Below are positions 1-64,000 of a stretch of 64,000 nt of DNA, in pieces. The number at the start of each line of letters is the position of its first letter. The first letter of the stretch is position 1. The stretch comes from SAR324 cluster bacterium REDSEA-S27_B3 (GTDB lineage Bacteria; SAR324; NAC60-12): assembly GCA_001627865.1 (NCBI GenBank), contig LUQO01000031.1, positions 62,001 to 126,000 of the forward strand, read 5' to 3'. The notes under the pieces were generated by a model that saw nothing but the letters and a program-made list of their open reading frames with translations, did no database searches and was not told the origin of the DNA. Made by a program: the position numbers and the translations under genes.

Positions 1-2074
1 TAGAAGGATTTTTATGCAGTCCGCCAATATCGCTTTTCCCCGGACGATAAACCTGTTCCTCCATCATTGCCTCACCAAGTCCCATATAAACACTTCCTTC
101 AACCTGTCCGATCACCAGTTTTTCATTGATTGCCTGTCCAATATCATGCGCAATCCAAATTTTATCAACACTATACCAACCGCTTTCAGAATCACAGCTT
201 ACTTCAGCAACACAGGCTGAATAACTGTAATTAGGCGAAGGGCCAACTCCGGAACCCTTATAATCTCCTCCATGGCGAGGAGGAGTATAGCTCCCGACTG
301 AGCCAAGTGTGCCATATTTTGTTTCCGCCCATTGGACTGCTTCGACGAATGTTGTCAACTCTCGGGAACCATCCTTCAGGGATATTTTATCATTTTTGAT
401 TGTCAGATCTTCCACCTCTATTTTCAGCACTTCGGAGGCTGCAGAAAGGATTTGTTCACGTAATGGTTTTACTGCTTCAATTGCGGCATTGCCTGTCATC
501 AAAGTAACACGGCTCGAATAACTGCCCAGATCAACTGGTGTTAGATCAGTATCAGCAGTAACTATGATTACATGCTGTAAATGTATTCCCAATTCCTCTG
601 CCACAATTCCCGCCAGAATCGAGTCTGAACCCTGCCCAATATCCACACTTCCGCAAAAAACTGTTACCCCTCCACCACGGTCAATTTTAATTTGCACTCC
701 GGAATGAGGCATTTTGTTCCAGTAAATGGGAAGTCCTGCCCCGCTTAGATAAGAACTGCAGGCCAGTCCAATGCCTTTTTCCGGAAGCATATTTTTTCTC
801 TTCATCCCGAACTTAGAGGCTAGAGTTACTTTACGGATGCATTCATCCAAACCGTTGGTAGTTACAGTAAGGTGATTTACAGTTTTACTGTTGCTGGGAA
901 CGAGGTGCCTCAAACGTAATTCTGCCGGATTAACACCCAAATCTTCCGAAAATTTGTCAAGCAAAACTTCCAGTGCAAAACGTGGCTGTGGTGTGCCGTG
1001 TCCTCGTTTTGGACCACATGGAGCCTTGTTGGTGAAAACCCGCATTGCTTCAAATTTATAATTTGCTATCGGATATGTAACGGTCTGCAATGCGCCGGTG
1101 TAAAAAGTACTGGCAACGCCGTAACTTCCGTATGCTCCTCCATCCAGAAAATTACGAAAATGCAAAGCAGTGATCGAACCGTCTGATTTGATTCCTGCTC
1201 TGACCCACATTAAAACAGGGTGTCTTCCTCTGTGTGTGTAAAAAACTTCTTCACGAGTCAGTGTAAGTTTAACCGGACGTCCTGAAAGCATGGCCAGTTT
1301 ACATACAACAATCTCATGCTGAAAAGGGTCTGTTTTTCCGCCAAACCCGCCGCCAACAGGAGTGGCAATTACTCTTATCCTGCTGGCAGGCATTTCCAGA
1401 ACTTTTGACAAGGTCCGGTGTACATAATGTGGAGTTTGAGTTGAAGACCACAAAGTCAACCGGTTATTTGAACCCAGTTGAGCAACTGCCGAGTGCTGCT
1501 CCAATGGCAAATGGGTGCTGCCCTCGTAATAAAATAACTCTTCCCTGAGATGATCTGCCTGACTGAAACCTGATTCAGTGTCGCCAAATTCCAGTGCAAC
1601 TTTCTTATGAATATTACCCTGCGCGGCATATTGGTGAATTTGGACTTTTTCTTCTGCCAATCCTTCTTCAATGGAAAGGATGGATGGCAATGGTTCATAT
1701 TCTACAACAATGTCTTCCAGTGCAGCCTCTGCTGTTTCTTCATCAATGGCCGCAACAGCTGCTACAGGATCACCGACCATGCGGACTTTATCCACGCATA
1801 ATGCTGTTTCATCCTGGCTGACCGGTAAAATTCCGTATGGAACAGGTAAATCCTTTCCGGTTATGGCTGCAATCACTCCCGGACGTTCCAGGGCAGGACT
1901 CACATCAATGCTTTTTATCAGCGCATGAGCATGGGGACTGCCCAGCATTTTTGCATAAAGCATCCTTGGCAGGAAAATATCATCAGCGTAAACCGTTTCG
2001 CCTTTGGCTTTGGCAAGCCCACCCACTTGCGTCCACGATTTGCCGATCCATTGGAAATTTTCTTTTTTGTTCAT
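1..2074 (-). CDS. Molybdopterin-binding (large) subunit of xanthine dehydrogenase/4-hydroxybenzoyl-CoA reductase family, C-terminus truncated by window edge
   Basis: Manual translation of the minus strand from ATG at 2074 (MNKKENFQWIGKSWTQVGGLAKAKGETVYADDIFLPRMLYAKMLGSPHAHA...GGGFGGKTDPFQHE...) is open to the window edge; GGGFGGK and SVDIGQGSDS motifs are typical of the family. Missing from the ORF track because it has no stop in the window. Confidence 0.93.
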   Translation of the reverse strand, partial: MNKKENFQWIGKSWTQVGGLAKAKGETVYADDIFLPRMLYAKMLGSPHAHALIKSIDVSPALERPGVIAAITGKDLPVPYGILPVSQDETALCVDKVRMVGDPVAAVAAIDEETAEAALEDIVVEYEPLPSILSIEEGLAEEKVQIHQYAAQGNIHKKVALEFGDTESGFSQADHLREELFYYEGSTHLPLEQHSAVAQLGSNNRLTLWSSTQTPHYVHRTLSKVLEMPASRIRVIATPVGGGFGGKTDPFQHEIVVCKLAMLSGRPVKLTLTREEVFYTHRGRHPVLMWVRAGIKSDGSITALHFRNFLDGGAYGSYGVASTFYTGALQTVTYPIANYKFEAMRVFTNKAPCGPKRGHGTPQPRFALEVLLDKFSEDLGVNPAELRLRHLVPSNSKTVNHLTVTTNGLDECIRKVTLASKFGMKRKNMLPEKGIGLACSSYLSGAGLPIYWNKMPHSGVQIKIDRGGGVTVFCGSVDIGQGSDSILAGIVAEELGIHLQHVIIVTADTDLTPVDLGSYSSRVTLMTGNAAIEAVKPLREQILSAASEVLKIEVEDLTIKNDKISLKDGSRELTTFVEAVQWAETKYGTLGSVGSYTPPRHGGDYKGSGVGPSPNYSYSACVAEVSCDSESGWYSVDKIWIAHDIGQAINEKLVIGQVEGSVYMGLGEAMMEEQVYRPGKSDIGGLHKNPS

Positions 2075-2114
2075 ATATTTCTAAAGTAATTGGAACGAGT
2101 TTTGGTTCCGTTAT

Positions 2115-2507
2115 TTATCTTGCCAATAGTTGTATTAGCTGGGGATCTATATTTGCACCAAATCCCCAGCCTTCTTTTTTGATTTCCGCTTTTTGTAAAA
2201 CATCATTTTGGAAGATCAAATCCAGCCGATACGCTTTTTCCATGCGGAATTGAGAAAATAATAAATTGATATATTCCTCCTGAAAACTTATGTAAATCAT
2301 TGCGGAGCGGTCACCTTTTTCTCGATAACCAAAAGGCTCTCCAATTTGTTCCAGAACTTCATGTGTCGTTGTTGTTCCTGCTTTGAGAAAATTTGGAGTG
2401 GCTTCACCTGACAAGTCAACTTTACCCATTCTGGATTTGGCGCATCCTGAAGAAAATACAAAAATAAAAATACAGATTAACCACAAAAAAATAACAGACT
2501 TGAACAT
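2115..2507 (-). CDS. Small lipoprotein, BamE/SmpA-like fold suspected
   Basis: MFKSVIFLWLICIFIFVFSSGC lipobox; paralogous to the upstream gene (GTTTTHEVLEQIGEPFGYRE vs GKTTRAEVFNTLGEPLVHR). Start moved to the internal Met that gives a signal peptide. Confidence 0.75.
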   Translation of the reverse strand: MFKSVIFLWLICIFIFVFSSGCAKSRMGKVDLSGEATPNFLKAGTTTTHEVLEQIGEPFGYREKGDRSAMIYISFQEEYINLLFSQFRMEKAYRLDLIFQNDVLQKAEIKKEGWGFGANIDPQLIQLLAR

Positions 2508-2511
2508 GCTC

Positions 2512-2892
2512 TTATCTCGCACTTCTTCTTGTGCCGGGATTATTTGAAGTTGCCGGAGCCATAAAGCCCCATCCGCTTCCGGTTTTTTCAATTTTGGCTT
2601 CTACTACAATTTGGTGTTCCAGACGAAGCACAAGTTCATTTCCTTCATAAGTTCCATAAAGAAAGAAGTAATCTCCTCGCTCATGATTGTAAATAAGAGT
2701 TTCTTTGCCTGCCACAATGCGGTGAACAAGAGGTTCACCCAAAGTGTTAAAAACTTCTGCTCTTGTAGTTTTCCCAACCTGAATGAAAGTCGGGATACCC
2801 TCATTTGCCTGGAATTTTCCGAAGGTGCTGATTGAGCATGAAGACAGCATTAATATCATACTGATGGCTGTGATTAGATTAATAAAACGCAT
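2512..2892 (-). CDS. Small lipoprotein, paralogue of the next gene
   Basis: MRFINLITAISMILMLSSC lipobox; shares the (T/R)xEVxxxxGEP motif and a C-terminal GWGF motif with 2115-2507. Confidence 0.75.
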   Translation of the reverse strand: MRFINLITAISMILMLSSCSISTFGKFQANEGIPTFIQVGKTTRAEVFNTLGEPLVHRIVAGKETLIYNHERGDYFFLYGTYEGNELVLRLEHQIVVEAKIEKTGSGWGFMAPATSNNPGTRRSAR

Positions 2893-2921
2893 TATATTTC
2901 TCTATCGGTTTTGAAGAAGTT

Positions 2922-3425
2922 TTATAAAGTTGCTGTTAATTCCCGCACTTGTTCAGCGGCTTGTTCTACTGCCTCCACAATTTTCGCGTATCCCGTGCAG
3001 CGGCACAAATTCCCTGAAAGCGCTTCCCTGATTTCTTTCCTGTCCGGATTTGAATTTTTGTCAAGCAGAGCCTTTGCTGTCATCAGCATCCCCGGAGAAC
3101 AATATCCACACTGCGAAGCGCCCTCCTTTGCAAAAGCAGTTTGCAGTGGATGCGCTTTGCAATCGGATCCTTGTTTGTCTGGTTGGGCCAAACCTTCGAT
3201 GGTCATGATCTCCTTTCCCTGTACTTCTACAGGAAGAATCAGACACGACAGAATCGGCTCTCCATTTATTAGCACAGTACACGCTCCGCATTCTCCAAGT
3301 TCACATCCATGTTTGGTTCCGGTTAGGCGCAGGTCTTCACGAAGAACTTCCAGCAAAGTTTTGTGAATTGAAGCCCAAAACTCGTATGTTTCATTGTTTA
3401 TTTGAAGTGTAAGTAATTGTTTCAT
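2922..3425 (-). CDS. [2Fe-2S] subunit of molybdenum hydroxylase (CoxS/HcrC-like)
   Basis: CELGECGACTVLINGEPILSCL and CGYCSPGMLMTAKALL...LSGNLCRCTGY motifs: the two 2Fe-2S clusters of the family. Confidence 0.95.
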   Translation of the reverse strand: MKQLLTLQINNETYEFWASIHKTLLEVLREDLRLTGTKHGCELGECGACTVLINGEPILSCLILPVEVQGKEIMTIEGLAQPDKQGSDCKAHPLQTAFAKEGASQCGYCSPGMLMTAKALLDKNSNPDRKEIREALSGNLCRCTGYAKIVEAVEQAAEQVRELTATL

Positions 3426-3570
3426 TCAAGGTTTTTTGTCATTTATTTACAGGCATAACCTAGGAGGTAAACTGGAGTAATCTGGCATCAAAAAATTTGC
3501 GGGACTCCATTAATTCTTCAGCAAACAGCTCATCATTTAACAAATTCCTAATAGTAAGTTTTAAATTGTA

Positions 3571-4866
3571 TCAGTTAGTTACATGAAATCTACGGGCTTT
3601 CATTTCAAAGCGCGGCAGACTTCCGGAAGGAACAACTTTTATTTCGGAGCTTAAACCCAGCTCATTCCGGATTTGCTGGAAAACAGTATTTTTTGCATTT
3701 TCCGTGTCTGCATCTTTTTTCAATTCCAGTTCAATTGAAAGATGCCCCATTTGCTTTACTGTTGATACAGTAATGCGGAATTCTTCTGTATCATCAGATC
3801 GCCTTATCAAATTTTCAATGGCGCTTGGAAAAACATTAATTCCGCGGACAACTACCATGTCATCCGCCCTCCCCAGCACACCGCCTTCAAAACGAGGGAA
3901 GGTGCGTCTGCATTCACAAGGTTCAGGATTCAGCTGTACCAGATCTCCTGTACGGTAACGTATAACCGGAAAACCGATACGCCCCAAATTAGTAATTATC
4001 AATTCACCTTGTACTCCTGCGTCAACAGGCTCAAGTGTTTCCGGATTCAGCACTTCAACAATAAACTCACTTTCGTTCACATGTGTCCCATTTGGCTGAA
4101 TTTCACACTCAAAACTGTGTGCGCCTACTTCTGTGGCTCCCGCATGGTCATAAGATTTTACTCCCCATTCTGATTCAACACGTGCTTTGGTGGCAGGTAC
4201 ATTTGCGCCAGGTTCTCCGGAGAGTATGGAGATACGCAGGGGAATCTCACTCAAATCAAATTCAGCTTGCTTTGCTACTTCCACCAGACGCAAGGCGTAA
4301 GTAGGTGTACAGCAGATTGCTGTCACATCAAGCTCCTTCATCAGGTGCAGACGTTCCAGTGAATCCCGACCTCCGCCAGGAATCATCATGGTGTTAATTA
4401 TCCTTGCTCCTTCCAGTGCAGCCCAAAAACCAATGAATGGACCGAATGAGAACGGCACAAACAAACGGTCATTTTCAGTAAGTCCAGCTCCTGTAAGAAC
4501 GAATCCCCAGCATCGTCCCCACCATTCCCAGCTTTCCGGAGTGTCCAGTACACGTAATGGTTTTCCTGTTGTTCCTGATGTCTGATGAAAACGTGAATAT
4601 GCTGATTCCGGATAAGTCGCGTTGCTACCAAACGGGGGATCATCCTGCTGTGCCTGGATCAATTCCTGTTTAGTCGTCAGGGGCACACGTGCAAGATCAG
4701 CCAGTGTATTAATTTCTTCGTGTTTTATTCCAGCGCTATCCAGCTTGTTTGTATAGAATCGATTACGCCCATAAATCTTCTTTAACATTGAATGCAGCTT
4801 TTCGATCTGAAGCGTTTCAATGGCCTTAGTCGGCATTGTTTCCACAGCATGATCGAAATATCTCAT
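3571..4866 (-). CDS. Phenylacetate-CoA ligase family (PaaK-like) AMP-forming CoA ligase
   Basis: FHQTSGTTGKPLRV, YDHAGATEVG, YRTGDLVQL, GRADDMVVVRGINVFPSAIE motifs. Confidence 0.93.
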   Translation of the reverse strand: MRYFDHAVETMPTKAIETLQIEKLHSMLKKIYGRNRFYTNKLDSAGIKHEEINTLADLARVPLTTKQELIQAQQDDPPFGSNATYPESAYSRFHQTSGTTGKPLRVLDTPESWEWWGRCWGFVLTGAGLTENDRLFVPFSFGPFIGFWAALEGARIINTMMIPGGGRDSLERLHLMKELDVTAICCTPTYALRLVEVAKQAEFDLSEIPLRISILSGEPGANVPATKARVESEWGVKSYDHAGATEVGAHSFECEIQPNGTHVNESEFIVEVLNPETLEPVDAGVQGELIITNLGRIGFPVIRYRTGDLVQLNPEPCECRRTFPRFEGGVLGRADDMVVVRGINVFPSAIENLIRRSDDTEEFRITVSTVKQMGHLSIELELKKDADTENAKNTVFQQIRNELGLSSEIKVVPSGSLPRFEMKARRFHVTN

Positions 4867-4917
4867 TCAAAGTTTCGTGAGGAATTGAAGATGTCCCTGC
4901 ATATTAAGGAAATTTGA

Positions 4918-6297
4918 TTAACGACCTCCAACCAGGATTGAATCGATTTTTAAGGTAGGCTGACCAACTGTTGTTGGAACCCATCCGCTCGCGGCGCCAC
5001 ACATTCCTGCGGCTAAATCGAGGTCGTCGGCGATCATTGATATTTGCGGAAGGATTTCGAAACCTTTACCAATCAGAGTTGCTCCGCGCACAGGTTCGGC
5101 TATTTTGCCTTTACGGATGGCATAGCCCTCCTGTACGGCAAAGTTAAATTCACCTGTTCCGGGATTTACGGAGCCTCCTCCCATTTTTTTTGCGTAAAGT
5201 CCGAAATCAATTGAATGTATCATTTCATCTATTGAATTTGGTCCGGGGGCAATGAAGGTGTTTCGCATTCTGGAAACCGGAGCAAATTTATAGGATTCGC
5301 GTCTTGCTGACCCGCTTCGAGCAATGCCTACCTGGCCTGCACCTATACGGTCACTGAGATAGTTTTTCAATATGCCATTTTCAATCAGCATAGTTTTTTG
5401 GGTCGGCGTGCCTTCATCATCCACATTACATGAACCCCATTTGTTTGGAATCGTTCCGTCGTCAATCGCGGTAAGAATCGGCTGTCCAACTTCAACTCCA
5501 ATTTTGTCACAAAAAGGAGAGGCATTTTTACGTATTGCTTCTGTTTCAAGGGGATGTCCACACGCTTCGTGAAAAATCACTCCACCAAATCCATTACCGA
5601 GAACTACCGGCAAAACTCCTCCATTTATATAGCCCGCACTTGCCATACGCAGAGCCGAATGCGCGGCATTTTCCGCGAGCTCCTCAAGGTCCAGATTTTG
5701 AAAAAACTCATAACCTCCTAAAACTCCCGGACTCTCCGCTGCTGATTGAGGCCCGTCTCCTTTCTCGGCAACCGCGGACAGCCGCATCCTTGAATAGCTG
5801 CGGGTGTCTTCAGACCACAATCCTTCACTGTTTGCAATCAGCACGGAACGTTTTTTCTCCGCCATGTTAGCGTTGACCTGGCAGATATCCTCACCATGGC
5901 TGCGGGTAATATTATCAAGATTTTTTAAAAGCTCCACACGCTCGGACTTGCTCACAGTATCCGGATTTACAGCTATATGATGTATATCTTCCACAGATTG
6001 TTGTTCAAGCGGCAAAATACCTCCGGGCAGCCCTTCTTTACCAGACTGTCCAAGGTTCTCAGTTAGTTTCAAAAGACTGTCTTGATCAGTATCACTGCTG
6101 TAGCCATAGTATGCTTCGTTTCCATATAGCAGGCGTATCCCAATACCAAATGAGTTTGAGGAATTTATTTCATCAATTTTTTTGTCAAGCAGATTGATTG
6201 AAGAAGAAATACTGTCCTCAACAAAAACTTCAGTAAAGTCTGCTCCCTGCTTCAGTCCGTACTCCAAAATTTTTTTTACTGTGTTTTCTGACAGCAT
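4918..6297 (-). CDS. tldD: TldD/PmbA family metalloprotease, TldD type
   Basis: GGVIFHEACGHPLETEAI (HExxxH zinc motif) and the C-terminal MCGAASGWVPTTVGQPTLKIDSILVGGR. Confidence 0.93.
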   Translation of the reverse strand: MLSENTVKKILEYGLKQGADFTEVFVEDSISSSINLLDKKIDEINSSNSFGIGIRLLYGNEAYYGYSSDTDQDSLLKLTENLGQSGKEGLPGGILPLEQQSVEDIHHIAVNPDTVSKSERVELLKNLDNITRSHGEDICQVNANMAEKKRSVLIANSEGLWSEDTRSYSRMRLSAVAEKGDGPQSAAESPGVLGGYEFFQNLDLEELAENAAHSALRMASAGYINGGVLPVVLGNGFGGVIFHEACGHPLETEAIRKNASPFCDKIGVEVGQPILTAIDDGTIPNKWGSCNVDDEGTPTQKTMLIENGILKNYLSDRIGAGQVGIARSGSARRESYKFAPVSRMRNTFIAPGPNSIDEMIHSIDFGLYAKKMGGGSVNPGTGEFNFAVQEGYAIRKGKIAEPVRGATLIGKGFEILPQISMIADDLDLAAGMCGAASGWVPTTVGQPTLKIDSILVGGR

Positions 6298-6402
6298 AAA
6301 TAATCTCCATTAAATTATTTGAATGATTACAAAAACATCTGAATCATATTTTTCGTTTCATCCTAATTCAATACATGTTGCGATGCAATCCAGAATCTGT
6401 AT

Positions 6403-7560
6403 TCAAACAACGTTATATTCCTGAATTAAGCGGTTTTCGGAAAACCTGTTATAATCCAGCATGCTTACATCAACGCTGGAAGCTTCCCCGTCAAGCAGTA
6501 TTTCAGCCATCAATTTTCCGCAAATTGGTCCCTGCATGAACCCATGTCCGGAAAATCCACTGAGCAGGTAAAAACCATCTACCGGTGACGAGCCGATTAT
6601 GGGATGAGCATCAGGGGTCATCTCATAAAGTCCCGCCTGTCGTGTTCGGATTCCAGTGTTTTCCAGCAAAGGCATACGTTTTACTGCTGCTTCAATGTGT
6701 TCCAGCTCCCATTCCGGGTCGATACTTTGATTTTCTCCTATTATTTCTCTAGGGTTAGACATGCCGCTTAACAGTCCAGAACCCTCACGATGAAAATAAA
6801 GGCTTTGTGAGAAATCTATCACAAATGGAAATTCAGCAGGAAGTGCAGAAATCGTATCTGTTACAAACCACTGTCGTCGTAGCGGGGAGATTGGTATTTC
6901 AAGGCCAATTTTTTCCCCCAGTGCAGCACTCCATGGTCCGCATGTGTTCACGACAGAATCAGTATGAATCTCACCTGAATTTGTCTTCAATTTGTAAACT
7001 TTGCTCCCTTCAAGCACAATATCAGTCGCGCAGCAATCCGTAATGCAGACAGCACCATGTTTTTGTGCCGCATTGATGTAGCCCATCACAATGCTGTTGG
7101 GATCAGCCAGACCTTCTTCTGCATTGAAGGTCCCAGCCAATGCATCCGGGAACAAGCACGGATTAGCCATTCTGCGAACTTCATCTCCTTCTATCCACTC
7201 TGTATTTACACCTAATGAATGCTGCAGCTCTACAGATTTTTTAAATACTTCAACATCCTTTTCGCATGTTAAGACAAAAAGGTATCCGCATTTTTGTACC
7301 AGTGCAGACTGTCCTGTTTCATCTTCAAATGCGTCAATCATAGGGAGACTGGCTTTTGAAAGACGAATATTGATTTTTGTGTTGAACTGGTAGCGGATCC
7401 CCCCGGCGCAGCGGCCGGTTGCGCCTGTACCAAAGAATGGCTCACGCTCAATCAGCAAAACATCTTTAAGACCGCGGCTTGCCAGATGGAAGGCTGTACT
7501 GGCTCCCATGACTCCACCGCCGATAATGACCGTGGAAGCTGTTTTCGGAAGGACTGACAT
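6403..7560 (-). CDS. FAD-dependent oxidoreductase, sarcosine oxidase beta/DAO family
   Basis: N-terminal ASTVIIGGGVMGASTAFHLASRG Rossmann motif; GRCAGGIRYQFNT; LLSGFSGHGFMQGP. Confidence 0.88.
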   Translation of the reverse strand: MSVLPKTASTVIIGGGVMGASTAFHLASRGLKDVLLIEREPFFGTGATGRCAGGIRYQFNTKINIRLSKASLPMIDAFEDETGQSALVQKCGYLFVLTCEKDVEVFKKSVELQHSLGVNTEWIEGDEVRRMANPCLFPDALAGTFNAEEGLADPNSIVMGYINAAQKHGAVCITDCCATDIVLEGSKVYKLKTNSGEIHTDSVVNTCGPWSAALGEKIGLEIPISPLRRQWFVTDTISALPAEFPFVIDFSQSLYFHREGSGLLSGMSNPREIIGENQSIDPEWELEHIEAAVKRMPLLENTGIRTRQAGLYEMTPDAHPIIGSSPVDGFYLLSGFSGHGFMQGPICGKLMAEILLDGEASSVDVSMLDYNRFSENRLIQEYNVV

Positions 7561-7562
7561 GA

Positions 7563-8552
7563 TTACAGGTTGGCGATGGTGCCAAGATTTTCACGCTCAG
7601 AGTTTTTCATGACAATACCTGCGGATACAGCATCCTGCACTGCCACTCCACAGGATTTGAAAAATGTGAGCTGCTCAGCAGAAGACCTTCCCGTTTTTGT
7701 ACCATTAATCACTTCTCCAATTTCAGCATGAATGTGGTCCGGAGTGATTAAACCCTGATTGATCGGAATAACTAAATCACCTGCTTCGGCCAGCACAGAC
7801 TCACGTGAGTCCGCAACAACAAGGGCGTTGATAATTGTCTCTGCATCAATTTCCTGCATTTCAGGCTTAAATGATCCAACCGCGTTCACATGAACACCCT
7901 GCTTGAGATTTTCAAAAACAATTACCGGGGTGGTTGAAGTAGTTGCTGTGCAGACTATATCAGCATTATTTACTGCAGCTTCTGATGATGAGACTGCTTG
8001 AACATCATCAGGAATCGGGCCAATTCCGGACATTTCTTCCGCGCAGGTTTGAGCATGCTCTGGATTTGGACTGAATACCCATGCCTGTTCAATATTGCGG
8101 ACATTACAGACTGCTTCCAGTTGAGAACGAGCCAGTTTGCTGCTGCCTATGATGGCGACAGTGGACGCATCCTCAGGAGCAAGTACATCTGTAGCAGAGC
8201 CAACAGCAGCACCGGTACGAACAGCAGTCAAAACCTCACCGTCCATCAGCGCCTTGATTTGTCCGGTATTAATATCAAGTGCGATTACAGCAGCATGTAT
8301 CAGCGGCAATCCCCTGGCAGGGTTTTTCCCGAATACGGATACCAGCTTTACTGCCAGCTCTCCATCTTCCGGAAGTGCCGCAGGCATGGTGAGCAGTACT
8401 CCGTCCTGCTCAGTAACCGGAACGCGGCTGCGGAGAGGCATTTCTACCTGTCCGGAAGACAGCCGGCTGAAAGCGAGTTTCATCCCTGCTATTGCTTCCT
8501 GCATCGGCAGGGCATTCCGGACATCGTCAGAACTGAGAATTCTAATTTTCAT
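7563..8552 (-). CDS. Ornithine cyclodeaminase/mu-crystallin family protein
   Basis: Family-like architecture: VLTAVRTGAAVGSATDVLA, DIVCTATTSTTPV, VNAVGSFKPEMQEID. Confidence 0.9.
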   Translation of the reverse strand: MKIRILSSDDVRNALPMQEAIAGMKLAFSRLSSGQVEMPLRSRVPVTEQDGVLLTMPAALPEDGELAVKLVSVFGKNPARGLPLIHAAVIALDINTGQIKALMDGEVLTAVRTGAAVGSATDVLAPEDASTVAIIGSSKLARSQLEAVCNVRNIEQAWVFSPNPEHAQTCAEEMSGIGPIPDDVQAVSSSEAAVNNADIVCTATTSTTPVIVFENLKQGVHVNAVGSFKPEMQEIDAETIINALVVADSRESVLAEAGDLVIPINQGLITPDHIHAEIGEVINGTKTGRSSAEQLTFFKSCGVAVQDAVSAGIVMKNSERENLGTIANL

Positions 8553-8651
8553 TTTGCTGAAGTTTTGTGTAAGAAGGGGTTTAGTATATCATTTAATTAT
8601 TGAACAAAAAAAGAGAGCGGATTGCCGGTATTATTCAACTTCTAGAAAAAA

Positions 8652-9479
8652 TCAAATATCGGTGTAGCTTAGGTAAGCTTTCAAAAATACAACAGCTTTC
8701 CCGGTAATTTGTGGACCTCTGCGAAAAAAGAATTGCTGTGACATTGTATATTTTTCAATACTGGTGGGGCCTTTTTCATTCATTTCTCCGTTTGAATCCC
8801 GGCTTGCGGTGGTGAGAACTTTTTTCAGCAGCACCGGAGAGTTGTAATCTATTTCCTCAAGCTCAGGAGTCATTCGGGAGGCTAACATTGTCATTGGAAT
8901 GTCATATAGAGTTTCGGCAAAAAAGAAACTCAGGAAGCGGGCGACTGCCTCTATCTCTGCGTCGCTGCGTGTCAACAGCCAGCTTGTCATTTCTTTCCGA
9001 AAAAGAGCCAGCTCTTTTTTCTTGATTCCTGCAGGATTAATAACCAGTTTTCCGTCACTCAGGTAGTTTTTTGTTTTTTTGCGCATATAGCTCAAAAACC
9101 CGCCTGATTTACGGAAAAGTTTGTGGTTCAAAAAACGTTTACCAAAATCACGCAAAATAGTGCGTCCCAATAAAAGCTGTTCCAGTATTTCTTTGGATCT
9201 TGTCGTATCTTTGAGATCTGCTGAAACTCGCTCAAAAAGCAGAATTAGCTCTTTCTGCTCATTTTCCACATCAAGCAATCGTTGGATTTCTTCCTGCGAA
9301 ATTTGTGGTTTTTCAGGAGAAGGTTCTTCTGAAGACTCCGGAAGAACCTTTACTTCGATCCGTGGAGTCTGTGGAGCAGGGAGTTTTTCTGCAGGTGAAA
9401 TATAAAGGAGATAAAACAGAGCACAGGTGGAAAGGAAAAATACTACCGTAAGCAGTTGAAACAATTTGTGCTGTTTCAT
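8652..9479 (-). CDS. Hypothetical protein with N-terminal membrane anchor
   Basis: Complete 275-aa ORF; LLTVVFFLSTCALFYLLYI transmembrane segment followed by a Pro/Glu-rich linker. Confidence 0.75.
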   Translation of the reverse strand: MKQHKLFQLLTVVFFLSTCALFYLLYISPAEKLPAPQTPRIEVKVLPESSEEPSPEKPQISQEEIQRLLDVENEQKELILLFERVSADLKDTTRSKEILEQLLLGRTILRDFGKRFLNHKLFRKSGGFLSYMRKKTKNYLSDGKLVINPAGIKKKELALFRKEMTSWLLTRSDAEIEAVARFLSFFFAETLYDIPMTMLASRMTPELEEIDYNSPVLLKKVLTTASRDSNGEMNEKGPTSIEKYTMSQQFFFRRGPQITGKAVVFLKAYLSYTDI

Positions 9480-9500
9480 ACTTCTTTCATGGTTAAGAAA

Positions 9501-9519
9501 GGGGCTTGTGAAAAGCCCC
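9501..9519 (-). terminator. Hairpin downstream of argG
   Basis: GGGGCTT-gtgaa-AAGCCCC inverted repeat just 3' of the argG stop on the minus strand. Confidence 0.6.
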
Positions 9520-9522
9520 TCC

Positions 9523-10746
9523 CTATTTTTTAGAGTTTGCTTTCAAACCTGCATTAATACGTAACGGCAGAGCATGAAGCTTGATAAAACCAACAGCATC
9601 TTTTGGATCATAAGCGCCGTGGTCTGCCTCCATTGTGGCCATGTCCTCGGCATAAAGGCTGTTTGGTGATTTACGTCCGGTAACCATACAATTTCCCTTA
9701 TAAAGTTCAAGGCGAACTGTACCGTTTACCGGTTCCTGAGTTTTCTTCACCATCTCCAGAAGTATTTCCATCTCCGGAGAAAACCAAAAACCATCATAAG
9801 TCAATTGCGCGAATCGCGGCATAAGTGAATCTTTAAGATTGATCACACCACGATTTAATGTAATTGACTCAATAGCCCGGTGTGCGATATGTAAAATTGT
9901 TCCTCCCGGTGTTTCATAAACGCCACGATTTTTCATGCCGACAAAGCGTGATTCAACCATATCGACACGACCGATTCCATGCAGTCCCCCTACCTCATTG
10001 AGATGCCTCAACAACTTTGCCGGAGAGTATTCTTTTCCGTCAATTGCCGTAGGATTCCCTTTCTCAAATTCAATCTGAATTTCCTGTGCTTCTGAAGGTG
10101 CTTGTTGAGGAGACTTTGAATATTCAAACATTTCCTGCAAAGGTGACTGCCAGGGATCTTCCAGCATTCCGGATTCAAAACTGATATGCATCAGATTTTC
10201 ATCTGAACTCCATGGTTGTTCTTTGGAAGCCTTTACCGGAATGCCATATTTTTTAGCGTAAGCCAGTAATTCTGTACGGCCGGGATATTTTTGATAAAAC
10301 TCAGGGATTTTCCAGGGAGCAACTATACTAATTTCCGGATTGAGGGCATAATAACTTAACTCGAAGCGCACCTGATCATTGCCCTTGCCGGTTGCACCGT
10401 GAGACACAGCAGCTGCACCTTCACGCTTCGCAACTTCAATTTGTTTTTTTGAAATAAGTGGGCGAGCCAGTGATGTCCCAAGCAAATATGTGCCTTCATA
10501 AAGCGCGTTCCAGTGAATAGACGGAAAAACATAATCCTGAACAAATTCTTCCTCTACATTTTCAACCAGGACTTGTTTGGCACCGGCTTTTTTGCCTTTT
10601 TCAAGAATTGCATCAAGGTCTTCAACTTTCTGTCCTAAATCAAGACAAAGAGCAATTACTTCATACCCCTGCTGGTTCAGCCAATGTACAATTACTGAAG
10701 TATCAAGACCTCCTGAATATGCTAATACGAGTTTTTCTCTTTTCAT
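9523..10746 (-). CDS. argG: Argininosuccinate synthase
   Basis: LVLAYSGGLDTSVIVHWL, GATGKGNDQVRFELSYYAL. Confidence 0.98.
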   Translation of the reverse strand: MKREKLVLAYSGGLDTSVIVHWLNQQGYEVIALCLDLGQKVEDLDAILEKGKKAGAKQVLVENVEEEFVQDYVFPSIHWNALYEGTYLLGTSLARPLISKKQIEVAKREGAAAVSHGATGKGNDQVRFELSYYALNPEISIVAPWKIPEFYQKYPGRTELLAYAKKYGIPVKASKEQPWSSDENLMHISFESGMLEDPWQSPLQEMFEYSKSPQQAPSEAQEIQIEFEKGNPTAIDGKEYSPAKLLRHLNEVGGLHGIGRVDMVESRFVGMKNRGVYETPGGTILHIAHRAIESITLNRGVINLKDSLMPRFAQLTYDGFWFSPEMEILLEMVKKTQEPVNGTVRLELYKGNCMVTGRKSPNSLYAEDMATMEADHGAYDPKDAVGFIKLHALPLRINAGLKANSKK

Positions 10747-10748
10747 GT

Positions 10749-11240
10749 TCAGTTAAGCTGTGTTTCAGAAACCTGACTGATCTGATCTTCTTCATGCTCT
10801 TCATGGTAACCCGGGTATTTTTCCGGGTCCACAGACCTGGTCCGGATTACTTTGAGAGCAACAGGCCCTTTTTTACCAGGACCTACTTCAAATTCAACTC
10901 TATCCCCAAGATTCAGATAACGAAATCCTGACTGCCGAATTTCAGATTGGTGGACAAAGAGGTCATCACCCACATCCTGCTCGATGAAGCCAAATCCCTT
11001 ACTCGGGCTGAACCATTTTACTGTGCCATCCCGCCGCAGTACTTCTTTGTTTTCACTAGTATTTTTTGTTTGCAAAATAATTATTGTCACCAGGGCGGCG
11101 ACAGAAATTATTGCTAAAAGCAGTATTGAATTTTTTGTTAAGATTAATTCATTTGTCTTCTGATTCCAGATTAAATAGAGCAATCCAAGAATTACAGCAG
11201 TTTGAACTGTAACGACTGCAAGTACAGATTTGTTGTTCAT
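10749..11240 (-). CDS. Membrane-anchored cold-shock domain protein
   Basis: Two predicted N-terminal TM helices followed by a CSD ([30 protein letters not shown]). Confidence 0.88.
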
Positions 11241-11321
11241 AATTATTTATAGTTAACATTTGTTTTTTTGAATTATTTAAAAAACTGAGTTTTTGATTTG
11301 ATTTTATGATGTTCATTAAAA

Positions 11322-12269
11322 TTATCCTGACTGTTCAGCCAGCCAACGCTCGGCATCTATTGCGGCCATACATCCTGTGCCGGCAGCAGTCACTGCCTGA
11401 CGATAAACATGATCCTGAACATCTCCGGATGCAAAAACTCCTTCGATCGATGTATTAGTCGTACCGGGAGTAACTTGTATATAACCGTTTTCGTCAAGGT
11501 TCAATTGATCTTTGAACAACGAGGTATTTGGAGTGTGTCCAATTGCAATGAACAATCCTGTTAAAGGATGTTCGGTGATATTATCAGTTTTGACATTCCT
11601 CACTTTAAGTGAAGTCATGCCGTCTTTAGGGTTGCCTACCACTTCTTCAACAACTGTGTCCCAGAAAAATGAAATTTTTTCATGATCAATAGCACGTTTC
11701 TGCATGATTTTGCTGCCGCGTAATTCATCGCGCCGGTGAATCAGTGTGACACTTTTACACATATTTGCCAGATAAAGAGCCTCCTCTAAAGCAGTATCTC
11801 CTCCTCCCACAACTCCAACATCCTGATCACGGAAGAAAAAACCATCACAGGTGGCACAGGCTGAAACTCCTTTTCCGCTGTATTCTTTTTCTGATTCCAA
11901 ACCCAGCCAGCGCGCAGAAGCGCCTGAGGATATAATCAGTGAATCACATGTCAGGGTGTCCTTATTATCAAGAATGAGTTTAAAAGGACGTTTAGATAAA
12001 TCAGTCTCAATCACATCTCCATTAAAAAATTTGGTGCCAAAACGTAAAGCCTGAGCTTTGAGCAATTCCATCATTTCCGGACCTTTGATCCCATCAGGGA
12101 AACCAGGATAATTTTCAACATCTGTTGTGATCATCAACTGCCCCCCTGCTTCTCTGCCTGAGACGACAACAGGACTCAGGATTGCTCTTGCGGCATAAAT
12201 TGCCGCAGTTAATCCGGCAGGTCCCGATCCTAGAATTATAAGTTTATGATGCTGGTTTGTTTCTGACAT
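11322..12269 (-). CDS. trxB: Thioredoxin-disulfide reductase
   Basis: ILGSGPAGLTAAIYAARA, CATCDGFFFRDQDVGVVGGGDTALEEALYL, FASGDVQD. Confidence 0.97.
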   Translation of the reverse strand: MSETNQHHKLIILGSGPAGLTAAIYAARAILSPVVVSGREAGGQLMITTDVENYPGFPDGIKGPEMMELLKAQALRFGTKFFNGDVIETDLSKRPFKLILDNKDTLTCDSLIISSGASARWLGLESEKEYSGKGVSACATCDGFFFRDQDVGVVGGGDTALEEALYLANMCKSVTLIHRRDELRGSKIMQKRAIDHEKISFFWDTVVEEVVGNPKDGMTSLKVRNVKTDNITEHPLTGLFIAIGHTPNTSLFKDQLNLDENGYIQVTPGTTNTSIEGVFASGDVQDHVYRQAVTAAGTGCMAAIDAERWLAEQSG

Positions 12270-12394
12270 TTTAACTCAAATATAGCATTAACTCTTAATC
12301 AAATACACTTCGGTATGGAGTGTTTTATGTGTGCAACGGACTAGAGTTTATCTGTCAATTCCGGAGGGTATGACTGAAAAAAACACCACACAGT

Positions 12395-12469
12395 ATGTAG
12401 TCTTTTACTTTTTTTGAAATAAAGCAGAGAAGATTTAATCAAAGATGCAGCTGCATTGCAAGACTACAT
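12395..12469. repeat. Inverted repeat (10-bp arms) enclosing a small palindrome in the trxB-mutL intergenic region
   Basis: ATGTAGTCTT (12395-12404) and AAGACTACAT (12460-12469), enclosing ATGCAGCTGCAT. Confidence 0.5.
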
Positions 12470-12576
12470 CTTAAGGAATTTTATATCTTAACGTTTTATT
12501 GTAACCGGTAAATCATTCTAACATTTTGGAGTAAATCAGGATCAAGTCAATTAGCCTGATTTTGAAATCTTAACAT

Positions 12577-14574
12577 TCAAAGCCTTAACCGTCTTTCCAA
12601 TTCCTGCACAGACAATTCTACTAAAAAAGGGATATCCTGCAGTGAAGACAACGGACTCCCTAATTCTTCCCATTGTGCAAGCAAACTCTCCATTTCTGAC
12701 AATGTTAGCTGCTGCTCAGGATTCATGGATGCAAACTCCGCAACTATCAGAGAAATGTCCCGTAAGATTTCTTCTACATGACCACTTTTGCCAAAAAGTG
12801 CCAGCCGGTCCAGGATTTCAGAAATCACTTTTTTTACTTGATCTTCTTCCAGATATTGAGGAATAGAGTTGACTGCAAAGGTACTTCCTCCAAATGGGCT
12901 GACCGCAAATCCGGATTGCGCCAATGGTTCTAAATGTTGTTCCAGCAATGCTGACTCCTGAGGGCTTAGTTCCAGTAATAATGAAGCTTTGAAAGTTTGA
13001 ACCGGAACTCCCTGTTTTTGAAGTGCCTCCACATAGATATCGTAAAGTAACCGCTGATGCAGCGCACGCTGCTCAATCAGTACAAGTCCTGCCTCATTTT
13101 CAGCAATGATATATGCTTTACGGAACTGCCCAAGAACCCGGATGTTTTTTGGTACCTCAGGAAGCGGTGAAATCAGTAGCAGATTGCGGGCCTTATTTTC
13201 AGTCGTGTAGTCTGTTTGTTCCGGACTGTGAAATGAAGAAGCGGATTTTCCCGGAATAGTGAATTTTTGTTTAGATCCTTCCGGAAGTAAATTTGAACCG
13301 GCAAATTCTGTATCAAAGTTTAAACGAGTTTTTTTTCCAGATGCTGCTGATTTCAGCGAACCTGCTGGCGGCAATTCTCTTGCTTCAATTTTGCGCACGT
13401 TTTTCTTTGCTGTGTTTGGAATTGCTGATTTTTTTCCCTCCAAAGGCAGCGGATCATCCATCGGCAGTTCAATTTGTCCGGAAACACCTTGATACGACAT
13501 TTGGGTTTGTGAATGTTCACGTCCAAAAAACCTGCGGCTCGCGCATTCCTTCAAAGCACGTGATATTTGATCTGCCAGAATTGTATGCACCAACTGACTG
13601 TTCCGGAAACGAATTTCTGTCTTTGCCGGATGCACATTTACATCAATTTCAGTTGGGTTTATCTGCATATTGAGGAAAAAAGCCGGATGCTGATTTTTCC
13701 CCAGAAAAATTCCATAACCATCATAAATTCCGTGGTTAACAGCAGGGGATTTTACATTGCGATTATTCACAAAAATATACTGCCAGCGCCTGCTTGTTCT
13801 TGGTTTTGAGGGAAAAGAAACAAATCCGGAAAACTGAAGATATGTTTCTTCATGTTTTACCGGCATCATACTGTCCATGAACTCTTCTCCAAAAATCTGC
13901 TGGATGCGTATTTCCAGTCCCTGTCCTCCGGTCAAATTGAGTAACAGTTGCCGATTGTGAGTAAGACGAAAATGAATATCCGGATGAGCAAGGGACTTCT
14001 GTAAAATATGCTGCTGAATGTGCTGCAGTTCAGTTGCAGTGGTTTTCAGGAATTTCAATCTGGCAGGTGTATTGTAAAAAAGGCGCTCCACGGTAATTTT
14101 TGTGCCTTTCGGAAATCCGGTCTTGCTGAGTTCCTCAAGATAGCCTCCCTTGATTTGAATTCTAGTGCCGCCTTGATTTTCATCATTGCAGGTCAACATC
14201 TCAAAATGAGAAACAGAGGCGATAGAGGCCAGCGCTTCTCCGCGGAATCCCAGAGTTTGGATGCGAAACAAATCATCTTCATCAAAAATTTTGCTAGTCG
14301 CGTGCCTTTCCACGGCAAGTTGCGCGTCAGATTCGTTCATGCCGCATCCGTTATCCAGAATGGAAATCAAATCTTTCCCGCCGTTTTTAACAGTGACATG
14401 CACATCTTTAGCTCCTGCATCAATAGCGTTTTCCAGCAACTCCTTTACCACTGATGCAGGCCGTTCGACAACTTCCCCTGCTGCAATTTTATTTATCAAT
14501 GTTTCCGGAAGAATTCGGACTATGCTGTTCGAAACATTGTCTGAAGATGCTTTTAAGGTCTTTTTCTCAGTCAT
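12577..14574 (-). CDS. mutL: DNA mismatch repair protein MutL
   Basis: LPETLINKIAAGEVVERPASVVKELLENAIDAGA, GFRGEALASIASVSHFE motifs. Confidence 0.98.
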   Translation of the reverse strand: MTEKKTLKASSDNVSNSIVRILPETLINKIAAGEVVERPASVVKELLENAIDAGAKDVHVTVKNGGKDLISILDNGCGMNESDAQLAVERHATSKIFDEDDLFRIQTLGFRGEALASIASVSHFEMLTCNDENQGGTRIQIKGGYLEELSKTGFPKGTKITVERLFYNTPARLKFLKTTATELQHIQQHILQKSLAHPDIHFRLTHNRQLLLNLTGGQGLEIRIQQIFGEEFMDSMMPVKHEETYLQFSGFVSFPSKPRTSRRWQYIFVNNRNVKSPAVNHGIYDGYGIFLGKNQHPAFFLNMQINPTEIDVNVHPAKTEIRFRNSQLVHTILADQISRALKECASRRFFGREHSQTQMSYQGVSGQIELPMDDPLPLEGKKSAIPNTAKKNVRKIEARELPPAGSLKSAASGKKTRLNFDTEFAGSNLLPEGSKQKFTIPGKSASSFHSPEQTDYTTENKARNLLLISPLPEVPKNIRVLGQFRKAYIIAENEAGLVLIEQRALHQRLLYDIYVEALQKQGVPVQTFKASLLLELSPQESALLEQHLEPLAQSGFAVSPFGGSTFAVNSIPQYLEEDQVKKVISEILDRLALFGKSGHVEEILRDISLIVAEFASMNPEQQLTLSEMESLLAQWEELGSPLSSLQDIPFLVELSVQELERRLRL

Positions 14575-14863
14575 TTAAAAACAAAGCGGTGAAGAAAAAA
14601 TGAATGGAAAGCAGAAGGATTTATTACTTTCGACTGTAGCATCTCATCCTAGCGCATAGCTTGAAGTGCTGCAAGCATGATGGATGTTTGCCTGGAGTTC
14701 CATATCCGTATTTGTGGAACACTACAGGCTTGGCAATAATTTGCGGCTTTGATAATTGAACGATAAACATCAGAAAACATAGTGAGGCCGGCCATTGTTC
14801 AAATAACATGAACAATGAATACCAAATCCTGCATGTATGCAATAATCTCTGGAGTGCCTTTTT

Positions 14864-15412
14864 TCAGGAAGGAATAGAAGATTTTACGGACACACTATAG
14901 CGGTCTTTATCGCTTTCCCGGCGTGTAAGAGTAAACTGCTCATGGCAAAAAAAACCTTTGGCAGCCTCTGATAAAGATGAATGCATGAATTCATGTGATT
15001 GTTCAGTGTTTGGCAAATTTAAGCGATCATTGGAAATCACCTGAAAATGGTTCCGGTCAAAGCGAATTCGTTCCTTTAAGTACGGCTCCTGCTCCAGTAA
15101 TTCCACTGCCTGCAAAGCTGCTTTCAAAACAGTGTTTAACCTTTCAGTTAAAGAACCTTCCAGGAAGCGTTTGCGCTGATAAAGCAGCCCAGGCTCTCCT
15201 TCAGATTCATCTGTGGAATAATTCCCCTCATGTGCGACCAGCAAAATGCCAGGACCTTCCGGAACATGTTTGTAATCTGCCACATCAATCAGCAGATGGT
15301 CTTTGATTTTCTGTTTCTGAATCCATGAATGGAAGATCGGTACAAATTCCGGTTGCTTCACATCGTAATTCGGTTCAGCAAATAATTTAATGCTCAGACG
15401 CTGCAAATCCAT
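14864..15412 (-). CDS. Conserved hypothetical protein
   Basis: 182-aa complete ORF in a gap between annotated minus-strand genes; domain not recognised with certainty. Confidence 0.7.
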   Translation of the reverse strand: MDLQRLSIKLFAEPNYDVKQPEFVPIFHSWIQKQKIKDHLLIDVADYKHVPEGPGILLVAHEGNYSTDESEGEPGLLYQRKRFLEGSLTERLNTVLKAALQAVELLEQEPYLKERIRFDRNHFQVISNDRLNLPNTEQSHEFMHSSLSEAAKGFFCHEQFTLTRRESDKDRYSVSVKSSIPS

Positions 15413-15471
15413 GATACTCTCCTTGACATTATGTTTGTTGATTTATAATGAATCGGTTTTTCAAACTTATG

Positions 15472-15499
15472 TTTGTGACCCCGCCAGTGGGGTCACAAA
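15472..15499 (-). terminator. Perfect 11-bp stem-loop downstream of the nitrite/sulfite reductase gene
   Basis: TTTGTGACCCC-gccagt-GGGGTCACAAA immediately 3' of the stop at 15502. Confidence 0.7.
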
Positions 15500-15501
15500 T
15501 G

Positions 15502-17751
15502 TTAACTTAATGTATTCTCAGGTAAACGGGAATAGCAGGCATGAGCCGCGTCGATAAATAGCTGTGCCTGATCAATCAATTGATGCACTGAATCAGGATC
15601 GGCCGGCACAGGTCCATGCTGATGCCTGTTTAGCAGATAACGGGCGAATTTTCCCTGGGCATATTTGTCGAAGAAAAGTTTTGTGTCCACAAATCGCTTG
15701 GTGAATTCATTAACAACAATATCCGGAGGTTCAGGCACATCGAAGTACTGTTGTTTAATCAGCGTACGGGACGCGCCCAACATGCTTTGATAAGCCAGCG
15801 CGTCAGCAAGCATATAGTTTTTCTTTTCCAGTTCCAGCTGCGCTTCAAATACTTCACGTTCAGCGTCTGCTAAGTCAAACTCTGTGGAGGTAACGACTTC
15901 TCCGGCACATTCTCCGGTGCCTCTGTCACCCAATGTAAATTCACGCGTATCACCCCAGTCATGATAAAATTCAGGACTCTCTTCGTGAGCCGGCGCGTTC
16001 TTCATCAGGTTTTCAATCAAAGAACGCAATTCCTGTTTCCCAATACGTGCAGTAAAATCAAGGAAACTTTCCTGAAGTTTACGATTTAGAACATAATGAT
16101 CAGTAATACGATTTACCACTTCAGGAATGCGTTTAGAAGGAACTGCTCCTATGGGCATACCAAACGCACCCGCGTTTTCCTTCCACTGACCTCCAAGCAC
16201 AACCTGAAAATGAGGCACCTTGTAACCATTAAGGGTGCGGCTGTTTCCGAAAAAACCAATGTCTGCCACATGGTGCTGACCGCAGGAGTTGAAACATCCG
16301 CTGACTTTGATTCGTAAATTGCGAACAGCTTCATCCATTTGAAATGATTTTTCCGCAAGTCGGGTATGCAGCTCTTCAGCCAAACCTCTGCTGGAAGAAA
16401 TACCAAGTTTGCAGGTATCAGTTCCGGGGCAGGCGGTTACATCAACGATTGTGTTTGCTCCGGAATCCGACAACCCAATCCGGCGCAAATCCTGATACAA
16501 GTCCGGAAGATCAGCTTCACTTACCCAGCGTAAAACGAAATTCTGCTCCACGGTTGTCCGTACACTTTCACCAACATATTTGCGCGCCACCTCAGCCAGT
16601 TTGCGGGTTTGATCACTGCTGAGATCACCCAATGGCAAAGCCACAGTGGCTACCGAATAACCGGGCTGCTTCTGGGCTTTTACATTTGTATGGTACCATT
16701 CCGCAAAGCCTTCTGGTTGTGGTTTTGATTCATCAAGCTCCACCGATGATTTCAAGGGTGTTTCGCCATAAGCAGGCAACTCATCCAGGAATGAGGTCCA
16801 GCGCGCATCTTCCGGTAAAATTGCTCTCTCTTCCAGGACCAGTCTTCTGAATTCATCAATGCCGAGCTTGGCTACTAAAAATTTCAGACGTGCCGTAGCA
16901 CGGTTCCTTTTTTCACCAAGACGTCCGAAAACGCGGGCAATTGCCTGTGTGATGGGCAGAAGTTCTTCCGGAGGTAAAAAGGAGTCGAAGAGTTTTGCCT
17001 GATAAGGAACGGTTCCCAATCCGCCTCCAACATAATAGGAAAAGCCATGAACTTCCTTTCCTTTCAATGTTTTTTTGACCGCGATGGCGCCAATATCATG
17101 CATCATCACCAAACCGCATGCTTCGCTCTGGCATCCGGAAAATGCGATTTTTACCTTTCTGCCAAAATCCTGGCAGTCCGGATGTCCCAGTAAAAAGTCT
17201 GCCAGTGCTTTTGCGTAAGGTGTAACGTCAAAAGATTCTCCGGAACAAACTCCTGCAGTCGGACAGGCCGTTATGTTTCGAATACTATTGCCGCAGGCTT
17301 CTCTGGTTGTGATTCCAACTGCCGCCAGGCGACGCATTATGTCTGGTGTTTCTTCAATGTGAACGTAGTGAAACTGAAAATCCTGCCGCGTGGTTACATG
17401 CAAAATACCGTTTGAGTATTCTTCTGCCACTTCAGCCAGTACATCCAGCTGGTCCGGAGTTACTCCGCCAAAAGGAATCTTGATCCGGAGCATTCCCGGG
17501 GCATCCCAGACAGTTTCCGGACCCTTGAATAAACCTGAAGGATAAGCCAGTTCGCGTGTTTCTACTCCGTCATGCCGCTGACCATTATCATAGCGTTGTC
17601 CGTAAACTCCACGTCGCAAACGTGTCTCAGCAAAAATTTTTTCATCCAGTTTGCCCAGTTTACGCAGCTCAATCTGGGTTTCAAAAATATCAATTTCCTT
17701 GCCCCAGTCCGCGGGGATTTCAGCAGATAATTGTTCTTTCCAGTTTTTCAT
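15502..17751 (-). CDS. Siroheme/4Fe-4S nitrite/sulfite reductase (ferredoxin type) with C-terminal extension
   Basis: TACPTAGVCSGESFD, FSGCQSEACGL, TACPGTDTCKLGISSS, VSGCFNSCGQHHVADIGFFG motifs; about 150 extra residues at the C-terminus. Confidence 0.93.
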   Translation of the reverse strand: MKNWKEQLSAEIPADWGKEIDIFETQIELRKLGKLDEKIFAETRLRRGVYGQRYDNGQRHDGVETRELAYPSGLFKGPETVWDAPGMLRIKIPFGGVTPDQLDVLAEVAEEYSNGILHVTTRQDFQFHYVHIEETPDIMRRLAAVGITTREACGNSIRNITACPTAGVCSGESFDVTPYAKALADFLLGHPDCQDFGRKVKIAFSGCQSEACGLVMMHDIGAIAVKKTLKGKEVHGFSYYVGGGLGTVPYQAKLFDSFLPPEELLPITQAIARVFGRLGEKRNRATARLKFLVAKLGIDEFRRLVLEERAILPEDARWTSFLDELPAYGETPLKSSVELDESKPQPEGFAEWYHTNVKAQKQPGYSVATVALPLGDLSSDQTRKLAEVARKYVGESVRTTVEQNFVLRWVSEADLPDLYQDLRRIGLSDSGANTIVDVTACPGTDTCKLGISSSRGLAEELHTRLAEKSFQMDEAVRNLRIKVSGCFNSCGQHHVADIGFFGNSRTLNGYKVPHFQVVLGGQWKENAGAFGMPIGAVPSKRIPEVVNRITDHYVLNRKLQESFLDFTARIGKQELRSLIENLMKNAPAHEESPEFYHDWGDTREFTLGDRGTGECAGEVVTSTEFDLADAEREVFEAQLELEKKNYMLADALAYQSMLGASRTLIKQQYFDVPEPPDIVVNEFTKRFVDTKLFFDKYAQGKFARYLLNRHQHGPVPADPDSVHQLIDQAQLFIDAAHACYSRLPENTLS

Positions 17752-17783
17752 ATTTCTTCTCCATGAGTTTATGAGTTTTTAAG

Positions 17784-17988
17784 GCAGAAACAGGAACGGT
17801 TTTATATTCCCTTTTCTGCATTTTGTTTTTATTTGATCTTGGGTGTCAGTGTTTTACTGACCAGATAGAAAACAATAAGTGGGATAGTTGTGTTTTAACA
17901 ACAACAGCAACAGCAGAGGCAACAGTGAAGAACAGAAATGAAGCAGGAGACTCTTGAAGAGGTCTGTGAGGGCTTGACTGCAATTTTT
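17784..17988 (-). ncRNA. Putative structured leader RNA, copy A (proximal to the reductase gene)
   Basis: Imperfect repeat of 18032-18233 with conserved order and spacing of hairpins; lies 33 nt upstream of the start codon at 17751. Confidence 0.5.
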
Positions 17989-18031
17989 ATATTTTTCATT
18001 TTTCTTCTCTTTGTGTTTTTTGTATGTAATA

Positions 18032-18233
18032 GCAGAAACAGAAATGCGTTTAAATTTCCCTGCTGCTTGTCTAAAATTTTTATGGGGAGTCAGTTCAGAA
18101 CTGACAGGATATTAAACAAATAAGTGGGATTGTTGCGTTTTAACAACAACAGCAACAACAACATAGAGAACCGGGCATGAGGCCAGCGACTTTTGGAGTC
18201 TTTTGTAAAGGCTGATATGCAAGTGTCTTCATA
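18032..18233 (-). ncRNA. Putative structured leader RNA, copy B (distal)
   Basis: Imperfect tandem copy of 17784-17988: GTCAGTTC-a-GAACTGAC vs GTCAGT-gtttt-ACTGAC; aagtgggatTGTTGCGTTTTAACAACAACAGCAACA vs aagtgggatAGTTGTGTTTTAACAACAACAGCAACA. Confidence 0.5.
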
Positions 18234-18651
18234 CCGGTTACTGAGGTAAAATTGAAGTGAAAATTTAGTTTTGATCTTTATGCAAAAATTATGTTTATTT
18301 TGAAGAAAAAAGTCAAGAAAAAAATGAATGTTGATAATTTTTTTTCATTTGTAAGTAAAACATCATCTCTGAAAGCAGCAGTTCATCTTATGATTAAATG
18401 AAAATCTGTTACTATAGAATCATTGTTCCAGCAGATTATAAATCTTTTTATTCATAATACGTTGGTATTTTTGCATGAATAAGAGTACAAAAGTAAGCAT
18501 CAGTAGTAAGGTGAGAATTATTTGTGTGCTTGTATTATGTTGCAAAAGCATCAAGGCTTAAGCAGTTTTAAGCAAACTGCAATTCAAATTGTGTTGCTTT
18601 CGTGGTTCTCACTGAAAAATAATGTTTATTCGTCTAGGGTAAACATTTATT

Positions 18652-18681
18652 GCGCCATCTGGATGAATTAAAACGTGGCGC
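18652..18681 (+). promoter_or_regulatory. Hairpin in the 5' leader of the 5'-nucleotidase gene
   Basis: GCGCCA...TGGCGC inverted repeat about 35 nt upstream of the ATG at 18717. Confidence 0.35.
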
Positions 18682-18716
18682 GGATTGTAACTAATTTCTA
18701 ATTGAAAGGAAGAAAA

Positions 18717-20231
18717 ATGAGACTAAAAACGATATTATCCGGACTCATTGCAGGTCTGATTGCTTTTGCGCCGATGGTTGCAATGGCTGATGAAACAGCC
18801 TCAATTAGATTCATTGTAACAGGTGATCTGTATGAATTACCTGCCGAAAAAGGAAGAGGTGGATATGCCAAGCTTGCAAGTGTGGCTAAGATATTCAAAA
18901 AGAAAACAAAAAGGAATATACATTCATTTTTGGTTCATGTGGGTGATGCCTATTCTCCGTCTTTGCTCTCAACTATGGATAAAGGAAAGAGTACTGTAGA
19001 GATGTTGAATGCTGTCGGTGTCGACTACATGGTTCTCGGCAATCACGAATGGGATTTCGGCCCTGAAATCACTAGGGAACGTGTCTGGGAATCAAATTTC
19101 CCGGTGCTAGCCAGTAATGTAATTGATAAAGAAGGACTCCCAGTAGATGGAACTGTAAGAACAGCGATGGTGAAAGTTGGTCCATTCCGTGTAGGGATTA
19201 TGGGGCTTGTAACTCCAAACACAAAATTTGTTTCATATACTAAAACCGACGAGTTTCTCCCTGTAATGGATACAGCTAAAAAGTTGGCCAAGGAACTTAA
19301 AGGACAGGGTGCAAATCTAATAGTTGCTTTGGCACATCTTGACTTTGTTGAAGATATGGAACTGTTTCAAAGTGGTATTGTTGATATCTTACTATCTGGT
19401 CAAGATCACTACTTCATCTTCCAAGACAACGGTAAATCACTTTGGATGGACTCTGGTGAGGATGCTGAGAAAGTGGGTATTGTGGATGTTCATTTGAAAT
19501 CCTACATGAAGCGAGGGAAAAAAAGATTTAGTTGGGAAGCCGATATGCGATTTGTGGATACAAAATATATCCCTGAGGATAAAGCAATTGCCGCAAAGGT
19601 TAAAGGCTATGAGAAGTATTTATCTAAGGAACTGGATATTGAAATTGGTAAAACATTATCACAATTAGATAGTCGCAAAAAAACAGTTCGTACGGAGGAG
19701 GCTGCTATTGGGAACCTAATCATAGATGCTATGCGTGAAGGTGTTGGAGCAGAAATTGGTATTACAAATGGTGGGGGAATCAGAGCCAAGAAAATGTATT
19801 CTCCTGGTACTATGATTACGAGAAGGGATATATTAACGGAACTTCCTTTTGGAAACGTTGTAGTAAAGCTTGAACTCACTGGATTACAGATCTTTGACGC
19901 CATAGAAAACGGGGTTAGTGAGGTTGAAAGAAACTCCGGTCGATTCCCACAGGTTTCAGGAATGAGTTTTACCTATAACCCGAAAGCCAAAGCAGGTAGT
20001 AGAGTTAATTCAGTTAAAATCGGAACTAGTCCATTGAATAAAGGAAAGACTTATACTGTGGCAACCAATGACTACATGGCTAGTGGCGGAGACGGTTACT
20101 CAGTACTCAAAAAAGCTAAGGTCATCATTAATGCCAGTAATGCAACACTTATGGCAAGTATGGTTATGGATTATATCAAAGCGAAGGGTAGTGTTTCCCC
20201 AAAAGTTGAGGGAAGAATTGTTGCTCAGTAG
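18717..20231 (+). CDS. 5'-nucleotidase/2',3'-cyclic phosphodiesterase (UshA-like), secreted
   Basis: Signal peptide; MVLGNHEWDFGP metallophosphatase motif; NGGGIRA and NDYMASGGDGY C-terminal nucleotidase motifs. Start chosen after GAAAGGAAG RBS. Confidence 0.93.
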   Translation: MRLKTILSGLIAGLIAFAPMVAMADETASIRFIVTGDLYELPAEKGRGGYAKLASVAKIFKKKTKRNIHSFLVHVGDAYSPSLLSTMDKGKSTVEMLNAVGVDYMVLGNHEWDFGPEITRERVWESNFPVLASNVIDKEGLPVDGTVRTAMVKVGPFRVGIMGLVTPNTKFVSYTKTDEFLPVMDTAKKLAKELKGQGANLIVALAHLDFVEDMELFQSGIVDILLSGQDHYFIFQDNGKSLWMDSGEDAEKVGIVDVHLKSYMKRGKKRFSWEADMRFVDTKYIPEDKAIAAKVKGYEKYLSKELDIEIGKTLSQLDSRKKTVRTEEAAIGNLIIDAMREGVGAEIGITNGGGIRAKKMYSPGTMITRRDILTELPFGNVVVKLELTGLQIFDAIENGVSEVERNSGRFPQVSGMSFTYNPKAKAGSRVNSVKIGTSPLNKGKTYTVATNDYMASGGDGYSVLKKAKVIINASNATLMASMVMDYIKAKGSVSPKVEGRIVAQ

Positions 20232-20279
20232 GAGAAAATATTAAAGAGCATGGTTGGTTTTTCTCTTTACGGATATAAT

Positions 20280-20300
20280 GGGCGGGCATATTGCCCGCCC
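20280..20300. terminator. Bidirectional-type hairpin between convergent genes
   Basis: GGGCGGGC-atatt-GCCCGCCC perfect stem between 5'-nucleotidase (+) and hemE (-). Confidence 0.7.
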
Positions 20301-20349
20301 TGCCGGGGTAAATAATTGCATTCTCGATAAAACATTCTCTTCAATTCAC

Positions 20350-21381
20350 TTAAATTCCTCCCAGGTCTTTTGCAACATTAACAAAATGCTGTACGTTCTC
20401 GAAAGGTGTTCGTGCCAGCAGGCCGTGATTTAGATTAAGTATGTGGTTTTTTCGACTGGTTTCAGCAAAACATTTACATACCGCTTTAGTAATATCTTCC
20501 TTTGATCCATCAGCTAAAATCTTATTATCAACGTTTCCCTGGAAAATCACCTCCGGCGCCAGTTTTTTGGCAGCTTCTAAATCAATGCAATTCCCTACAC
20601 TTAAAGCTTTTGCTCCGCTTTGCAGCATCAGTTCAAGGTTGGGTGACTCTTTTGTGAAAAGTATTGAAGGAGAATTTGGATTTAACGAACTGAAAATTTT
20701 TTCATGTGTAGGCTGAACATATTTTTCATATAGCTCTAATGAGATCACATCAGCAAATGACTCAAATAATTGAACTGCGTGTGCTCCGGATGAAATTTGA
20801 TAATTTAGATAGTCCACAGTAAGTTCCGTTAGACGCTCCAGTAAGGCTTGAGTAAATACTGGATTCTCTTTTATAAATGCCAGTATATCCTTATGTTTCT
20901 GATTAGGACTTGAACCTGCGATCATAAAAAAAGCAAGGGACATTGGCGATCCGGCGAAACCTAGTAAAGGCAATTCCCCATTAAGTTTTTCATTTATCCC
21001 TTTTATGATTTGGCCTACTGTTCTTAATTGTGTTTCTGAGTCAAGTTGACGAATTGCTTTTACCTGATTCAATGTTCTTACTGGTTCTTCTAAAACAGGT
21101 CCCGGAGCAAATCGGAAAACTGTACCAGTAGGAGTGAGTGGAGTCAGAATATCCTGGAACATGATTATTGCATCCACTCCAAGTTTTTTTGGTAGCAGTG
21201 AGATTTTAATGGAAATTTCAACATCCGAGAACAGTTTTTCCAATGGCCGGCCGTCTTTCTTTCTGAGCTGGCTGTATTCCGGATCAGTTCGCCCTGCCTG
21301 GCGCATGAGCCAGATAGGGACTCTATCCACAGGCAAGTGATTGAGGACCCTGAGTAACCGATCATTTTTGAGTGGAGTCAT
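20350..21381 (-). CDS. hemE: Uroporphyrinogen decarboxylase
   Basis: VDRVPIWLMRQAGRTDPEYSQLR, MFQDILTPL, HGLLARTPFENVQHFV. Confidence 0.97.
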   Translation of the reverse strand: MTPLKNDRLLRVLNHLPVDRVPIWLMRQAGRTDPEYSQLRKKDGRPLEKLFSDVEISIKISLLPKKLGVDAIIMFQDILTPLTPTGTVFRFAPGPVLEEPVRTLNQVKAIRQLDSETQLRTVGQIIKGINEKLNGELPLLGFAGSPMSLAFFMIAGSSPNQKHKDILAFIKENPVFTQALLERLTELTVDYLNYQISSGAHAVQLFESFADVISLELYEKYVQPTHEKIFSSLNPNSPSILFTKESPNLELMLQSGAKALSVGNCIDLEAAKKLAPEVIFQGNVDNKILADGSKEDITKAVCKCFAETSRKNHILNLNHGLLARTPFENVQHFVNVAKDLGGI

Positions 21382-21567
21382 TTGTTGTTTACTTGAGTTG
21401 TATTTTTATTTTCAAAATGATTATTTAACCAATGGGAGAATTAAGTAATCCTGTAGACAAAATTTTAAAATCCTCAGTCTGAGTTCAGAAATACTGGACA
21501 CTTAAGTGGTCTTGCTTCAACATTAAAACAACTTATATTTTTATATCTCATTTTTTTGCAAGTATCT

Positions 21568-22464
21568 ATGGTTAAAACTTTGCCAGACTGTATGCGCTGC
21601 AACGACACAAGAGTATATATCAGCGTTCGTCCTCGAAAGCGTTACGCACATGCCAGGCTTTGTGAATGCGTGTCAAGTCCATGCAAAACATGCAAAGGGA
21701 CAGGATATATCATGGAACAGGACAGCTTCCAAAGAGATGTCGCTTTGGTGTGTCCGGACTGTGAACAGGTCAAACAGCGAGTTGATCTTTATAACAATGC
21801 ACGCATACCCCGACGCTACTGTAACAGCCGTTTAAGTACAGAAGACCAGGATGCGGAGAACGAAATTGTTTTCGATTTGCTTTTGAGCATTTTCAGGCTG
21901 CTGCCCCAGCGTTTGAGTAATCAAAATATATTGCAGACTAATGATGAAGACCTTAAGGGCATGGTACTGATGGGCGCGCCAGGCACAGGAAAAACACATT
22001 TAATGACCGGATTTGCCTATCAATGCACCATCAGCCAGGGAATTTCCTGCATATTTCAAAGTTTCGCGGAATTGCTTTCCGAATTGAGACAGGGATATTC
22101 AGAAGGGAAATCAGATATTGAAATAATTGAACCTCATCTACAGACTGACATCCTGATCATCGACGACCTCGGTAAGGGGCGTAACAGTGACTGGGAGCTG
22201 GGCATTCTTGATATGCTGATTTCTGAGCGTTACAACCGTAACCAGATGATTATGGTTACCACTAATTTTACTGAAAACGAGGAAGACACTTTAAAGGAGC
22301 AGGTACGCAACCGTGAAAAATCTGAGACAGAACACTTCATTGCAGATACCATCCGAAAACGGGTTGGCGAGCGAATACATTCCCGTTTGAAGGAGATGTG
22401 CTATTTTGAAAATTTGACAGGTAAAGACCGTCGAATCAGTGAAGATGAAATGGATGAAGAGTGA
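21568..22464 (+). CDS. DnaC/IstB-like AAA+ ATPase with N-terminal Cys-rich zinc-finger-like region
   Basis: MGAPGTGKTHLM Walker A, DILIIDDLGKG Walker B, VTTNF sensor; N-terminal CMRC, CKTCKGTGY and CPDC motifs. Confidence 0.88.
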   Translation: MVKTLPDCMRCNDTRVYISVRPRKRYAHARLCECVSSPCKTCKGTGYIMEQDSFQRDVALVCPDCEQVKQRVDLYNNARIPRRYCNSRLSTEDQDAENEIVFDLLLSIFRLLPQRLSNQNILQTNDEDLKGMVLMGAPGTGKTHLMTGFAYQCTISQGISCIFQSFAELLSELRQGYSEGKSDIEIIEPHLQTDILIIDDLGKGRNSDWELGILDMLISERYNRNQMIMVTTNFTENEEDTLKEQVRNREKSETEHFIADTIRKRVGERIHSRLKEMCYFENLTGKDRRISEDEMDEE

Positions 22465-23493
22465 TCATGTCAAGCCAAGTGCTTCATCCAGACCACACAT
22501 TAAATTCATATTTTGAATTGCCTGCCCGGAAGCCCCTTTGATTAAATTATCAAGGCTGCTGACAATCACCCAGTTTTGCCCGCTTTCATCACTTTCCGCA
22601 CCTATCATGCAGCGATTTGAGTGTACTGTCATTTTTATTTCCGGAAAATTTCCTTTCCCCATAAAATGAACAAATTCATTTTTTTCTGCAAATTCTGAAA
22701 AACAGCGGATAACTTTGCTTGCATCCATTGGTTTCCGGAAGTGCAGGTATATTGTGGACAGTATCCCACGATTTACCGGTAGCAAATGGGGAGTAAAAAT
22801 AACTTCACCGTTTTCGTCCGCACTGTATGAACTCAGTTCACTCAGGTACTGCTGGATTTCCGGCTGGTGCTGGTGTGACAACACTTTGTAAGCTTTAAAG
22901 TTTTCATTAACACTTACATAATTCATAGTATCATCTTCAACCCTTCCTCCGGCGCCGCTCACTCCTGATTTTGCGTCAATTACCGGTGGTCTGTCTAAAT
23001 CAGCAAGTAATTCAGCAAGTGGAAGAATTCCCAGCAGTGCACATGTTGAATAACAACCGGGGTTGGCAATCAGTCTTGCTGCAGATATCTGCTGTTTATA
23101 TAATTCAGGCAACCCGAAAACTGCTTCATTCAGTAATTCCGGGGAATCATGTGAAAGTTTATAGTATTTGGAAAAGACCTCTGTGTCCTCCAGTCTGTAG
23201 GCACCTGACAGGTCGATCACTAGAATTCCCTGATTCAGCAATTGTGGAACAAGCTCCAGGCTTGCCTGGTTAGGCACTGCAAGAAAAACAACATCGCAGT
23301 CAGTGACGTCAGACTCATTAGACTGAAAATTAAGATTATATTCCGACAGTTCAGGAAAAACGTCATTGACGCACTTGCCCAGATACTTGCTGGAAGTTAC
23401 CAGTTCGACGCTTGCTTCTGAATGTCTTGATAACAGATTCAGAAGTTCAAGTCCGGACAAACCGGCAGCTCCGATAATTCCTACGCGAACCAT
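22465..23493 (-). CDS. argC: N-acetyl-gamma-glutamyl-phosphate reductase
   Basis: VGIIGAAGLSGLELLNLL, NPGCYSTCALLGILPL, DAKSGVSGAGG. Confidence 0.97.
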   Translation of the reverse strand: MVRVGIIGAAGLSGLELLNLLSRHSEASVELVTSSKYLGKCVNDVFPELSEYNLNFQSNESDVTDCDVVFLAVPNQASLELVPQLLNQGILVIDLSGAYRLEDTEVFSKYYKLSHDSPELLNEAVFGLPELYKQQISAARLIANPGCYSTCALLGILPLAELLADLDRPPVIDAKSGVSGAGGRVEDDTMNYVSVNENFKAYKVLSHQHQPEIQQYLSELSSYSADENGEVIFTPHLLPVNRGILSTIYLHFRKPMDASKVIRCFSEFAEKNEFVHFMGKGNFPEIKMTVHSNRCMIGAESDESGQNWVIVSSLDNLIKGASGQAIQNMNLMCGLDEALGLT

Positions 23494-23838
23494 TTAACCA
23501 AACACCTCCTGATATAATTCAGGATTGAATCCAACAACAAATTCATGTCCAATTCTCCATGTCGGGGCTCTCAGGTTGCCGCTGGGACCAATCACATCTT
23601 TGAGAATCATTTGCTTGTCATCAGTGGAAGGATTCCACTCTCTCATTTTCTTACCCTTGCCTGTCCTTATCAGAGTCGCCGTCTGCAGCAACTCCCATGC
23701 GGACTGGCTGTCAATTTTTTCTTTGTTAGCAATAACACACGTTTCAACTGAAATATTTTTTGCGTCAAGAACCTCTTGTGCTCGTTTGCAGGAAGTTCAA
23801 CCGTTCCTGAAATATCCCCAATTAATTTTTTTACTCAT
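23494..23838 (-). CDS. Spx/ArsC-like thioredoxin-fold protein, candidate selenoprotein (in-frame UGA at 23797-23799)
   Basis: Read-through translation MSKKINWGYFRNG-U-TSCKRAQEVLDAKNISVETCVIANKEKIDSQSAWELLQTATLIRTGKGKKMREWNPSTDDKQMILKDVIGPSGNLRAPTWRIGHEFVVGFNPELYQEVFG*. UGA sits at the first Cys position of a CTSC motif; a hairpin follows at once; the frame is intact on both sides; stop abuts the argC ATG. Confidence 0.8.
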
Positions 23839-23943
23839 AATACCTCTTATATTTAGTGATTAATAAACAGGGTGGAGTCTAGCGATTCAATTCCTCACAT
23901 CAAATTCTTTCCATACATCATGCCATAAAGAATAACAGAAAGT

Positions 23944-24723
23944 TCAGAAAACTCTCCCGGCACGCATGGAAAGTGTCCAGGTAACTTCTTTAGTTTCATC
24001 TAATTTTCCCCAGGCAGCTTTCAAGCGCTCAATATTTTCCGGAATTGGATCATGTCCTTCGCGCTTTTTATAATTTGCAACAGCTGACCAGCTACCCAGG
24101 AACCCCATCATTTTATCAAAATTCCAGAATGCTTTCATTTCAAAACTAGGGGCACGCAGTTCACGAAACGGAAAAGATAAAGTGCGGTAACCTGTATCAA
24201 CCAAACGGCGTTCAGGATCCCAGTATCGGCCTAAAATCTCTGTGTAAATTCTTTCAATCTCGCGGTCAATTCCCGCATTAATACGGAACAGCTTATATGA
24301 CCAGCAGGCAAGTAGACCGTGTTTTTTTAGCACTCTTTCAGCCTCTGCGTAAAAAACCTCGATATCAAACCAGTGAAGTGCTTGTGCCACAGTAATCAAG
24401 TTAACTGAACGCCGTTTGAGAGCAGGAGCCTGTTCGTTTGCTACAGCATAGGTAATGTTAGCGAGAGGCTCAGCATTGAGAATCTGGGCCGAGCTTGCGT
24501 CGGTTGCATATACCTGGTCAAAATGTAAAGCAAGCTGCTTTGCCGACTGGCCATTTCCTGTACCTGCATCCCATGCCAGTTTGTGTTCACGGCATTCTCC
24601 TGCCAGATACTGGAAAAGATTTTCCGGATATCCTGGTCTGTAAGCCGCGTATGCAGCGGATTGGGCAGAAAAATTATCTTTGAATGATTTCGGGTTTTTA
24701 TGAAATTTTGCTTTGAATCTCAT
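23944..24723 (-). CDS. Class I SAM-dependent methyltransferase
   Basis: LAWDAGTGNGQSAKQLALHFDQVYATDASSAQI; VNLITVAQALHWFD. Confidence 0.92.
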   Translation of the reverse strand: MRFKAKFHKNPKSFKDNFSAQSAAYAAYRPGYPENLFQYLAGECREHKLAWDAGTGNGQSAKQLALHFDQVYATDASSAQILNAEPLANITYAVANEQAPALKRRSVNLITVAQALHWFDIEVFYAEAERVLKKHGLLACWSYKLFRINAGIDREIERIYTEILGRYWDPERRLVDTGYRTLSFPFRELRAPSFEMKAFWNFDKMMGFLGSWSAVANYKKREGHDPIPENIERLKAAWGKLDETKEVTWTLSMRAGRVF

Positions 24724-24805
24724 TTGTTAATTTATTGCAATTGATTCATAAATTGCCAGATTTATGATTTACTCACAATAAACAAAATGTAAAACAAAAT
24801 ATCAT

Positions 24806-26626
24806 TTAGATCACACTTTCATTTTCCTGCAATTCAGCAAGTATCTTGCGCCCTATTGCGTTGTCTGCTAAAGGACGCGTCAAATCTCCCAGCAGATCAA
24901 GTTGGACTTTAAGTGCTTGAGCATCCTGACCCTGCATACTTTGCCGGACTGATTCCATTTGCTTCCGTATTTCAGTGCGTTCATTCCCGGACAAAGAATT
25001 TTCAGCAACATCCCAGGATTGTTCAATACCACGGAAAACTCGTTCAGCTGTTTGGCGAAATTCAATCAGCTGACGTTGATTAAAATCATCCAGAGCATGT
25101 TCATAGGAATCCTCGATGATTCTTTCAATCTCAAATTGAGTCAGCCCGTGAAATGGAATAACTTCTATTTCTGCCTTCTGCCCGCTGCGTTTTTCAGTGG
25201 CAGAAACTGTGAGGATACCATTTGCGTCTACACAGAACAGGACTTCTACTAAAGGGTATCCGCTTTTCATGGGAGGGATCCCACGTAATTTAAACTGGCC
25301 GAGCGCCCTGCAATCCTTGATTAATTCACGTTCCCCCTGAAAAATATTCACATCAATAGAAGTCTGATTATCAACATTAGTAGTGAATGTCTCACTTTCT
25401 TCAGCAGGGATGGTAGTGTTCCCAGTGATGATTTTGCTGAATGTTCCTCCTAAAGTTTCAATCCCAAGGGCCAATGGAATAACATCAAGCAACAGAAAAT
25501 CTCGTCTCCCGCCTGCCAGCAGATGCCCCTGAATACCTGCGCCGATTGCCACAACTTTATATGGGTCAATTGCAACATGAGGTGGTTTGCCAAAAAAAGA
25601 TTCAATCTTCTTCCGCACAATCGGGATAACCGTTGAACCTCCAACAAGCACAACTTCGTCAATCTGTTCAACAGCAAGTTTTGCTTCACGCAAAACGTGG
25701 CTGCAGCTTTCCAGGGTCTGCTCAATCATTTGAGAAATCAAAGACTCAAATTCATCAACTTTAAATACCCCGTCAAATGTCAATCCTGTTTTGGGGAATT
25801 CCAATGAGTAAGATGATTCAGGTGAGAAACTTAGTTCAGTCTTAATGGATTCAGCATTTTGTTTAAGAAGCAGTTTTGACTCCGGATCATCAAATGTTGC
25901 ATCCGGATTTATTTTCTGTATTCTTTCCTTCAAAGCATCAGCTACTGCCTTGTCGAAATCATCTCCTCCAAGCTGAGTGTTTCCATGAGTTGCTACAACT
26001 TTAAAAATCTTTCCGGAAAGTTTGAGAATAGAAATGTCAAAAGTTCCTCCGCCTAAATCATAAACTGCAACATGGCCTTCTTTTTTCTCATCCAGTCCAT
26101 AAGCGATTGCTGCAGCAGTCGGCTCATTAATAATCCGTGCCACTTCCAGTCCGGCAAATCTGGCAGCATCACGGGTGGCCTGCCGTTGCGCGTCATCGAA
26201 ATACGCAGGCACGGTAATAACAGCTTTTTGGATAGTTTCACCCAAAACTGCTTCTGCCTGCATTTTAACTTTTTTCAAAATTTCCGCGGAGAGTTCCTGA
26301 GGAGTGTATTCATTTTCTCCAATTCTGACTTTTATCAGCTGTCTTTGAGCCTCAACAATTTGGTAAGGCAGTTGGTTTACATAATCACCTAATTCATTCA
26401 GGTCACGGCCCATCAGCCTTTTAATGGAAAAAATTGTATTTTCCGGATTAGTAATGCCGGATTCTCGCGCTTCCTGTCCCACCAGCCAACCTGAATCGGT
26501 CCAGGACATCACAGAAGGAGTGGTTGAACTTGCTCCGGCTGCTTCAATAACTTCAGGACCATCTTCAAATACAGTGGCGCACAGACTGTTTGTTGTGCCC
26601 AAATCAATGCCGATTATACGTTCCAT
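24806..26626 (-). CDS. hscA: Hsp70-family Fe-S assembly chaperone HscA
   Basis: IGIDLGTTNSLCATV, VYDLGGGTFDISIL; next to hscB and iscU. Confidence 0.95.
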   Translation of the reverse strand: MERIIGIDLGTTNSLCATVFEDGPEVIEAAGASSTTPSVMSWTDSGWLVGQEARESGITNPENTIFSIKRLMGRDLNELGDYVNQLPYQIVEAQRQLIKVRIGENEYTPQELSAEILKKVKMQAEAVLGETIQKAVITVPAYFDDAQRQATRDAARFAGLEVARIINEPTAAAIAYGLDEKKEGHVAVYDLGGGTFDISILKLSGKIFKVVATHGNTQLGGDDFDKAVADALKERIQKINPDATFDDPESKLLLKQNAESIKTELSFSPESSYSLEFPKTGLTFDGVFKVDEFESLISQMIEQTLESCSHVLREAKLAVEQIDEVVLVGGSTVIPIVRKKIESFFGKPPHVAIDPYKVVAIGAGIQGHLLAGGRRDFLLLDVIPLALGIETLGGTFSKIITGNTTIPAEESETFTTNVDNQTSIDVNIFQGERELIKDCRALGQFKLRGIPPMKSGYPLVEVLFCVDANGILTVSATEKRSGQKAEIEVIPFHGLTQFEIERIIEDSYEHALDDFNQRQLIEFRQTAERVFRGIEQSWDVAENSLSGNERTEIRKQMESVRQSMQGQDAQALKVQLDLLGDLTRPLADNAIGRKILAELQENESVI

Positions 26627-26776
26627 TTACAGATTTCTAAGTGATACTTGTTTTTCTTAAGGTCTAAGTTAAAGTTAATTTTATACATGGGAAACAGGAT
26701 TCGGTGAATAATTTCATAGCCAATAAAGTGATAACAGCATTTTAAAAAGGATGATAAATGAGTGGTATTTAGAGGC

Positions 26777-27391
26777 TCATTCAGTATTTATGCGGTCCAG
26801 CAAACGTCGTAAATACCGTTCTGAGTTCAATTGTGTTTGCAGTTGCTGGAGAATTTCGGAATTCTCTGGAGAGGTTTCAAACTTTTTGAACAAAACAGCA
26901 TAATCAGATTCAATATCAGTGTGTCTTCCCTGTAAATTCTCATTTATTCCGGACAGGGCTGTTTCATCGCCGGATTCAAGCAGTTCATCAAGTGATTCCT
27001 GCAAAGTAAACATTTCCTGCAAAAAACCTTCAGGCAATGTGTCTGACTTCAGCCGTTTATCTCCGGTAAGAATTGATAATAAATATCTTGCCCGCGATGT
27101 TGGTTTCCGTAAAGTACTGAATGCCGCATTCAGCAGCGCAGAAGATTTTTCACTTAGACGTTTTTCCTTCTCCGGAGCTGTTGCAAAAAAATCCGGATGC
27201 ATTTCCAATGATAAACGCTGATATCGGTTTCCCAGTTCATCATGATCAATTTCGAAGCAAAGCGGAAAGCCGAGTACTTCAAAATAATTTATATTATCAG
27301 CAATAGTCTGAAGGGAATTACATGAAAAGCAAAACAGCGGTGATGTCATTGAGACACCACACGATTGACAGGAGGGCTGTTCAAAAGCCAT
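26777..27391 (-). CDS. hscB: Co-chaperone HscB (J domain)
   Basis: N-terminal CQSCG...CFSC; J-domain with HPDFF; C-terminal HSCB domain; in isc cluster. Confidence 0.92.
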   Translation of the reverse strand: MAFEQPSCQSCGVSMTSPLFCFSCNSLQTIADNINYFEVLGFPLCFEIDHDELGNRYQRLSLEMHPDFFATAPEKEKRLSEKSSALLNAAFSTLRKPTSRARYLLSILTGDKRLKSDTLPEGFLQEMFTLQESLDELLESGDETALSGINENLQGRHTDIESDYAVLFKKFETSPENSEILQQLQTQLNSERYLRRLLDRINTE

Positions 27392-27412
27392 AGCAGTAGT
27401 AGTCGCTACAGC

Positions 27413-27799
27413 TCAATCTTGGCTTCTGTTCCTGTAATCAGTGATTGCGGCTTTAATTGCGTCTTCGGCCAGAACAGAGCAGTGAATCTTTACCGGAGGC
27501 AACGAGAGTTCTTCTACAATTTCGGTGTTTTTGATAGACATTGCTTCATTAATGCTTTTACCTTTGACCCATTCTGTTGCCAGGCTGGAACTTGCGATAG
27601 CAGATCCACATCCAAATGTCTTGAATTTAGCATCAACTATTTCTTTTGTTTCCGGATTAACCTGAATTTGGAGCTTCATCACATCACCGCATTCAGGCGC
27701 GCCGACCAGTCCTGTACCAACATTGTCATTACTTTTATCAAGACTTCCGACATTTCTGGGGTCGTTGTAATGATCAATAACTTTTTCGCTATAAGCCAT
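27413..27799 (-). CDS. iscU: Fe-S scaffold IscU
   Basis: YSEKVIDHYNDPRNVGSLD, GAPECGDVMKLQI, FGCGSAIASSSLATEWVKG, HCSVLAEDAI. Confidence 0.97.
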   Translation of the reverse strand: MAYSEKVIDHYNDPRNVGSLDKSNDNVGTGLVGAPECGDVMKLQIQVNPETKEIVDAKFKTFGCGSAIASSSLATEWVKGKSINEAMSIKNTEIVEELSLPPVKIHCSVLAEDAIKAAITDYRNRSQD

Positions 27800-27832
27800 G
27801 TTTTTCCTTTTTCATTTGAATTAATATTTAGG

Positions 27833-29047
27833 TTAATGTGATGTCCATTGTACAGTTGACAAATCCACACCATCTTTCACCATCTCATAAAGCGGTGACA
27901 TTTCACGAAGCCTTTTGACCGCGGAAATCATTTGATCTGCTGCATAATCGACTTCTTCAACTGTGGTGAAGCGTCCCATTCCAACCCGGATTGATGAGTG
28001 TGCCAGATCATCACCGACTCCCAAAGCACGCAGCACATATGATGGTTCCAGGCTGGCAGAAGTGCATGCCGATCCTGAAGAGACTGCGAGTTCGCTCACG
28101 CCCATCATCAAACTTTCACCTTCAACGTAACCGAAACTCATATTGAGGTTATTCGGCAGTCGGTCAGTCGGATGACCATTAATAAAAATATAATCCAATT
28201 TTGAATTTAAGCGATCATAAAGTCTTTGACGCAACCCCGTTAAGCGTTCCGCTTCAGAAGCCATTTCTTCCACTGAAAGCTCCAGGGCCTTGGCGAATCC
28301 TACAATTCCGGGAACATTCAGTGTTCCTGAACGCATGCCCCTTTCATGACCTCCCCCAAACATGATAGGTGACAAGCGCACACGAGGTTTTTTTCTTCTC
28401 ACATACAATGCGCCAATGCCCTTAGGGCCATAAATTTTATGCGCGGACATGGAAAGCAAGTCTATGTTCATTTCTTCCACATCAATCGGTATTTTGCCAA
28501 CGCCCTGTGTTGCGTCAGTATGAAATAAAACACCTTTTTCCCGAGTAATTCGGCCAATCTCTTTAATTGGGTTGAGAGTGCCGATTTCGTTATTTCCTGC
28601 CATTAAACTGACCAGAATTGTATCCTCGCGGATTGAGTCCTCCAATTGTTTCAGGTCAATGCAACCATGTTCATCTACATCAAGAAAAGTGATTTCGTAT
28701 CCTTTCTGCTCTAAAGCATGACAAGGATCAATCACGGCTTTGTGTTCAATCGGGCTCGAAATTATATGTGTCCCCTTTTTTTTGTAAAATTCCGCAACAC
28801 CTAAAATTGCAAGATTGTCTGATTCAGTAGCACCACTGGTAAAAACAATTTCCTTACCTCCAGCGCCAATTAGGTTTCCAATAGATTCACGGGCATCATC
28901 CACCACTTGTTCAACTTGCCAGCCAAATGAATGGTTGCGGCTGGCTGCGTTGCCAAATGAGTCCGTAAAGTAGGGCATCATGGTTTCCACTACTTTTGGG
29001 TCAACAGGTGTTGTTGCATTATAATCTAGATATATGGGCAATTTCAT
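27833..29047 (-). CDS. iscS: Cysteine desulfurase IscS
   Basis: [63 protein letters not shown]. Confidence 0.97.
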
Positions 29048-29480
29048 ACGAAGAATCCTCAAAACATGGGTTATTAATTTGCGCGTCTTTTATGATTGCG
29101 GCTAAAGTCGTTTCTTCTATAAACTGTTGAATTTTATTATGTATTGCAGTCAAAGGACGCTGAGTAGGACAACACTGATGCACTTTACATAAATCCTGAT
29201 CATGAACACATTCCACTAAAGTGAAAGGATTGTCAGTAATTTGAATTATCTCAGATAAATTGATTTTTTCTGCAGATCTGGCCAGCACGTAACCACCTCG
29301 CTGTCCGCGAGTTGACTTAATCAAACCGGCAGAGACCAGCAGTTTAAGTATATTTGCCACCATTGGATATGGCAATTGATAGTGTTCTGCCACTTTCTGA
29401 GCACTTACAGGAGCATTTGCTTCACCCAAATGTGTCAGCAAAATTATTGCGTAATCTGTCTTTTTTGATAATTTCAGCAT
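29019..29480 (-). CDS. iscR: Rrf2-family Fe-S regulator, IscR-like
   Basis: [19 protein letters not shown] Rrf2 N-terminus; [14 protein letters not shown] cluster-ligand region; first gene of isc operon, overlapping iscS. Confidence 0.9.
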
Positions 29481-29569
29481 TATCACCTTTATATATGTGT
29501 ATTTATAAATAGCACCCAATTAGTACTATTTCAAGTTAAATATTCAAAAAACTTAAAATTAATGGAAGT

Positions 29570-30349
29570 TTATTCAACAATGAAAGGAATTTCACCTGTC
29601 TGGTGAATGAGAGGATCCGGCACACCAACTTCCCAGATCCGGAAATCCAGGCGCATGTAATCTACGTGAGAAACAGGGGATATTTGTGCCTGCAAGCTGG
29701 ACTCAATACGACCTCCAGCAGGAATCCAGTAATATTTCTCATCAATATTTTCCTGGATCTGTGTTTGCCAGAAATTAGAGGAAACCTTGATAAAACGTGG
29801 AGCGGATGCAGGATTGTCTATTCGGAACATAAGATTAGCAACTTTTTTATCATTCTCAGTAACCGGGGATTTTTCTGCGTCAGGAGATTTTTCAGAATAA
29901 CTCACAGAAAGACTTGTCAGAATCGGAATTTTTGAATCAGGCACACGGTTTTTCCAGTATAAACGCTTCAATGCACCCAGCCAGATTGTTGAGTGTTCTT
30001 TGCTTTCCGATTCCTTCCATATTTTCAACAAAGGTGGTACATCAGTTGAGTCTCCCAGCATTCCGGTTAACATCGCAATTTGCCAAGGCACACTTTCAGT
30101 ATCCTGATTCAAAATGGTATTACGCAGAACAGGCAACCCCCATTCCGGATAATTCAAAAAAGCCCTCGCAGCCTGAAATCGTTTCTCCGGTGCAGAATCA
30201 CTCAACATTGGATACCATTGGTGCAGAAATACGTATTTAGCCTGTTCTTCAAAAAATGCCAGCGCAGTTGTGTTTTTATGGGTGCCTGCTGGAATCAGTA
30301 TGATCAGAAAGATAATGAGTCTAAGTATGTAATAAATATTTTTCTTCAC
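29570..30349 (-). CDS. Hypothetical exported protein
   Basis: ORF 29570..30364 with signal-peptide-like N-terminus YYILRLIIFLIILIPAG; helical/HEAT-like central region. Start uncertain (internal MTVKKN preferred). Confidence 0.7.
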   Translation of the reverse strand: MKKNIYYILRLIIFLIILIPAGTHKNTTALAFFEEQAKYVFLHQWYPMLSDSAPEKRFQAARAFLNYPEWGLPVLRNTILNQDTESVPWQIAMLTGMLGDSTDVPPLLKIWKESESKEHSTIWLGALKRLYWKNRVPDSKIPILTSLSVSYSEKSPDAEKSPVTENDKKVANLMFRIDNPASAPRFIKVSSNFWQTQIQENIDEKYYWIPAGGRIESSLQAQISPVSHVDYMRLDFRIWEVGVPDPLIHQTGEIPFIVE

Positions 30350-30351
30350 TG

Positions 30352-31479
30352 TCATCCTTTCCATTCCCTGAATCCTTTGTCAATGGCCTCAGCCATTTGA
30401 CTTTTGTAATTTTCTCTGCCGAATTGTTTTGTTTGACGGAAGAATGCTTCCGGAGAAAAGTCTTTCCAGCTTCTTTCCATTTCCTCCACTGCTTCACAAA
30501 GTGCATCCTCAGTTTGTTCTTTGAAGAAGATACCGGTTTTTTCAGAAACTGTTTCCAGAGCTCCACCTGAAGCAAAAGCAATTACAGGAGTATTACATGC
30601 CTGCGCTTCAAGCGGCGTAATGCCAAAATCATCTTCTCCCGGAAAGACAAATGCACGTGCCTGTTGATATAATTGTAACAGTTTTTCATTTGACAGTGTG
30701 CTATGAAATTCAATGTTGTTGGCTGCAATAGACCTGCAATAATCTTCGTCCTGTCCGCTACCGGCAATTTTAAGAGGCAGTTTGAGCCGATTAAATGCTT
30801 TCACAGCCAAATCAACACGCTTATTGGGAGCAAAGGCTCCTACCATCAGGTAATAACAGTCTTTTGAATCCCCTGGCTTAAAGTATGAAAGATCAACCGG
30901 CGGATAAATTACCTGAGATTCACGATTATAATAATCACGAATTTTCCAATGTACGTTCTGACTGTTGCAAAGAAAAGTGTTTACTCGTTTCGATGAATTA
31001 CGATCCCATCGTTGTAAGTATGGGCGTGTTATTTCTGCTGCAACCTTGACTGACCATGAAGTTCTTGGTTGTCTGAAATAGGTGTCAAACTGATCCCACA
31101 CATAACGCATCGGAGTGTGTATGTATGAAATATGATAGACCGTGTCATCATGTTTCACGCCTTTTGCGACACAATGGCTGGAACTTACAATGAGGTCATA
31201 TTCGTTTAAATCAAACTGCTCTATTGCTAAGGGGAAAAGTGGTAGAAAATGTCGATATTTTTTTAATCCAAAAGGCATGCGTTGAATAAATGAGGTACTG
31301 ATCTTCATTGACTCAATTATTTCGGATAGCTTACCTTTCTCGTGAATCAAAGTATAGAGTTCTGCATCAGGGAACAGTTCGCACAGCACCTCAAGGCACT
31401 TTTCTCCACCACGCATCCCATTCAGCCAGTCGTGTACCAGCGCAACTTTTCTGCCTTCCAGAGACGGTATAGTCATCAC
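30352..31479 (-). CDS. Glycosyltransferase family 4
   Basis: KVALVHDWLNGMRGGEKCLEVL; YLMVGAFAPNKRVDLAVKAF; FVFPGEDDFGITPLEAQACNTPVIAFASGGALE. Confidence 0.93.
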   Translation of the reverse strand: MMTIPSLEGRKVALVHDWLNGMRGGEKCLEVLCELFPDAELYTLIHEKGKLSEIIESMKISTSFIQRMPFGLKKYRHFLPLFPLAIEQFDLNEYDLIVSSSHCVAKGVKHDDTVYHISYIHTPMRYVWDQFDTYFRQPRTSWSVKVAAEITRPYLQRWDRNSSKRVNTFLCNSQNVHWKIRDYYNRESQVIYPPVDLSYFKPGDSKDCYYLMVGAFAPNKRVDLAVKAFNRLKLPLKIAGSGQDEDYCRSIAANNIEFHSTLSNEKLLQLYQQARAFVFPGEDDFGITPLEAQACNTPVIAFASGGALETVSEKTGIFFKEQTEDALCEAVEEMERSWKDFSPEAFFRQTKQFGRENYKSQMAEAIDKGFREWKG

Positions 31480-32162
31480 TTCTCCTCTATCAACTTAGGG
31501 AGTAGTCCAATGCTTTTTATTTGGGTATAGTTTGCAGGATCAATATATGTATGATTCTGTTCATGATCCCAGGTAGTATCGTATGGGATATGCACAGCGT
31601 GGCCGCCAATCTGGACAACAGGTACAATGTCTGAGCGCATTGAATTTCCTACCATCATGAAGCGTGAATCATCAATTTTATGACGTAATAAGATTTTTTT
31701 ATATGTCTGTGGATTTTTGTCACTTACAATTTCCACAGCTGTAAAATAGTCTACTAATCCTGAGCGGGCAATTTTCGCTTCCTGATCAATCAAGTCTCCC
31801 TTGGTTATAAGCAGTAAGCGATATTGTTTTGAAAGTTCATCAATTACTTCCTGCACATCAGGCAGCAGTTCAATTGGTGCCGCTAACATTTCTCTGCCGA
31901 AATCAAGTATTTGTTGAATTTCATTTCCGTTGATTTCTCCGTCTGTAAGTTCAATAGATGTTTCAATCATGGAAAGTATGAAACCTTTGATTCCGTATCC
32001 GAATAATTTGAGATTTTTAATCTGAGTCGAGGATAGAGTCTGATCAACTACTTCCGGACCATGTGAAGAAAGCATTTCACGAAACTTTTCCTGAGTCATG
32101 GTAAAGATAGACTCATTATGCCAGAGGGTATCGTCGGCATCAAAGGCAATTACATCAAACAT
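31476..32162 (-). CDS. HAD-family hydrolase
   Basis: VIAFDADDTLWHNES motif; LLLITKGDL; MMVGNSMRSDIVP. Confidence 0.92.
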   Translation of the reverse strand: MFDVIAFDADDTLWHNESIFTMTQEKFREMLSSHGPEVVDQTLSSTQIKNLKLFGYGIKGFILSMIETSIELTDGEINGNEIQQILDFGREMLAAPIELLPDVQEVIDELSKQYRLLLITKGDLIDQEAKIARSGLVDYFTAVEIVSDKNPQTYKKILLRHKIDDSRFMMVGNSMRSDIVPVVQIGGHAVHIPYDTTWDHEQNHTYIDPANYTQIKSIGLLPKLIEEK

Positions 32163-32290
32163 TCCTGTGTTTGTTGTAAAAAGAGGACAGGTTTAGAAGG
32201 GGGAGGAAAAAGTATGCGGGAAGCAAATTTCCTAAGCAAGCGGAAATTCTGTAAGGATTAAATCAACTAGATAGATTGGAAGACAGCATA

Positions 32291-32315
32291 GGGTGAGATT
32301 CGAAAAATCTCACCC
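32291..32315 (-). terminator. Hairpin downstream of the 75-aa ORF
   Basis: GGGTGAGATT-cgaaa-AATCTCACCC. Confidence 0.55.
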
Positions 32316-32323
32316 TGTCAGCT

Positions 32324-32551
32324 TCACTGAGTCTGGCACTGGCGCTCCTCCATTAACACTTCGTTGAAAGAATCACGCATAACGTTGATCAGAATCACGT
32401 CTTTAAGCGTCTTTGCCGATGCTTCCAACATATCCAGTCCAAGACCGATTGAAACGTCTTGCTGAGTCAGATTTTCCAACTGCAAAACTATATGCTTTAG
32501 CGAAGAATTCATATTCCTCCTTACGGCTAAGTTAACCGGAAATTTTGACAC
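32324..32551 (-). CDS. Small hypothetical protein
   Basis: 75-aa ORF (possible start at the internal MNSSLKHIV), followed by a hairpin terminator. Confidence 0.55.
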   Translation of the reverse strand: MSKFPVNLAVRRNMNSSLKHIVLQLENLTQQDVSIGLGLDMLEASAKTLKDVILINVMRDSFNEVLMEERQCQTQ

Positions 32552-32618
32552 ACTCCAAAAAAATGTGCCACGATGCTTTACTCCGGCATACTGTAATTCG
32601 ATGCAGTTACTATGCCTC

Positions 32619-33080
32619 CTATATTTGTTTTAAAAGACGTGCCATTTCAATCGCGCAATCAGTGGCGTAACGACCCTGGTTACCAGATTTTGAACCGGCA
32701 CGCTCAATTGCCTGTTCAAGTGTGTCTGTGGTAAGAAGACCAAAACTGACCGGAACACCGGTTTCTAACGAGGCTGATGCAATGCCGTTTGAGGCATTCG
32801 CACATACATAATCGAAATGTGATGTTTCTCCTCGAATAACAGCACCAAGGCAGACGATAGCATCAAATTTTCCGCTAATTGCTAATTTTTTTGCTGCTAA
32901 TGGCAGCTCAAACGCGCCCGGAACACGCAATACCGTAACCTCTTCCTTATTGCCACCATGTCTTGCCAGAGAATCCAGTGCGCCTTCCAGCAAACGTTCG
33001 CAGACGAATTCATTGAACCTTGATACCACAAAGGCAATTTTCAGATCAGTGGCAATTAAATCACCTTCTATTTGAATCAT
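32619..33080 (-). CDS. ribH: 6,7-dimethyl-8-ribityllumazine synthase
   Basis: [71 protein letters not shown]. Confidence 0.97.
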
Positions 33081-33124
33081 CTTTACCCTGTTAAAGTTGT
33101 TGTGTCAGCAACCACAATGGAAAA

Positions 33125-33433
33125 TTATTGCAAATTATTAAAATTGCGAAGCATCTTATAATGAAAAATCCCCGTATCGTGATTATCACTCCAGTATACA
33201 CGCAAGGCATAATTGCCCACGTATTCGCTTTTCAATGGTCGAATGTCCTTGGGGATTGTTTTTGAGTCCAATTTCTTAACTCCACTGAATTCATCAATAC
33301 AACTTGCGCATGGACAAGAGTCACGCAGATCAAAAAAACTTATATGACTTTCTTTTCCATCTTGCCAGAGAATATACATTTCATCGCCCAGAAGAATTTT
33401 TTCTGGTTTGGCTTTTTTCTTTACTTTAAGCAT
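33125..33433 (-). CDS. DUF971 family protein
   Basis: [46 protein letters not shown]. Confidence 0.85.
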
Positions 33434-33602
33434 AATAGGCCGACTTTGTTCTGAAATGAGTTTTTTATTACGGAAGATGTTTTTATAAATAATTGCAGGA
33501 CAATCTACATTAATCTCATGTACATTTCAAGCGTTTGTTAGCACTTATGTTTTTACTTGTGAATAACATCTTAACTTTTTCCAGCATAAACTGAGTACGA
33601 TT

Positions 33603-34010
33603 ATGGGCTCCGCAGAAGGTACTGATAAAAAAGAAGAGACGGGAAAATTCGGCAATGTGAAGTCAGTCCTGCGGGACAGCATTAAAAAGACACCGGAAGA
33701 AACACAAAAAAAATACAATTCTGTCTCATCGAAAAGCATTTCACTGAAACGTGTGGGGGAGGAGGTGCTCAGCAGCAGTTCCAAAGATGAGTTGAAAGTA
33801 AACCTGCCTAAAGCAATTGTTGTAAAGAAAAATCTAAAAAAAGATGTGGAAAATCTTTACACTAGCTTCAAAAGATTTGAAGAAACCCATGATAATTCAG
33901 AAGATATCAATAACTTCAAGCAAGCGTGTAACAAAGTGATCAGGCATGCACAAAAATCACATGAAGCAATCAGAAACAAGGTATACAAAGTTTACGATAA
34001 AAAGAGATAA
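33603..34010 (+). CDS. Hypothetical Lys/Ser-rich protein
   Basis: 135-aa complete ORF upstream of tmk; highly charged. Confidence 0.65.
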   Translation: MGSAEGTDKKEETGKFGNVKSVLRDSIKKTPEETQKKYNSVSSKSISLKRVGEEVLSSSSKDELKVNLPKAIVVKKNLKKDVENLYTSFKRFEETHDNSEDINNFKQACNKVIRHAQKSHEAIRNKVYKVYDKKR

Positions 34011-34042
34011 ATTCCTTCCTTAGTCAATAATACCTGCTTTCA

Positions 34043-34690
34043 ATGCATTCCGGAAAACTTATTACTTTTGAGGGTCTTGACGGTTGTGGAAAGAGTACCC
34101 AGCTGGAAAAAATCAATAACTGGCTGATCCAGCAAGGTTGTGAAGTCCTCAAAACAAAGGAACCTGGAGGAACTAGAATCGGACAGCAAATCCGGCATAT
34201 TCTGCTTAATCCGGAACACAAAGAACTTAATCCGGAAAGCGAACTGTTGCTTTATTTATCTGACAGGATACAGCACCTTAAGGAAACAATTCTCCCTGCA
34301 AAAGCACAAGGCAAAATGGTATTGTGTGACCGCTTTCATGACTCAACTGTAGTTTATCAGGGTTATGGCAGGGGAATTGATTTAAGAAGTATTGAATCTA
34401 TCATATCATACAGCATCAAACCGTATCTTCCGGATTTAACTTTTCTGCTGACAATTCCACCAGAAACTGTTGCCCACCGACTGGACCAACGAGATGAACA
34501 GTTTGTAAAAGATCGTCTGGATATGGAGTCACAAGACTTTTTTGAACGTGCTGCCAATGGTTATCATGAACTGGCCTCAGCTGAACCGGAACGTTTTGTT
34601 TGCCTGAACGGCGAGCAGGAAGTTGAAGTAATTCATCAACAAATCATTGCTGTAATCCAGCAGCGATTCGAGATTGGTTTCAAAAGTTGA
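34043..34690 (+). CDS. tmk: Thymidylate kinase
   Basis: ITFEGLDGCGKSTQLEKI; TKEPGGTRIGQQIR; CDRFHDSTVVYQGYGRG. Confidence 0.97.
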   Translation: MHSGKLITFEGLDGCGKSTQLEKINNWLIQQGCEVLKTKEPGGTRIGQQIRHILLNPEHKELNPESELLLYLSDRIQHLKETILPAKAQGKMVLCDRFHDSTVVYQGYGRGIDLRSIESIISYSIKPYLPDLTFLLTIPPETVAHRLDQRDEQFVKDRLDMESQDFFERAANGYHELASAEPERFVCLNGEQEVEVIHQQIIAVIQQRFEIGFKS

Positions 34691-34822
34691 TAGAATAAAA
34701 ATATCATACCTGTCAGCAAAGCAATGAAAGCTATAAAAAATGGATTAGGGAAATTTGTTGAATAAAAAATCACTTACATATAACTAAACCTGGAATCAGT
34801 AACACCATAATTAAGAAATTTT

Positions 34823-35581
34823 ATGAGAAGTACATTTTTTCAGCAGCCTTTGGAACATCAAATTGAAGTTGATGGTGAGAATTGGAATCAGGGAGAAGAA
34901 ATAAAAGGGAAGCTTCGAATTCGTAGCATGAGCAGAGAAACAGTGATTGTGAACACATCTCAAATTATCCTTGCCTACGGACTGAAAAAAGCCATCAAAG
35001 AAGGGAATGACTCCCCCTGGGAAGTGCTTGAAAATCAGGTAATGGCGCAGGACATCTCTCTGCCTGCAGGTGGGGATCAATCTTTCGAATGGCATTTTAA
35101 TTTGAGCACAGATTGTCCTATTACTGACAAACAGGGGGGATTGTTTTTGCTTTTTGGTGGAGAAGATACTCTCTCTGTAGGAGGTAGGATTGATTTACAA
35201 ATCAGCCTGCATCCAATCCTGAAAAACTTTCTGCAAACTTTCACAACACAATTTTATTTCCTGGAAAAATATCAGAAACGTAAATCCGAATGGACTGAGA
35301 TCAAACTTGTTCCGCCAGAATCAAGGGAATATCCCAATCTGGACTTTGTCCGTTGTTTACTCCGAATATATGAAGAACACCTTGAAGTACATTATCTGTT
35401 TAAAATGAGCGGACTTGGACGTGCGGGTGAAAAAATGACAGTAACAAAAAAAAATCGTGAGCTTAAGCAGAGATTAACACCTGAAAACTATCTATTGCCG
35501 GGTGGTTTCCCCAATCGAGCTTGTTTTCGTGAAAATATCAATGAGGCACTAAACATCGCAAGGCCTGAAGTGATTTTTTGA
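34823..35581 (+). CDS. Hypothetical protein, possible Spo0M/arrestin-like beta domain
   Basis: 252-aa ORF; beta-rich pattern (WNQGEEIKGKLRIRSMSRETVIVNTSQIIL); family assignment tentative. Confidence 0.6.
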   Translation: MRSTFFQQPLEHQIEVDGENWNQGEEIKGKLRIRSMSRETVIVNTSQIILAYGLKKAIKEGNDSPWEVLENQVMAQDISLPAGGDQSFEWHFNLSTDCPITDKQGGLFLLFGGEDTLSVGGRIDLQISLHPILKNFLQTFTTQFYFLEKYQKRKSEWTEIKLVPPESREYPNLDFVRCLLRIYEEHLEVHYLFKMSGLGRAGEKMTVTKKNRELKQRLTPENYLLPGGFPNRACFRENINEALNIARPEVIF

Positions 35582-35703
35582 CCTGTTGCTGAAATGTATC
35601 CGTTGCTCAACTTCTGAGTAACATCCCCAATTTATCAGCTTAATCGCTCATCCAATCTGACCTTATGAAGCTCCGTATTGAAGATTCTGTATACAGATTG
35701 AAT

Positions 35704-36519
35704 CTAGCGGATATAGTCCTGATCCATAACAAATTCCAGATTTTTCACTCCTAAAGAAATTAATTTTTTTGATCGTCCAATAATTTCTCCTGGAACAGAT
35801 TGAAATGGCTGGTTGTTTTTATCTGTCAGGATTCTGAGAGAAAATTTTCCTTCGAGTGGGTTGTTCCCAAACGCGTTTGACTGGCCGATAGTGAATTTTT
35901 GAGGAAGTTTGAAATTTTCCAGTATTTTGACTGCAACAGGCCTTCCTTTTTCCGGATCAAAAAGCATGATCACCAGTCGATCTTCCGGACCAACCTTGTC
36001 TGATAAATTTGGGGATGATTTGACAATTCCACTAATGCTTGTTTCTGGAGAATCTGTTTCACGGTACATCAGTTCTTCTGGGAAACTTCTAAAAGGGCGA
36101 TCCAGATGATATTCAACTCCTTCAGTTCCTAATGGGATACTCTCCGTCAGCGGCCCAATTATTTCTCCAACTGTAGGACGATTCGGATTTCCATCTTTAT
36201 CTGTGAGAACAAGCATCCGATAAGAACCCCTCAGCTGGCGGTTCGCATCCGCCTGCCCAACACTAAATGTAATTGGAGGCAAAAAAGGATTGAGAATGCG
36301 TGAGGCTGCCAGTTCCAGTGTTTCGGGATCAAAAAGTAAAACATGCGCATTATCTGTTTTTACTATTCCACTGCCTATTCCTAGAACTGTGAGGATGACT
36401 CCGCTTATACTGTGCTCAAGTTTTGCAGTGTCGCGGCTGATTTCATTCCAGAGTGCGTAAATCGTTAAGCCTGAAAAAACAGCGAAAGCGCACCAGAAAA
36501 TCAGTTTGTTTTTCCTCAC
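35704..36519 (-). CDS. Hypothetical protein with N-terminal anchor and an internally duplicated domain
   Basis: N-terminal LIFWCAFAVFSGLTIYALW; two similar halves: LFDPETLELAASRILNPFLPPITFSVGQADANRQLRGSYRMLVLTDKDGNPNRPTVGEIIG vs LFDPEKGRPVAVKILENFKLPQKFTIGQSNAFGNNPLEGKFSLRILTDKNNQPFQSVPGEIIG. Confidence 0.82.
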   Translation of the reverse strand: MRKNKLIFWCAFAVFSGLTIYALWNEISRDTAKLEHSISGVILTVLGIGSGIVKTDNAHVLLFDPETLELAASRILNPFLPPITFSVGQADANRQLRGSYRMLVLTDKDGNPNRPTVGEIIGPLTESIPLGTEGVEYHLDRPFRSFPEELMYRETDSPETSISGIVKSSPNLSDKVGPEDRLVIMLFDPEKGRPVAVKILENFKLPQKFTIGQSNAFGNNPLEGKFSLRILTDKNNQPFQSVPGEIIGRSKKLISLGVKNLEFVMDQDYIR

Positions 36520-36540
36520 AGTAATAAATCTGAAAGCATG

Positions 36541-38058
36541 TTAAACAAGCACTTCTGCCTGAGGTGTGGATGGAAGCACAGTTTTACCCATCAAATAATT
36601 GTCTATGCAGCGCGCCGCTTCACGACCTTCCCATATGGCCCAGACAACCAGAGAAGCACCGCGGTTGGCATCACCTGCCACAAACACTCCATCTTCGCTG
36701 GTCATAAAGTTTTCATTTGAACAAATGGTATAAACCGGCTGAGTGTTTTTCAGCATTTTTTTAACAGCGGCAGGTTTTCGGGATTTTTCTGCTCCAATAA
36801 CACTCAACTCAACTCCCAGTTCTTCAACCAATCCATCCAGGGTTGGTCCTAAAAAACCCAATGCAAGAAATACCATATCCGTGGACACGGTAAATTCTGA
36901 ACCTGGAACACGGTTCATGGTCATACGCCCGTCCTTATTTTCCCATTTCACTTTTACTCCCCGCAACTCTTTAACACATCCGTCACCATCATTCATGATG
37001 GATTCTGTCAAAATATTTGCTCTGCAATCAGGATCAGTTTCCTCATGAACCGGAGTTGGTCGAGGCACCATGTTAACCAGTTCAAATTGACGAATATTCT
37101 GTTTTGCTCCCTGTCGATTAATATTACCCAGACAGTCTGCCGCGGTAAAACCTCCTCCGAGAATTATTACAGATTTGTTCCCAGAATCAATCTTCTCTTC
37201 TTCCGGAATAGAGTCTCCGGCCACATCACGATTACATTGCGGGAGAAAATCCATGGCATAGTGTACTCCTTTTAAATCATGTCCCTCAACCTCAAGCTTT
37301 CGCGGGTTTTGTGCTCCTGTTGCCAGCAGGATTGCTTCAAAACTGTTCCGGAGTTCTTCGACTGATAAATCAGTGCCAACATTTACACTTGTCCGGAACT
37401 CAACACCTTCCTCCCGGAGTTGTTCTATGCGCCTTGAAACAACTTTTTTTTCAAGTTTAAAATCCGGAATCCCATAAACCAGTAATCCGCCTATCCTGTC
37501 ATCTTTTTCAAAAACAGTTACAGCATGACCTGCTCTTCGTAACTGCTGTGCAGCAGCCAGTCCAGCCGGCCCTGAACCAACAATGGCGATACGCTTATCA
37601 GTCAGTTCAGTTGGAGGTTGTGCTTTTATCCAGCCTTCAGTCCATCCTCGTTCCGATATGTGTTTTTCGATTTCTTCAATTGTTACAGCATTAACTTTTC
37701 GAATTTTTTCATCAGCATCCAATGTATAATGTTCTGTCAGCACACAGCTGTCTTCGCAAGGGGCGGGACAAATTCTTCCGGTGAACTCAGGAAAATTGTT
37801 GGTGCTGTGCAAAGCTGCAAGCGCCTCTTTCCATTGCCCTTGATAAACAAGGTCGTTCCAGTCCGGTATCATGTTACCCAATGGACAACCCATATGGCAG
37901 AACGGAACCCCGCAATCCATGCAGCGGGCTGCCTGCTGCTGCAGTTCTTTGTCTGAGAAGAAGGTGTCATACTCCTGATAATCAAGGACTCTTTCCTCAA
38001 CAGGACGAAGCGGGGGGCTTTCTTTTTTAAATTCTAAGAATCCGGTATCATTTCCCAT
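36541..38058 (-). CDS. gltD: Glutamate synthase small subunit
   Basis: QAARCMDCGVPFCHMGCPLGNMIPDWNDL; IVGSGPAGLAAAQQLRRAGH. Confidence 0.96.
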   Translation of the reverse strand: MGNDTGFLEFKKESPPLRPVEERVLDYQEYDTFFSDKELQQQAARCMDCGVPFCHMGCPLGNMIPDWNDLVYQGQWKEALAALHSTNNFPEFTGRICPAPCEDSCVLTEHYTLDADEKIRKVNAVTIEEIEKHISERGWTEGWIKAQPPTELTDKRIAIVGSGPAGLAAAQQLRRAGHAVTVFEKDDRIGGLLVYGIPDFKLEKKVVSRRIEQLREEGVEFRTSVNVGTDLSVEELRNSFEAILLATGAQNPRKLEVEGHDLKGVHYAMDFLPQCNRDVAGDSIPEEEKIDSGNKSVIILGGGFTAADCLGNINRQGAKQNIRQFELVNMVPRPTPVHEETDPDCRANILTESIMNDGDGCVKELRGVKVKWENKDGRMTMNRVPGSEFTVSTDMVFLALGFLGPTLDGLVEELGVELSVIGAEKSRKPAAVKKMLKNTQPVYTICSNENFMTSEDGVFVAGDANRGASLVVWAIWEGREAARCIDNYLMGKTVLPSTPQAEVLV

Positions 38059-38082
38059 AAGCTAAGTTGAAAGAGAGTCTAT

Positions 38083-41000
38083 TCAGGCAGCTTTATTCTT
38101 CTGTGTTTTAAGAACCGCACGGTATTCGTGCGGCATAACTTTGACAAAATTCCCCAATGTAGTATTCCAGTTTTCAAGCAATTGTGCGGCGCGTTCACTT
38201 CCCGTATATTCCTGATGAAGCGTAATCCACTTGCGCAGCCAGAACTTTTCTTCAGCATCAGTGATATTTTCCAAGGCCACCATGCTGGGATTGCATTTAG
38301 ATTCAAATTTTTGATTTTCATCAAGGACATAAGAAATCCCTCCACTCATTCCTGCTGCGAAGTTTTTCCCGGTTTCACCCAAAACGATCACATTTCCGCC
38401 TGTCATGTATTCACATCCATGGTCACCAACACCTTCTACCACGGCAATCGCGCCACTGTTGCGCACAGCAAAACGTTCACCGGCAATTCCGCTGAAAAAA
38501 ACTTCGCCTCCGGTTGCACCATAAAGCACGGTGTTGCCCACAAGAATGTTTTCTTCTGCACGGAAGGTTGAATTTTTTGGCGGATAAATTATAAGTCTGC
38601 CTCCGCTTAAGCCTTTGCCGGTGTAGTCATTGGCGTCACCCTCCAGTTCCAGTGTCACTCCTTGTGCTAAAAATGCTCCAAAACTCTGTCCTGCAGAGCC
38701 ATTGAATTTACAGTGAATTGTATTATCCGGCAGTCCTTTTTCTCCATGTTTCCTGGCAATTTCACTACTCAGCAATGTACCGACAGCACGGTTAACATTT
38801 AAGATCGGTAGTGAAAGATTAACCGGTTTTTTTTGATTCAGAGCTGCGGAGGATTTTTCAATGATCTCATGGTCTAATTGGCTTTCAAGTCCATGGTCTT
38901 GTTTCTGAGTACAGAAAAGGGTGTCATTTTCTCCCAGTGGGACTTGATGCAGCACAGTTGACAAATTCACTTTTCCAGCCTTCCAATGCTTAATATCCTT
39001 ACGCTGTTTCAGCATATCCGTATGTCCGACCATTTCGTCAACTCTGCGAAAACCCAGTTCTGCCATTATTTTCCGGAGTTCTTCTGCCACGAAAAAGAAG
39101 TATTTAATAACATGTTCCGGCTGTCCGGTGAATTTTTTACGCAGTTCCGGATTTTGAGTTGCAATACCAACCGGGCAGGTATTAAGGTGGCATTTGCGCA
39201 TCATAATGCAGCCAATCGCGATCAATGGTATGGTTGAAAAACCATATTCTTCTGCCCCCAGCAAAGCTGCGACAGCCACGTCCCTGCCTGTTTTCAACTG
39301 GCCATCAGTCTGCAATCTCACTCTTCCGCGCAGTTGATTCAGCATCAATGTCTGGTGAGCTTCAGACAGTCCCAGTTCCCATGGAACTCCGGCATGTTTT
39401 ATAGAAGTTAATGGAGATGCTCCTGTTCCTCCATCATGCCCCGCGATTGTTATGATATCCGCGTGAGCTTTGGCGACTCCCGCAGCAATCGTACCGACTC
39501 CGGCTTCCGCAACCAGTTTAACGTTGATTTTTGCTTCAGGATTGGAATTTTTCAGATCAAATATCAACTGAGCCAAATCTTCGATTGAATAAATGTCATG
39601 GTGAGGCGGGGGCGAAATGAGTGTAACTCCCGGTATGGAGTGACGGACTTTAGCAATATCCACACTGACTTTAGTTCCAGGCAGTTGTCCACCTTCTCCA
39701 GGTTTCGCACCCTGTGCTATTTTGATTTGAATTTCAGTGCAGTTTACCAGGTAGTGATTTGTTACACCGAAACGTCCGGAAGCAACTTGTTTGATGGCGC
39801 TATGTGGCATGTCTCCATTTTTCCTTTTTTCGTAACGCGCTGAGTCTTCCCCGCCTTCTCCACTGTTGCTGCGTGCGCCAATACGGTTCATAGCGACTGC
39901 CAGTGTTTCATGCGATTCTTTGCTGATTGATCCAAATGACATTGCTCCCGTGACAAAACGTTTGACGATTTCTGACGCAGGTTCAACATTTTTCAGCTCA
40001 ATTGAATTGGTTTTTGTGAACTCAAACAAATTTCTTGGTGTGGAAAAACGCTGATTTTGATCATTAACCAAGCGTGAAAATTCATCGTATGCTTCCTGAC
40101 TGTTGTTGCGAACTGCTTTTTGCAGAGTGTTTGTCATTACCGGATTTATTTGATGAAATTCTCCCCGTCTGCGCCAATGATAAAATCCACCCACCGGAAG
40201 AATGTTGCCTGTATCCGGAGTCTCCTCCAATGCCGTTTTATGCCTCAGTAAAGTTTCCTGGGCAATTTCCCGTAAACCGGCGCCACTGATTCTGGAAGGA
40301 GTTCCGGTAAAATGCTGCTGTACCAAATCTTCTTCCAGTCCAACTGCTTCAAAAATTTGTGCTCCGCGATAACTTTGTATTGTGGAAATACCCATTTTAG
40401 AGAAAACTTTAAACATTCCTTTACGGATTGCGTTTAAATAATTCTGGATAGCGTTTTCCAGAGAATATTCCTTTTGTAAGGATTTTTGCTTAATAATATG
40501 TTCAAAAGTCTCAAACGCCAGATATGGATTGATTGCTCCTGCACCAAAGCCTACCAGCAGGCAAAAGTGCGCAATTTCCCGAGCTTCTCCGGTTTCAACA
40601 ACTATTCCTGTTCTGTAGCGCTTTCGTTTTCGGATCAAGTGGTGGTGAACGGCTCCAACAGCCAGTAAGGCAGGAATCGGAACTTTAGTCCTGCTTGCAC
40701 CGCGGTCACTCAAAACAAGCAAAACACTGCCTTCCTTGACTGCGTCTTCCGCATTATCACAGAGTGTTTGCAGTGATTTTGTAAATCCCTCTATTCCTGT
40801 TTCAGCATCAAACAGGATGCTTAATGTTGAGGATTTGAAATCCTGCTTGTCCAGTTCCTTTATTTGTGAAAGTTGTTCATTACTCAGAATCGGATGGTCA
40901 AGTTTGAGCATACTGGCATGTTCAGGTCCCGGATCAAGTATATTTCTTTCATGACCCAAACGGCTGGTAAGTGACATCACTAATTCCTCACGTATGGCAT

Positions 41001-42579
41001 CAACAGGAGGATTGCTGACCTGCGCGAATATCTGTTTGAAATAATCGTACAACAGTCTTGGACTATCAGATAAAACGGCCAGTGGAGTATCGTTGCCCAT
41101 TGAACCTGCGGCTTCAGCGCCATTTTCTACCATTGGAGTCAAAAGCAGGTTTATGTCCTCTGAAGTATAGCCAAAGATCTTCTGTCTTAATAACAGTGTA
41201 TTGAAATCAGCTTCCGGAACTTGATTCGGTTGTGGTAAATCTGACAATGGCAATACATTTTGCCTGAGCCATTCTGCATAAGGCTTTTTGCTGCAAATGT
41301 CTGCTTTCAGTTCTTTATCATCAATTATACGTCCTTCCTGTGTATCAACTAAAAACATTTTTCCAGGCTGTAAGCGGCCTTTATATTTGATTTTCTTAGG
41401 ATCAACCTGGACTGCCCCCACCTCGGATGCCATGATCACCAAGTCGTCCTCTGTCACCACATAGCGCGATGGACGCAACCCGTTCCTGTCCAGGATAGCA
41501 CCAATTTGAACACCGTCCGTAAAGGCAAGTGAAGCTGGGCCATCCCAGGGTTCCATCAAGTGCTCATGGTATTCATAAAATGCCTGTTTTTCCGCGTTCA
41601 TATCCGGGTTATGCTCCCATGCTTCCGGAACCAGCATCATCATGGCATGTGCAAGTGAATATCCTGATTGAATCAGGAATTCAAAAACATTATCCATGCA
41701 GGCAGAGTCGCTTCCTCTTGGAATAATGATAGGATACAGCTCGCTTATGTTTTCATATAGAGGAGACTTTAAATTCGCGCGCCTCGCTACCATTCGGTTG
41801 ATATTACCGCGCAATGTGTTTATTTCACCGTTGTGTGCAAGGTTTCTGAAAGGCTGCACCAGATCCCAGCGTGGAAAGGTGTTTGTGGGGAAACGTGTGT
41901 GAACCAATGCCAGCCCGCTTTCCATACGTATATCAGACAAATCAGGGAAATATAGTTTCATTTGATGAGGGATCAGCATGCCTTTATATACTATTATTCG
42001 TGAAGACATGCTGGTAATCACAAAATCTTCTTCATCCTGTAGTGCAGAGCGGATTGCTTTTCGGGTCACATATAATTTATTTTCAAATCTTTTTTGTTCA
42101 AATACTTCATTCTGATTATGCCCAACAAACAACTGGCGTATAACAGGCATTGATGCCTGAGCTTGCTTCCCCACATATTCTCGATCGATTGGAACATCCC
42201 GCCACCCCAGCAGATCCATGCCTTTTTCAACAATCTGGCTCTCAATCACCTCTCCGCAACGCCTCCTTGCATTAACATCCTGCGGAAGAAAAATTGAAGC
42301 AACAGCGTACTTTCCGGATTCAGGCAAATCTATTCCGGAGCTTTTACACTCTTCAAGAAAAAATTGATGTGGAATTTGAATCATAACGCCTGAACCGTCC
42401 CCCGTTTCCGGATCAGCTCCAAGTGCACCGCGGTGATTAAGGTTACAGAGTAATCCTAACCCATGCTGGATAATCTGGTGGGATTTGCGATTTTTCATCT
42501 CTACAACAAATCCAACACCACAGTTATCATGCTCGAACATCGGATCGTACAACCCTTGCTTTTCCGGGTACTTATGCAT
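38083..42579 (-). CDS. gltB: Glutamate synthase large subunit
   Basis: 1498 aa; EHDNCGVGFVVEMKNRKSH; EGGEDSARYEKRKNGD; HLNTCPVGIATQNPELRKKF. Confidence 0.98.
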   Translation of the reverse strand: MHKYPEKQGLYDPMFEHDNCGVGFVVEMKNRKSHQIIQHGLGLLCNLNHRGALGADPETGDGSGVMIQIPHQFFLEECKSSGIDLPESGKYAVASIFLPQDVNARRRCGEVIESQIVEKGMDLLGWRDVPIDREYVGKQAQASMPVIRQLFVGHNQNEVFEQKRFENKLYVTRKAIRSALQDEEDFVITSMSSRIIVYKGMLIPHQMKLYFPDLSDIRMESGLALVHTRFPTNTFPRWDLVQPFRNLAHNGEINTLRGNINRMVARRANLKSPLYENISELYPIIIPRGSDSACMDNVFEFLIQSGYSLAHAMMMLVPEAWEHNPDMNAEKQAFYEYHEHLMEPWDGPASLAFTDGVQIGAILDRNGLRPSRYVVTEDDLVIMASEVGAVQVDPKKIKYKGRLQPGKMFLVDTQEGRIIDDKELKADICSKKPYAEWLRQNVLPLSDLPQPNQVPEADFNTLLLRQKIFGYTSEDINLLLTPMVENGAEAAGSMGNDTPLAVLSDSPRLLYDYFKQIFAQVSNPPVDAIREELVMSLTSRLGHERNILDPGPEHASMLKLDHPILSNEQLSQIKELDKQDFKSSTLSILFDAETGIEGFTKSLQTLCDNAEDAVKEGSVLLVLSDRGASRTKVPIPALLAVGAVHHHLIRKRKRYRTGIVVETGEAREIAHFCLLVGFGAGAINPYLAFETFEHIIKQKSLQKEYSLENAIQNYLNAIRKGMFKVFSKMGISTIQSYRGAQIFEAVGLEEDLVQQHFTGTPSRISGAGLREIAQETLLRHKTALEETPDTGNILPVGGFYHWRRRGEFHQINPVMTNTLQKAVRNNSQEAYDEFSRLVNDQNQRFSTPRNLFEFTKTNSIELKNVEPASEIVKRFVTGAMSFGSISKESHETLAVAMNRIGARSNSGEGGEDSARYEKRKNGDMPHSAIKQVASGRFGVTNHYLVNCTEIQIKIAQGAKPGEGGQLPGTKVSVDIAKVRHSIPGVTLISPPPHHDIYSIEDLAQLIFDLKNSNPEAKINVKLVAEAGVGTIAAGVAKAHADIITIAGHDGGTGASPLTSIKHAGVPWELGLSEAHQTLMLNQLRGRVRLQTDGQLKTGRDVAVAALLGAEEYGFSTIPLIAIGCIMMRKCHLNTCPVGIATQNPELRKKFTGQPEHVIKYFFFVAEELRKIMAELGFRRVDEMVGHTDMLKQRKDIKHWKAGKVNLSTVLHQVPLGENDTLFCTQKQDHGLESQLDHEIIEKSSAALNQKKPVNLSLPILNVNRAVGTLLSSEIARKHGEKGLPDNTIHCKFNGSAGQSFGAFLAQGVTLELEGDANDYTGKGLSGGRLIIYPPKNSTFRAEENILVGNTVLYGATGGEVFFSGIAGERFAVRNSGAIAVVEGVGDHGCEYMTGGNVIVLGETGKNFAAGMSGGISYVLDENQKFESKCNPSMVALENITDAEEKFWLRKWITLHQEYTGSERAAQLLENWNTTLGNFVKVMPHEYRAVLKTQKNKAA

Positions 42580-42823
42580 GAGAAAAACTACTGTTCTTTG
42601 ATGACCTCCTCAATACTTTTTGAGGTCCTCGTGTTGTTATTATTCTGTAAAATTACTGTGTGGGAGGACAAAAATGAATTTTATTTTAATTAGAAAACTC
42701 AATTTGTCACTCTAAAAAAAATTAATATGTAAACTATAAATTGCAAAGTAGAACAGAATATAGATTCAAAATCAAGTTTTTCAGTAATTCAGGCAGGGAA
42801 GGAGACTGTTACAGTCCAGACAA

Positions 42824-44587
42824 TCAATGCTGCATTTCAGGGGTTTTTATGCGATTGATGATTTGCTGTTGGGCAATTGAAAGGACATTGCTGGTTAACC
42901 AGTACAAAGTTAGCCCGGAAGGAAAAGTAAAGGAAAACACAGTAAAAATGAACGGCAGCATCTGCATTATTTTTGCCTGTGTGGAGTCCATCATCGCAGT
43001 TTGCGGAGTCATTTTTTGTTGAATGTACATCGATACTCCCATCAGTATGGGAGTAATTCCCAGTCCATCAGGTTGTGACAGGTCACTGATCCAAAAGTAG
43101 AAGGGCGCATGTCGCAGTTCAACCGCACTGGACAGTGAACTGTAAAGAGCAAAAAAGACCGGGATCTGCAGCAACAAAGGCAAACAGCCGCCAAGCGGAT
43201 TGACCTTGTTTTTTTTGTAAAGATCCATCATTTCCTTGTTCAGTTTTTCTTTATTGTTCTTATACTTTTCCTGCAGTTTCTTCATCCTCGGAGTTAGCTG
43301 CTGCATACGTTTCATGCTTTTCATGCCCTTGAAAGTCAAAGGAAACAACAGCAGACGCACAATAATTGTCAAAATAATAATTGCCACTCCGTAGTTACCG
43401 ACTATTCCGTAAATAAATCTAAGCAAATCCAGTAATGGTCCTGCCAGTACTTCCAATGTCATATCATGTGACATCACCAGATTGTCCCCGAATTTTAACA
43501 ACTCTTCATCAGCCTTTGGGCCATAATACATTTTAAATCCTGATTCGACCAAGAGGTTTGGTTTCAAATCAGTTGGCGGCAGAGCCACACCGAAATAAGG
43601 TGATAATTTTCTTTCTCCCTGTGTTTGATATTGAGAATCAGGAAAGAATGTTCCTGCCCGGAAAAATCCATTCCTTACCGGAGTTTCCGGTGCAACTGCC
43701 CCAATAAAGTATTGATCTTCTACTCCCAGCCAATTCATCAGAGTTACGGTCATCTCATTTTCTATGTTGTCTGTACTTTCAGTTTGAAGACTTTCATCGA
43801 AAAAGAACACAGGACCTTCATGTGAAACTTGCTGCATCCCACCGCCATCGTCGGAAAGCCTCTGTTCTCCAAAAAAATAAAGCACCTTCAATGGCTTTAT
43901 TCCCTGGGAACGGTTGATCAGCTGAACACTATAGTTAAGGACATAACTATTTGGAGTTGCCTCAAATATTTTTATCATTTGAAGACCATTCACAATAGGA
44001 GAAGTCAGTTTCAAAATGGCATTGCCATTTGTTTCACCCATCACTACATGATCCGAACTGGCGGCAAAAACAGCGTTGCGAAATAAGGCTGTGGTGTTTG
44101 GATCCCCCTTGAATTCCTGAAAAAAAGGAGGTACTTCTTCCAGGTGATTGCCGAACATCTGTACTCTATTTTCTTCTGTTACCTCATTTTGATAATCAGG
44201 ACCAATAAAGCTGGTTAGAAATGGAAACCATGTGCTCAGTGTAAGACGTGGTTTTGTATGTTTAAATTGTTTTAATTGCAGGCTTTTGCCTATTCCACCA
44301 CGAGTGTCTAACACAAGACGGTATTTCTCATTTTCAATAGTTACTTCTTTTGAAGGCAAACTGCTGTCAACTTCCGCAATTGTGGTTAAAGGTTTAGCAG
44401 ATGAAAGCGAGGAATCTTTATCTGCCACTTCATTTGAATTACGTCTGATTTCATTGCTTGCAGCGCCTTCCTGTTCAACTGTTTCGACAAATTCTCGTGG
44501 TGGAGGTTCAGGCGGAGGAAAGATTGTGTACCAGAGAACCATGATTGCGCCAGAGAGGACTACGGCCAGAAGTGTGTTTTTATCCAT
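42824..44587 (-). CDS. yidC: Membrane protein insertase YidC
   Basis: MDKNTLLAVVLSGAIMVLWY; NYGVAIIILTIIVRLLLFPLTFKGMKSMKRMQQL. Confidence 0.97.
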   Translation of the reverse strand: MDKNTLLAVVLSGAIMVLWYTIFPPPEPPPREFVETVEQEGAASNEIRRNSNEVADKDSSLSSAKPLTTIAEVDSSLPSKEVTIENEKYRLVLDTRGGIGKSLQLKQFKHTKPRLTLSTWFPFLTSFIGPDYQNEVTEENRVQMFGNHLEEVPPFFQEFKGDPNTTALFRNAVFAASSDHVVMGETNGNAILKLTSPIVNGLQMIKIFEATPNSYVLNYSVQLINRSQGIKPLKVLYFFGEQRLSDDGGGMQQVSHEGPVFFFDESLQTESTDNIENEMTVTLMNWLGVEDQYFIGAVAPETPVRNGFFRAGTFFPDSQYQTQGERKLSPYFGVALPPTDLKPNLLVESGFKMYYGPKADEELLKFGDNLVMSHDMTLEVLAGPLLDLLRFIYGIVGNYGVAIIILTIIVRLLLFPLTFKGMKSMKRMQQLTPRMKKLQEKYKNNKEKLNKEMMDLYKKNKVNPLGGCLPLLLQIPVFFALYSSLSSAVELRHAPFYFWISDLSQPDGLGITPILMGVSMYIQQKMTPQTAMMDSTQAKIMQMLPFIFTVFSFTFPSGLTLYWLTSNVLSIAQQQIINRIKTPEMQH

Positions 44588-44958
44588 TATATTTTTTGCA
44601 AATTATTTTTTTCAGATAACCCAGCACATTCCTCCGAATCTGAAATTTCATGTCCGGAGACTTGATCCACTCCTCCGGGATGAAATGGGTTACATTTCAT
44701 TATCCTCCACAAGCTCAGGTATGTTGCCCTCCAAAATCCCAGTTTTTGATATGATTCCAAAGCATATTGTGAACAGCTTGGATAAAATCTGCAGGAAGCA
44801 GGAATAAAAGGGGACACCCAATAGCGATAGCCGTTAATCATCTTCACAATGACACGACTTAGGAAATTGTTCTTTTTATTATTTTGATGAGAGAATCTGC
44901 AAGAAGTCGTAAGGATTGACGCCACCGGACTTTGCAACGCGTGTTCCGGTTCAGTCAC
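44587..44958 (-). CDS. yidD: Membrane protein insertion efficiency factor YidD (true start probably near 44841)
   Basis: MINGYRYWVSPFIPASCRFYPSCSQYALESYQKLGFWRATYLSLWRIMKCNPFHPGGVDQV. Confidence 0.92.
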   Translation of the reverse strand: MTEPEHALQSPVASILTTSCRFSHQNNKKNNFLSRVIVKMINGYRYWVSPFIPASCRFYPSCSQYALESYQKLGFWRATYLSLWRIMKCNPFHPGGVDQVSGHEISDSEECAGLSEKNNLQKI

Positions 44959-45313
44959 TGTATTCCTTATTCAAAGTGTTGAAAAGCCGTCTGATCTGAC
45001 GCAGGACGTAGGCATAATCCAGGGGTTTCTTTGGTGGACGGGTTACAAAAAAACAAAAATCGAACGAACATTTCAACAGCGAACGCTGTTGACGGATTGC
45101 TTCTCTTAGCAAGCGCTTGATGCGATTGCGAAAAGGCACATTCCCCACATTTTTTTTAATGGATATTGAAAAGCGGCTTGAGTCAACTGCTGCTGTTTTA
45201 TATTTGACTCCTATCAGCCCCAATGATTGATAAACACCCTTTTCGAACACTTCCCGAATAATTCGGCTTTGATTCAGCCTGATCTTTTTCGGAAAAGTTT
45301 TATTAATGCTCAT
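44951..45313 (-). CDS. rnpA: Ribonuclease P protein component
   Basis: [22 protein letters not shown]; position between rpmH and yidD. Confidence 0.94.
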
Positions 45314-45444
45314 GCACTAAGACGTTTACGGCCTTTTGCTCGTCTGCGGTTAATGATTTTGCGTCCTCCGGGAGTCGCCATCCTGGCCCGGAATCCGTGC
45401 TTTTTCTTTCTGCGCCTGTTATTGGGCTGGAAAGTACGTTTCAT
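45310..45444 (-). CDS. rpmH: 50S ribosomal protein L34
   Basis: Manual translation [44 protein letters not shown]; stop overlaps rnpA start (ATGA). Absent from the ORF track because of its length. Confidence 0.97.
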
Positions 45445-45800
45445 TGAAATCTGTCTTTAACAAAGATGAATTTATTTTTAAATAATAAAACACACTATTT
45501 GAACGCATTATTATCAAGAATTCAAGCTTTAATCCTAAATACAACATAGTTTTACATCAATATTGTACTAAGCAATCCCGTATTTGTTTTTTTGTTGGTA
45601 TGAAATTTTTTGCAAGAATTTACCTGGCGCACATTAATATATTTGACTTTCTGTCATAACATTCACTTGAGTAGTGCGGGAGTAATCAAAGCAACTACAC
45701 GCTCTGTACACATAAAAATGTGTTAAAGAAAATATTTTAGTTTCCGATACAGGAAGGAACTGCAAAAATTCAACTGTATAAAATGGTGCGTGGACATAGT

Positions 45801-45827
45801 TAAAGAAATGTAACTATGTTCCGATAA
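45801..45827 (+). promoter_or_regulatory. Candidate sigma-28 (FliA) promoter for flagellin gene 1
   Basis: TAAAGAAA-N11-TCCGATAA matches the consensus TAAAGTTT-N11-GCCGATAA; 44 nt upstream of the ATG. Confidence 0.75.
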
Positions 45828-45870
45828 GTTGACAAGTAAACCTTATTAATGACACTGGAATTAAATTATT

Positions 45871-47631
45871 ATGGCATTGCGAGTTAATTCAAACATTGCG
45901 GCATTGAACGCTCTCAGACACTTGCAGCAGACTGAGCGTGAGTTGAGCCAGAACCTGGAACGATTGTCTTCAGGCAGAAAGCTCAATCATGCAGCAGATG
46001 GACCTGCTTCTCTTGTGATTTCTGAGCAGATGAAATCGCAGATTTCAGGACTTGGACAGGCAATTCGCAATTCCGAATCATCTATTTCTATGATTCAGAC
46101 CACAGAAGGGGCATTAAATGAAGTGAGCAATATCCTGGTCAATTTACGCCAACTCGCGGTACATGCCGCTAACGAAGGTACAAATGATGAAAAGACCTTG
46201 CAGGCGGATCAAAATGAAGTTGGTAACTTGTTATCTACTTTGAAAAATATTGCAAAGAATACTCAATTTGGAAGAAGAAAACTGCTGGATGGAAGCAATT
46301 CAGCAACAGGAGTTGCTGTAGGAGAAGGGCTTGAATTTGTTTTTGCATCAGAAGATGCAAAATCAACACAGGCAAACGGACATAAGGTTGATATTACACA
46401 GGTCGCAACTCGTTCCATGATGGTGGCTACACGCAGGTTGAGACTTGAAGATGTTTCAACAGCAGACCCAAACAAATTCGTTTCATTTGTGATAAACGAG
46501 GGAGGGCGCACGGTTTCTGTAGATCTGCAGAATAACAATGAATTACGCGAGAAAATCGAAAAACTCTCAATCTCAGCCATGCGAAATGGAACTCCGGAAG
46601 CAAAGCTCAGGACGGAACGGGCCATACAGTTGTTGATAGCGCATGAAATGCAGCGTCGGGCAGATGAAGCTAACATGGACCTGGACATATTTATTTATCG
46701 TCCTGAGGAAAATATTGGTCCATTCCTTGACAGCTTCGATACGTTGAATGATGCCTTGACTGAAGTTGCCAGAACTCCGGGCGATATAAACAAATTTACT
46801 ACAGGTATTGATGAAGTGATTGTAATGCGGCATCGTCATTTTGGAAGTGAGCCGAACTTTACCGTAACCTCATCTTTAAATAACTTTTTGGGACAGAATG
46901 TAAGAGCAAATGAAGCTGCCTATGCGCTTCCGGGTCGTGATGTTGAAGGGACAATTGGTGGTTCCCCTGAGCTTAATATGGGAGGTGCGGCTATGGGCAA
47001 AGGGCAGGTGCTAACAGGTGCTCCTGGTGCAATTGCGGAAGGTGTATCTGTGAAATACGGAGAAACGACCGATGATGTAATTTATGAAATTTTTAATCGT
47101 TCTGAAAACCGAATTGCGGGAATGTTTAAACGTGATAAAAACAATGAATTATTAGTGGGTGATGATGTGGACGGCAATATCCATGTATCACAAAATTCAC
47201 TTGTTTTTCAAATCGGTCCGAATCAGGGACAATTACGTCGAATATCGGTTGATAGTATTGATCCCGAACATCTGTCAAAGGGAGTATTAAATGAAAGCAA
47301 TTTCAGGAGTTTAGCTGAAATTGATGTGCTGGACGCGGATGCGGCGCAAGATGCCTTGCTGTTGATAGATCAAGCAATTGATGAAGTTTCCAGCATGCGT
47401 GGTAATCTTGGTTCATTCCAGAGAAATGCGTTGGAAGCAAATTTACACGGTTTGCGTGTGTCAAAAGAAAATCTGACTGCTTCAGAATCGCAGTTAGCAG
47501 ATACAGACATGGCTCAGGAGATGAGTTCATTGGTAAAAAATCAAATTTTGCTTTCTTCAGGAACAGCAATGTTGGCACAGGCCAATCAGGTACCACAATC
47601 AGTGATACAGCTGCTTAATTCAAACGGTTGA
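45871..47631 (+). CDS. Flagellin (586 aa)
   Basis: MALRVNSNIAALNALRHLQQTERELSQNLERLSSGRKLNHAADGPA; C-terminal LTASESQLADTDMAQEMSSLVKNQILLSSGTAMLAQANQVPQSVIQLL. Confidence 0.96.
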   Translation: MALRVNSNIAALNALRHLQQTERELSQNLERLSSGRKLNHAADGPASLVISEQMKSQISGLGQAIRNSESSISMIQTTEGALNEVSNILVNLRQLAVHAANEGTNDEKTLQADQNEVGNLLSTLKNIAKNTQFGRRKLLDGSNSATGVAVGEGLEFVFASEDAKSTQANGHKVDITQVATRSMMVATRRLRLEDVSTADPNKFVSFVINEGGRTVSVDLQNNNELREKIEKLSISAMRNGTPEAKLRTERAIQLLIAHEMQRRADEANMDLDIFIYRPEENIGPFLDSFDTLNDALTEVARTPGDINKFTTGIDEVIVMRHRHFGSEPNFTVTSSLNNFLGQNVRANEAAYALPGRDVEGTIGGSPELNMGGAAMGKGQVLTGAPGAIAEGVSVKYGETTDDVIYEIFNRSENRIAGMFKRDKNNELLVGDDVDGNIHVSQNSLVFQIGPNQGQLRRISVDSIDPEHLSKGVLNESNFRSLAEIDVLDADAAQDALLLIDQAIDEVSSMRGNLGSFQRNALEANLHGLRVSKENLTASESQLADTDMAQEMSSLVKNQILLSSGTAMLAQANQVPQSVIQLLNSNG

Positions 47632-47800
47632 TTGGAATGTTTTTTGAAGTGATTTCTAGCTGCTTGTTTGCTTTGAACAGGCAAAACAGAAATCAATATA
47701 ATATCAGTTAGTTGACTAAATCAAGCTAGGCAAAAAACGGTCTATTTTGTGAGATCGTGCTGAGTCAACTGAACTGACTGCTTCATTAAACGGAACCGAC

Positions 47801-50800
47801 TTGGCAGAACTAAATCCGAATGCTGTTACCGGCTTGGGGTCTAAGCTGAATACAGGTGAGATCATTGATCGCTTCATGGCAATTGAGCAGAGGCGGATCA
47901 AGCCTGTGGAAGACCGTAAAGAACAAAAAGTAAGCGAATTAGAGGCTTGGGAAGCCGTTAAAATGGAACTAAATAAGCTCCAGGGCGTAACCGAAGCACT
48001 GAATAAGTATGAAATTTGGGAGGCAAGGAAGGTAGAAACGAGCGACTCGGATGTAGTGGAACCAAATGCCAGGAAAGATTCTGTTCCTGGGAGGCACACT
48101 ATCATCGTTGAGTCGGTGGCCCTGTCACATCAATTGACATCACAGGGATTTGAGCGTGAAGATGTCAGGATTGGCACAGGAAAAGTACAGATTCAAATTG
48201 GAGATGATGAAGACGCGGCGCCTGTCACAATAAATCTTGCGGAAGGCAACGACACGCTCGCAGATTTAAAAAGGGCCATCAACAACTCAGATGCTGATGT
48301 AGAGGCCTTTATTGCTAAAACACATGGCGATAAACCTTATCGATTGCTATTAACCAGCAATCAGAAAGGGGAGCAAGGACGAATTAATATCAGTGTAAAT
48401 CTAAAAGGTGGAGAAGTTGAAGCTCCAAGTTATAAGAACACATTTGACAAAACTTCCACCTGGAAGGGTCTTGAAGCTAAAATAGAGAAACCTGCCACAG
48501 GCGCAGGATTTGGTGGTTCAACCAACATAGTTCAGGTTGGTGGTACATATACCGGAGAAGATGACAATGTTTTCACCTTTCGAGTTATTCGTTCCGGAAT
48601 GATTCCGTCAGAAGCAGGTGTTCTGATTGGCTGGCGCGATAAAAACGGAAGAGAAGGTGAGATTGAAATAAATAAATTTAATTACGTTCCGGGAAGTCCA
48701 TTAGACATTACGGACGGATTAAAATTATATATCAGTGATGGTGAAGTTGTTGATGGAGACACCTTTTCAGTTGATGTTTTTGCAGAAAAATCAAAATTGT
48801 TCTGGTGGCTTAGCGATGCTGAACGCGCCCCTCAAATTTCACAACCATCTGATTGGAGCAGTAAGGCTTCAGAAGGAGGGATACGTGTATCCGGTGAATA
48901 TGATGGCGCGGAGGATGATACCATCATTTTCAGGGTGGAAGGTAATGGGCAGGTAGGTGGACCCAGTCCATTAAAACTACATTACGAATATACCGAAACA
49001 GGAGAAAAGGGTTCTGTAAATATCGGGCATCCTTATTTGGGAGATGTAGGCAAAGGTGAAGGCCCCTTTGACAAAGCAACTGCTATCGACTCTGAAGATG
49101 GTGAAGAGCTCTTTGATTTAGAATTCACAAAAAAAGGTCGCCGTGACCCGAAGCGTCTTCCGATCGGCCATGGTTTATTTGTGGAAGTGAATCCCAGTGT
49201 TTTGCGAGATGGTGATTCTACAGATGTAGACGTGATAGCTCCGGTGTCTGAGGATATGTGGTGGAGTGATGAAGAGCATCGCGGAGTCTCTAATAAAGTA
49301 GACGTTACTTCAAAGTGGATGACCTATGAAGAATATGAGGGACTTGATGAGGACAAGTCGAAAAGCGCTCTGGATGTTTCTGCCGGAATACGGGGTATGT
49401 CGGGGGGACTTAGCAATGCGCCAATTGAAGTGTCCGGAACATATGAGCCGGATATCGCAAAAACATATACTTTCAGCGTAGAGAAGCGCGGTACTGTTGG
49501 AATTACACGCGCTTTGCAATTGAGATGGGAAGATACGTTTGGCGGCAGTGGAATGATAGAAGTAGGAGAAGGCTATATTCCGGGAACTCCAATTGCTTTC
49601 GATGAAGGCTTAAGGTTGTCTCTAGGCGCCGGAGATTTGTATAAAGATGATTATTTTACAATCTCCACAGAGACATCAACAGTCAGACTTGCGCAGGATT
49701 TGGTGCTGCGGCTTGGAGCTACAAGAGCAGGCGAAGGATTAGAGGTGAGGCGTTCTGAAAATGTAGCAAATGATGTGATTCCCGGACTTGACCTGGAATT
49801 TTTTTCAGCCAGTGAAAAGCCTGTAACTATATCCGTATTAGGAGACACAGAAGTTGCAAAGGAGCGTATTCATGATTTTGTAGATGCTTACAATACATTT
49901 CAGGCAACAGCAAAAGAAGTGTCCAAGTTCAACAAGGCCACAAACACAGCAGCTCCTTTGTTAAGTGACAGAAATCTGGCACAGGTAGTTAATGAAATTG
50001 CTACCACTACAATTGCAACTGTGAGTGGTTTGCCTCAAAAGACGAATATGCTGTTTTCCATTGGTTTGAAAATAGATGACACAGGGATGATGTCTATTGA
50101 TGACAAAAAACTAAATGAGAAAATAGTTGAGACTTTTTCTGATGTGGCAAACTTGTTTCGAAGCCATGGGAAAACAGATAATCCTGAAATAAGTTTTCTG
50201 GGGATGACTGAAACAACCAGAATTAATCCAAGTGGGTACAATGTGGACGTTTCAAATACTGCCAAACGCGGATTTTATTTGGGAACACCATTGCCCGGGA
50301 TTGTTAAAATTGATGATACAAACAACGTTCTGATCATAAAAAACAATGGCAGGGTATCAGACCCCATTGAGCTGCAACAGGAAAACTATACACCAGGCAG
50401 CCTGGCAAAAACTATACAAAACCGCTTGATTGAAGACAAGGCTTTAGGTCGCCGCGGAATACAGGTTCGACTTGACGAAGGGCGATTGAAAATAGTATCA
50501 AGCACTTATGGAAGCAACAGCACTATAGAAGTGGAACCTGGAGCTGGCAAGGATCTGTCAAGTTTAGGTTTAGTTGACGGTGTGAGTACTCAAGGTGAGA
50601 ATGTGGAAGGATCAATTGGAAACGTCGAAGCCACCGGCAGAGGACAGTTGCTTGTTGGGGCGGAAGGTTCTAATACTGAAGGTTTAAGATTGTTTGTGAC
50701 ACTGGATGATGGGGACCTGGTTGATGAAGAAGAAGCAACAGTAAATATTTCGAAAGGTGTTGCAGTCAAATTAGGAGAAAAACTTAATGTGTTAAATGAT

Positions 50801-51025
50801 CCTCTGGATGGAAGTGTCCAGCGAGCCACTGCTGATATTACCGGACAAATGAGTAATTTTGACGAACAGATAAAGCGTTTGAATAAACGCGCAGATACTA
50901 AGCGAGCCAGATTGCAAAATAAATTTGCAAAGCTGGACAGTACATTGGGAAAATTAAAATCCCAACAAAATTATATTAGTCAGCAACTCTCTGCAATGAG
51001 CGGCGCTAGAAAGTCTTCAAATTAA
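47801..51025 (+). CDS. fliD: Flagellar hook-associated protein 2/filament cap FliD, unusually large; TTG start
   Basis: GLGSKLNTGEIIDRFMAIEQRRIKPVEDRKEQKVSELEAW; C-terminal LNKRADTKRARLQNKFAKLDSTLGKLKSQQNYISQQLSAM; precedes fliS. Confidence 0.93.
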   Translation: MAELNPNAVTGLGSKLNTGEIIDRFMAIEQRRIKPVEDRKEQKVSELEAWEAVKMELNKLQGVTEALNKYEIWEARKVETSDSDVVEPNARKDSVPGRHTIIVESVALSHQLTSQGFEREDVRIGTGKVQIQIGDDEDAAPVTINLAEGNDTLADLKRAINNSDADVEAFIAKTHGDKPYRLLLTSNQKGEQGRINISVNLKGGEVEAPSYKNTFDKTSTWKGLEAKIEKPATGAGFGGSTNIVQVGGTYTGEDDNVFTFRVIRSGMIPSEAGVLIGWRDKNGREGEIEINKFNYVPGSPLDITDGLKLYISDGEVVDGDTFSVDVFAEKSKLFWWLSDAERAPQISQPSDWSSKASEGGIRVSGEYDGAEDDTIIFRVEGNGQVGGPSPLKLHYEYTETGEKGSVNIGHPYLGDVGKGEGPFDKATAIDSEDGEELFDLEFTKKGRRDPKRLPIGHGLFVEVNPSVLRDGDSTDVDVIAPVSEDMWWSDEEHRGVSNKVDVTSKWMTYEEYEGLDEDKSKSALDVSAGIRGMSGGLSNAPIEVSGTYEPDIAKTYTFSVEKRGTVGITRALQLRWEDTFGGSGMIEVGEGYIPGTPIAFDEGLRLSLGAGDLYKDDYFTISTETSTVRLAQDLVLRLGATRAGEGLEVRRSENVANDVIPGLDLEFFSASEKPVTISVLGDTEVAKERIHDFVDAYNTFQATAKEVSKFNKATNTAAPLLSDRNLAQVVNEIATTTIATVSGLPQKTNMLFSIGLKIDDTGMMSIDDKKLNEKIVETFSDVANLFRSHGKTDNPEISFLGMTETTRINPSGYNVDVSNTAKRGFYLGTPLPGIVKIDDTNNVLIIKNNGRVSDPIELQQENYTPGSLAKTIQNRLIEDKALGRRGIQVRLDEGRLKIVSSTYGSNSTIEVEPGAGKDLSSLGLVDGVSTQGENVEGSIGNVEATGRGQLLVGAEGSNTEGLRLFVTLDDGDLVDEEEATVNISKGVAVKLGEKLNVLNDPLDGSVQRATADITGQMSNFDEQIKRLNKRADTKRARLQNKFAKLDSTLGKLKSQQNYISQQLSAMSGARKSSN

Positions 51026-51041
51026 CAATTAAGGAGTATCG

Positions 51042-51509
51042 ATGAGCACTTATGGTAATTATCAGAACGCCTACAAAAAGGCTTCTGTGAACACACTTGA
51101 TCAAAACAAGTTGATCATCATGCTCTATGATGGAGCAATAAAGAATGCGAGCTTTGCGGTTGAGTACATGAAATCAGGCGAAATTGAGAAAGTTCATAAT
51201 TGCCTGATTAAAACAAAGAACATTGTGACAGAACTGATGGCGACATTGAATATGGAGCAGGGAGGTGAAATCGCAAAAAATCTGAAGTCACTATATAGCT
51301 ACATGTTCAGCCAATTGGTTGAGGCAAATATGGAAAAGAAATCTAAACCTGTGCTTGTTGTCATTGATTTACTGAAGGAGTTACGGGCAGCATGGGTGCA
51401 AATTAGAGAAAAAAAGAAACCTGATGCAACAAAGCGAAATGCTTTAGCACAGGAAATGCCTCAGCTTAATCAAGCAAATACTGAGAAACGTATTAAAGTG
51501 ACTGGGTGA
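51042..51509 (+). CDS. fliS: Flagellar export chaperone FliS
   Basis: YQNAYKKASVNTLDQNKLIIMLYDGAIKNASFAVEYM. Confidence 0.95.
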   Translation: MSTYGNYQNAYKKASVNTLDQNKLIIMLYDGAIKNASFAVEYMKSGEIEKVHNCLIKTKNIVTELMATLNMEQGGEIAKNLKSLYSYMFSQLVEANMEKKSKPVLVVIDLLKELRAAWVQIREKKKPDATKRNALAQEMPQLNQANTEKRIKVTG

Positions 51510-51602
51510 AACTGTCAGGTACACTTGATGTAAAAAGATAAAATTACAGCTTGTTACTTTTTCATTGCATAATAACAGCTGAAATTAAAATAAATAATTT
51601 GT

Positions 51603-51647
51603 AAAAGCCAAAGGATAGCAGAAAGCTATTTTTTGGCTTTGTTGTTT
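51603..51647 (+). terminator. Hairpin downstream of fliS, copy 1
   Basis: AAAGCCAAA-gg-ATAGC-agaaa-GCTAT-tt-TTTGGCTTT-GTTGTTT. Confidence 0.65.
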
Positions 51648-52606
51648 GAAAATTAGAATGCCGGTATTAACCCGGCTGCGAATAGCACATGTTGGCCGCG
51701 GCTGTTTTGAGTTGCGGGAGTTTCTGAGGCATGTACTGTTTGTCAGCCGGGTTTTGTTTAAGGAATGCTGAAATTTGTGTGCAAAGCAGATCGGTATGCG
51801 AATCAGTTCTGGGCATTTGTGTATCAGGTGAGAATGCCATAAATTGCTGTCCTGATAGAATGTGACCAATATGGAAAATGGAATGAGGCAGAACTGCATT
51901 TTAGGCTGGCAGACATTCGTTAGTCAAGACCATGGAGCGTACTGGTCCAAGTGGGCTGAGATGTAATGAAGGCAGGTTAACGGGTTTAACGTATTCAATT
52001 ATTGAACAGAAGTTGTCTGATAATACAGCAAGTATATTCCGGGAAAGAGTCCGGTTGCTCTTTAAGTATGAAGTACCTGCTCCGGATCACACTTGAAATG
52101 GATGATTGTACCCTCAGGAAAGGGGGTTTGTTATTTGGAAAAATGGAGGCCATGGAGGTCTGTTGCCTGCTGGTATTTCTACAGATACCATGAAATGGCG
52201 AAGACGGTGGGTTCCCATTCTGATGTTTAGTAATAATTTGAGACTAATTTTAACTGAGTAGTTTCAATAGATCTTTGAAAATTGAATCAGATTCAATTCA
52301 TCTTCAGGGTGTACTTGTGACTCAGGATTGCTGTCTTTACTTTATAGGCCGCCATACCTGTATTGCTTTGTTTACTTGTTTTAAGTGGATTGCTGTATTA
52401 TCTCAAAATGTTGGGAAAGTTTATGGTAAGTATTGTGCCATATATTTAGTTTCCGACAGTTTGAGTGAAAATACTCAAAGAAATTAGAAAATATGAGTTA
52501 TACCATTGAGTATTAATCAGGGATCTATAGTTTGCGTGGAGGTGATGATTTGATTTGCCAGAATCTGCATTGTCTGAGTTGATCTGTCAAAAGCTTACAT
52601 TTAGAA

Positions 52607-52646
52607 GAAGCCAGAGAATAGTGTCTATTTTCTGGCTTTGTTGTTT
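52607..52646 (+). terminator. Related hairpin, copy 2, about 1 kb downstream
   Basis: AAGCCAGA-ga-ATAG-tgt-CTAT-tt-TCTGGCTT-TGTTGTTT; same architecture and tail as copy 1. Confidence 0.5.
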
Positions 52647-53928
52647 AAGCTGTACGTTAAAGCGAATTTTCAGGTTTTGAAATGACTACGGATTCATTTA
52701 TATAGTCCTTTATTCATGAATGGTGAAATACTGTGCACATTCTGGGACTGGATTATTGAAGCCGTTTAAAAGTTCTATGTTTTGGGAACCAGGAATGAAA
52801 ATAGTGAATTGATCTGTCTAATACAATACAGGGAAATGCCATTACTATAAAGCTGTGCGAAATTTGGTATTTAGTCTGTTTATATGTGCTTACGGATTAT
52901 ACGATACAAGGGAGTGAAAAGTTTTTCACGTGTTTGTTATTGATGGTTCCCAGGCATGAATGGGCTTTTGTACGACGGATTATTGCTGCATGTCTATTGC
53001 TATGGTGCAGAGAATCTGACATAACTGCTGAAGTAACAAATTTGGCGGTTTCTCAGGTATAAGTTTGACTGAGAAGGGTTACATTATTTTTCAGTCGAGT
53101 GTCCAAAGCATTCGTTTACTGAAATGATTAAAGTATTCAGGATTCCAAGTAAAATATGGGAGTTCTATTGTTCTTGGAAATTATCGGAAGAGAAGCATTT
53201 CGAGGTAGATTAAACCCCGGATAATTTTTTTGCTGAGAATTGAAAAAAGTGGTGAGGACTGAATTTAGTCTGCAAATTACTCTTGTGGATAAATGTATTC
53301 CTTCAATTTTTTCTGATGAAGCTAATCCTGAATGTAGTAAATGGATGCTGAGCCTTTTATTCTTTAAGGGGTTATTAAATTGAAGGCGATTTACTTTCCA
53401 GAAGGGGTAAATTCCGTGGTGAGTTTTCCCAGTGCTTGCGCACGATTGTTGTTGATGAACAGCTGAAGAAATTATTCACAAAATAGAGTCCTTTTTGCTT
53501 GAAGAAAAATTCACTGCAAAAAGCAGCGTGCTCTTGGAAAACCCGACTTGAATGCTTTTACAGTTCCAACTTCAGAAAGGTTACTGAAACCCATGTGAAG
53601 TAGTAATTCGTGAAATATATTATACGGAGTGTATTGCTCCATCTTTTTGAAGGGGTTGCTGAAATAACTAGCAAATTGTTCAGGGCGGAGTACTGCATCT
53701 GGATACGGTAATAACTGGAATTGCCAGAATAGGGCGATTGTTTGATGCCATTCACAGAGTTGAATCAGTTTGATTTTCGTGTGCATGGTCTTATGTAAAT
53801 GAGTACGTGGATTGATTGGCGGGACACTGCCTTTGTTTGAAGTAGAGGGAGATGTCCTGTTTTTATTAGCTGAAAGCATTGTCCAAAGTGATTATGTGGT
53901 CAGGAACTGAATAAATGTATGGGCTAAC

Positions 53929-54411
53929 ATGACTGCGACGGTTTGGCATCTGGAAATGTTGGATCCGGAAGAGTTGAGCCCAAAAGCTCTCCTTCCTGAG
54001 ACACAACTGGTGAAGCTTGAAATACCTTTGCCTGCCTTAAACCGCTTTTTTTATCAGGAAGTGGGGAAATTATGGCATTGGAAAGATCGTCTTAAATGGT
54101 CTGAAGAAGAATGGCGGAACTGGGTTGAATGTGAAACGCTTCAGACCTGGATGTTGATTTATAGAGGAACTCCTGCGGGATATTTTGAATTGGATGCCCA
54201 AAATGGAGATGTTGAAATTGCTTATTTTGGCTTGTTGCCTGAATTTTTAGGGAAAGGATTAGGCGGCAGTTTTTTATCTGCCGCAATTGAAAAAGCATGG
54301 GAAATGGGAGCTGAAAGGGTATGGGTACATACCTGCATCCTTGACCATCCACATGCATTAAATAATTACCAGTCACGCGGCTTAAAAATATTTCGTGTAA
54401 GCCAGGAATAA
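53929..54411 (+). CDS. GNAT-family N-acetyltransferase
   Basis: YFGLLPEFLGKGLGGSFLSAAIEKAWEMGAERVWVHTCILDHPHALNNYQSRGLKI. Confidence 0.9.
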   Translation: MTATVWHLEMLDPEELSPKALLPETQLVKLEIPLPALNRFFYQEVGKLWHWKDRLKWSEEEWRNWVECETLQTWMLIYRGTPAGYFELDAQNGDVEIAYFGLLPEFLGKGLGGSFLSAAIEKAWEMGAERVWVHTCILDHPHALNNYQSRGLKIFRVSQE

Positions 54412-55140
54412 TGATGGTAATCAAAAGGTATCGATTTTTTGTGCGGGCTTATCCCGACTGTTGAAATTGATATATTATTTGTTCTTTGACAACTTAATCT
54501 GGCGAAACCTGGCAAATGGGTATAAATCCATTTTTTGCTGAGTCATTGTCCAAAGTATTTTTTTGAAATAGAAATATGTGTGGTCCTGGGATTCCTTCAT
54601 TACAACTCAAGACTTATACATAATTTGATTCTACTTTCTATTAAGATTACTTGTGGAATTATGATCCGGAAAAATAATGGTGAATTGCACCTGAATCTGT
54701 CCCCAAATATATGAAGTTTCATATTTCGGGAAATTTCGCGGGATGTTTTCATAGCAATGTGGTGGAGTATCCATAGATGTCTTTACTGTTGTGTAATTTC
54801 ATGATGGGGAGTTGTTTATTTTTGCAACTCTACCATGAATGTTATGGATCAATCCTGAATATTGTTGTGAGCAGTCTCAGAAAAGATACATGCCATTGAA
54901 GTAATCTGCCATTGGACTAGAGGGGGTTTCGGCAGGTAGGTCTGAATAATATATTTGAGGTGGGGTGTTCCTATTTTTGTAATATTAATATTATTTATAT
55001 GACAAATTGTATCAATGTAATTACATCATGTGAGGAGTAGTCCGTAGTTTTATGTATAGATGAAAACATAGGGGGTAGTGTCATTCTTTCTGATCATTCA
55101 AAAGTCTGACATGTATTTACTCAAGATTTAAGGAGGGAAA

Positions 55141-56292
55141 ATGCCTCTACATTTTAATCGTGAAGAATTCAGTAAACGACAGAATCGTTTAAAAGAATTG
55201 ATGTCCATTCATGAATTGGACGGAATGCTTTTGTTTCGGCAGGAAAGCATGTTTTATCTGACAGGATATGACACTTTCGGCTATGTTTTTTTTCAGTGCC
55301 TTTATTTGGGACTGGATGGGAGATTGATATTGCTGACAAGAGCACCGGATTTAAGACAGGCTCAGCATACGTCTGTTTTAGAAGATATCCGAATCTGGGT
55401 TGACGGTGAAGCTGCGAATCCGGCTTCGGAGTTGAATAAGATTTTGCGTGAATGCGGATGCCAGGGCAAACGACTTGGAGTGGAGTACGACTCTTACGGT
55501 TTGACAGCAAAAAATGGGAAATTGCTGGATTCAGCTCTTGATGGTTTTTGCCAGCTTGTTGATGCGTCACATCTGGTAAATCAGTTACGAGTTGTGAAAA
55601 CTCCAGAAGAGCTTGTTTATGTCCGTAAAGCTGCAGTGCTGGCAGATGACGCTTTAGATGAAGCACATCGGTTAGTGAGTGAAGGATGTGATGAGGGTGA
55701 GATTTTGGCTGCCATGCAGGGTGCGATATTTCGAGGCGGAGGCGATTATCCGGGCAACGAATTCATTATAGGTTCCGGAGAAAACGCTTTACTTTGCCGT
55801 TATTATTCCGGAAGGAGGAAACTTAGCCCGGAAGACCAGATCACCCTTGAATGGGCAGGTGCGTATCGGCATTATCACGCGGCCATGATGCGCACAATTC
55901 CTGTAGGTATAGTGACTGATCAGCATCGGAAGATGCATCAGGTCTGTCTTGAGGCAATGGAAGCATGTGAAAATGCCTTACGTCCTGGTAATCCAATCGG
56001 AGATGTCTTTGATGCTTACGCCAGAACTTGTGACAATTCCGGAATGCGCAACCACCGTATGAACGCCACCGGATACAGTCTGGGGACAACATTTTCACCA
56101 AACTGGATGGATTGGCCAATGTTTTTTCATGGCAATCAAGTCATTGCTGAAAAGAATATGGTGTTTTTTCTACACATGATTTTGATGGATAGTGATTCCG
56201 GAAATGCCATGTGTTTTGGACACACAGTAGTAGTGAACGATTCAGGATGTGAATGCCTTTCGCGCCACCCTTTGGAATTAGTGGTGCGTTAA
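55141..56292 (+). CDS. M24-family metallopeptidase (creatinase/prolidase-like)
   Basis: Creatinase N domain plus pita-bread fold; MPLHFNREEFSKRQNRLKELM..LLFRQESMFYLTGYDTFGY; RBS AAGGAGGG. Confidence 0.88.
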   Translation: MPLHFNREEFSKRQNRLKELMSIHELDGMLLFRQESMFYLTGYDTFGYVFFQCLYLGLDGRLILLTRAPDLRQAQHTSVLEDIRIWVDGEAANPASELNKILRECGCQGKRLGVEYDSYGLTAKNGKLLDSALDGFCQLVDASHLVNQLRVVKTPEELVYVRKAAVLADDALDEAHRLVSEGCDEGEILAAMQGAIFRGGGDYPGNEFIIGSGENALLCRYYSGRRKLSPEDQITLEWAGAYRHYHAAMMRTIPVGIVTDQHRKMHQVCLEAMEACENALRPGNPIGDVFDAYARTCDNSGMRNHRMNATGYSLGTTFSPNWMDWPMFFHGNQVIAEKNMVFFLHMILMDSDSGNAMCFGHTVVVNDSGCECLSRHPLELVVR

Positions 56293-56521
56293 CCGATCCT
56301 CCTGGTCGCTTTCCGGTGAGATACCAGGGATGAAGTCAACTATCTCGCCGGGAAGTGCCTTGAATATGGAAATGGAAGTAGAGAAATGGGAATGAATGGA
56401 TGAAGAGTTTTTTCGTTTTAAACTGAACTGCACTCAGATTTTTAAGAATGATCAGAAACAATTCTACCGATCTTATGCAGTTATTTCATTTAACTAACTT
56501 ATCAAAAGGACATGAACTCCT

Positions 56522-56887
56522 ATGTTAGATAAATCAGTTCTCTTGCGTCAGATGCGGAAGCACGCGCAAACATTTTCCTCGGCAATTACACCTCAAAAGG
56601 AAGAGGATGATGCCAGTTTTAATCATGCTCTAAGATTGATTGAAGTGGCCTCAAAGGATTCAAAGTTGGCTGCATTCCGCAAAATGTCCTTTAAGATTCC
56701 GTCGCTGTTGAATGGGATGTATCTGGAAGACAATTTAACTTGTTTGCGGTCTGAGATTGAAAAAAGACTGCCGGAATCCGCATTGTTCAATCTTTATGAT
56801 TCTGAAGAACAGCCACCTAAAGAATTGGAAAAAATTAAGCGTGCTGAACAAAAATTGAAGAAGGTTCTCGATACCAAGAATTGTTAA
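56522..56887 (+). CDS. Hypothetical protein
   Basis: 121-aa complete ORF, helical and charged, in flagellar region. Confidence 0.6.
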   Translation: MLDKSVLLRQMRKHAQTFSSAITPQKEEDDASFNHALRLIEVASKDSKLAAFRKMSFKIPSLLNGMYLEDNLTCLRSEIEKRLPESALFNLYDSEEQPPKELEKIKRAEQKLKKVLDTKNC

Positions 56888-57391
56888 ATAATATAAGCAA
56901 TTAACAGCTATACAAGTTAGGTAGTTGGGAACACGAAGATGAAGTTATAAGGAAATAAGTCTATAGAGTTAGTTATTCGAAACAAGGAATGTGTTTCATA
57001 ACAAATATAATAAAAATAATATTTTATTGAAATTCATTTCCGGATAATCAATATGAAAGTCCGGTAAAGTTGGACCCCCTGTTTTTTCATGGGGAGAACT
57101 GCATCGAGATTGTTTTTGAGTTTCAGGATTAATGGCTCAAGACTTCGGATTAAGATGCAGAAGTGTTCTGAAGCATCAATGGTTTGTTATCCAGTGGTGT
57201 TTCGAAATCCTTCACGTGCAGTGCACGTTGGAGAGCCAATGGAAGGGCATTGCTTTCTTCGTGAGAGCAGTCCTCTATAAACAGTTTCGGATTATATTCA
57301 AAACCTGTTTAACCACAATATTCTACTGGAAGGGAATACTTTTATTCTATGGAAGGAGCTAACTTTCTCACTTAATCTTTAAGGAGATAAT

Positions 57392-58405
57392 ATGAGTCTA
57401 AGAATCAATAATAATATTGAGTCTATGGTTGCACATCGCAACCTGTTAAAGAACGATCGCGCGCTTTCGAAGTCACTTGAAAGACTGGCTTCCGGGCAGA
57501 AAATCAATCGTGCTGCTGATGATCCGGCGGCATTGGTGATTTCTGAACATATGCGTACGCAAGTAAGCGGTATGGAACAGGCAATCAAAAACAACGAGAT
57601 TGCTATTTCGATGGTACAAACTGCTGAGGGATCCATGAACGAGATCTCAACCCTTTTGGTTAATATACGGCAGCGTGCCATATCCGCGGCAAACGTCGGA
57701 GCCAGCGATCAGGCAATGAGAGAAGCAAATCAGCAGGAGATTGAAAATGCTATTGAATCTCTTAATCGAATTGTTTCTACAACTCAGTTCGGCAAGTACA
57801 AACTTCTGGATGGAAGAAATGGCGAAAGGACTGCCGATCATCCAAGAGGAGAAGACTTGAATGAAGATGGTACCCCAAAAGAAGGCATGCGTTTCCATGT
57901 TGGACCAAATGCAGATCATCAGGTAGGTGTATCCATCCCAGACATGTCAGCAAGAAATCTTGGTGTGCCTACAGAATTGGCAGAAGGAGAAGTTGATTCG
58001 AAGGTGATCGTCGAAGGTGCAGATGGTCCTCAAGAGATGGACTACACTGAATGGTTTAATGCCAATAAAAGTGAATTCCAGTCACTGCAGGACATTAATG
58101 TGGCTATTGATCCAGAGCAGGGATCCATGGATGCCTTAAAAATCATTGATAAGGCTATTACCCAGGTTGCTGTTGTTCGAGGAGATTTAGGTGCATTCCA
58201 AAGAAACACACTGGAGTCTAATCTTACCAGTCTGCAGATAGCATCAGAAAATATGACTGCTGCAGAGTCTACACTTCGTGACACTGACATGGCACAGGAA
58301 CTGGCGACATTTACACGTAACCAGATCATGAGTCAATCAGCAACTGCACAATTGGCCCAGGCCAATACATTGCCGCAAAACATTTTGCGCTTGTTGAACG
58401 CGTAG
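57392..58405 (+). CDS. Flagellin (337 aa)
   Basis: MSLRINNNIESMVAHRNLLKNDRALSKSLERLASGQKINRAADDPAALVISEHMRTQ; RBS AAGGAG. Confidence 0.96.
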   Translation: MSLRINNNIESMVAHRNLLKNDRALSKSLERLASGQKINRAADDPAALVISEHMRTQVSGMEQAIKNNEIAISMVQTAEGSMNEISTLLVNIRQRAISAANVGASDQAMREANQQEIENAIESLNRIVSTTQFGKYKLLDGRNGERTADHPRGEDLNEDGTPKEGMRFHVGPNADHQVGVSIPDMSARNLGVPTELAEGEVDSKVIVEGADGPQEMDYTEWFNANKSEFQSLQDINVAIDPEQGSMDALKIIDKAITQVAVVRGDLGAFQRNTLESNLTSLQIASENMTAAESTLRDTDMAQELATFTRNQIMSQSATAQLAQANTLPQNILRLLNA

Positions 58406-58441
58406 TTGGGTTGAGGGGAGTTGTACTCAAAACACTGTTCT

Positions 58442-58471
58442 ATTCCGGCTCCTTTTTTAGGAGTCCGGAAT
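58442..58471 (+). terminator. Hairpin downstream of flagellin 2
   Basis: ATTCCGG-CTCCT-ttttt-AGGAG-t-CCGGAAT. Confidence 0.65.
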
Positions 58472-58590
58472 GGCTGTGTTTGTAAAAAATAAAAATCCTA
58501 TTTGAAGAATCAAGGCTAATAATTCTTTGAAAAAGGGAATTTTCAAATCGACAAATAAAAAATAAATCAAATTAAATTAACGAGGGTCTT

Positions 58591-60057
58591 ATGCCGTTGG
58601 AGATGAAAAACAATGTAACATCCATCAACGCATTAAATAATCTGGAGAAAGCACAAAATGAATTATCAGATTCTTTAATACGCTTATCTTCAGGACAAAT
58701 GATCAACAAAGCCGCAGATTCTCCGGTAGGAATGATTGTTTCTGAAGGTCTTCGTGCACAGATTGCCAGTGTGCATCAAGCTCTTCAAGATACCGAATTT
58801 TCATTGTCATTGGTTCAGACTGCTGAAGGAGCATTGGTGGAAGTGAATAACTTACTGCTGGAAATGCGTCAGTTAGCAACTACAGCTGCAAATGAAGGTG
58901 CCAATGATTATGGAATGATGTTGGGGCTTCAGTTTCAGATTAGAAACGCAGTCGAAAGTATTGACCGTATTTCAAGGTTTACCAGCTTTGGCAAAAAAAA
59001 TCTGCTCGATGGCAGTCACGGTGCAACGGGAATGGGTGATAACGAAGAACTGGTATTTCTTAGAGCATCATCAAACACGGTCGCTTCACCTGTCAGCGGT
59101 TATGAAGTAGAAATTGATGAACTGCCGTTACGGGCAAGTCTGACGGAAGACCTTGATGACGAAGATGCATCCGGATTAGAAATTATTTTAGAAGAAGAAG
59201 ACGGTCCTGTGATTAGAGTTAGTAATCCGGAGGGAGCTACCGCTCTTGGATTTGCTAACCGACTGAAAGATGCTGTATCAGCAGCTAACATGAATCTGGA
59301 GATACAATTTGACGCTGATGACGAAGAACTCACAATCCAGCATCGCGAATATGGGGTCATCAAAGGATTTTGGATCACAAGCTCTAAGGATGGAATTCTG
59401 ACAGACGACGAGTTCGAACCAAAATTATTTCATGGCCAGGACATTAAGGGGACAATAGGAGATGAGCCCGCGGATGGTGATGGTCTGATACTTACAGGTG
59501 ATTTCAATAACAGTAAAACAAGCGGTTTGAGTGTAGCATTTTTAGGCGACAGTACCGGAAATGCGGGAAGTGTGACTGTTGCTCAAAATTCACTAAAATT
59601 TCAAGCAGGACCAAGTGGATACGAAAAAATCATGGTTGCGCTGAATAGCACACATTCTAACTCACTGGGACAAGGTGTTGATAACAGAAGTGGATTTAAT
59701 AATTTATCAGATATCAGGCTGACGTCAGCCCAGGAGGCGATTGATACAATCAGCCTTGTGGATCATGCGCTTGATCAATTATCATTGCAGCGAGCACAGC
59801 TTGGATCTGTGCAGAAACATACACTTGAAACCAATATTTCAACACTGAGGAATACTGCTGAAAATTTAACTGCAGCAGAATCAAGTGTACGCGACACAGA
59901 TTTGGCGAAGGAGATTGTAAATTTTACTACAAACCAGATACTTACAGAAACTGCCGCAGCAGCTGTTGCCCAGGCGAATCAGACAGCTGTGCGAGTTTTA
60001 CGACTGTTGTTCCACCATCATGTATATGATCACGGGACATTTTTTTCAGACCATTGA
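58591..60057 (+). CDS. Flagellin (488 aa)
   Basis: MPLEMKNNVTSINALNNLEKAQNELSDSLIRLSSGQMINKAADSPVGM; C-terminal NLTAAESSVRDTDLAKEIVNFTTNQILTETAAAAVAQANQ. Confidence 0.94.
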   Translation: MPLEMKNNVTSINALNNLEKAQNELSDSLIRLSSGQMINKAADSPVGMIVSEGLRAQIASVHQALQDTEFSLSLVQTAEGALVEVNNLLLEMRQLATTAANEGANDYGMMLGLQFQIRNAVESIDRISRFTSFGKKNLLDGSHGATGMGDNEELVFLRASSNTVASPVSGYEVEIDELPLRASLTEDLDDEDASGLEIILEEEDGPVIRVSNPEGATALGFANRLKDAVSAANMNLEIQFDADDEELTIQHREYGVIKGFWITSSKDGILTDDEFEPKLFHGQDIKGTIGDEPADGDGLILTGDFNNSKTSGLSVAFLGDSTGNAGSVTVAQNSLKFQAGPSGYEKIMVALNSTHSNSLGQGVDNRSGFNNLSDIRLTSAQEAIDTISLVDHALDQLSLQRAQLGSVQKHTLETNISTLRNTAENLTAAESSVRDTDLAKEIVNFTTNQILTETAAAAVAQANQTAVRVLRLLFHHHVYDHGTFFSDH

Positions 60058-60069
60058 GCATTTCAGATA

Positions 60070-61443
60070 ATGCGCCTTGACGACACAATTGCAGCAATAG
60101 CAACTCCTCTCCAGCCATCAGGACTTGGGGTTATCAGGGTAAGCGGGAATCAGGCAGTTCCCATGGTGGAACAATTGTTTAAAAGCTCTAATACAACGCT
60201 GAAAAAATCGGAAACGCATAAGCTTATTCAAGGATGGATTCATGATGACGGAAAACTCATTGACAAGGTTTTGGTTGTCCTCATGCGTTCTCCAAGATCA
60301 TACACAACAGAGGATGTGGTTGAAATTCAGTGTCATGGAAGTCCCTTTATTTTGCGTACAATTTTGGATTTGGTTTTGCGTCAAGGGGCGCGTTTAGCTG
60401 AGGCAGGAGAGTTTACTCAAAGAGCTTTTCTACATGGCCGCATAGACTTGACCCAGGCTGAAGCAGTTTTGGATCTGGTTCATGCTGGTTCAGTTGTAGG
60501 AGCAAGACTGGCAGCTCAACAACTGCGCGGAAAACTTTATCACGCCATTGAAGAGGTTAAACAGCAGGTTGTGTCCACCGCATCACTTGTTGAGGCAACC
60601 ATTGAATTCCCTGAAGAAGATACAGAATTTATGCACCGGGACGAATGTCTGCAACGTATTGAGCAAGCTTGTACTGATATAGAAAATTTATTGGTTCATG
60701 CTGATCAGGGATTAAGGATGCGTGAAGGGTTTAATGTAGTACTGATTGGCAGGCCGAATGTAGGCAAATCTTCGCTGATGAATACTTTGCTGCGTGAGCA
60801 AAGAGCGATTGTTACTACAATTCCTGGCACTACACGCGATTATATTGAGGAGTCGGTACAGATTAAGGGACTGGCTTTTCGCCTGACTGACACAGCAGGC
60901 ATCAGGCACACAAAAGACCTGATTGAAACAGAAGGAATCAGACAGACTCATAATGTGTTGAGCCGGGCCGACCTGGTGTTGCTGATATTGGATGCCAGCG
61001 AGAAGCTGAATGATGAAGATTTGAGTTTGTTCAGTGAAATTATAAAGGAAAGGACTATTACTGTTCTCAATAAAATCGATCTCCTATCCGGAAGAAAACC
61101 GGATTGGTATAAAGAAATTTCTGGAAATGAATCTGTTTTAATTTCAGCAAAAACCGGTGACGGATGTGATGAGCTGGAATCAAGATTGTTTGACAAAGCA
61201 ACTCAGGGTGGTTTGCCGCAGGAAGATGAAATCTGGATCACAAATCGCAGACAAAAGCAGGCGGCCGAACAAGCCCTTGTTGCCTTGCTGCAGGCAAGGG
61301 AGGGTTTGGAACAGTCCAAAGGGGAAGAGTTTATTGCTGTGGATTTGAGATCAAGCTTAAACGCGCTTGGTGATATTGTTGGACAAACAACGTCTGATGA
61401 TTTGCTTGGCCGGATTTTTTCTGATTTTTGTATAGGAAAATAA
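60070..61443 (+). CDS. mnmE: tRNA modification GTPase MnmE (TrmE)
   Basis: IAAIATPLQPSGLGVIRVSG; GRPNVGKSSLMNTLL; TTIPGTTRDYIEE; C-terminal DDLLGRIFSDFCIGK. Confidence 0.98.
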   Translation: MRLDDTIAAIATPLQPSGLGVIRVSGNQAVPMVEQLFKSSNTTLKKSETHKLIQGWIHDDGKLIDKVLVVLMRSPRSYTTEDVVEIQCHGSPFILRTILDLVLRQGARLAEAGEFTQRAFLHGRIDLTQAEAVLDLVHAGSVVGARLAAQQLRGKLYHAIEEVKQQVVSTASLVEATIEFPEEDTEFMHRDECLQRIEQACTDIENLLVHADQGLRMREGFNVVLIGRPNVGKSSLMNTLLREQRAIVTTIPGTTRDYIEESVQIKGLAFRLTDTAGIRHTKDLIETEGIRQTHNVLSRADLVLLILDASEKLNDEDLSLFSEIIKERTITVLNKIDLLSGRKPDWYKEISGNESVLISAKTGDGCDELESRLFDKATQGGLPQEDEIWITNRRQKQAAEQALVALLQAREGLEQSKGEEFIAVDLRSSLNALGDIVGQTTSDDLLGRIFSDFCIGK

Positions 61444-61447
61444 AAAG

Positions 61448-61849
61448 ATGACAGAAAGTGGTTTAAAGGACTTGCTTGAAAAACAGCAAACACTGCTGAT
61501 GGAACTTCTGGACTTTTCACAGCGTCAATTTGCTGAAACTGATCCAGTCGGTCTGGATAACCTTCTTTCACAAAAAGACAGATGTTTTGAAGAGCTTCAA
61601 AAGATAGATTCTCTGCTTGAAAAATGGCATGAACAATACAAACGTCCACTTCACGAAGCTGAACAAAAACTTGATAGTATTATTCAGGATTTACTGGAAA
61701 AAATTCTGCTTTCAGAAAAGGATTTTGAAAAAATAGTAGGTCGTGAAAAAAATGCTGTTTCTTTGCAAATAGACCAGTTAAGCCGTCAAATGCAATACCG
61801 CAAAGAACCTGGTCAACAAAGACATCAAATAAAAAACATGAAAACATAG
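61448..61849 (+). CDS. Hypothetical coiled-coil protein, possibly FlgN/FliT-like chaperone
   Basis: 133-aa all-helical ORF immediately after mnmE; FlgN-like pattern only suggestive. Confidence 0.6.
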   Translation: MTESGLKDLLEKQQTLLMELLDFSQRQFAETDPVGLDNLLSQKDRCFEELQKIDSLLEKWHEQYKRPLHEAEQKLDSIIQDLLEKILLSEKDFEKIVGREKNAVSLQIDQLSRQMQYRKEPGQQRHQIKNMKT

Positions 61850-61862
61850 AGCACATATAACA

Positions 61863-62891
61863 ATGCAATTTACAGCTTACCAAATTGAGTCAATGTTGGA
61901 TAAATTTCAACAAGCACATTTCCCAATAGACAAATCAATCAGCGAAACACTGAGTCTTTCAGAAGAAGCGATCAGTGAAGCACGTCAGCACTTTCGTCCG
62001 CCTGAAGATCAGACTTCATCCGTAATATCGCCAAAAGATATCATACGTTTGATTGAGGACCAAGCTGATTATGACCCTATTGTGGATTATGTGCAGCAGA
62101 GTCGGGCCGGACGTTTTGTAGAACCAGTTTATGTTCCGGAAAATGTACCTCCTTCTTTTTCTCTGGTAACAGATCGCACACCGTCTGTGCGGGAAGATTC
62201 TACTGATGTGCAGGAAAATCCGGACAGTGAATCTGCGGAAAAAGATCATTCTGATGCCGGATTGGGCAGCAAAACAGGAGGTGTGGAAGATAAGGTTTCT
62301 GTTAGTGAAGCTGAAGAGGAAAAAGATGAAACAGTGGCTGAGAACATTGAAATATCAACTGCTGAAAAGCTTACTGAGAGAAAGAGTAAGGATCAAAAAG
62401 TTGCAGATCAAACAAAAGAAGCGGATAAAGAAAGTGTATCTGTAAAATCTGAACAGGATTCAAAAAAATCAAAAAAAACTAAGCAAAAAAAACCCACAGA
62501 TTCTGCAGCCAAGTTATTTGAGAGCATTGATGAAGATGATCTGGATGAAGAATTTGAATTTGATGGTAAAGGTCTGCATGGAGAAGATGATGAAGATAAA
62601 GATGTTGTCTTTGGAGATGGTCCTATTGACGCCAAGTCAATGAGCAGATTTGTACAAAATTTTCCAGACAGCGCAATTAAATTTATGTTCAGAAAAAATT
62701 TAGACGGGAAACATTTACCTGCAGGGTATGAAGAAATATATCTAAAATGGGAAAAACGTGGTTTGTCACGCGGACGTCTGAAAAAGTATTTATTTAAATT
62801 GATGGAATGGGAGAACTTTCCTGATATACCTGTCAATGAGGTGGTGAAAAAAATCAGGGATCGTCAATATGATCTGAAAGATAAAAAATAA
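61863..62891 (+). CDS. Hypothetical protein with long charged, probably disordered central region
   Basis: 342 aa; Glu/Asp/Lys-rich centre (SEAEEEKDETVAENIE...KKSKKTKQKKPTD) flanked by more ordered ends; stop overlaps the next start. Confidence 0.75.
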   Translation: MQFTAYQIESMLDKFQQAHFPIDKSISETLSLSEEAISEARQHFRPPEDQTSSVISPKDIIRLIEDQADYDPIVDYVQQSRAGRFVEPVYVPENVPPSFSLVTDRTPSVREDSTDVQENPDSESAEKDHSDAGLGSKTGGVEDKVSVSEAEEEKDETVAENIEISTAEKLTERKSKDQKVADQTKEADKESVSVKSEQDSKKSKKTKQKKPTDSAAKLFESIDEDDLDEEFEFDGKGLHGEDDEDKDVVFGDGPIDAKSMSRFVQNFPDSAIKFMFRKNLDGKHLPAGYEEIYLKWEKRGLSRGRLKKYLFKLMEWENFPDIPVNEVVKKIRDRQYDLKDKK

Positions 62892-63403
62892 TGAAAGTAA
62901 ATAAATTCCGTTCAAACGTCGCGGCTGTGATAATTCATCCCTTAGAAAAAAAAGTGCTGATGTTCCGGAGACTTGCTGAAAAAGACAAAAAGTCCGGGTT
63001 TTTGACAGACGGAGGTCAGCTGAGATGGAATTGGCAGTTTCCTCAAGGAGGAGTGAATCATGGTGAAACCGAAGAAGAGGCCCTTTTTCGTGAACTTGAA
63101 GAAGAAATTGGGACAAATGACGTAAAAATCATTCGTGCAGCAGAAAAAAGGGTACGCTACCATTATCCTCTGAAAGTAAAGCGCATACTGGATCTGAATC
63201 CGGAATGGAAACCTTTTCGCGGTCAGCAGCAGCGCTGGTTTCTGCTGCATTTGAATTGTGAAACTGACAAAATTTCTTTTAACCATCAACCTATCGAGTT
63301 TGATGCTTTTCAGTGGATTTCCCCCCGTAATGGTCTAAGCAAAGTTGTTCCTTTCAAACGTAAAGCATACCGCAAGGGTCTGCGCCTGTTGAAGATTTTG
63401 TGA
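62891..63403 (+). CDS. Nudix hydrolase, RppH-like
   Basis: WNWQFPQGGVNHGETEEEALFRELEEEIG Nudix box; RRYHYP-like and FRGQQQRWFLLHL motifs typical of RppH. Confidence 0.92.
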   Translation: MKVNKFRSNVAAVIIHPLEKKVLMFRRLAEKDKKSGFLTDGGQLRWNWQFPQGGVNHGETEEEALFRELEEEIGTNDVKIIRAAEKRVRYHYPLKVKRILDLNPEWKPFRGQQQRWFLLHLNCETDKISFNHQPIEFDAFQWISPRNGLSKVVPFKRKAYRKGLRLLKIL

Positions 63404-63579
63404 TTTGATATTTTTGCTAAACACAAAATCCTGAAAATCCCACAAAAATTCAAATTAAATACTATCCAGTTTTAAACAGCAGCTGTTATACTGGAACATC
63501 CGAAGCAGCAGTCAGAATTTCATAAAATCTTTTTGATTCTGAACTCAAACAAGAAAACTAGTCATAAAAAGGTATTACG

Positions 63580-64000
63580 ATGCTAATGATAATTTCTCCG
63601 GCAAAAACACTGGATTTTGAGAGCCCCGCAACAACTGACAGTCATAGCATTCCTGATTATCTGGAAAATTCTGCGGAACTGATTGGCATCATGAAGAAAA
63701 AATCTTCAAAAAAACTGATGAATCTTATGCAGATCAGCCAAAATATTGCTGAACTAAATGTTGAGCGGTTTAATAATTGGGAATTACCATTTAATCCAGA
63801 AAATGCAAAACAGGCATTGTTAGCGTTTAAAGGCGATGTATATTCTGGGCTTAGCGCGTCAACGCTATCTGAAGACGAACTTAATTATGCTCAAACGCAT
63901 CTACGAATCATTTCGGGTCTTTATGGATTGTTAAGACCTCTTGACCTGATGCAGCCCTACCGTCTGGAAATGGGGCTTAAACTGAAATCAAAAAAAGGAA
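63580..64000 (+). CDS. yaaA: YaaA (DUF328) peroxide stress protein, truncated by window edge
   Basis: [19 protein letters not shown]...[13 protein letters not shown]...[28 protein letters not shown]. Confidence 0.95.

Follow-up and report, generated by a model that had tools for sequence, protein, structure and literature searches.

A probable UxxC-type ArsC-like selenoprotein with a covarying SECIS hairpin in a SAR324 bacterium

In a 64,000-nt stretch of DNA from a SAR324 cluster bacterium (hereafter, the window), a minus-strand reading frame is interrupted by a single TGA, raising the question of whether this codon ends a gene or is read as selenocysteine (Sec). An initial annotation of the locus had proposed the latter, describing a frame that stays open to an ATG at 23838 apart from a TGA at 23797–23799. 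Direct reading of the sequence showed this frame to be exact: it runs from the ATG at 23838 to a TAA at 23496–23494, and the TGA at 23799–23797 is the sole internal stop. The gene (23494–23838, minus strand), delimited by this reading and by a match to the family NF041106, has 114 codons including one UGA and ends in TAA; an AAGAGG resembling a ribosome-binding site can be read at 23843–23848 (minus strand), 5′ of the ATG. The read-through protein has 114 residues and starts MSKKINWGYFRNGUTSCKRAQEVLDAKNISVETC. Plain stop-codon annotation yields just a 65-amino-acid fragment, and the read-through reading corrects the gene. A mechanical scan of the 64-kb window returned many further UxxC-like read-through open reading frames (ORFs), none of which was convincing by eye.

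To which family does such a protein belong? In a profile search, it matched NCBIfam NF041106, ‘ArsC family (seleno)protein’, for which the cut-off is 85 bits, with a score of 119.3 bits, and the match was full-length (residues 5–109 on profile positions 1–107). All 27 aligned homologues match this profile as well, and in their alignment the active site U14-T-S-C17 is UxxC, as NF041106 requires (UxxC or CxxC). Residues invariant in the 27 sequences include W7, Y9, R11, Sec/Cys14, L24, G84, G87, L89, R90, P92 and G103, and C17 is nearly invariant. One homologue (locus L044, 1486–1830) carries UTTA in place of UxxC and lacks the resolving Cys. Searches against Pfam gave only glutaredoxin-type matches, which were weak and below cut-off, and the Spx/MgsR family TIGR01617 scored 22.2 bits, short of its cut-off of 75.05.

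The family has already been catalogued. A 2008 Global Ocean Sampling survey names ‘Arsenate reductase 2’ with a UxxC motif (PMC2398784), and a 2026 review lists NF041106 as ‘Arsenate reductase-like protein, UxxC’, crediting the 2008 study (PMC13188914); from the shared motif and this citation, we infer that the two names denote the same group. The window protein shares with NF041106 (ArsC_rel_Se_1) the full-length match, the UxxC motif with Sec first and a Sec insertion sequence (SECIS) 3′ of the UGA, and differs in nothing of substance, the SECIS of the window’s genome having one mismatch in its lower stem. The selenoprotein ‘Arsenate reductase (ArsC) 1’ likewise belongs to the ArsC superfamily and has Sec in its catalytic site; however, its motif is UxxS, and the UxxC type found here is catalogued as a separate family (PMC1088965, PMC2398784).

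The in-frame UGA (23797–23799, minus strand; Sec14 of the UTSC motif) is itself conserved. When 58 relatives were searched with the family profile, 25 scored over the cut-off, each with exactly one internal TGA. A search of 383 genomes with the protein found matches in 37, including the window’s own, with the remaining 36 at 29–83% identity. Homologues at 78–83% identity belong to metagenome-assembled genomes, mostly titled SAR324 cluster, and several of these encode proteins identical to those of the congeneric genomes. The plasmids searched contained no homologue. The Sec codon is TGA in 36 of the 37 genomes and TGC (Cys) in one (G186), and TGA is the only internal stop in all homologue rows but one. 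The Cys homologue that the initial annotation had called for, aligning C with U, exists, and its genome (99% complete) has no selA over the cut-off. Among close relatives, 25 have the UGA form, and selA scored over the cut-off in 22 of them. In the remaining three, the search gave a fragment in G028 and nothing in G006 (75% complete) or G016 (86%).

Substitutions between congeners show an excess of synonymous and third-position changes on both sides of the UGA, indicating that both sides are under coding constraint, that is, purifying selection. The segment from ATG to UGA is conserved too, with W7, Y9 and R11 invariant. Given this coding-type evolution, the conserved upstream segment and the recurrence of TGA in 36 of 37 genomes, the UGA-containing frame is more than a chance occurrence. 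A mechanical ORF of 65 amino acids does exist, and the UGA could in principle be a true stop; a shorter protein would then start at TTG 23691 and not include the upstream piece. However, conservation in all or nearly all homologues extends to the first 51 codons, including W7, Y9, R11, C17 and L24, and in an AlphaFold model the 65-residue product would be left without the first strands and helices and the active site of the fold, making this reading extremely improbable. A single in-frame stop near the N terminus would also fit a pseudogene or a sequencing error, the TGA having arisen from a plain Cys codon by nonsense mutation, but the identical TGA recurs down to 29% identity, is the sole internal stop in all rows but one and is flanked by sequence under purifying selection.

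Could the organism insert Sec? The window’s genome is a 3.3-Mb draft, 88% complete, and the proposed check for selA, selB, selC and selD in it was positive, with selA (510 bits), selB (385 bits), selD (362 bits) and tRNA-Sec (57.5 bits) all over their cut-offs. The selD gene has an in-frame TGA of its own near its start (locus L018), which we take to be the known selenoprotein form of SelD. Nothing specific favours decoding of the UGA as some other residue, be it Trp or Gly in a recoded genome or Cys through a UGA suppressor. This idea is at odds with an adjoining methyltransferase ORF that ends in TGA, with the complete Sec machinery and with the Cys found in the one non-Sec homologue, whose genome has no selA over the cut-off, and we give it almost no credence.

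Bacterial Sec insertion is expected to leave a hairpin downstream of the codon. According to published rules, a bacterial SECIS has a loop of 3–9 nt with G in the first two positions and a stem of 4–16 bp, 16–37 nt from the UGA (PMC13188914). A candidate, CAAGA-GGU-UCUUG, sits 18–37 nt 3′ of the UGA (23762–23781, minus strand; 5′ arm 23781–23774, apical loop GGU 23773–23771, 3′ arm 23770–23762) and agrees with these rules in its GGU loop, an upper stem of 5 bp (8 bp in congeners) and 23 nt from UGA to loop. In a gap-free alignment of 27 distinct sequences starting at the UGA, 88.4% of the cells in the hairpin (+18 to +37) were paired, and six of its eight pairs showed compensatory changes with both sides altered. 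The covariation score was 0.374, compared with 0.168 (s.d. 0.021) for shuffled alignments (0 of 500 reached it), and sliding the 3′ arm abolished the signal. Past the UGA, just four columns did not vary: column 27 (the loop G), column 29 (the loop U) and, in the 3′ arm, T32 and G34. When a covariance model was made from 23 sequences, with the window’s own left out, it gave the site 52.4 bits, part of which comes from resemblance to congeners in primary sequence; the next best match in the 64 kb had 12.3. Rfam gave no match in the window at the gathering threshold, nor in the gene region at a relaxed threshold. Synonymous-codon shuffling was uninformative for the window copy alone (43% of shuffles fold as well); most homologues gave 5% or less, but the test does not discriminate, because the Cys homologue also gave 4%.

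This is not the stem that had been proposed at first. That stem, pairing GAACUUC with GAGGUUC and UGC with GCA, can form, being the minimum-free-energy fold of the isolated 38-mer (−10.4 kcal/mol), but it is not conserved and does not qualify as a SECIS: it begins inside the UGA, it places its loop about 9 nt away from that codon instead of 16–37, many homologues cannot form it, and its covariation score (0.162) is close to that of shuffled alignments (0.150; 92 of 500). The accompanying remark that the apical loop lacks an obvious GU arose because the wrong stem was examined; both the G and the U that are expected occur in the GGU loop of the conserved hairpin.

In the window’s genome, the conserved hairpin is weakened. 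Position 23779 (minus strand) carries A where the compared congeners have G, a synonymous change in an Ala codon that breaks one pair of the lower stem, so that the predicted folding energy becomes −4.2 kcal/mol instead of −8.5. Neither the GGU loop nor the 5 bp of the upper stem is affected. The window’s hairpin is thus less stable than the published prediction threshold of −7.5 kcal/mol or below (PMC13188914), which is a search threshold and not a functional definition, while hairpins elsewhere in the genus are stable enough to pass, with congeners at −8.5. The single mismatch (−4.2 versus −8.5), together with a competing fold that is stronger in isolation (−10.4), speaks against Sec decoding in the window itself. 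As the G-to-A change weakens the outer stem, decoding efficiency in this genome is uncertain, and the A may itself be an error of the draft assembly. A slightly degraded SECIS would also suit a pseudogene, but the covariation of the element across homologues does not, and we regard a pseudogene or sequencing error as highly implausible.

We are confident that the gene encodes a single-domain, thioredoxin-fold Spx/ArsC-like selenoprotein in which UGA is read as Sec through the downstream hairpin, as the family, phylogenetic and machinery evidence supports, and which probably acts as an oxidoreductase. At the UGA, SelB with GTP and Sec-tRNA-Sec would bind the hairpin 18–37 nt 3′ through its G/U apical loop, and Sec would be inserted where a CxxC motif has its N-terminal catalytic Cys.

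What the protein does is suggested by its fold. The AlphaFold model has a mean pLDDT of 94.5, and profile and fold searches agree on the Spx/ArsC-like thioredoxin fold that had been claimed, with Spx and ArsC structures as best matches (TM-score ~0.5, E ~1e-4). Bacillus Spx (PDB 1z3e, 3gfk and 6ghb) shares the thioredoxin fold and a CxxC-type site near the N terminus, with Sec for Cys here, and its LR-x-P loop and C-terminal VGxN motif align with the window protein. However, identity to Spx in the fold search is 16–18%, the TM-score is only ~0.5 and the profile score is well under the Spx family cut-off. The UxxC motif with its resolving Cys, together with the fold, points to a likely role as a thiol/selenol oxidoreductase, in which Sec14 would attack an oxidized substrate, Cys17 would resolve the selenenylsulfide and a thioredoxin- or glutaredoxin-type donor would recycle the protein. 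The same selenoprotein might instead be a true arsenate reductase or an Spx-type RNA-polymerase-binding regulator, as its nearest structures and the weak TIGR01617 match could suggest. We consider this unlikely, given a TIGR01617 score so far under the cut-off (22 versus 75 bits), an LRAP sequence without the second Arg of the Spx LRRP and the fact that no ars genes were recognized by eye beside distant homologues; arsenate as a substrate is not specifically supported.

Directly 3′ of the selenoprotein TAA starts argC (22465–23493, minus strand), with an AGGAGG of its own at 23510–23505. This adjacency is kept across the SAR324 genus and part of the family; distant homologues have other neighbours by eye, moaB-like and purN/purA-like. 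In two distant genomes (G283 and G145), the ORF that comes after the ArsC-type selenoprotein is glutaredoxin-like and also contains an in-frame TGA (VGUGPC), giving two adjacent selenoprotein candidates (L087, ~1580–1830, and the matching place in L088). Because the selenoprotein stop codon directly abuts the argC start in the SAR324 genus, UGA read-through could conceivably tune argC translation with selenium supply, a very improbable coupling; if true, the weakened SECIS in the window’s genome would represent a shift in it.

The window gene is a sound but ordinary addition to an already catalogued selenoprotein family, and the NF041106 family in SAR324 bacteria now has a SECIS backed by covariation.
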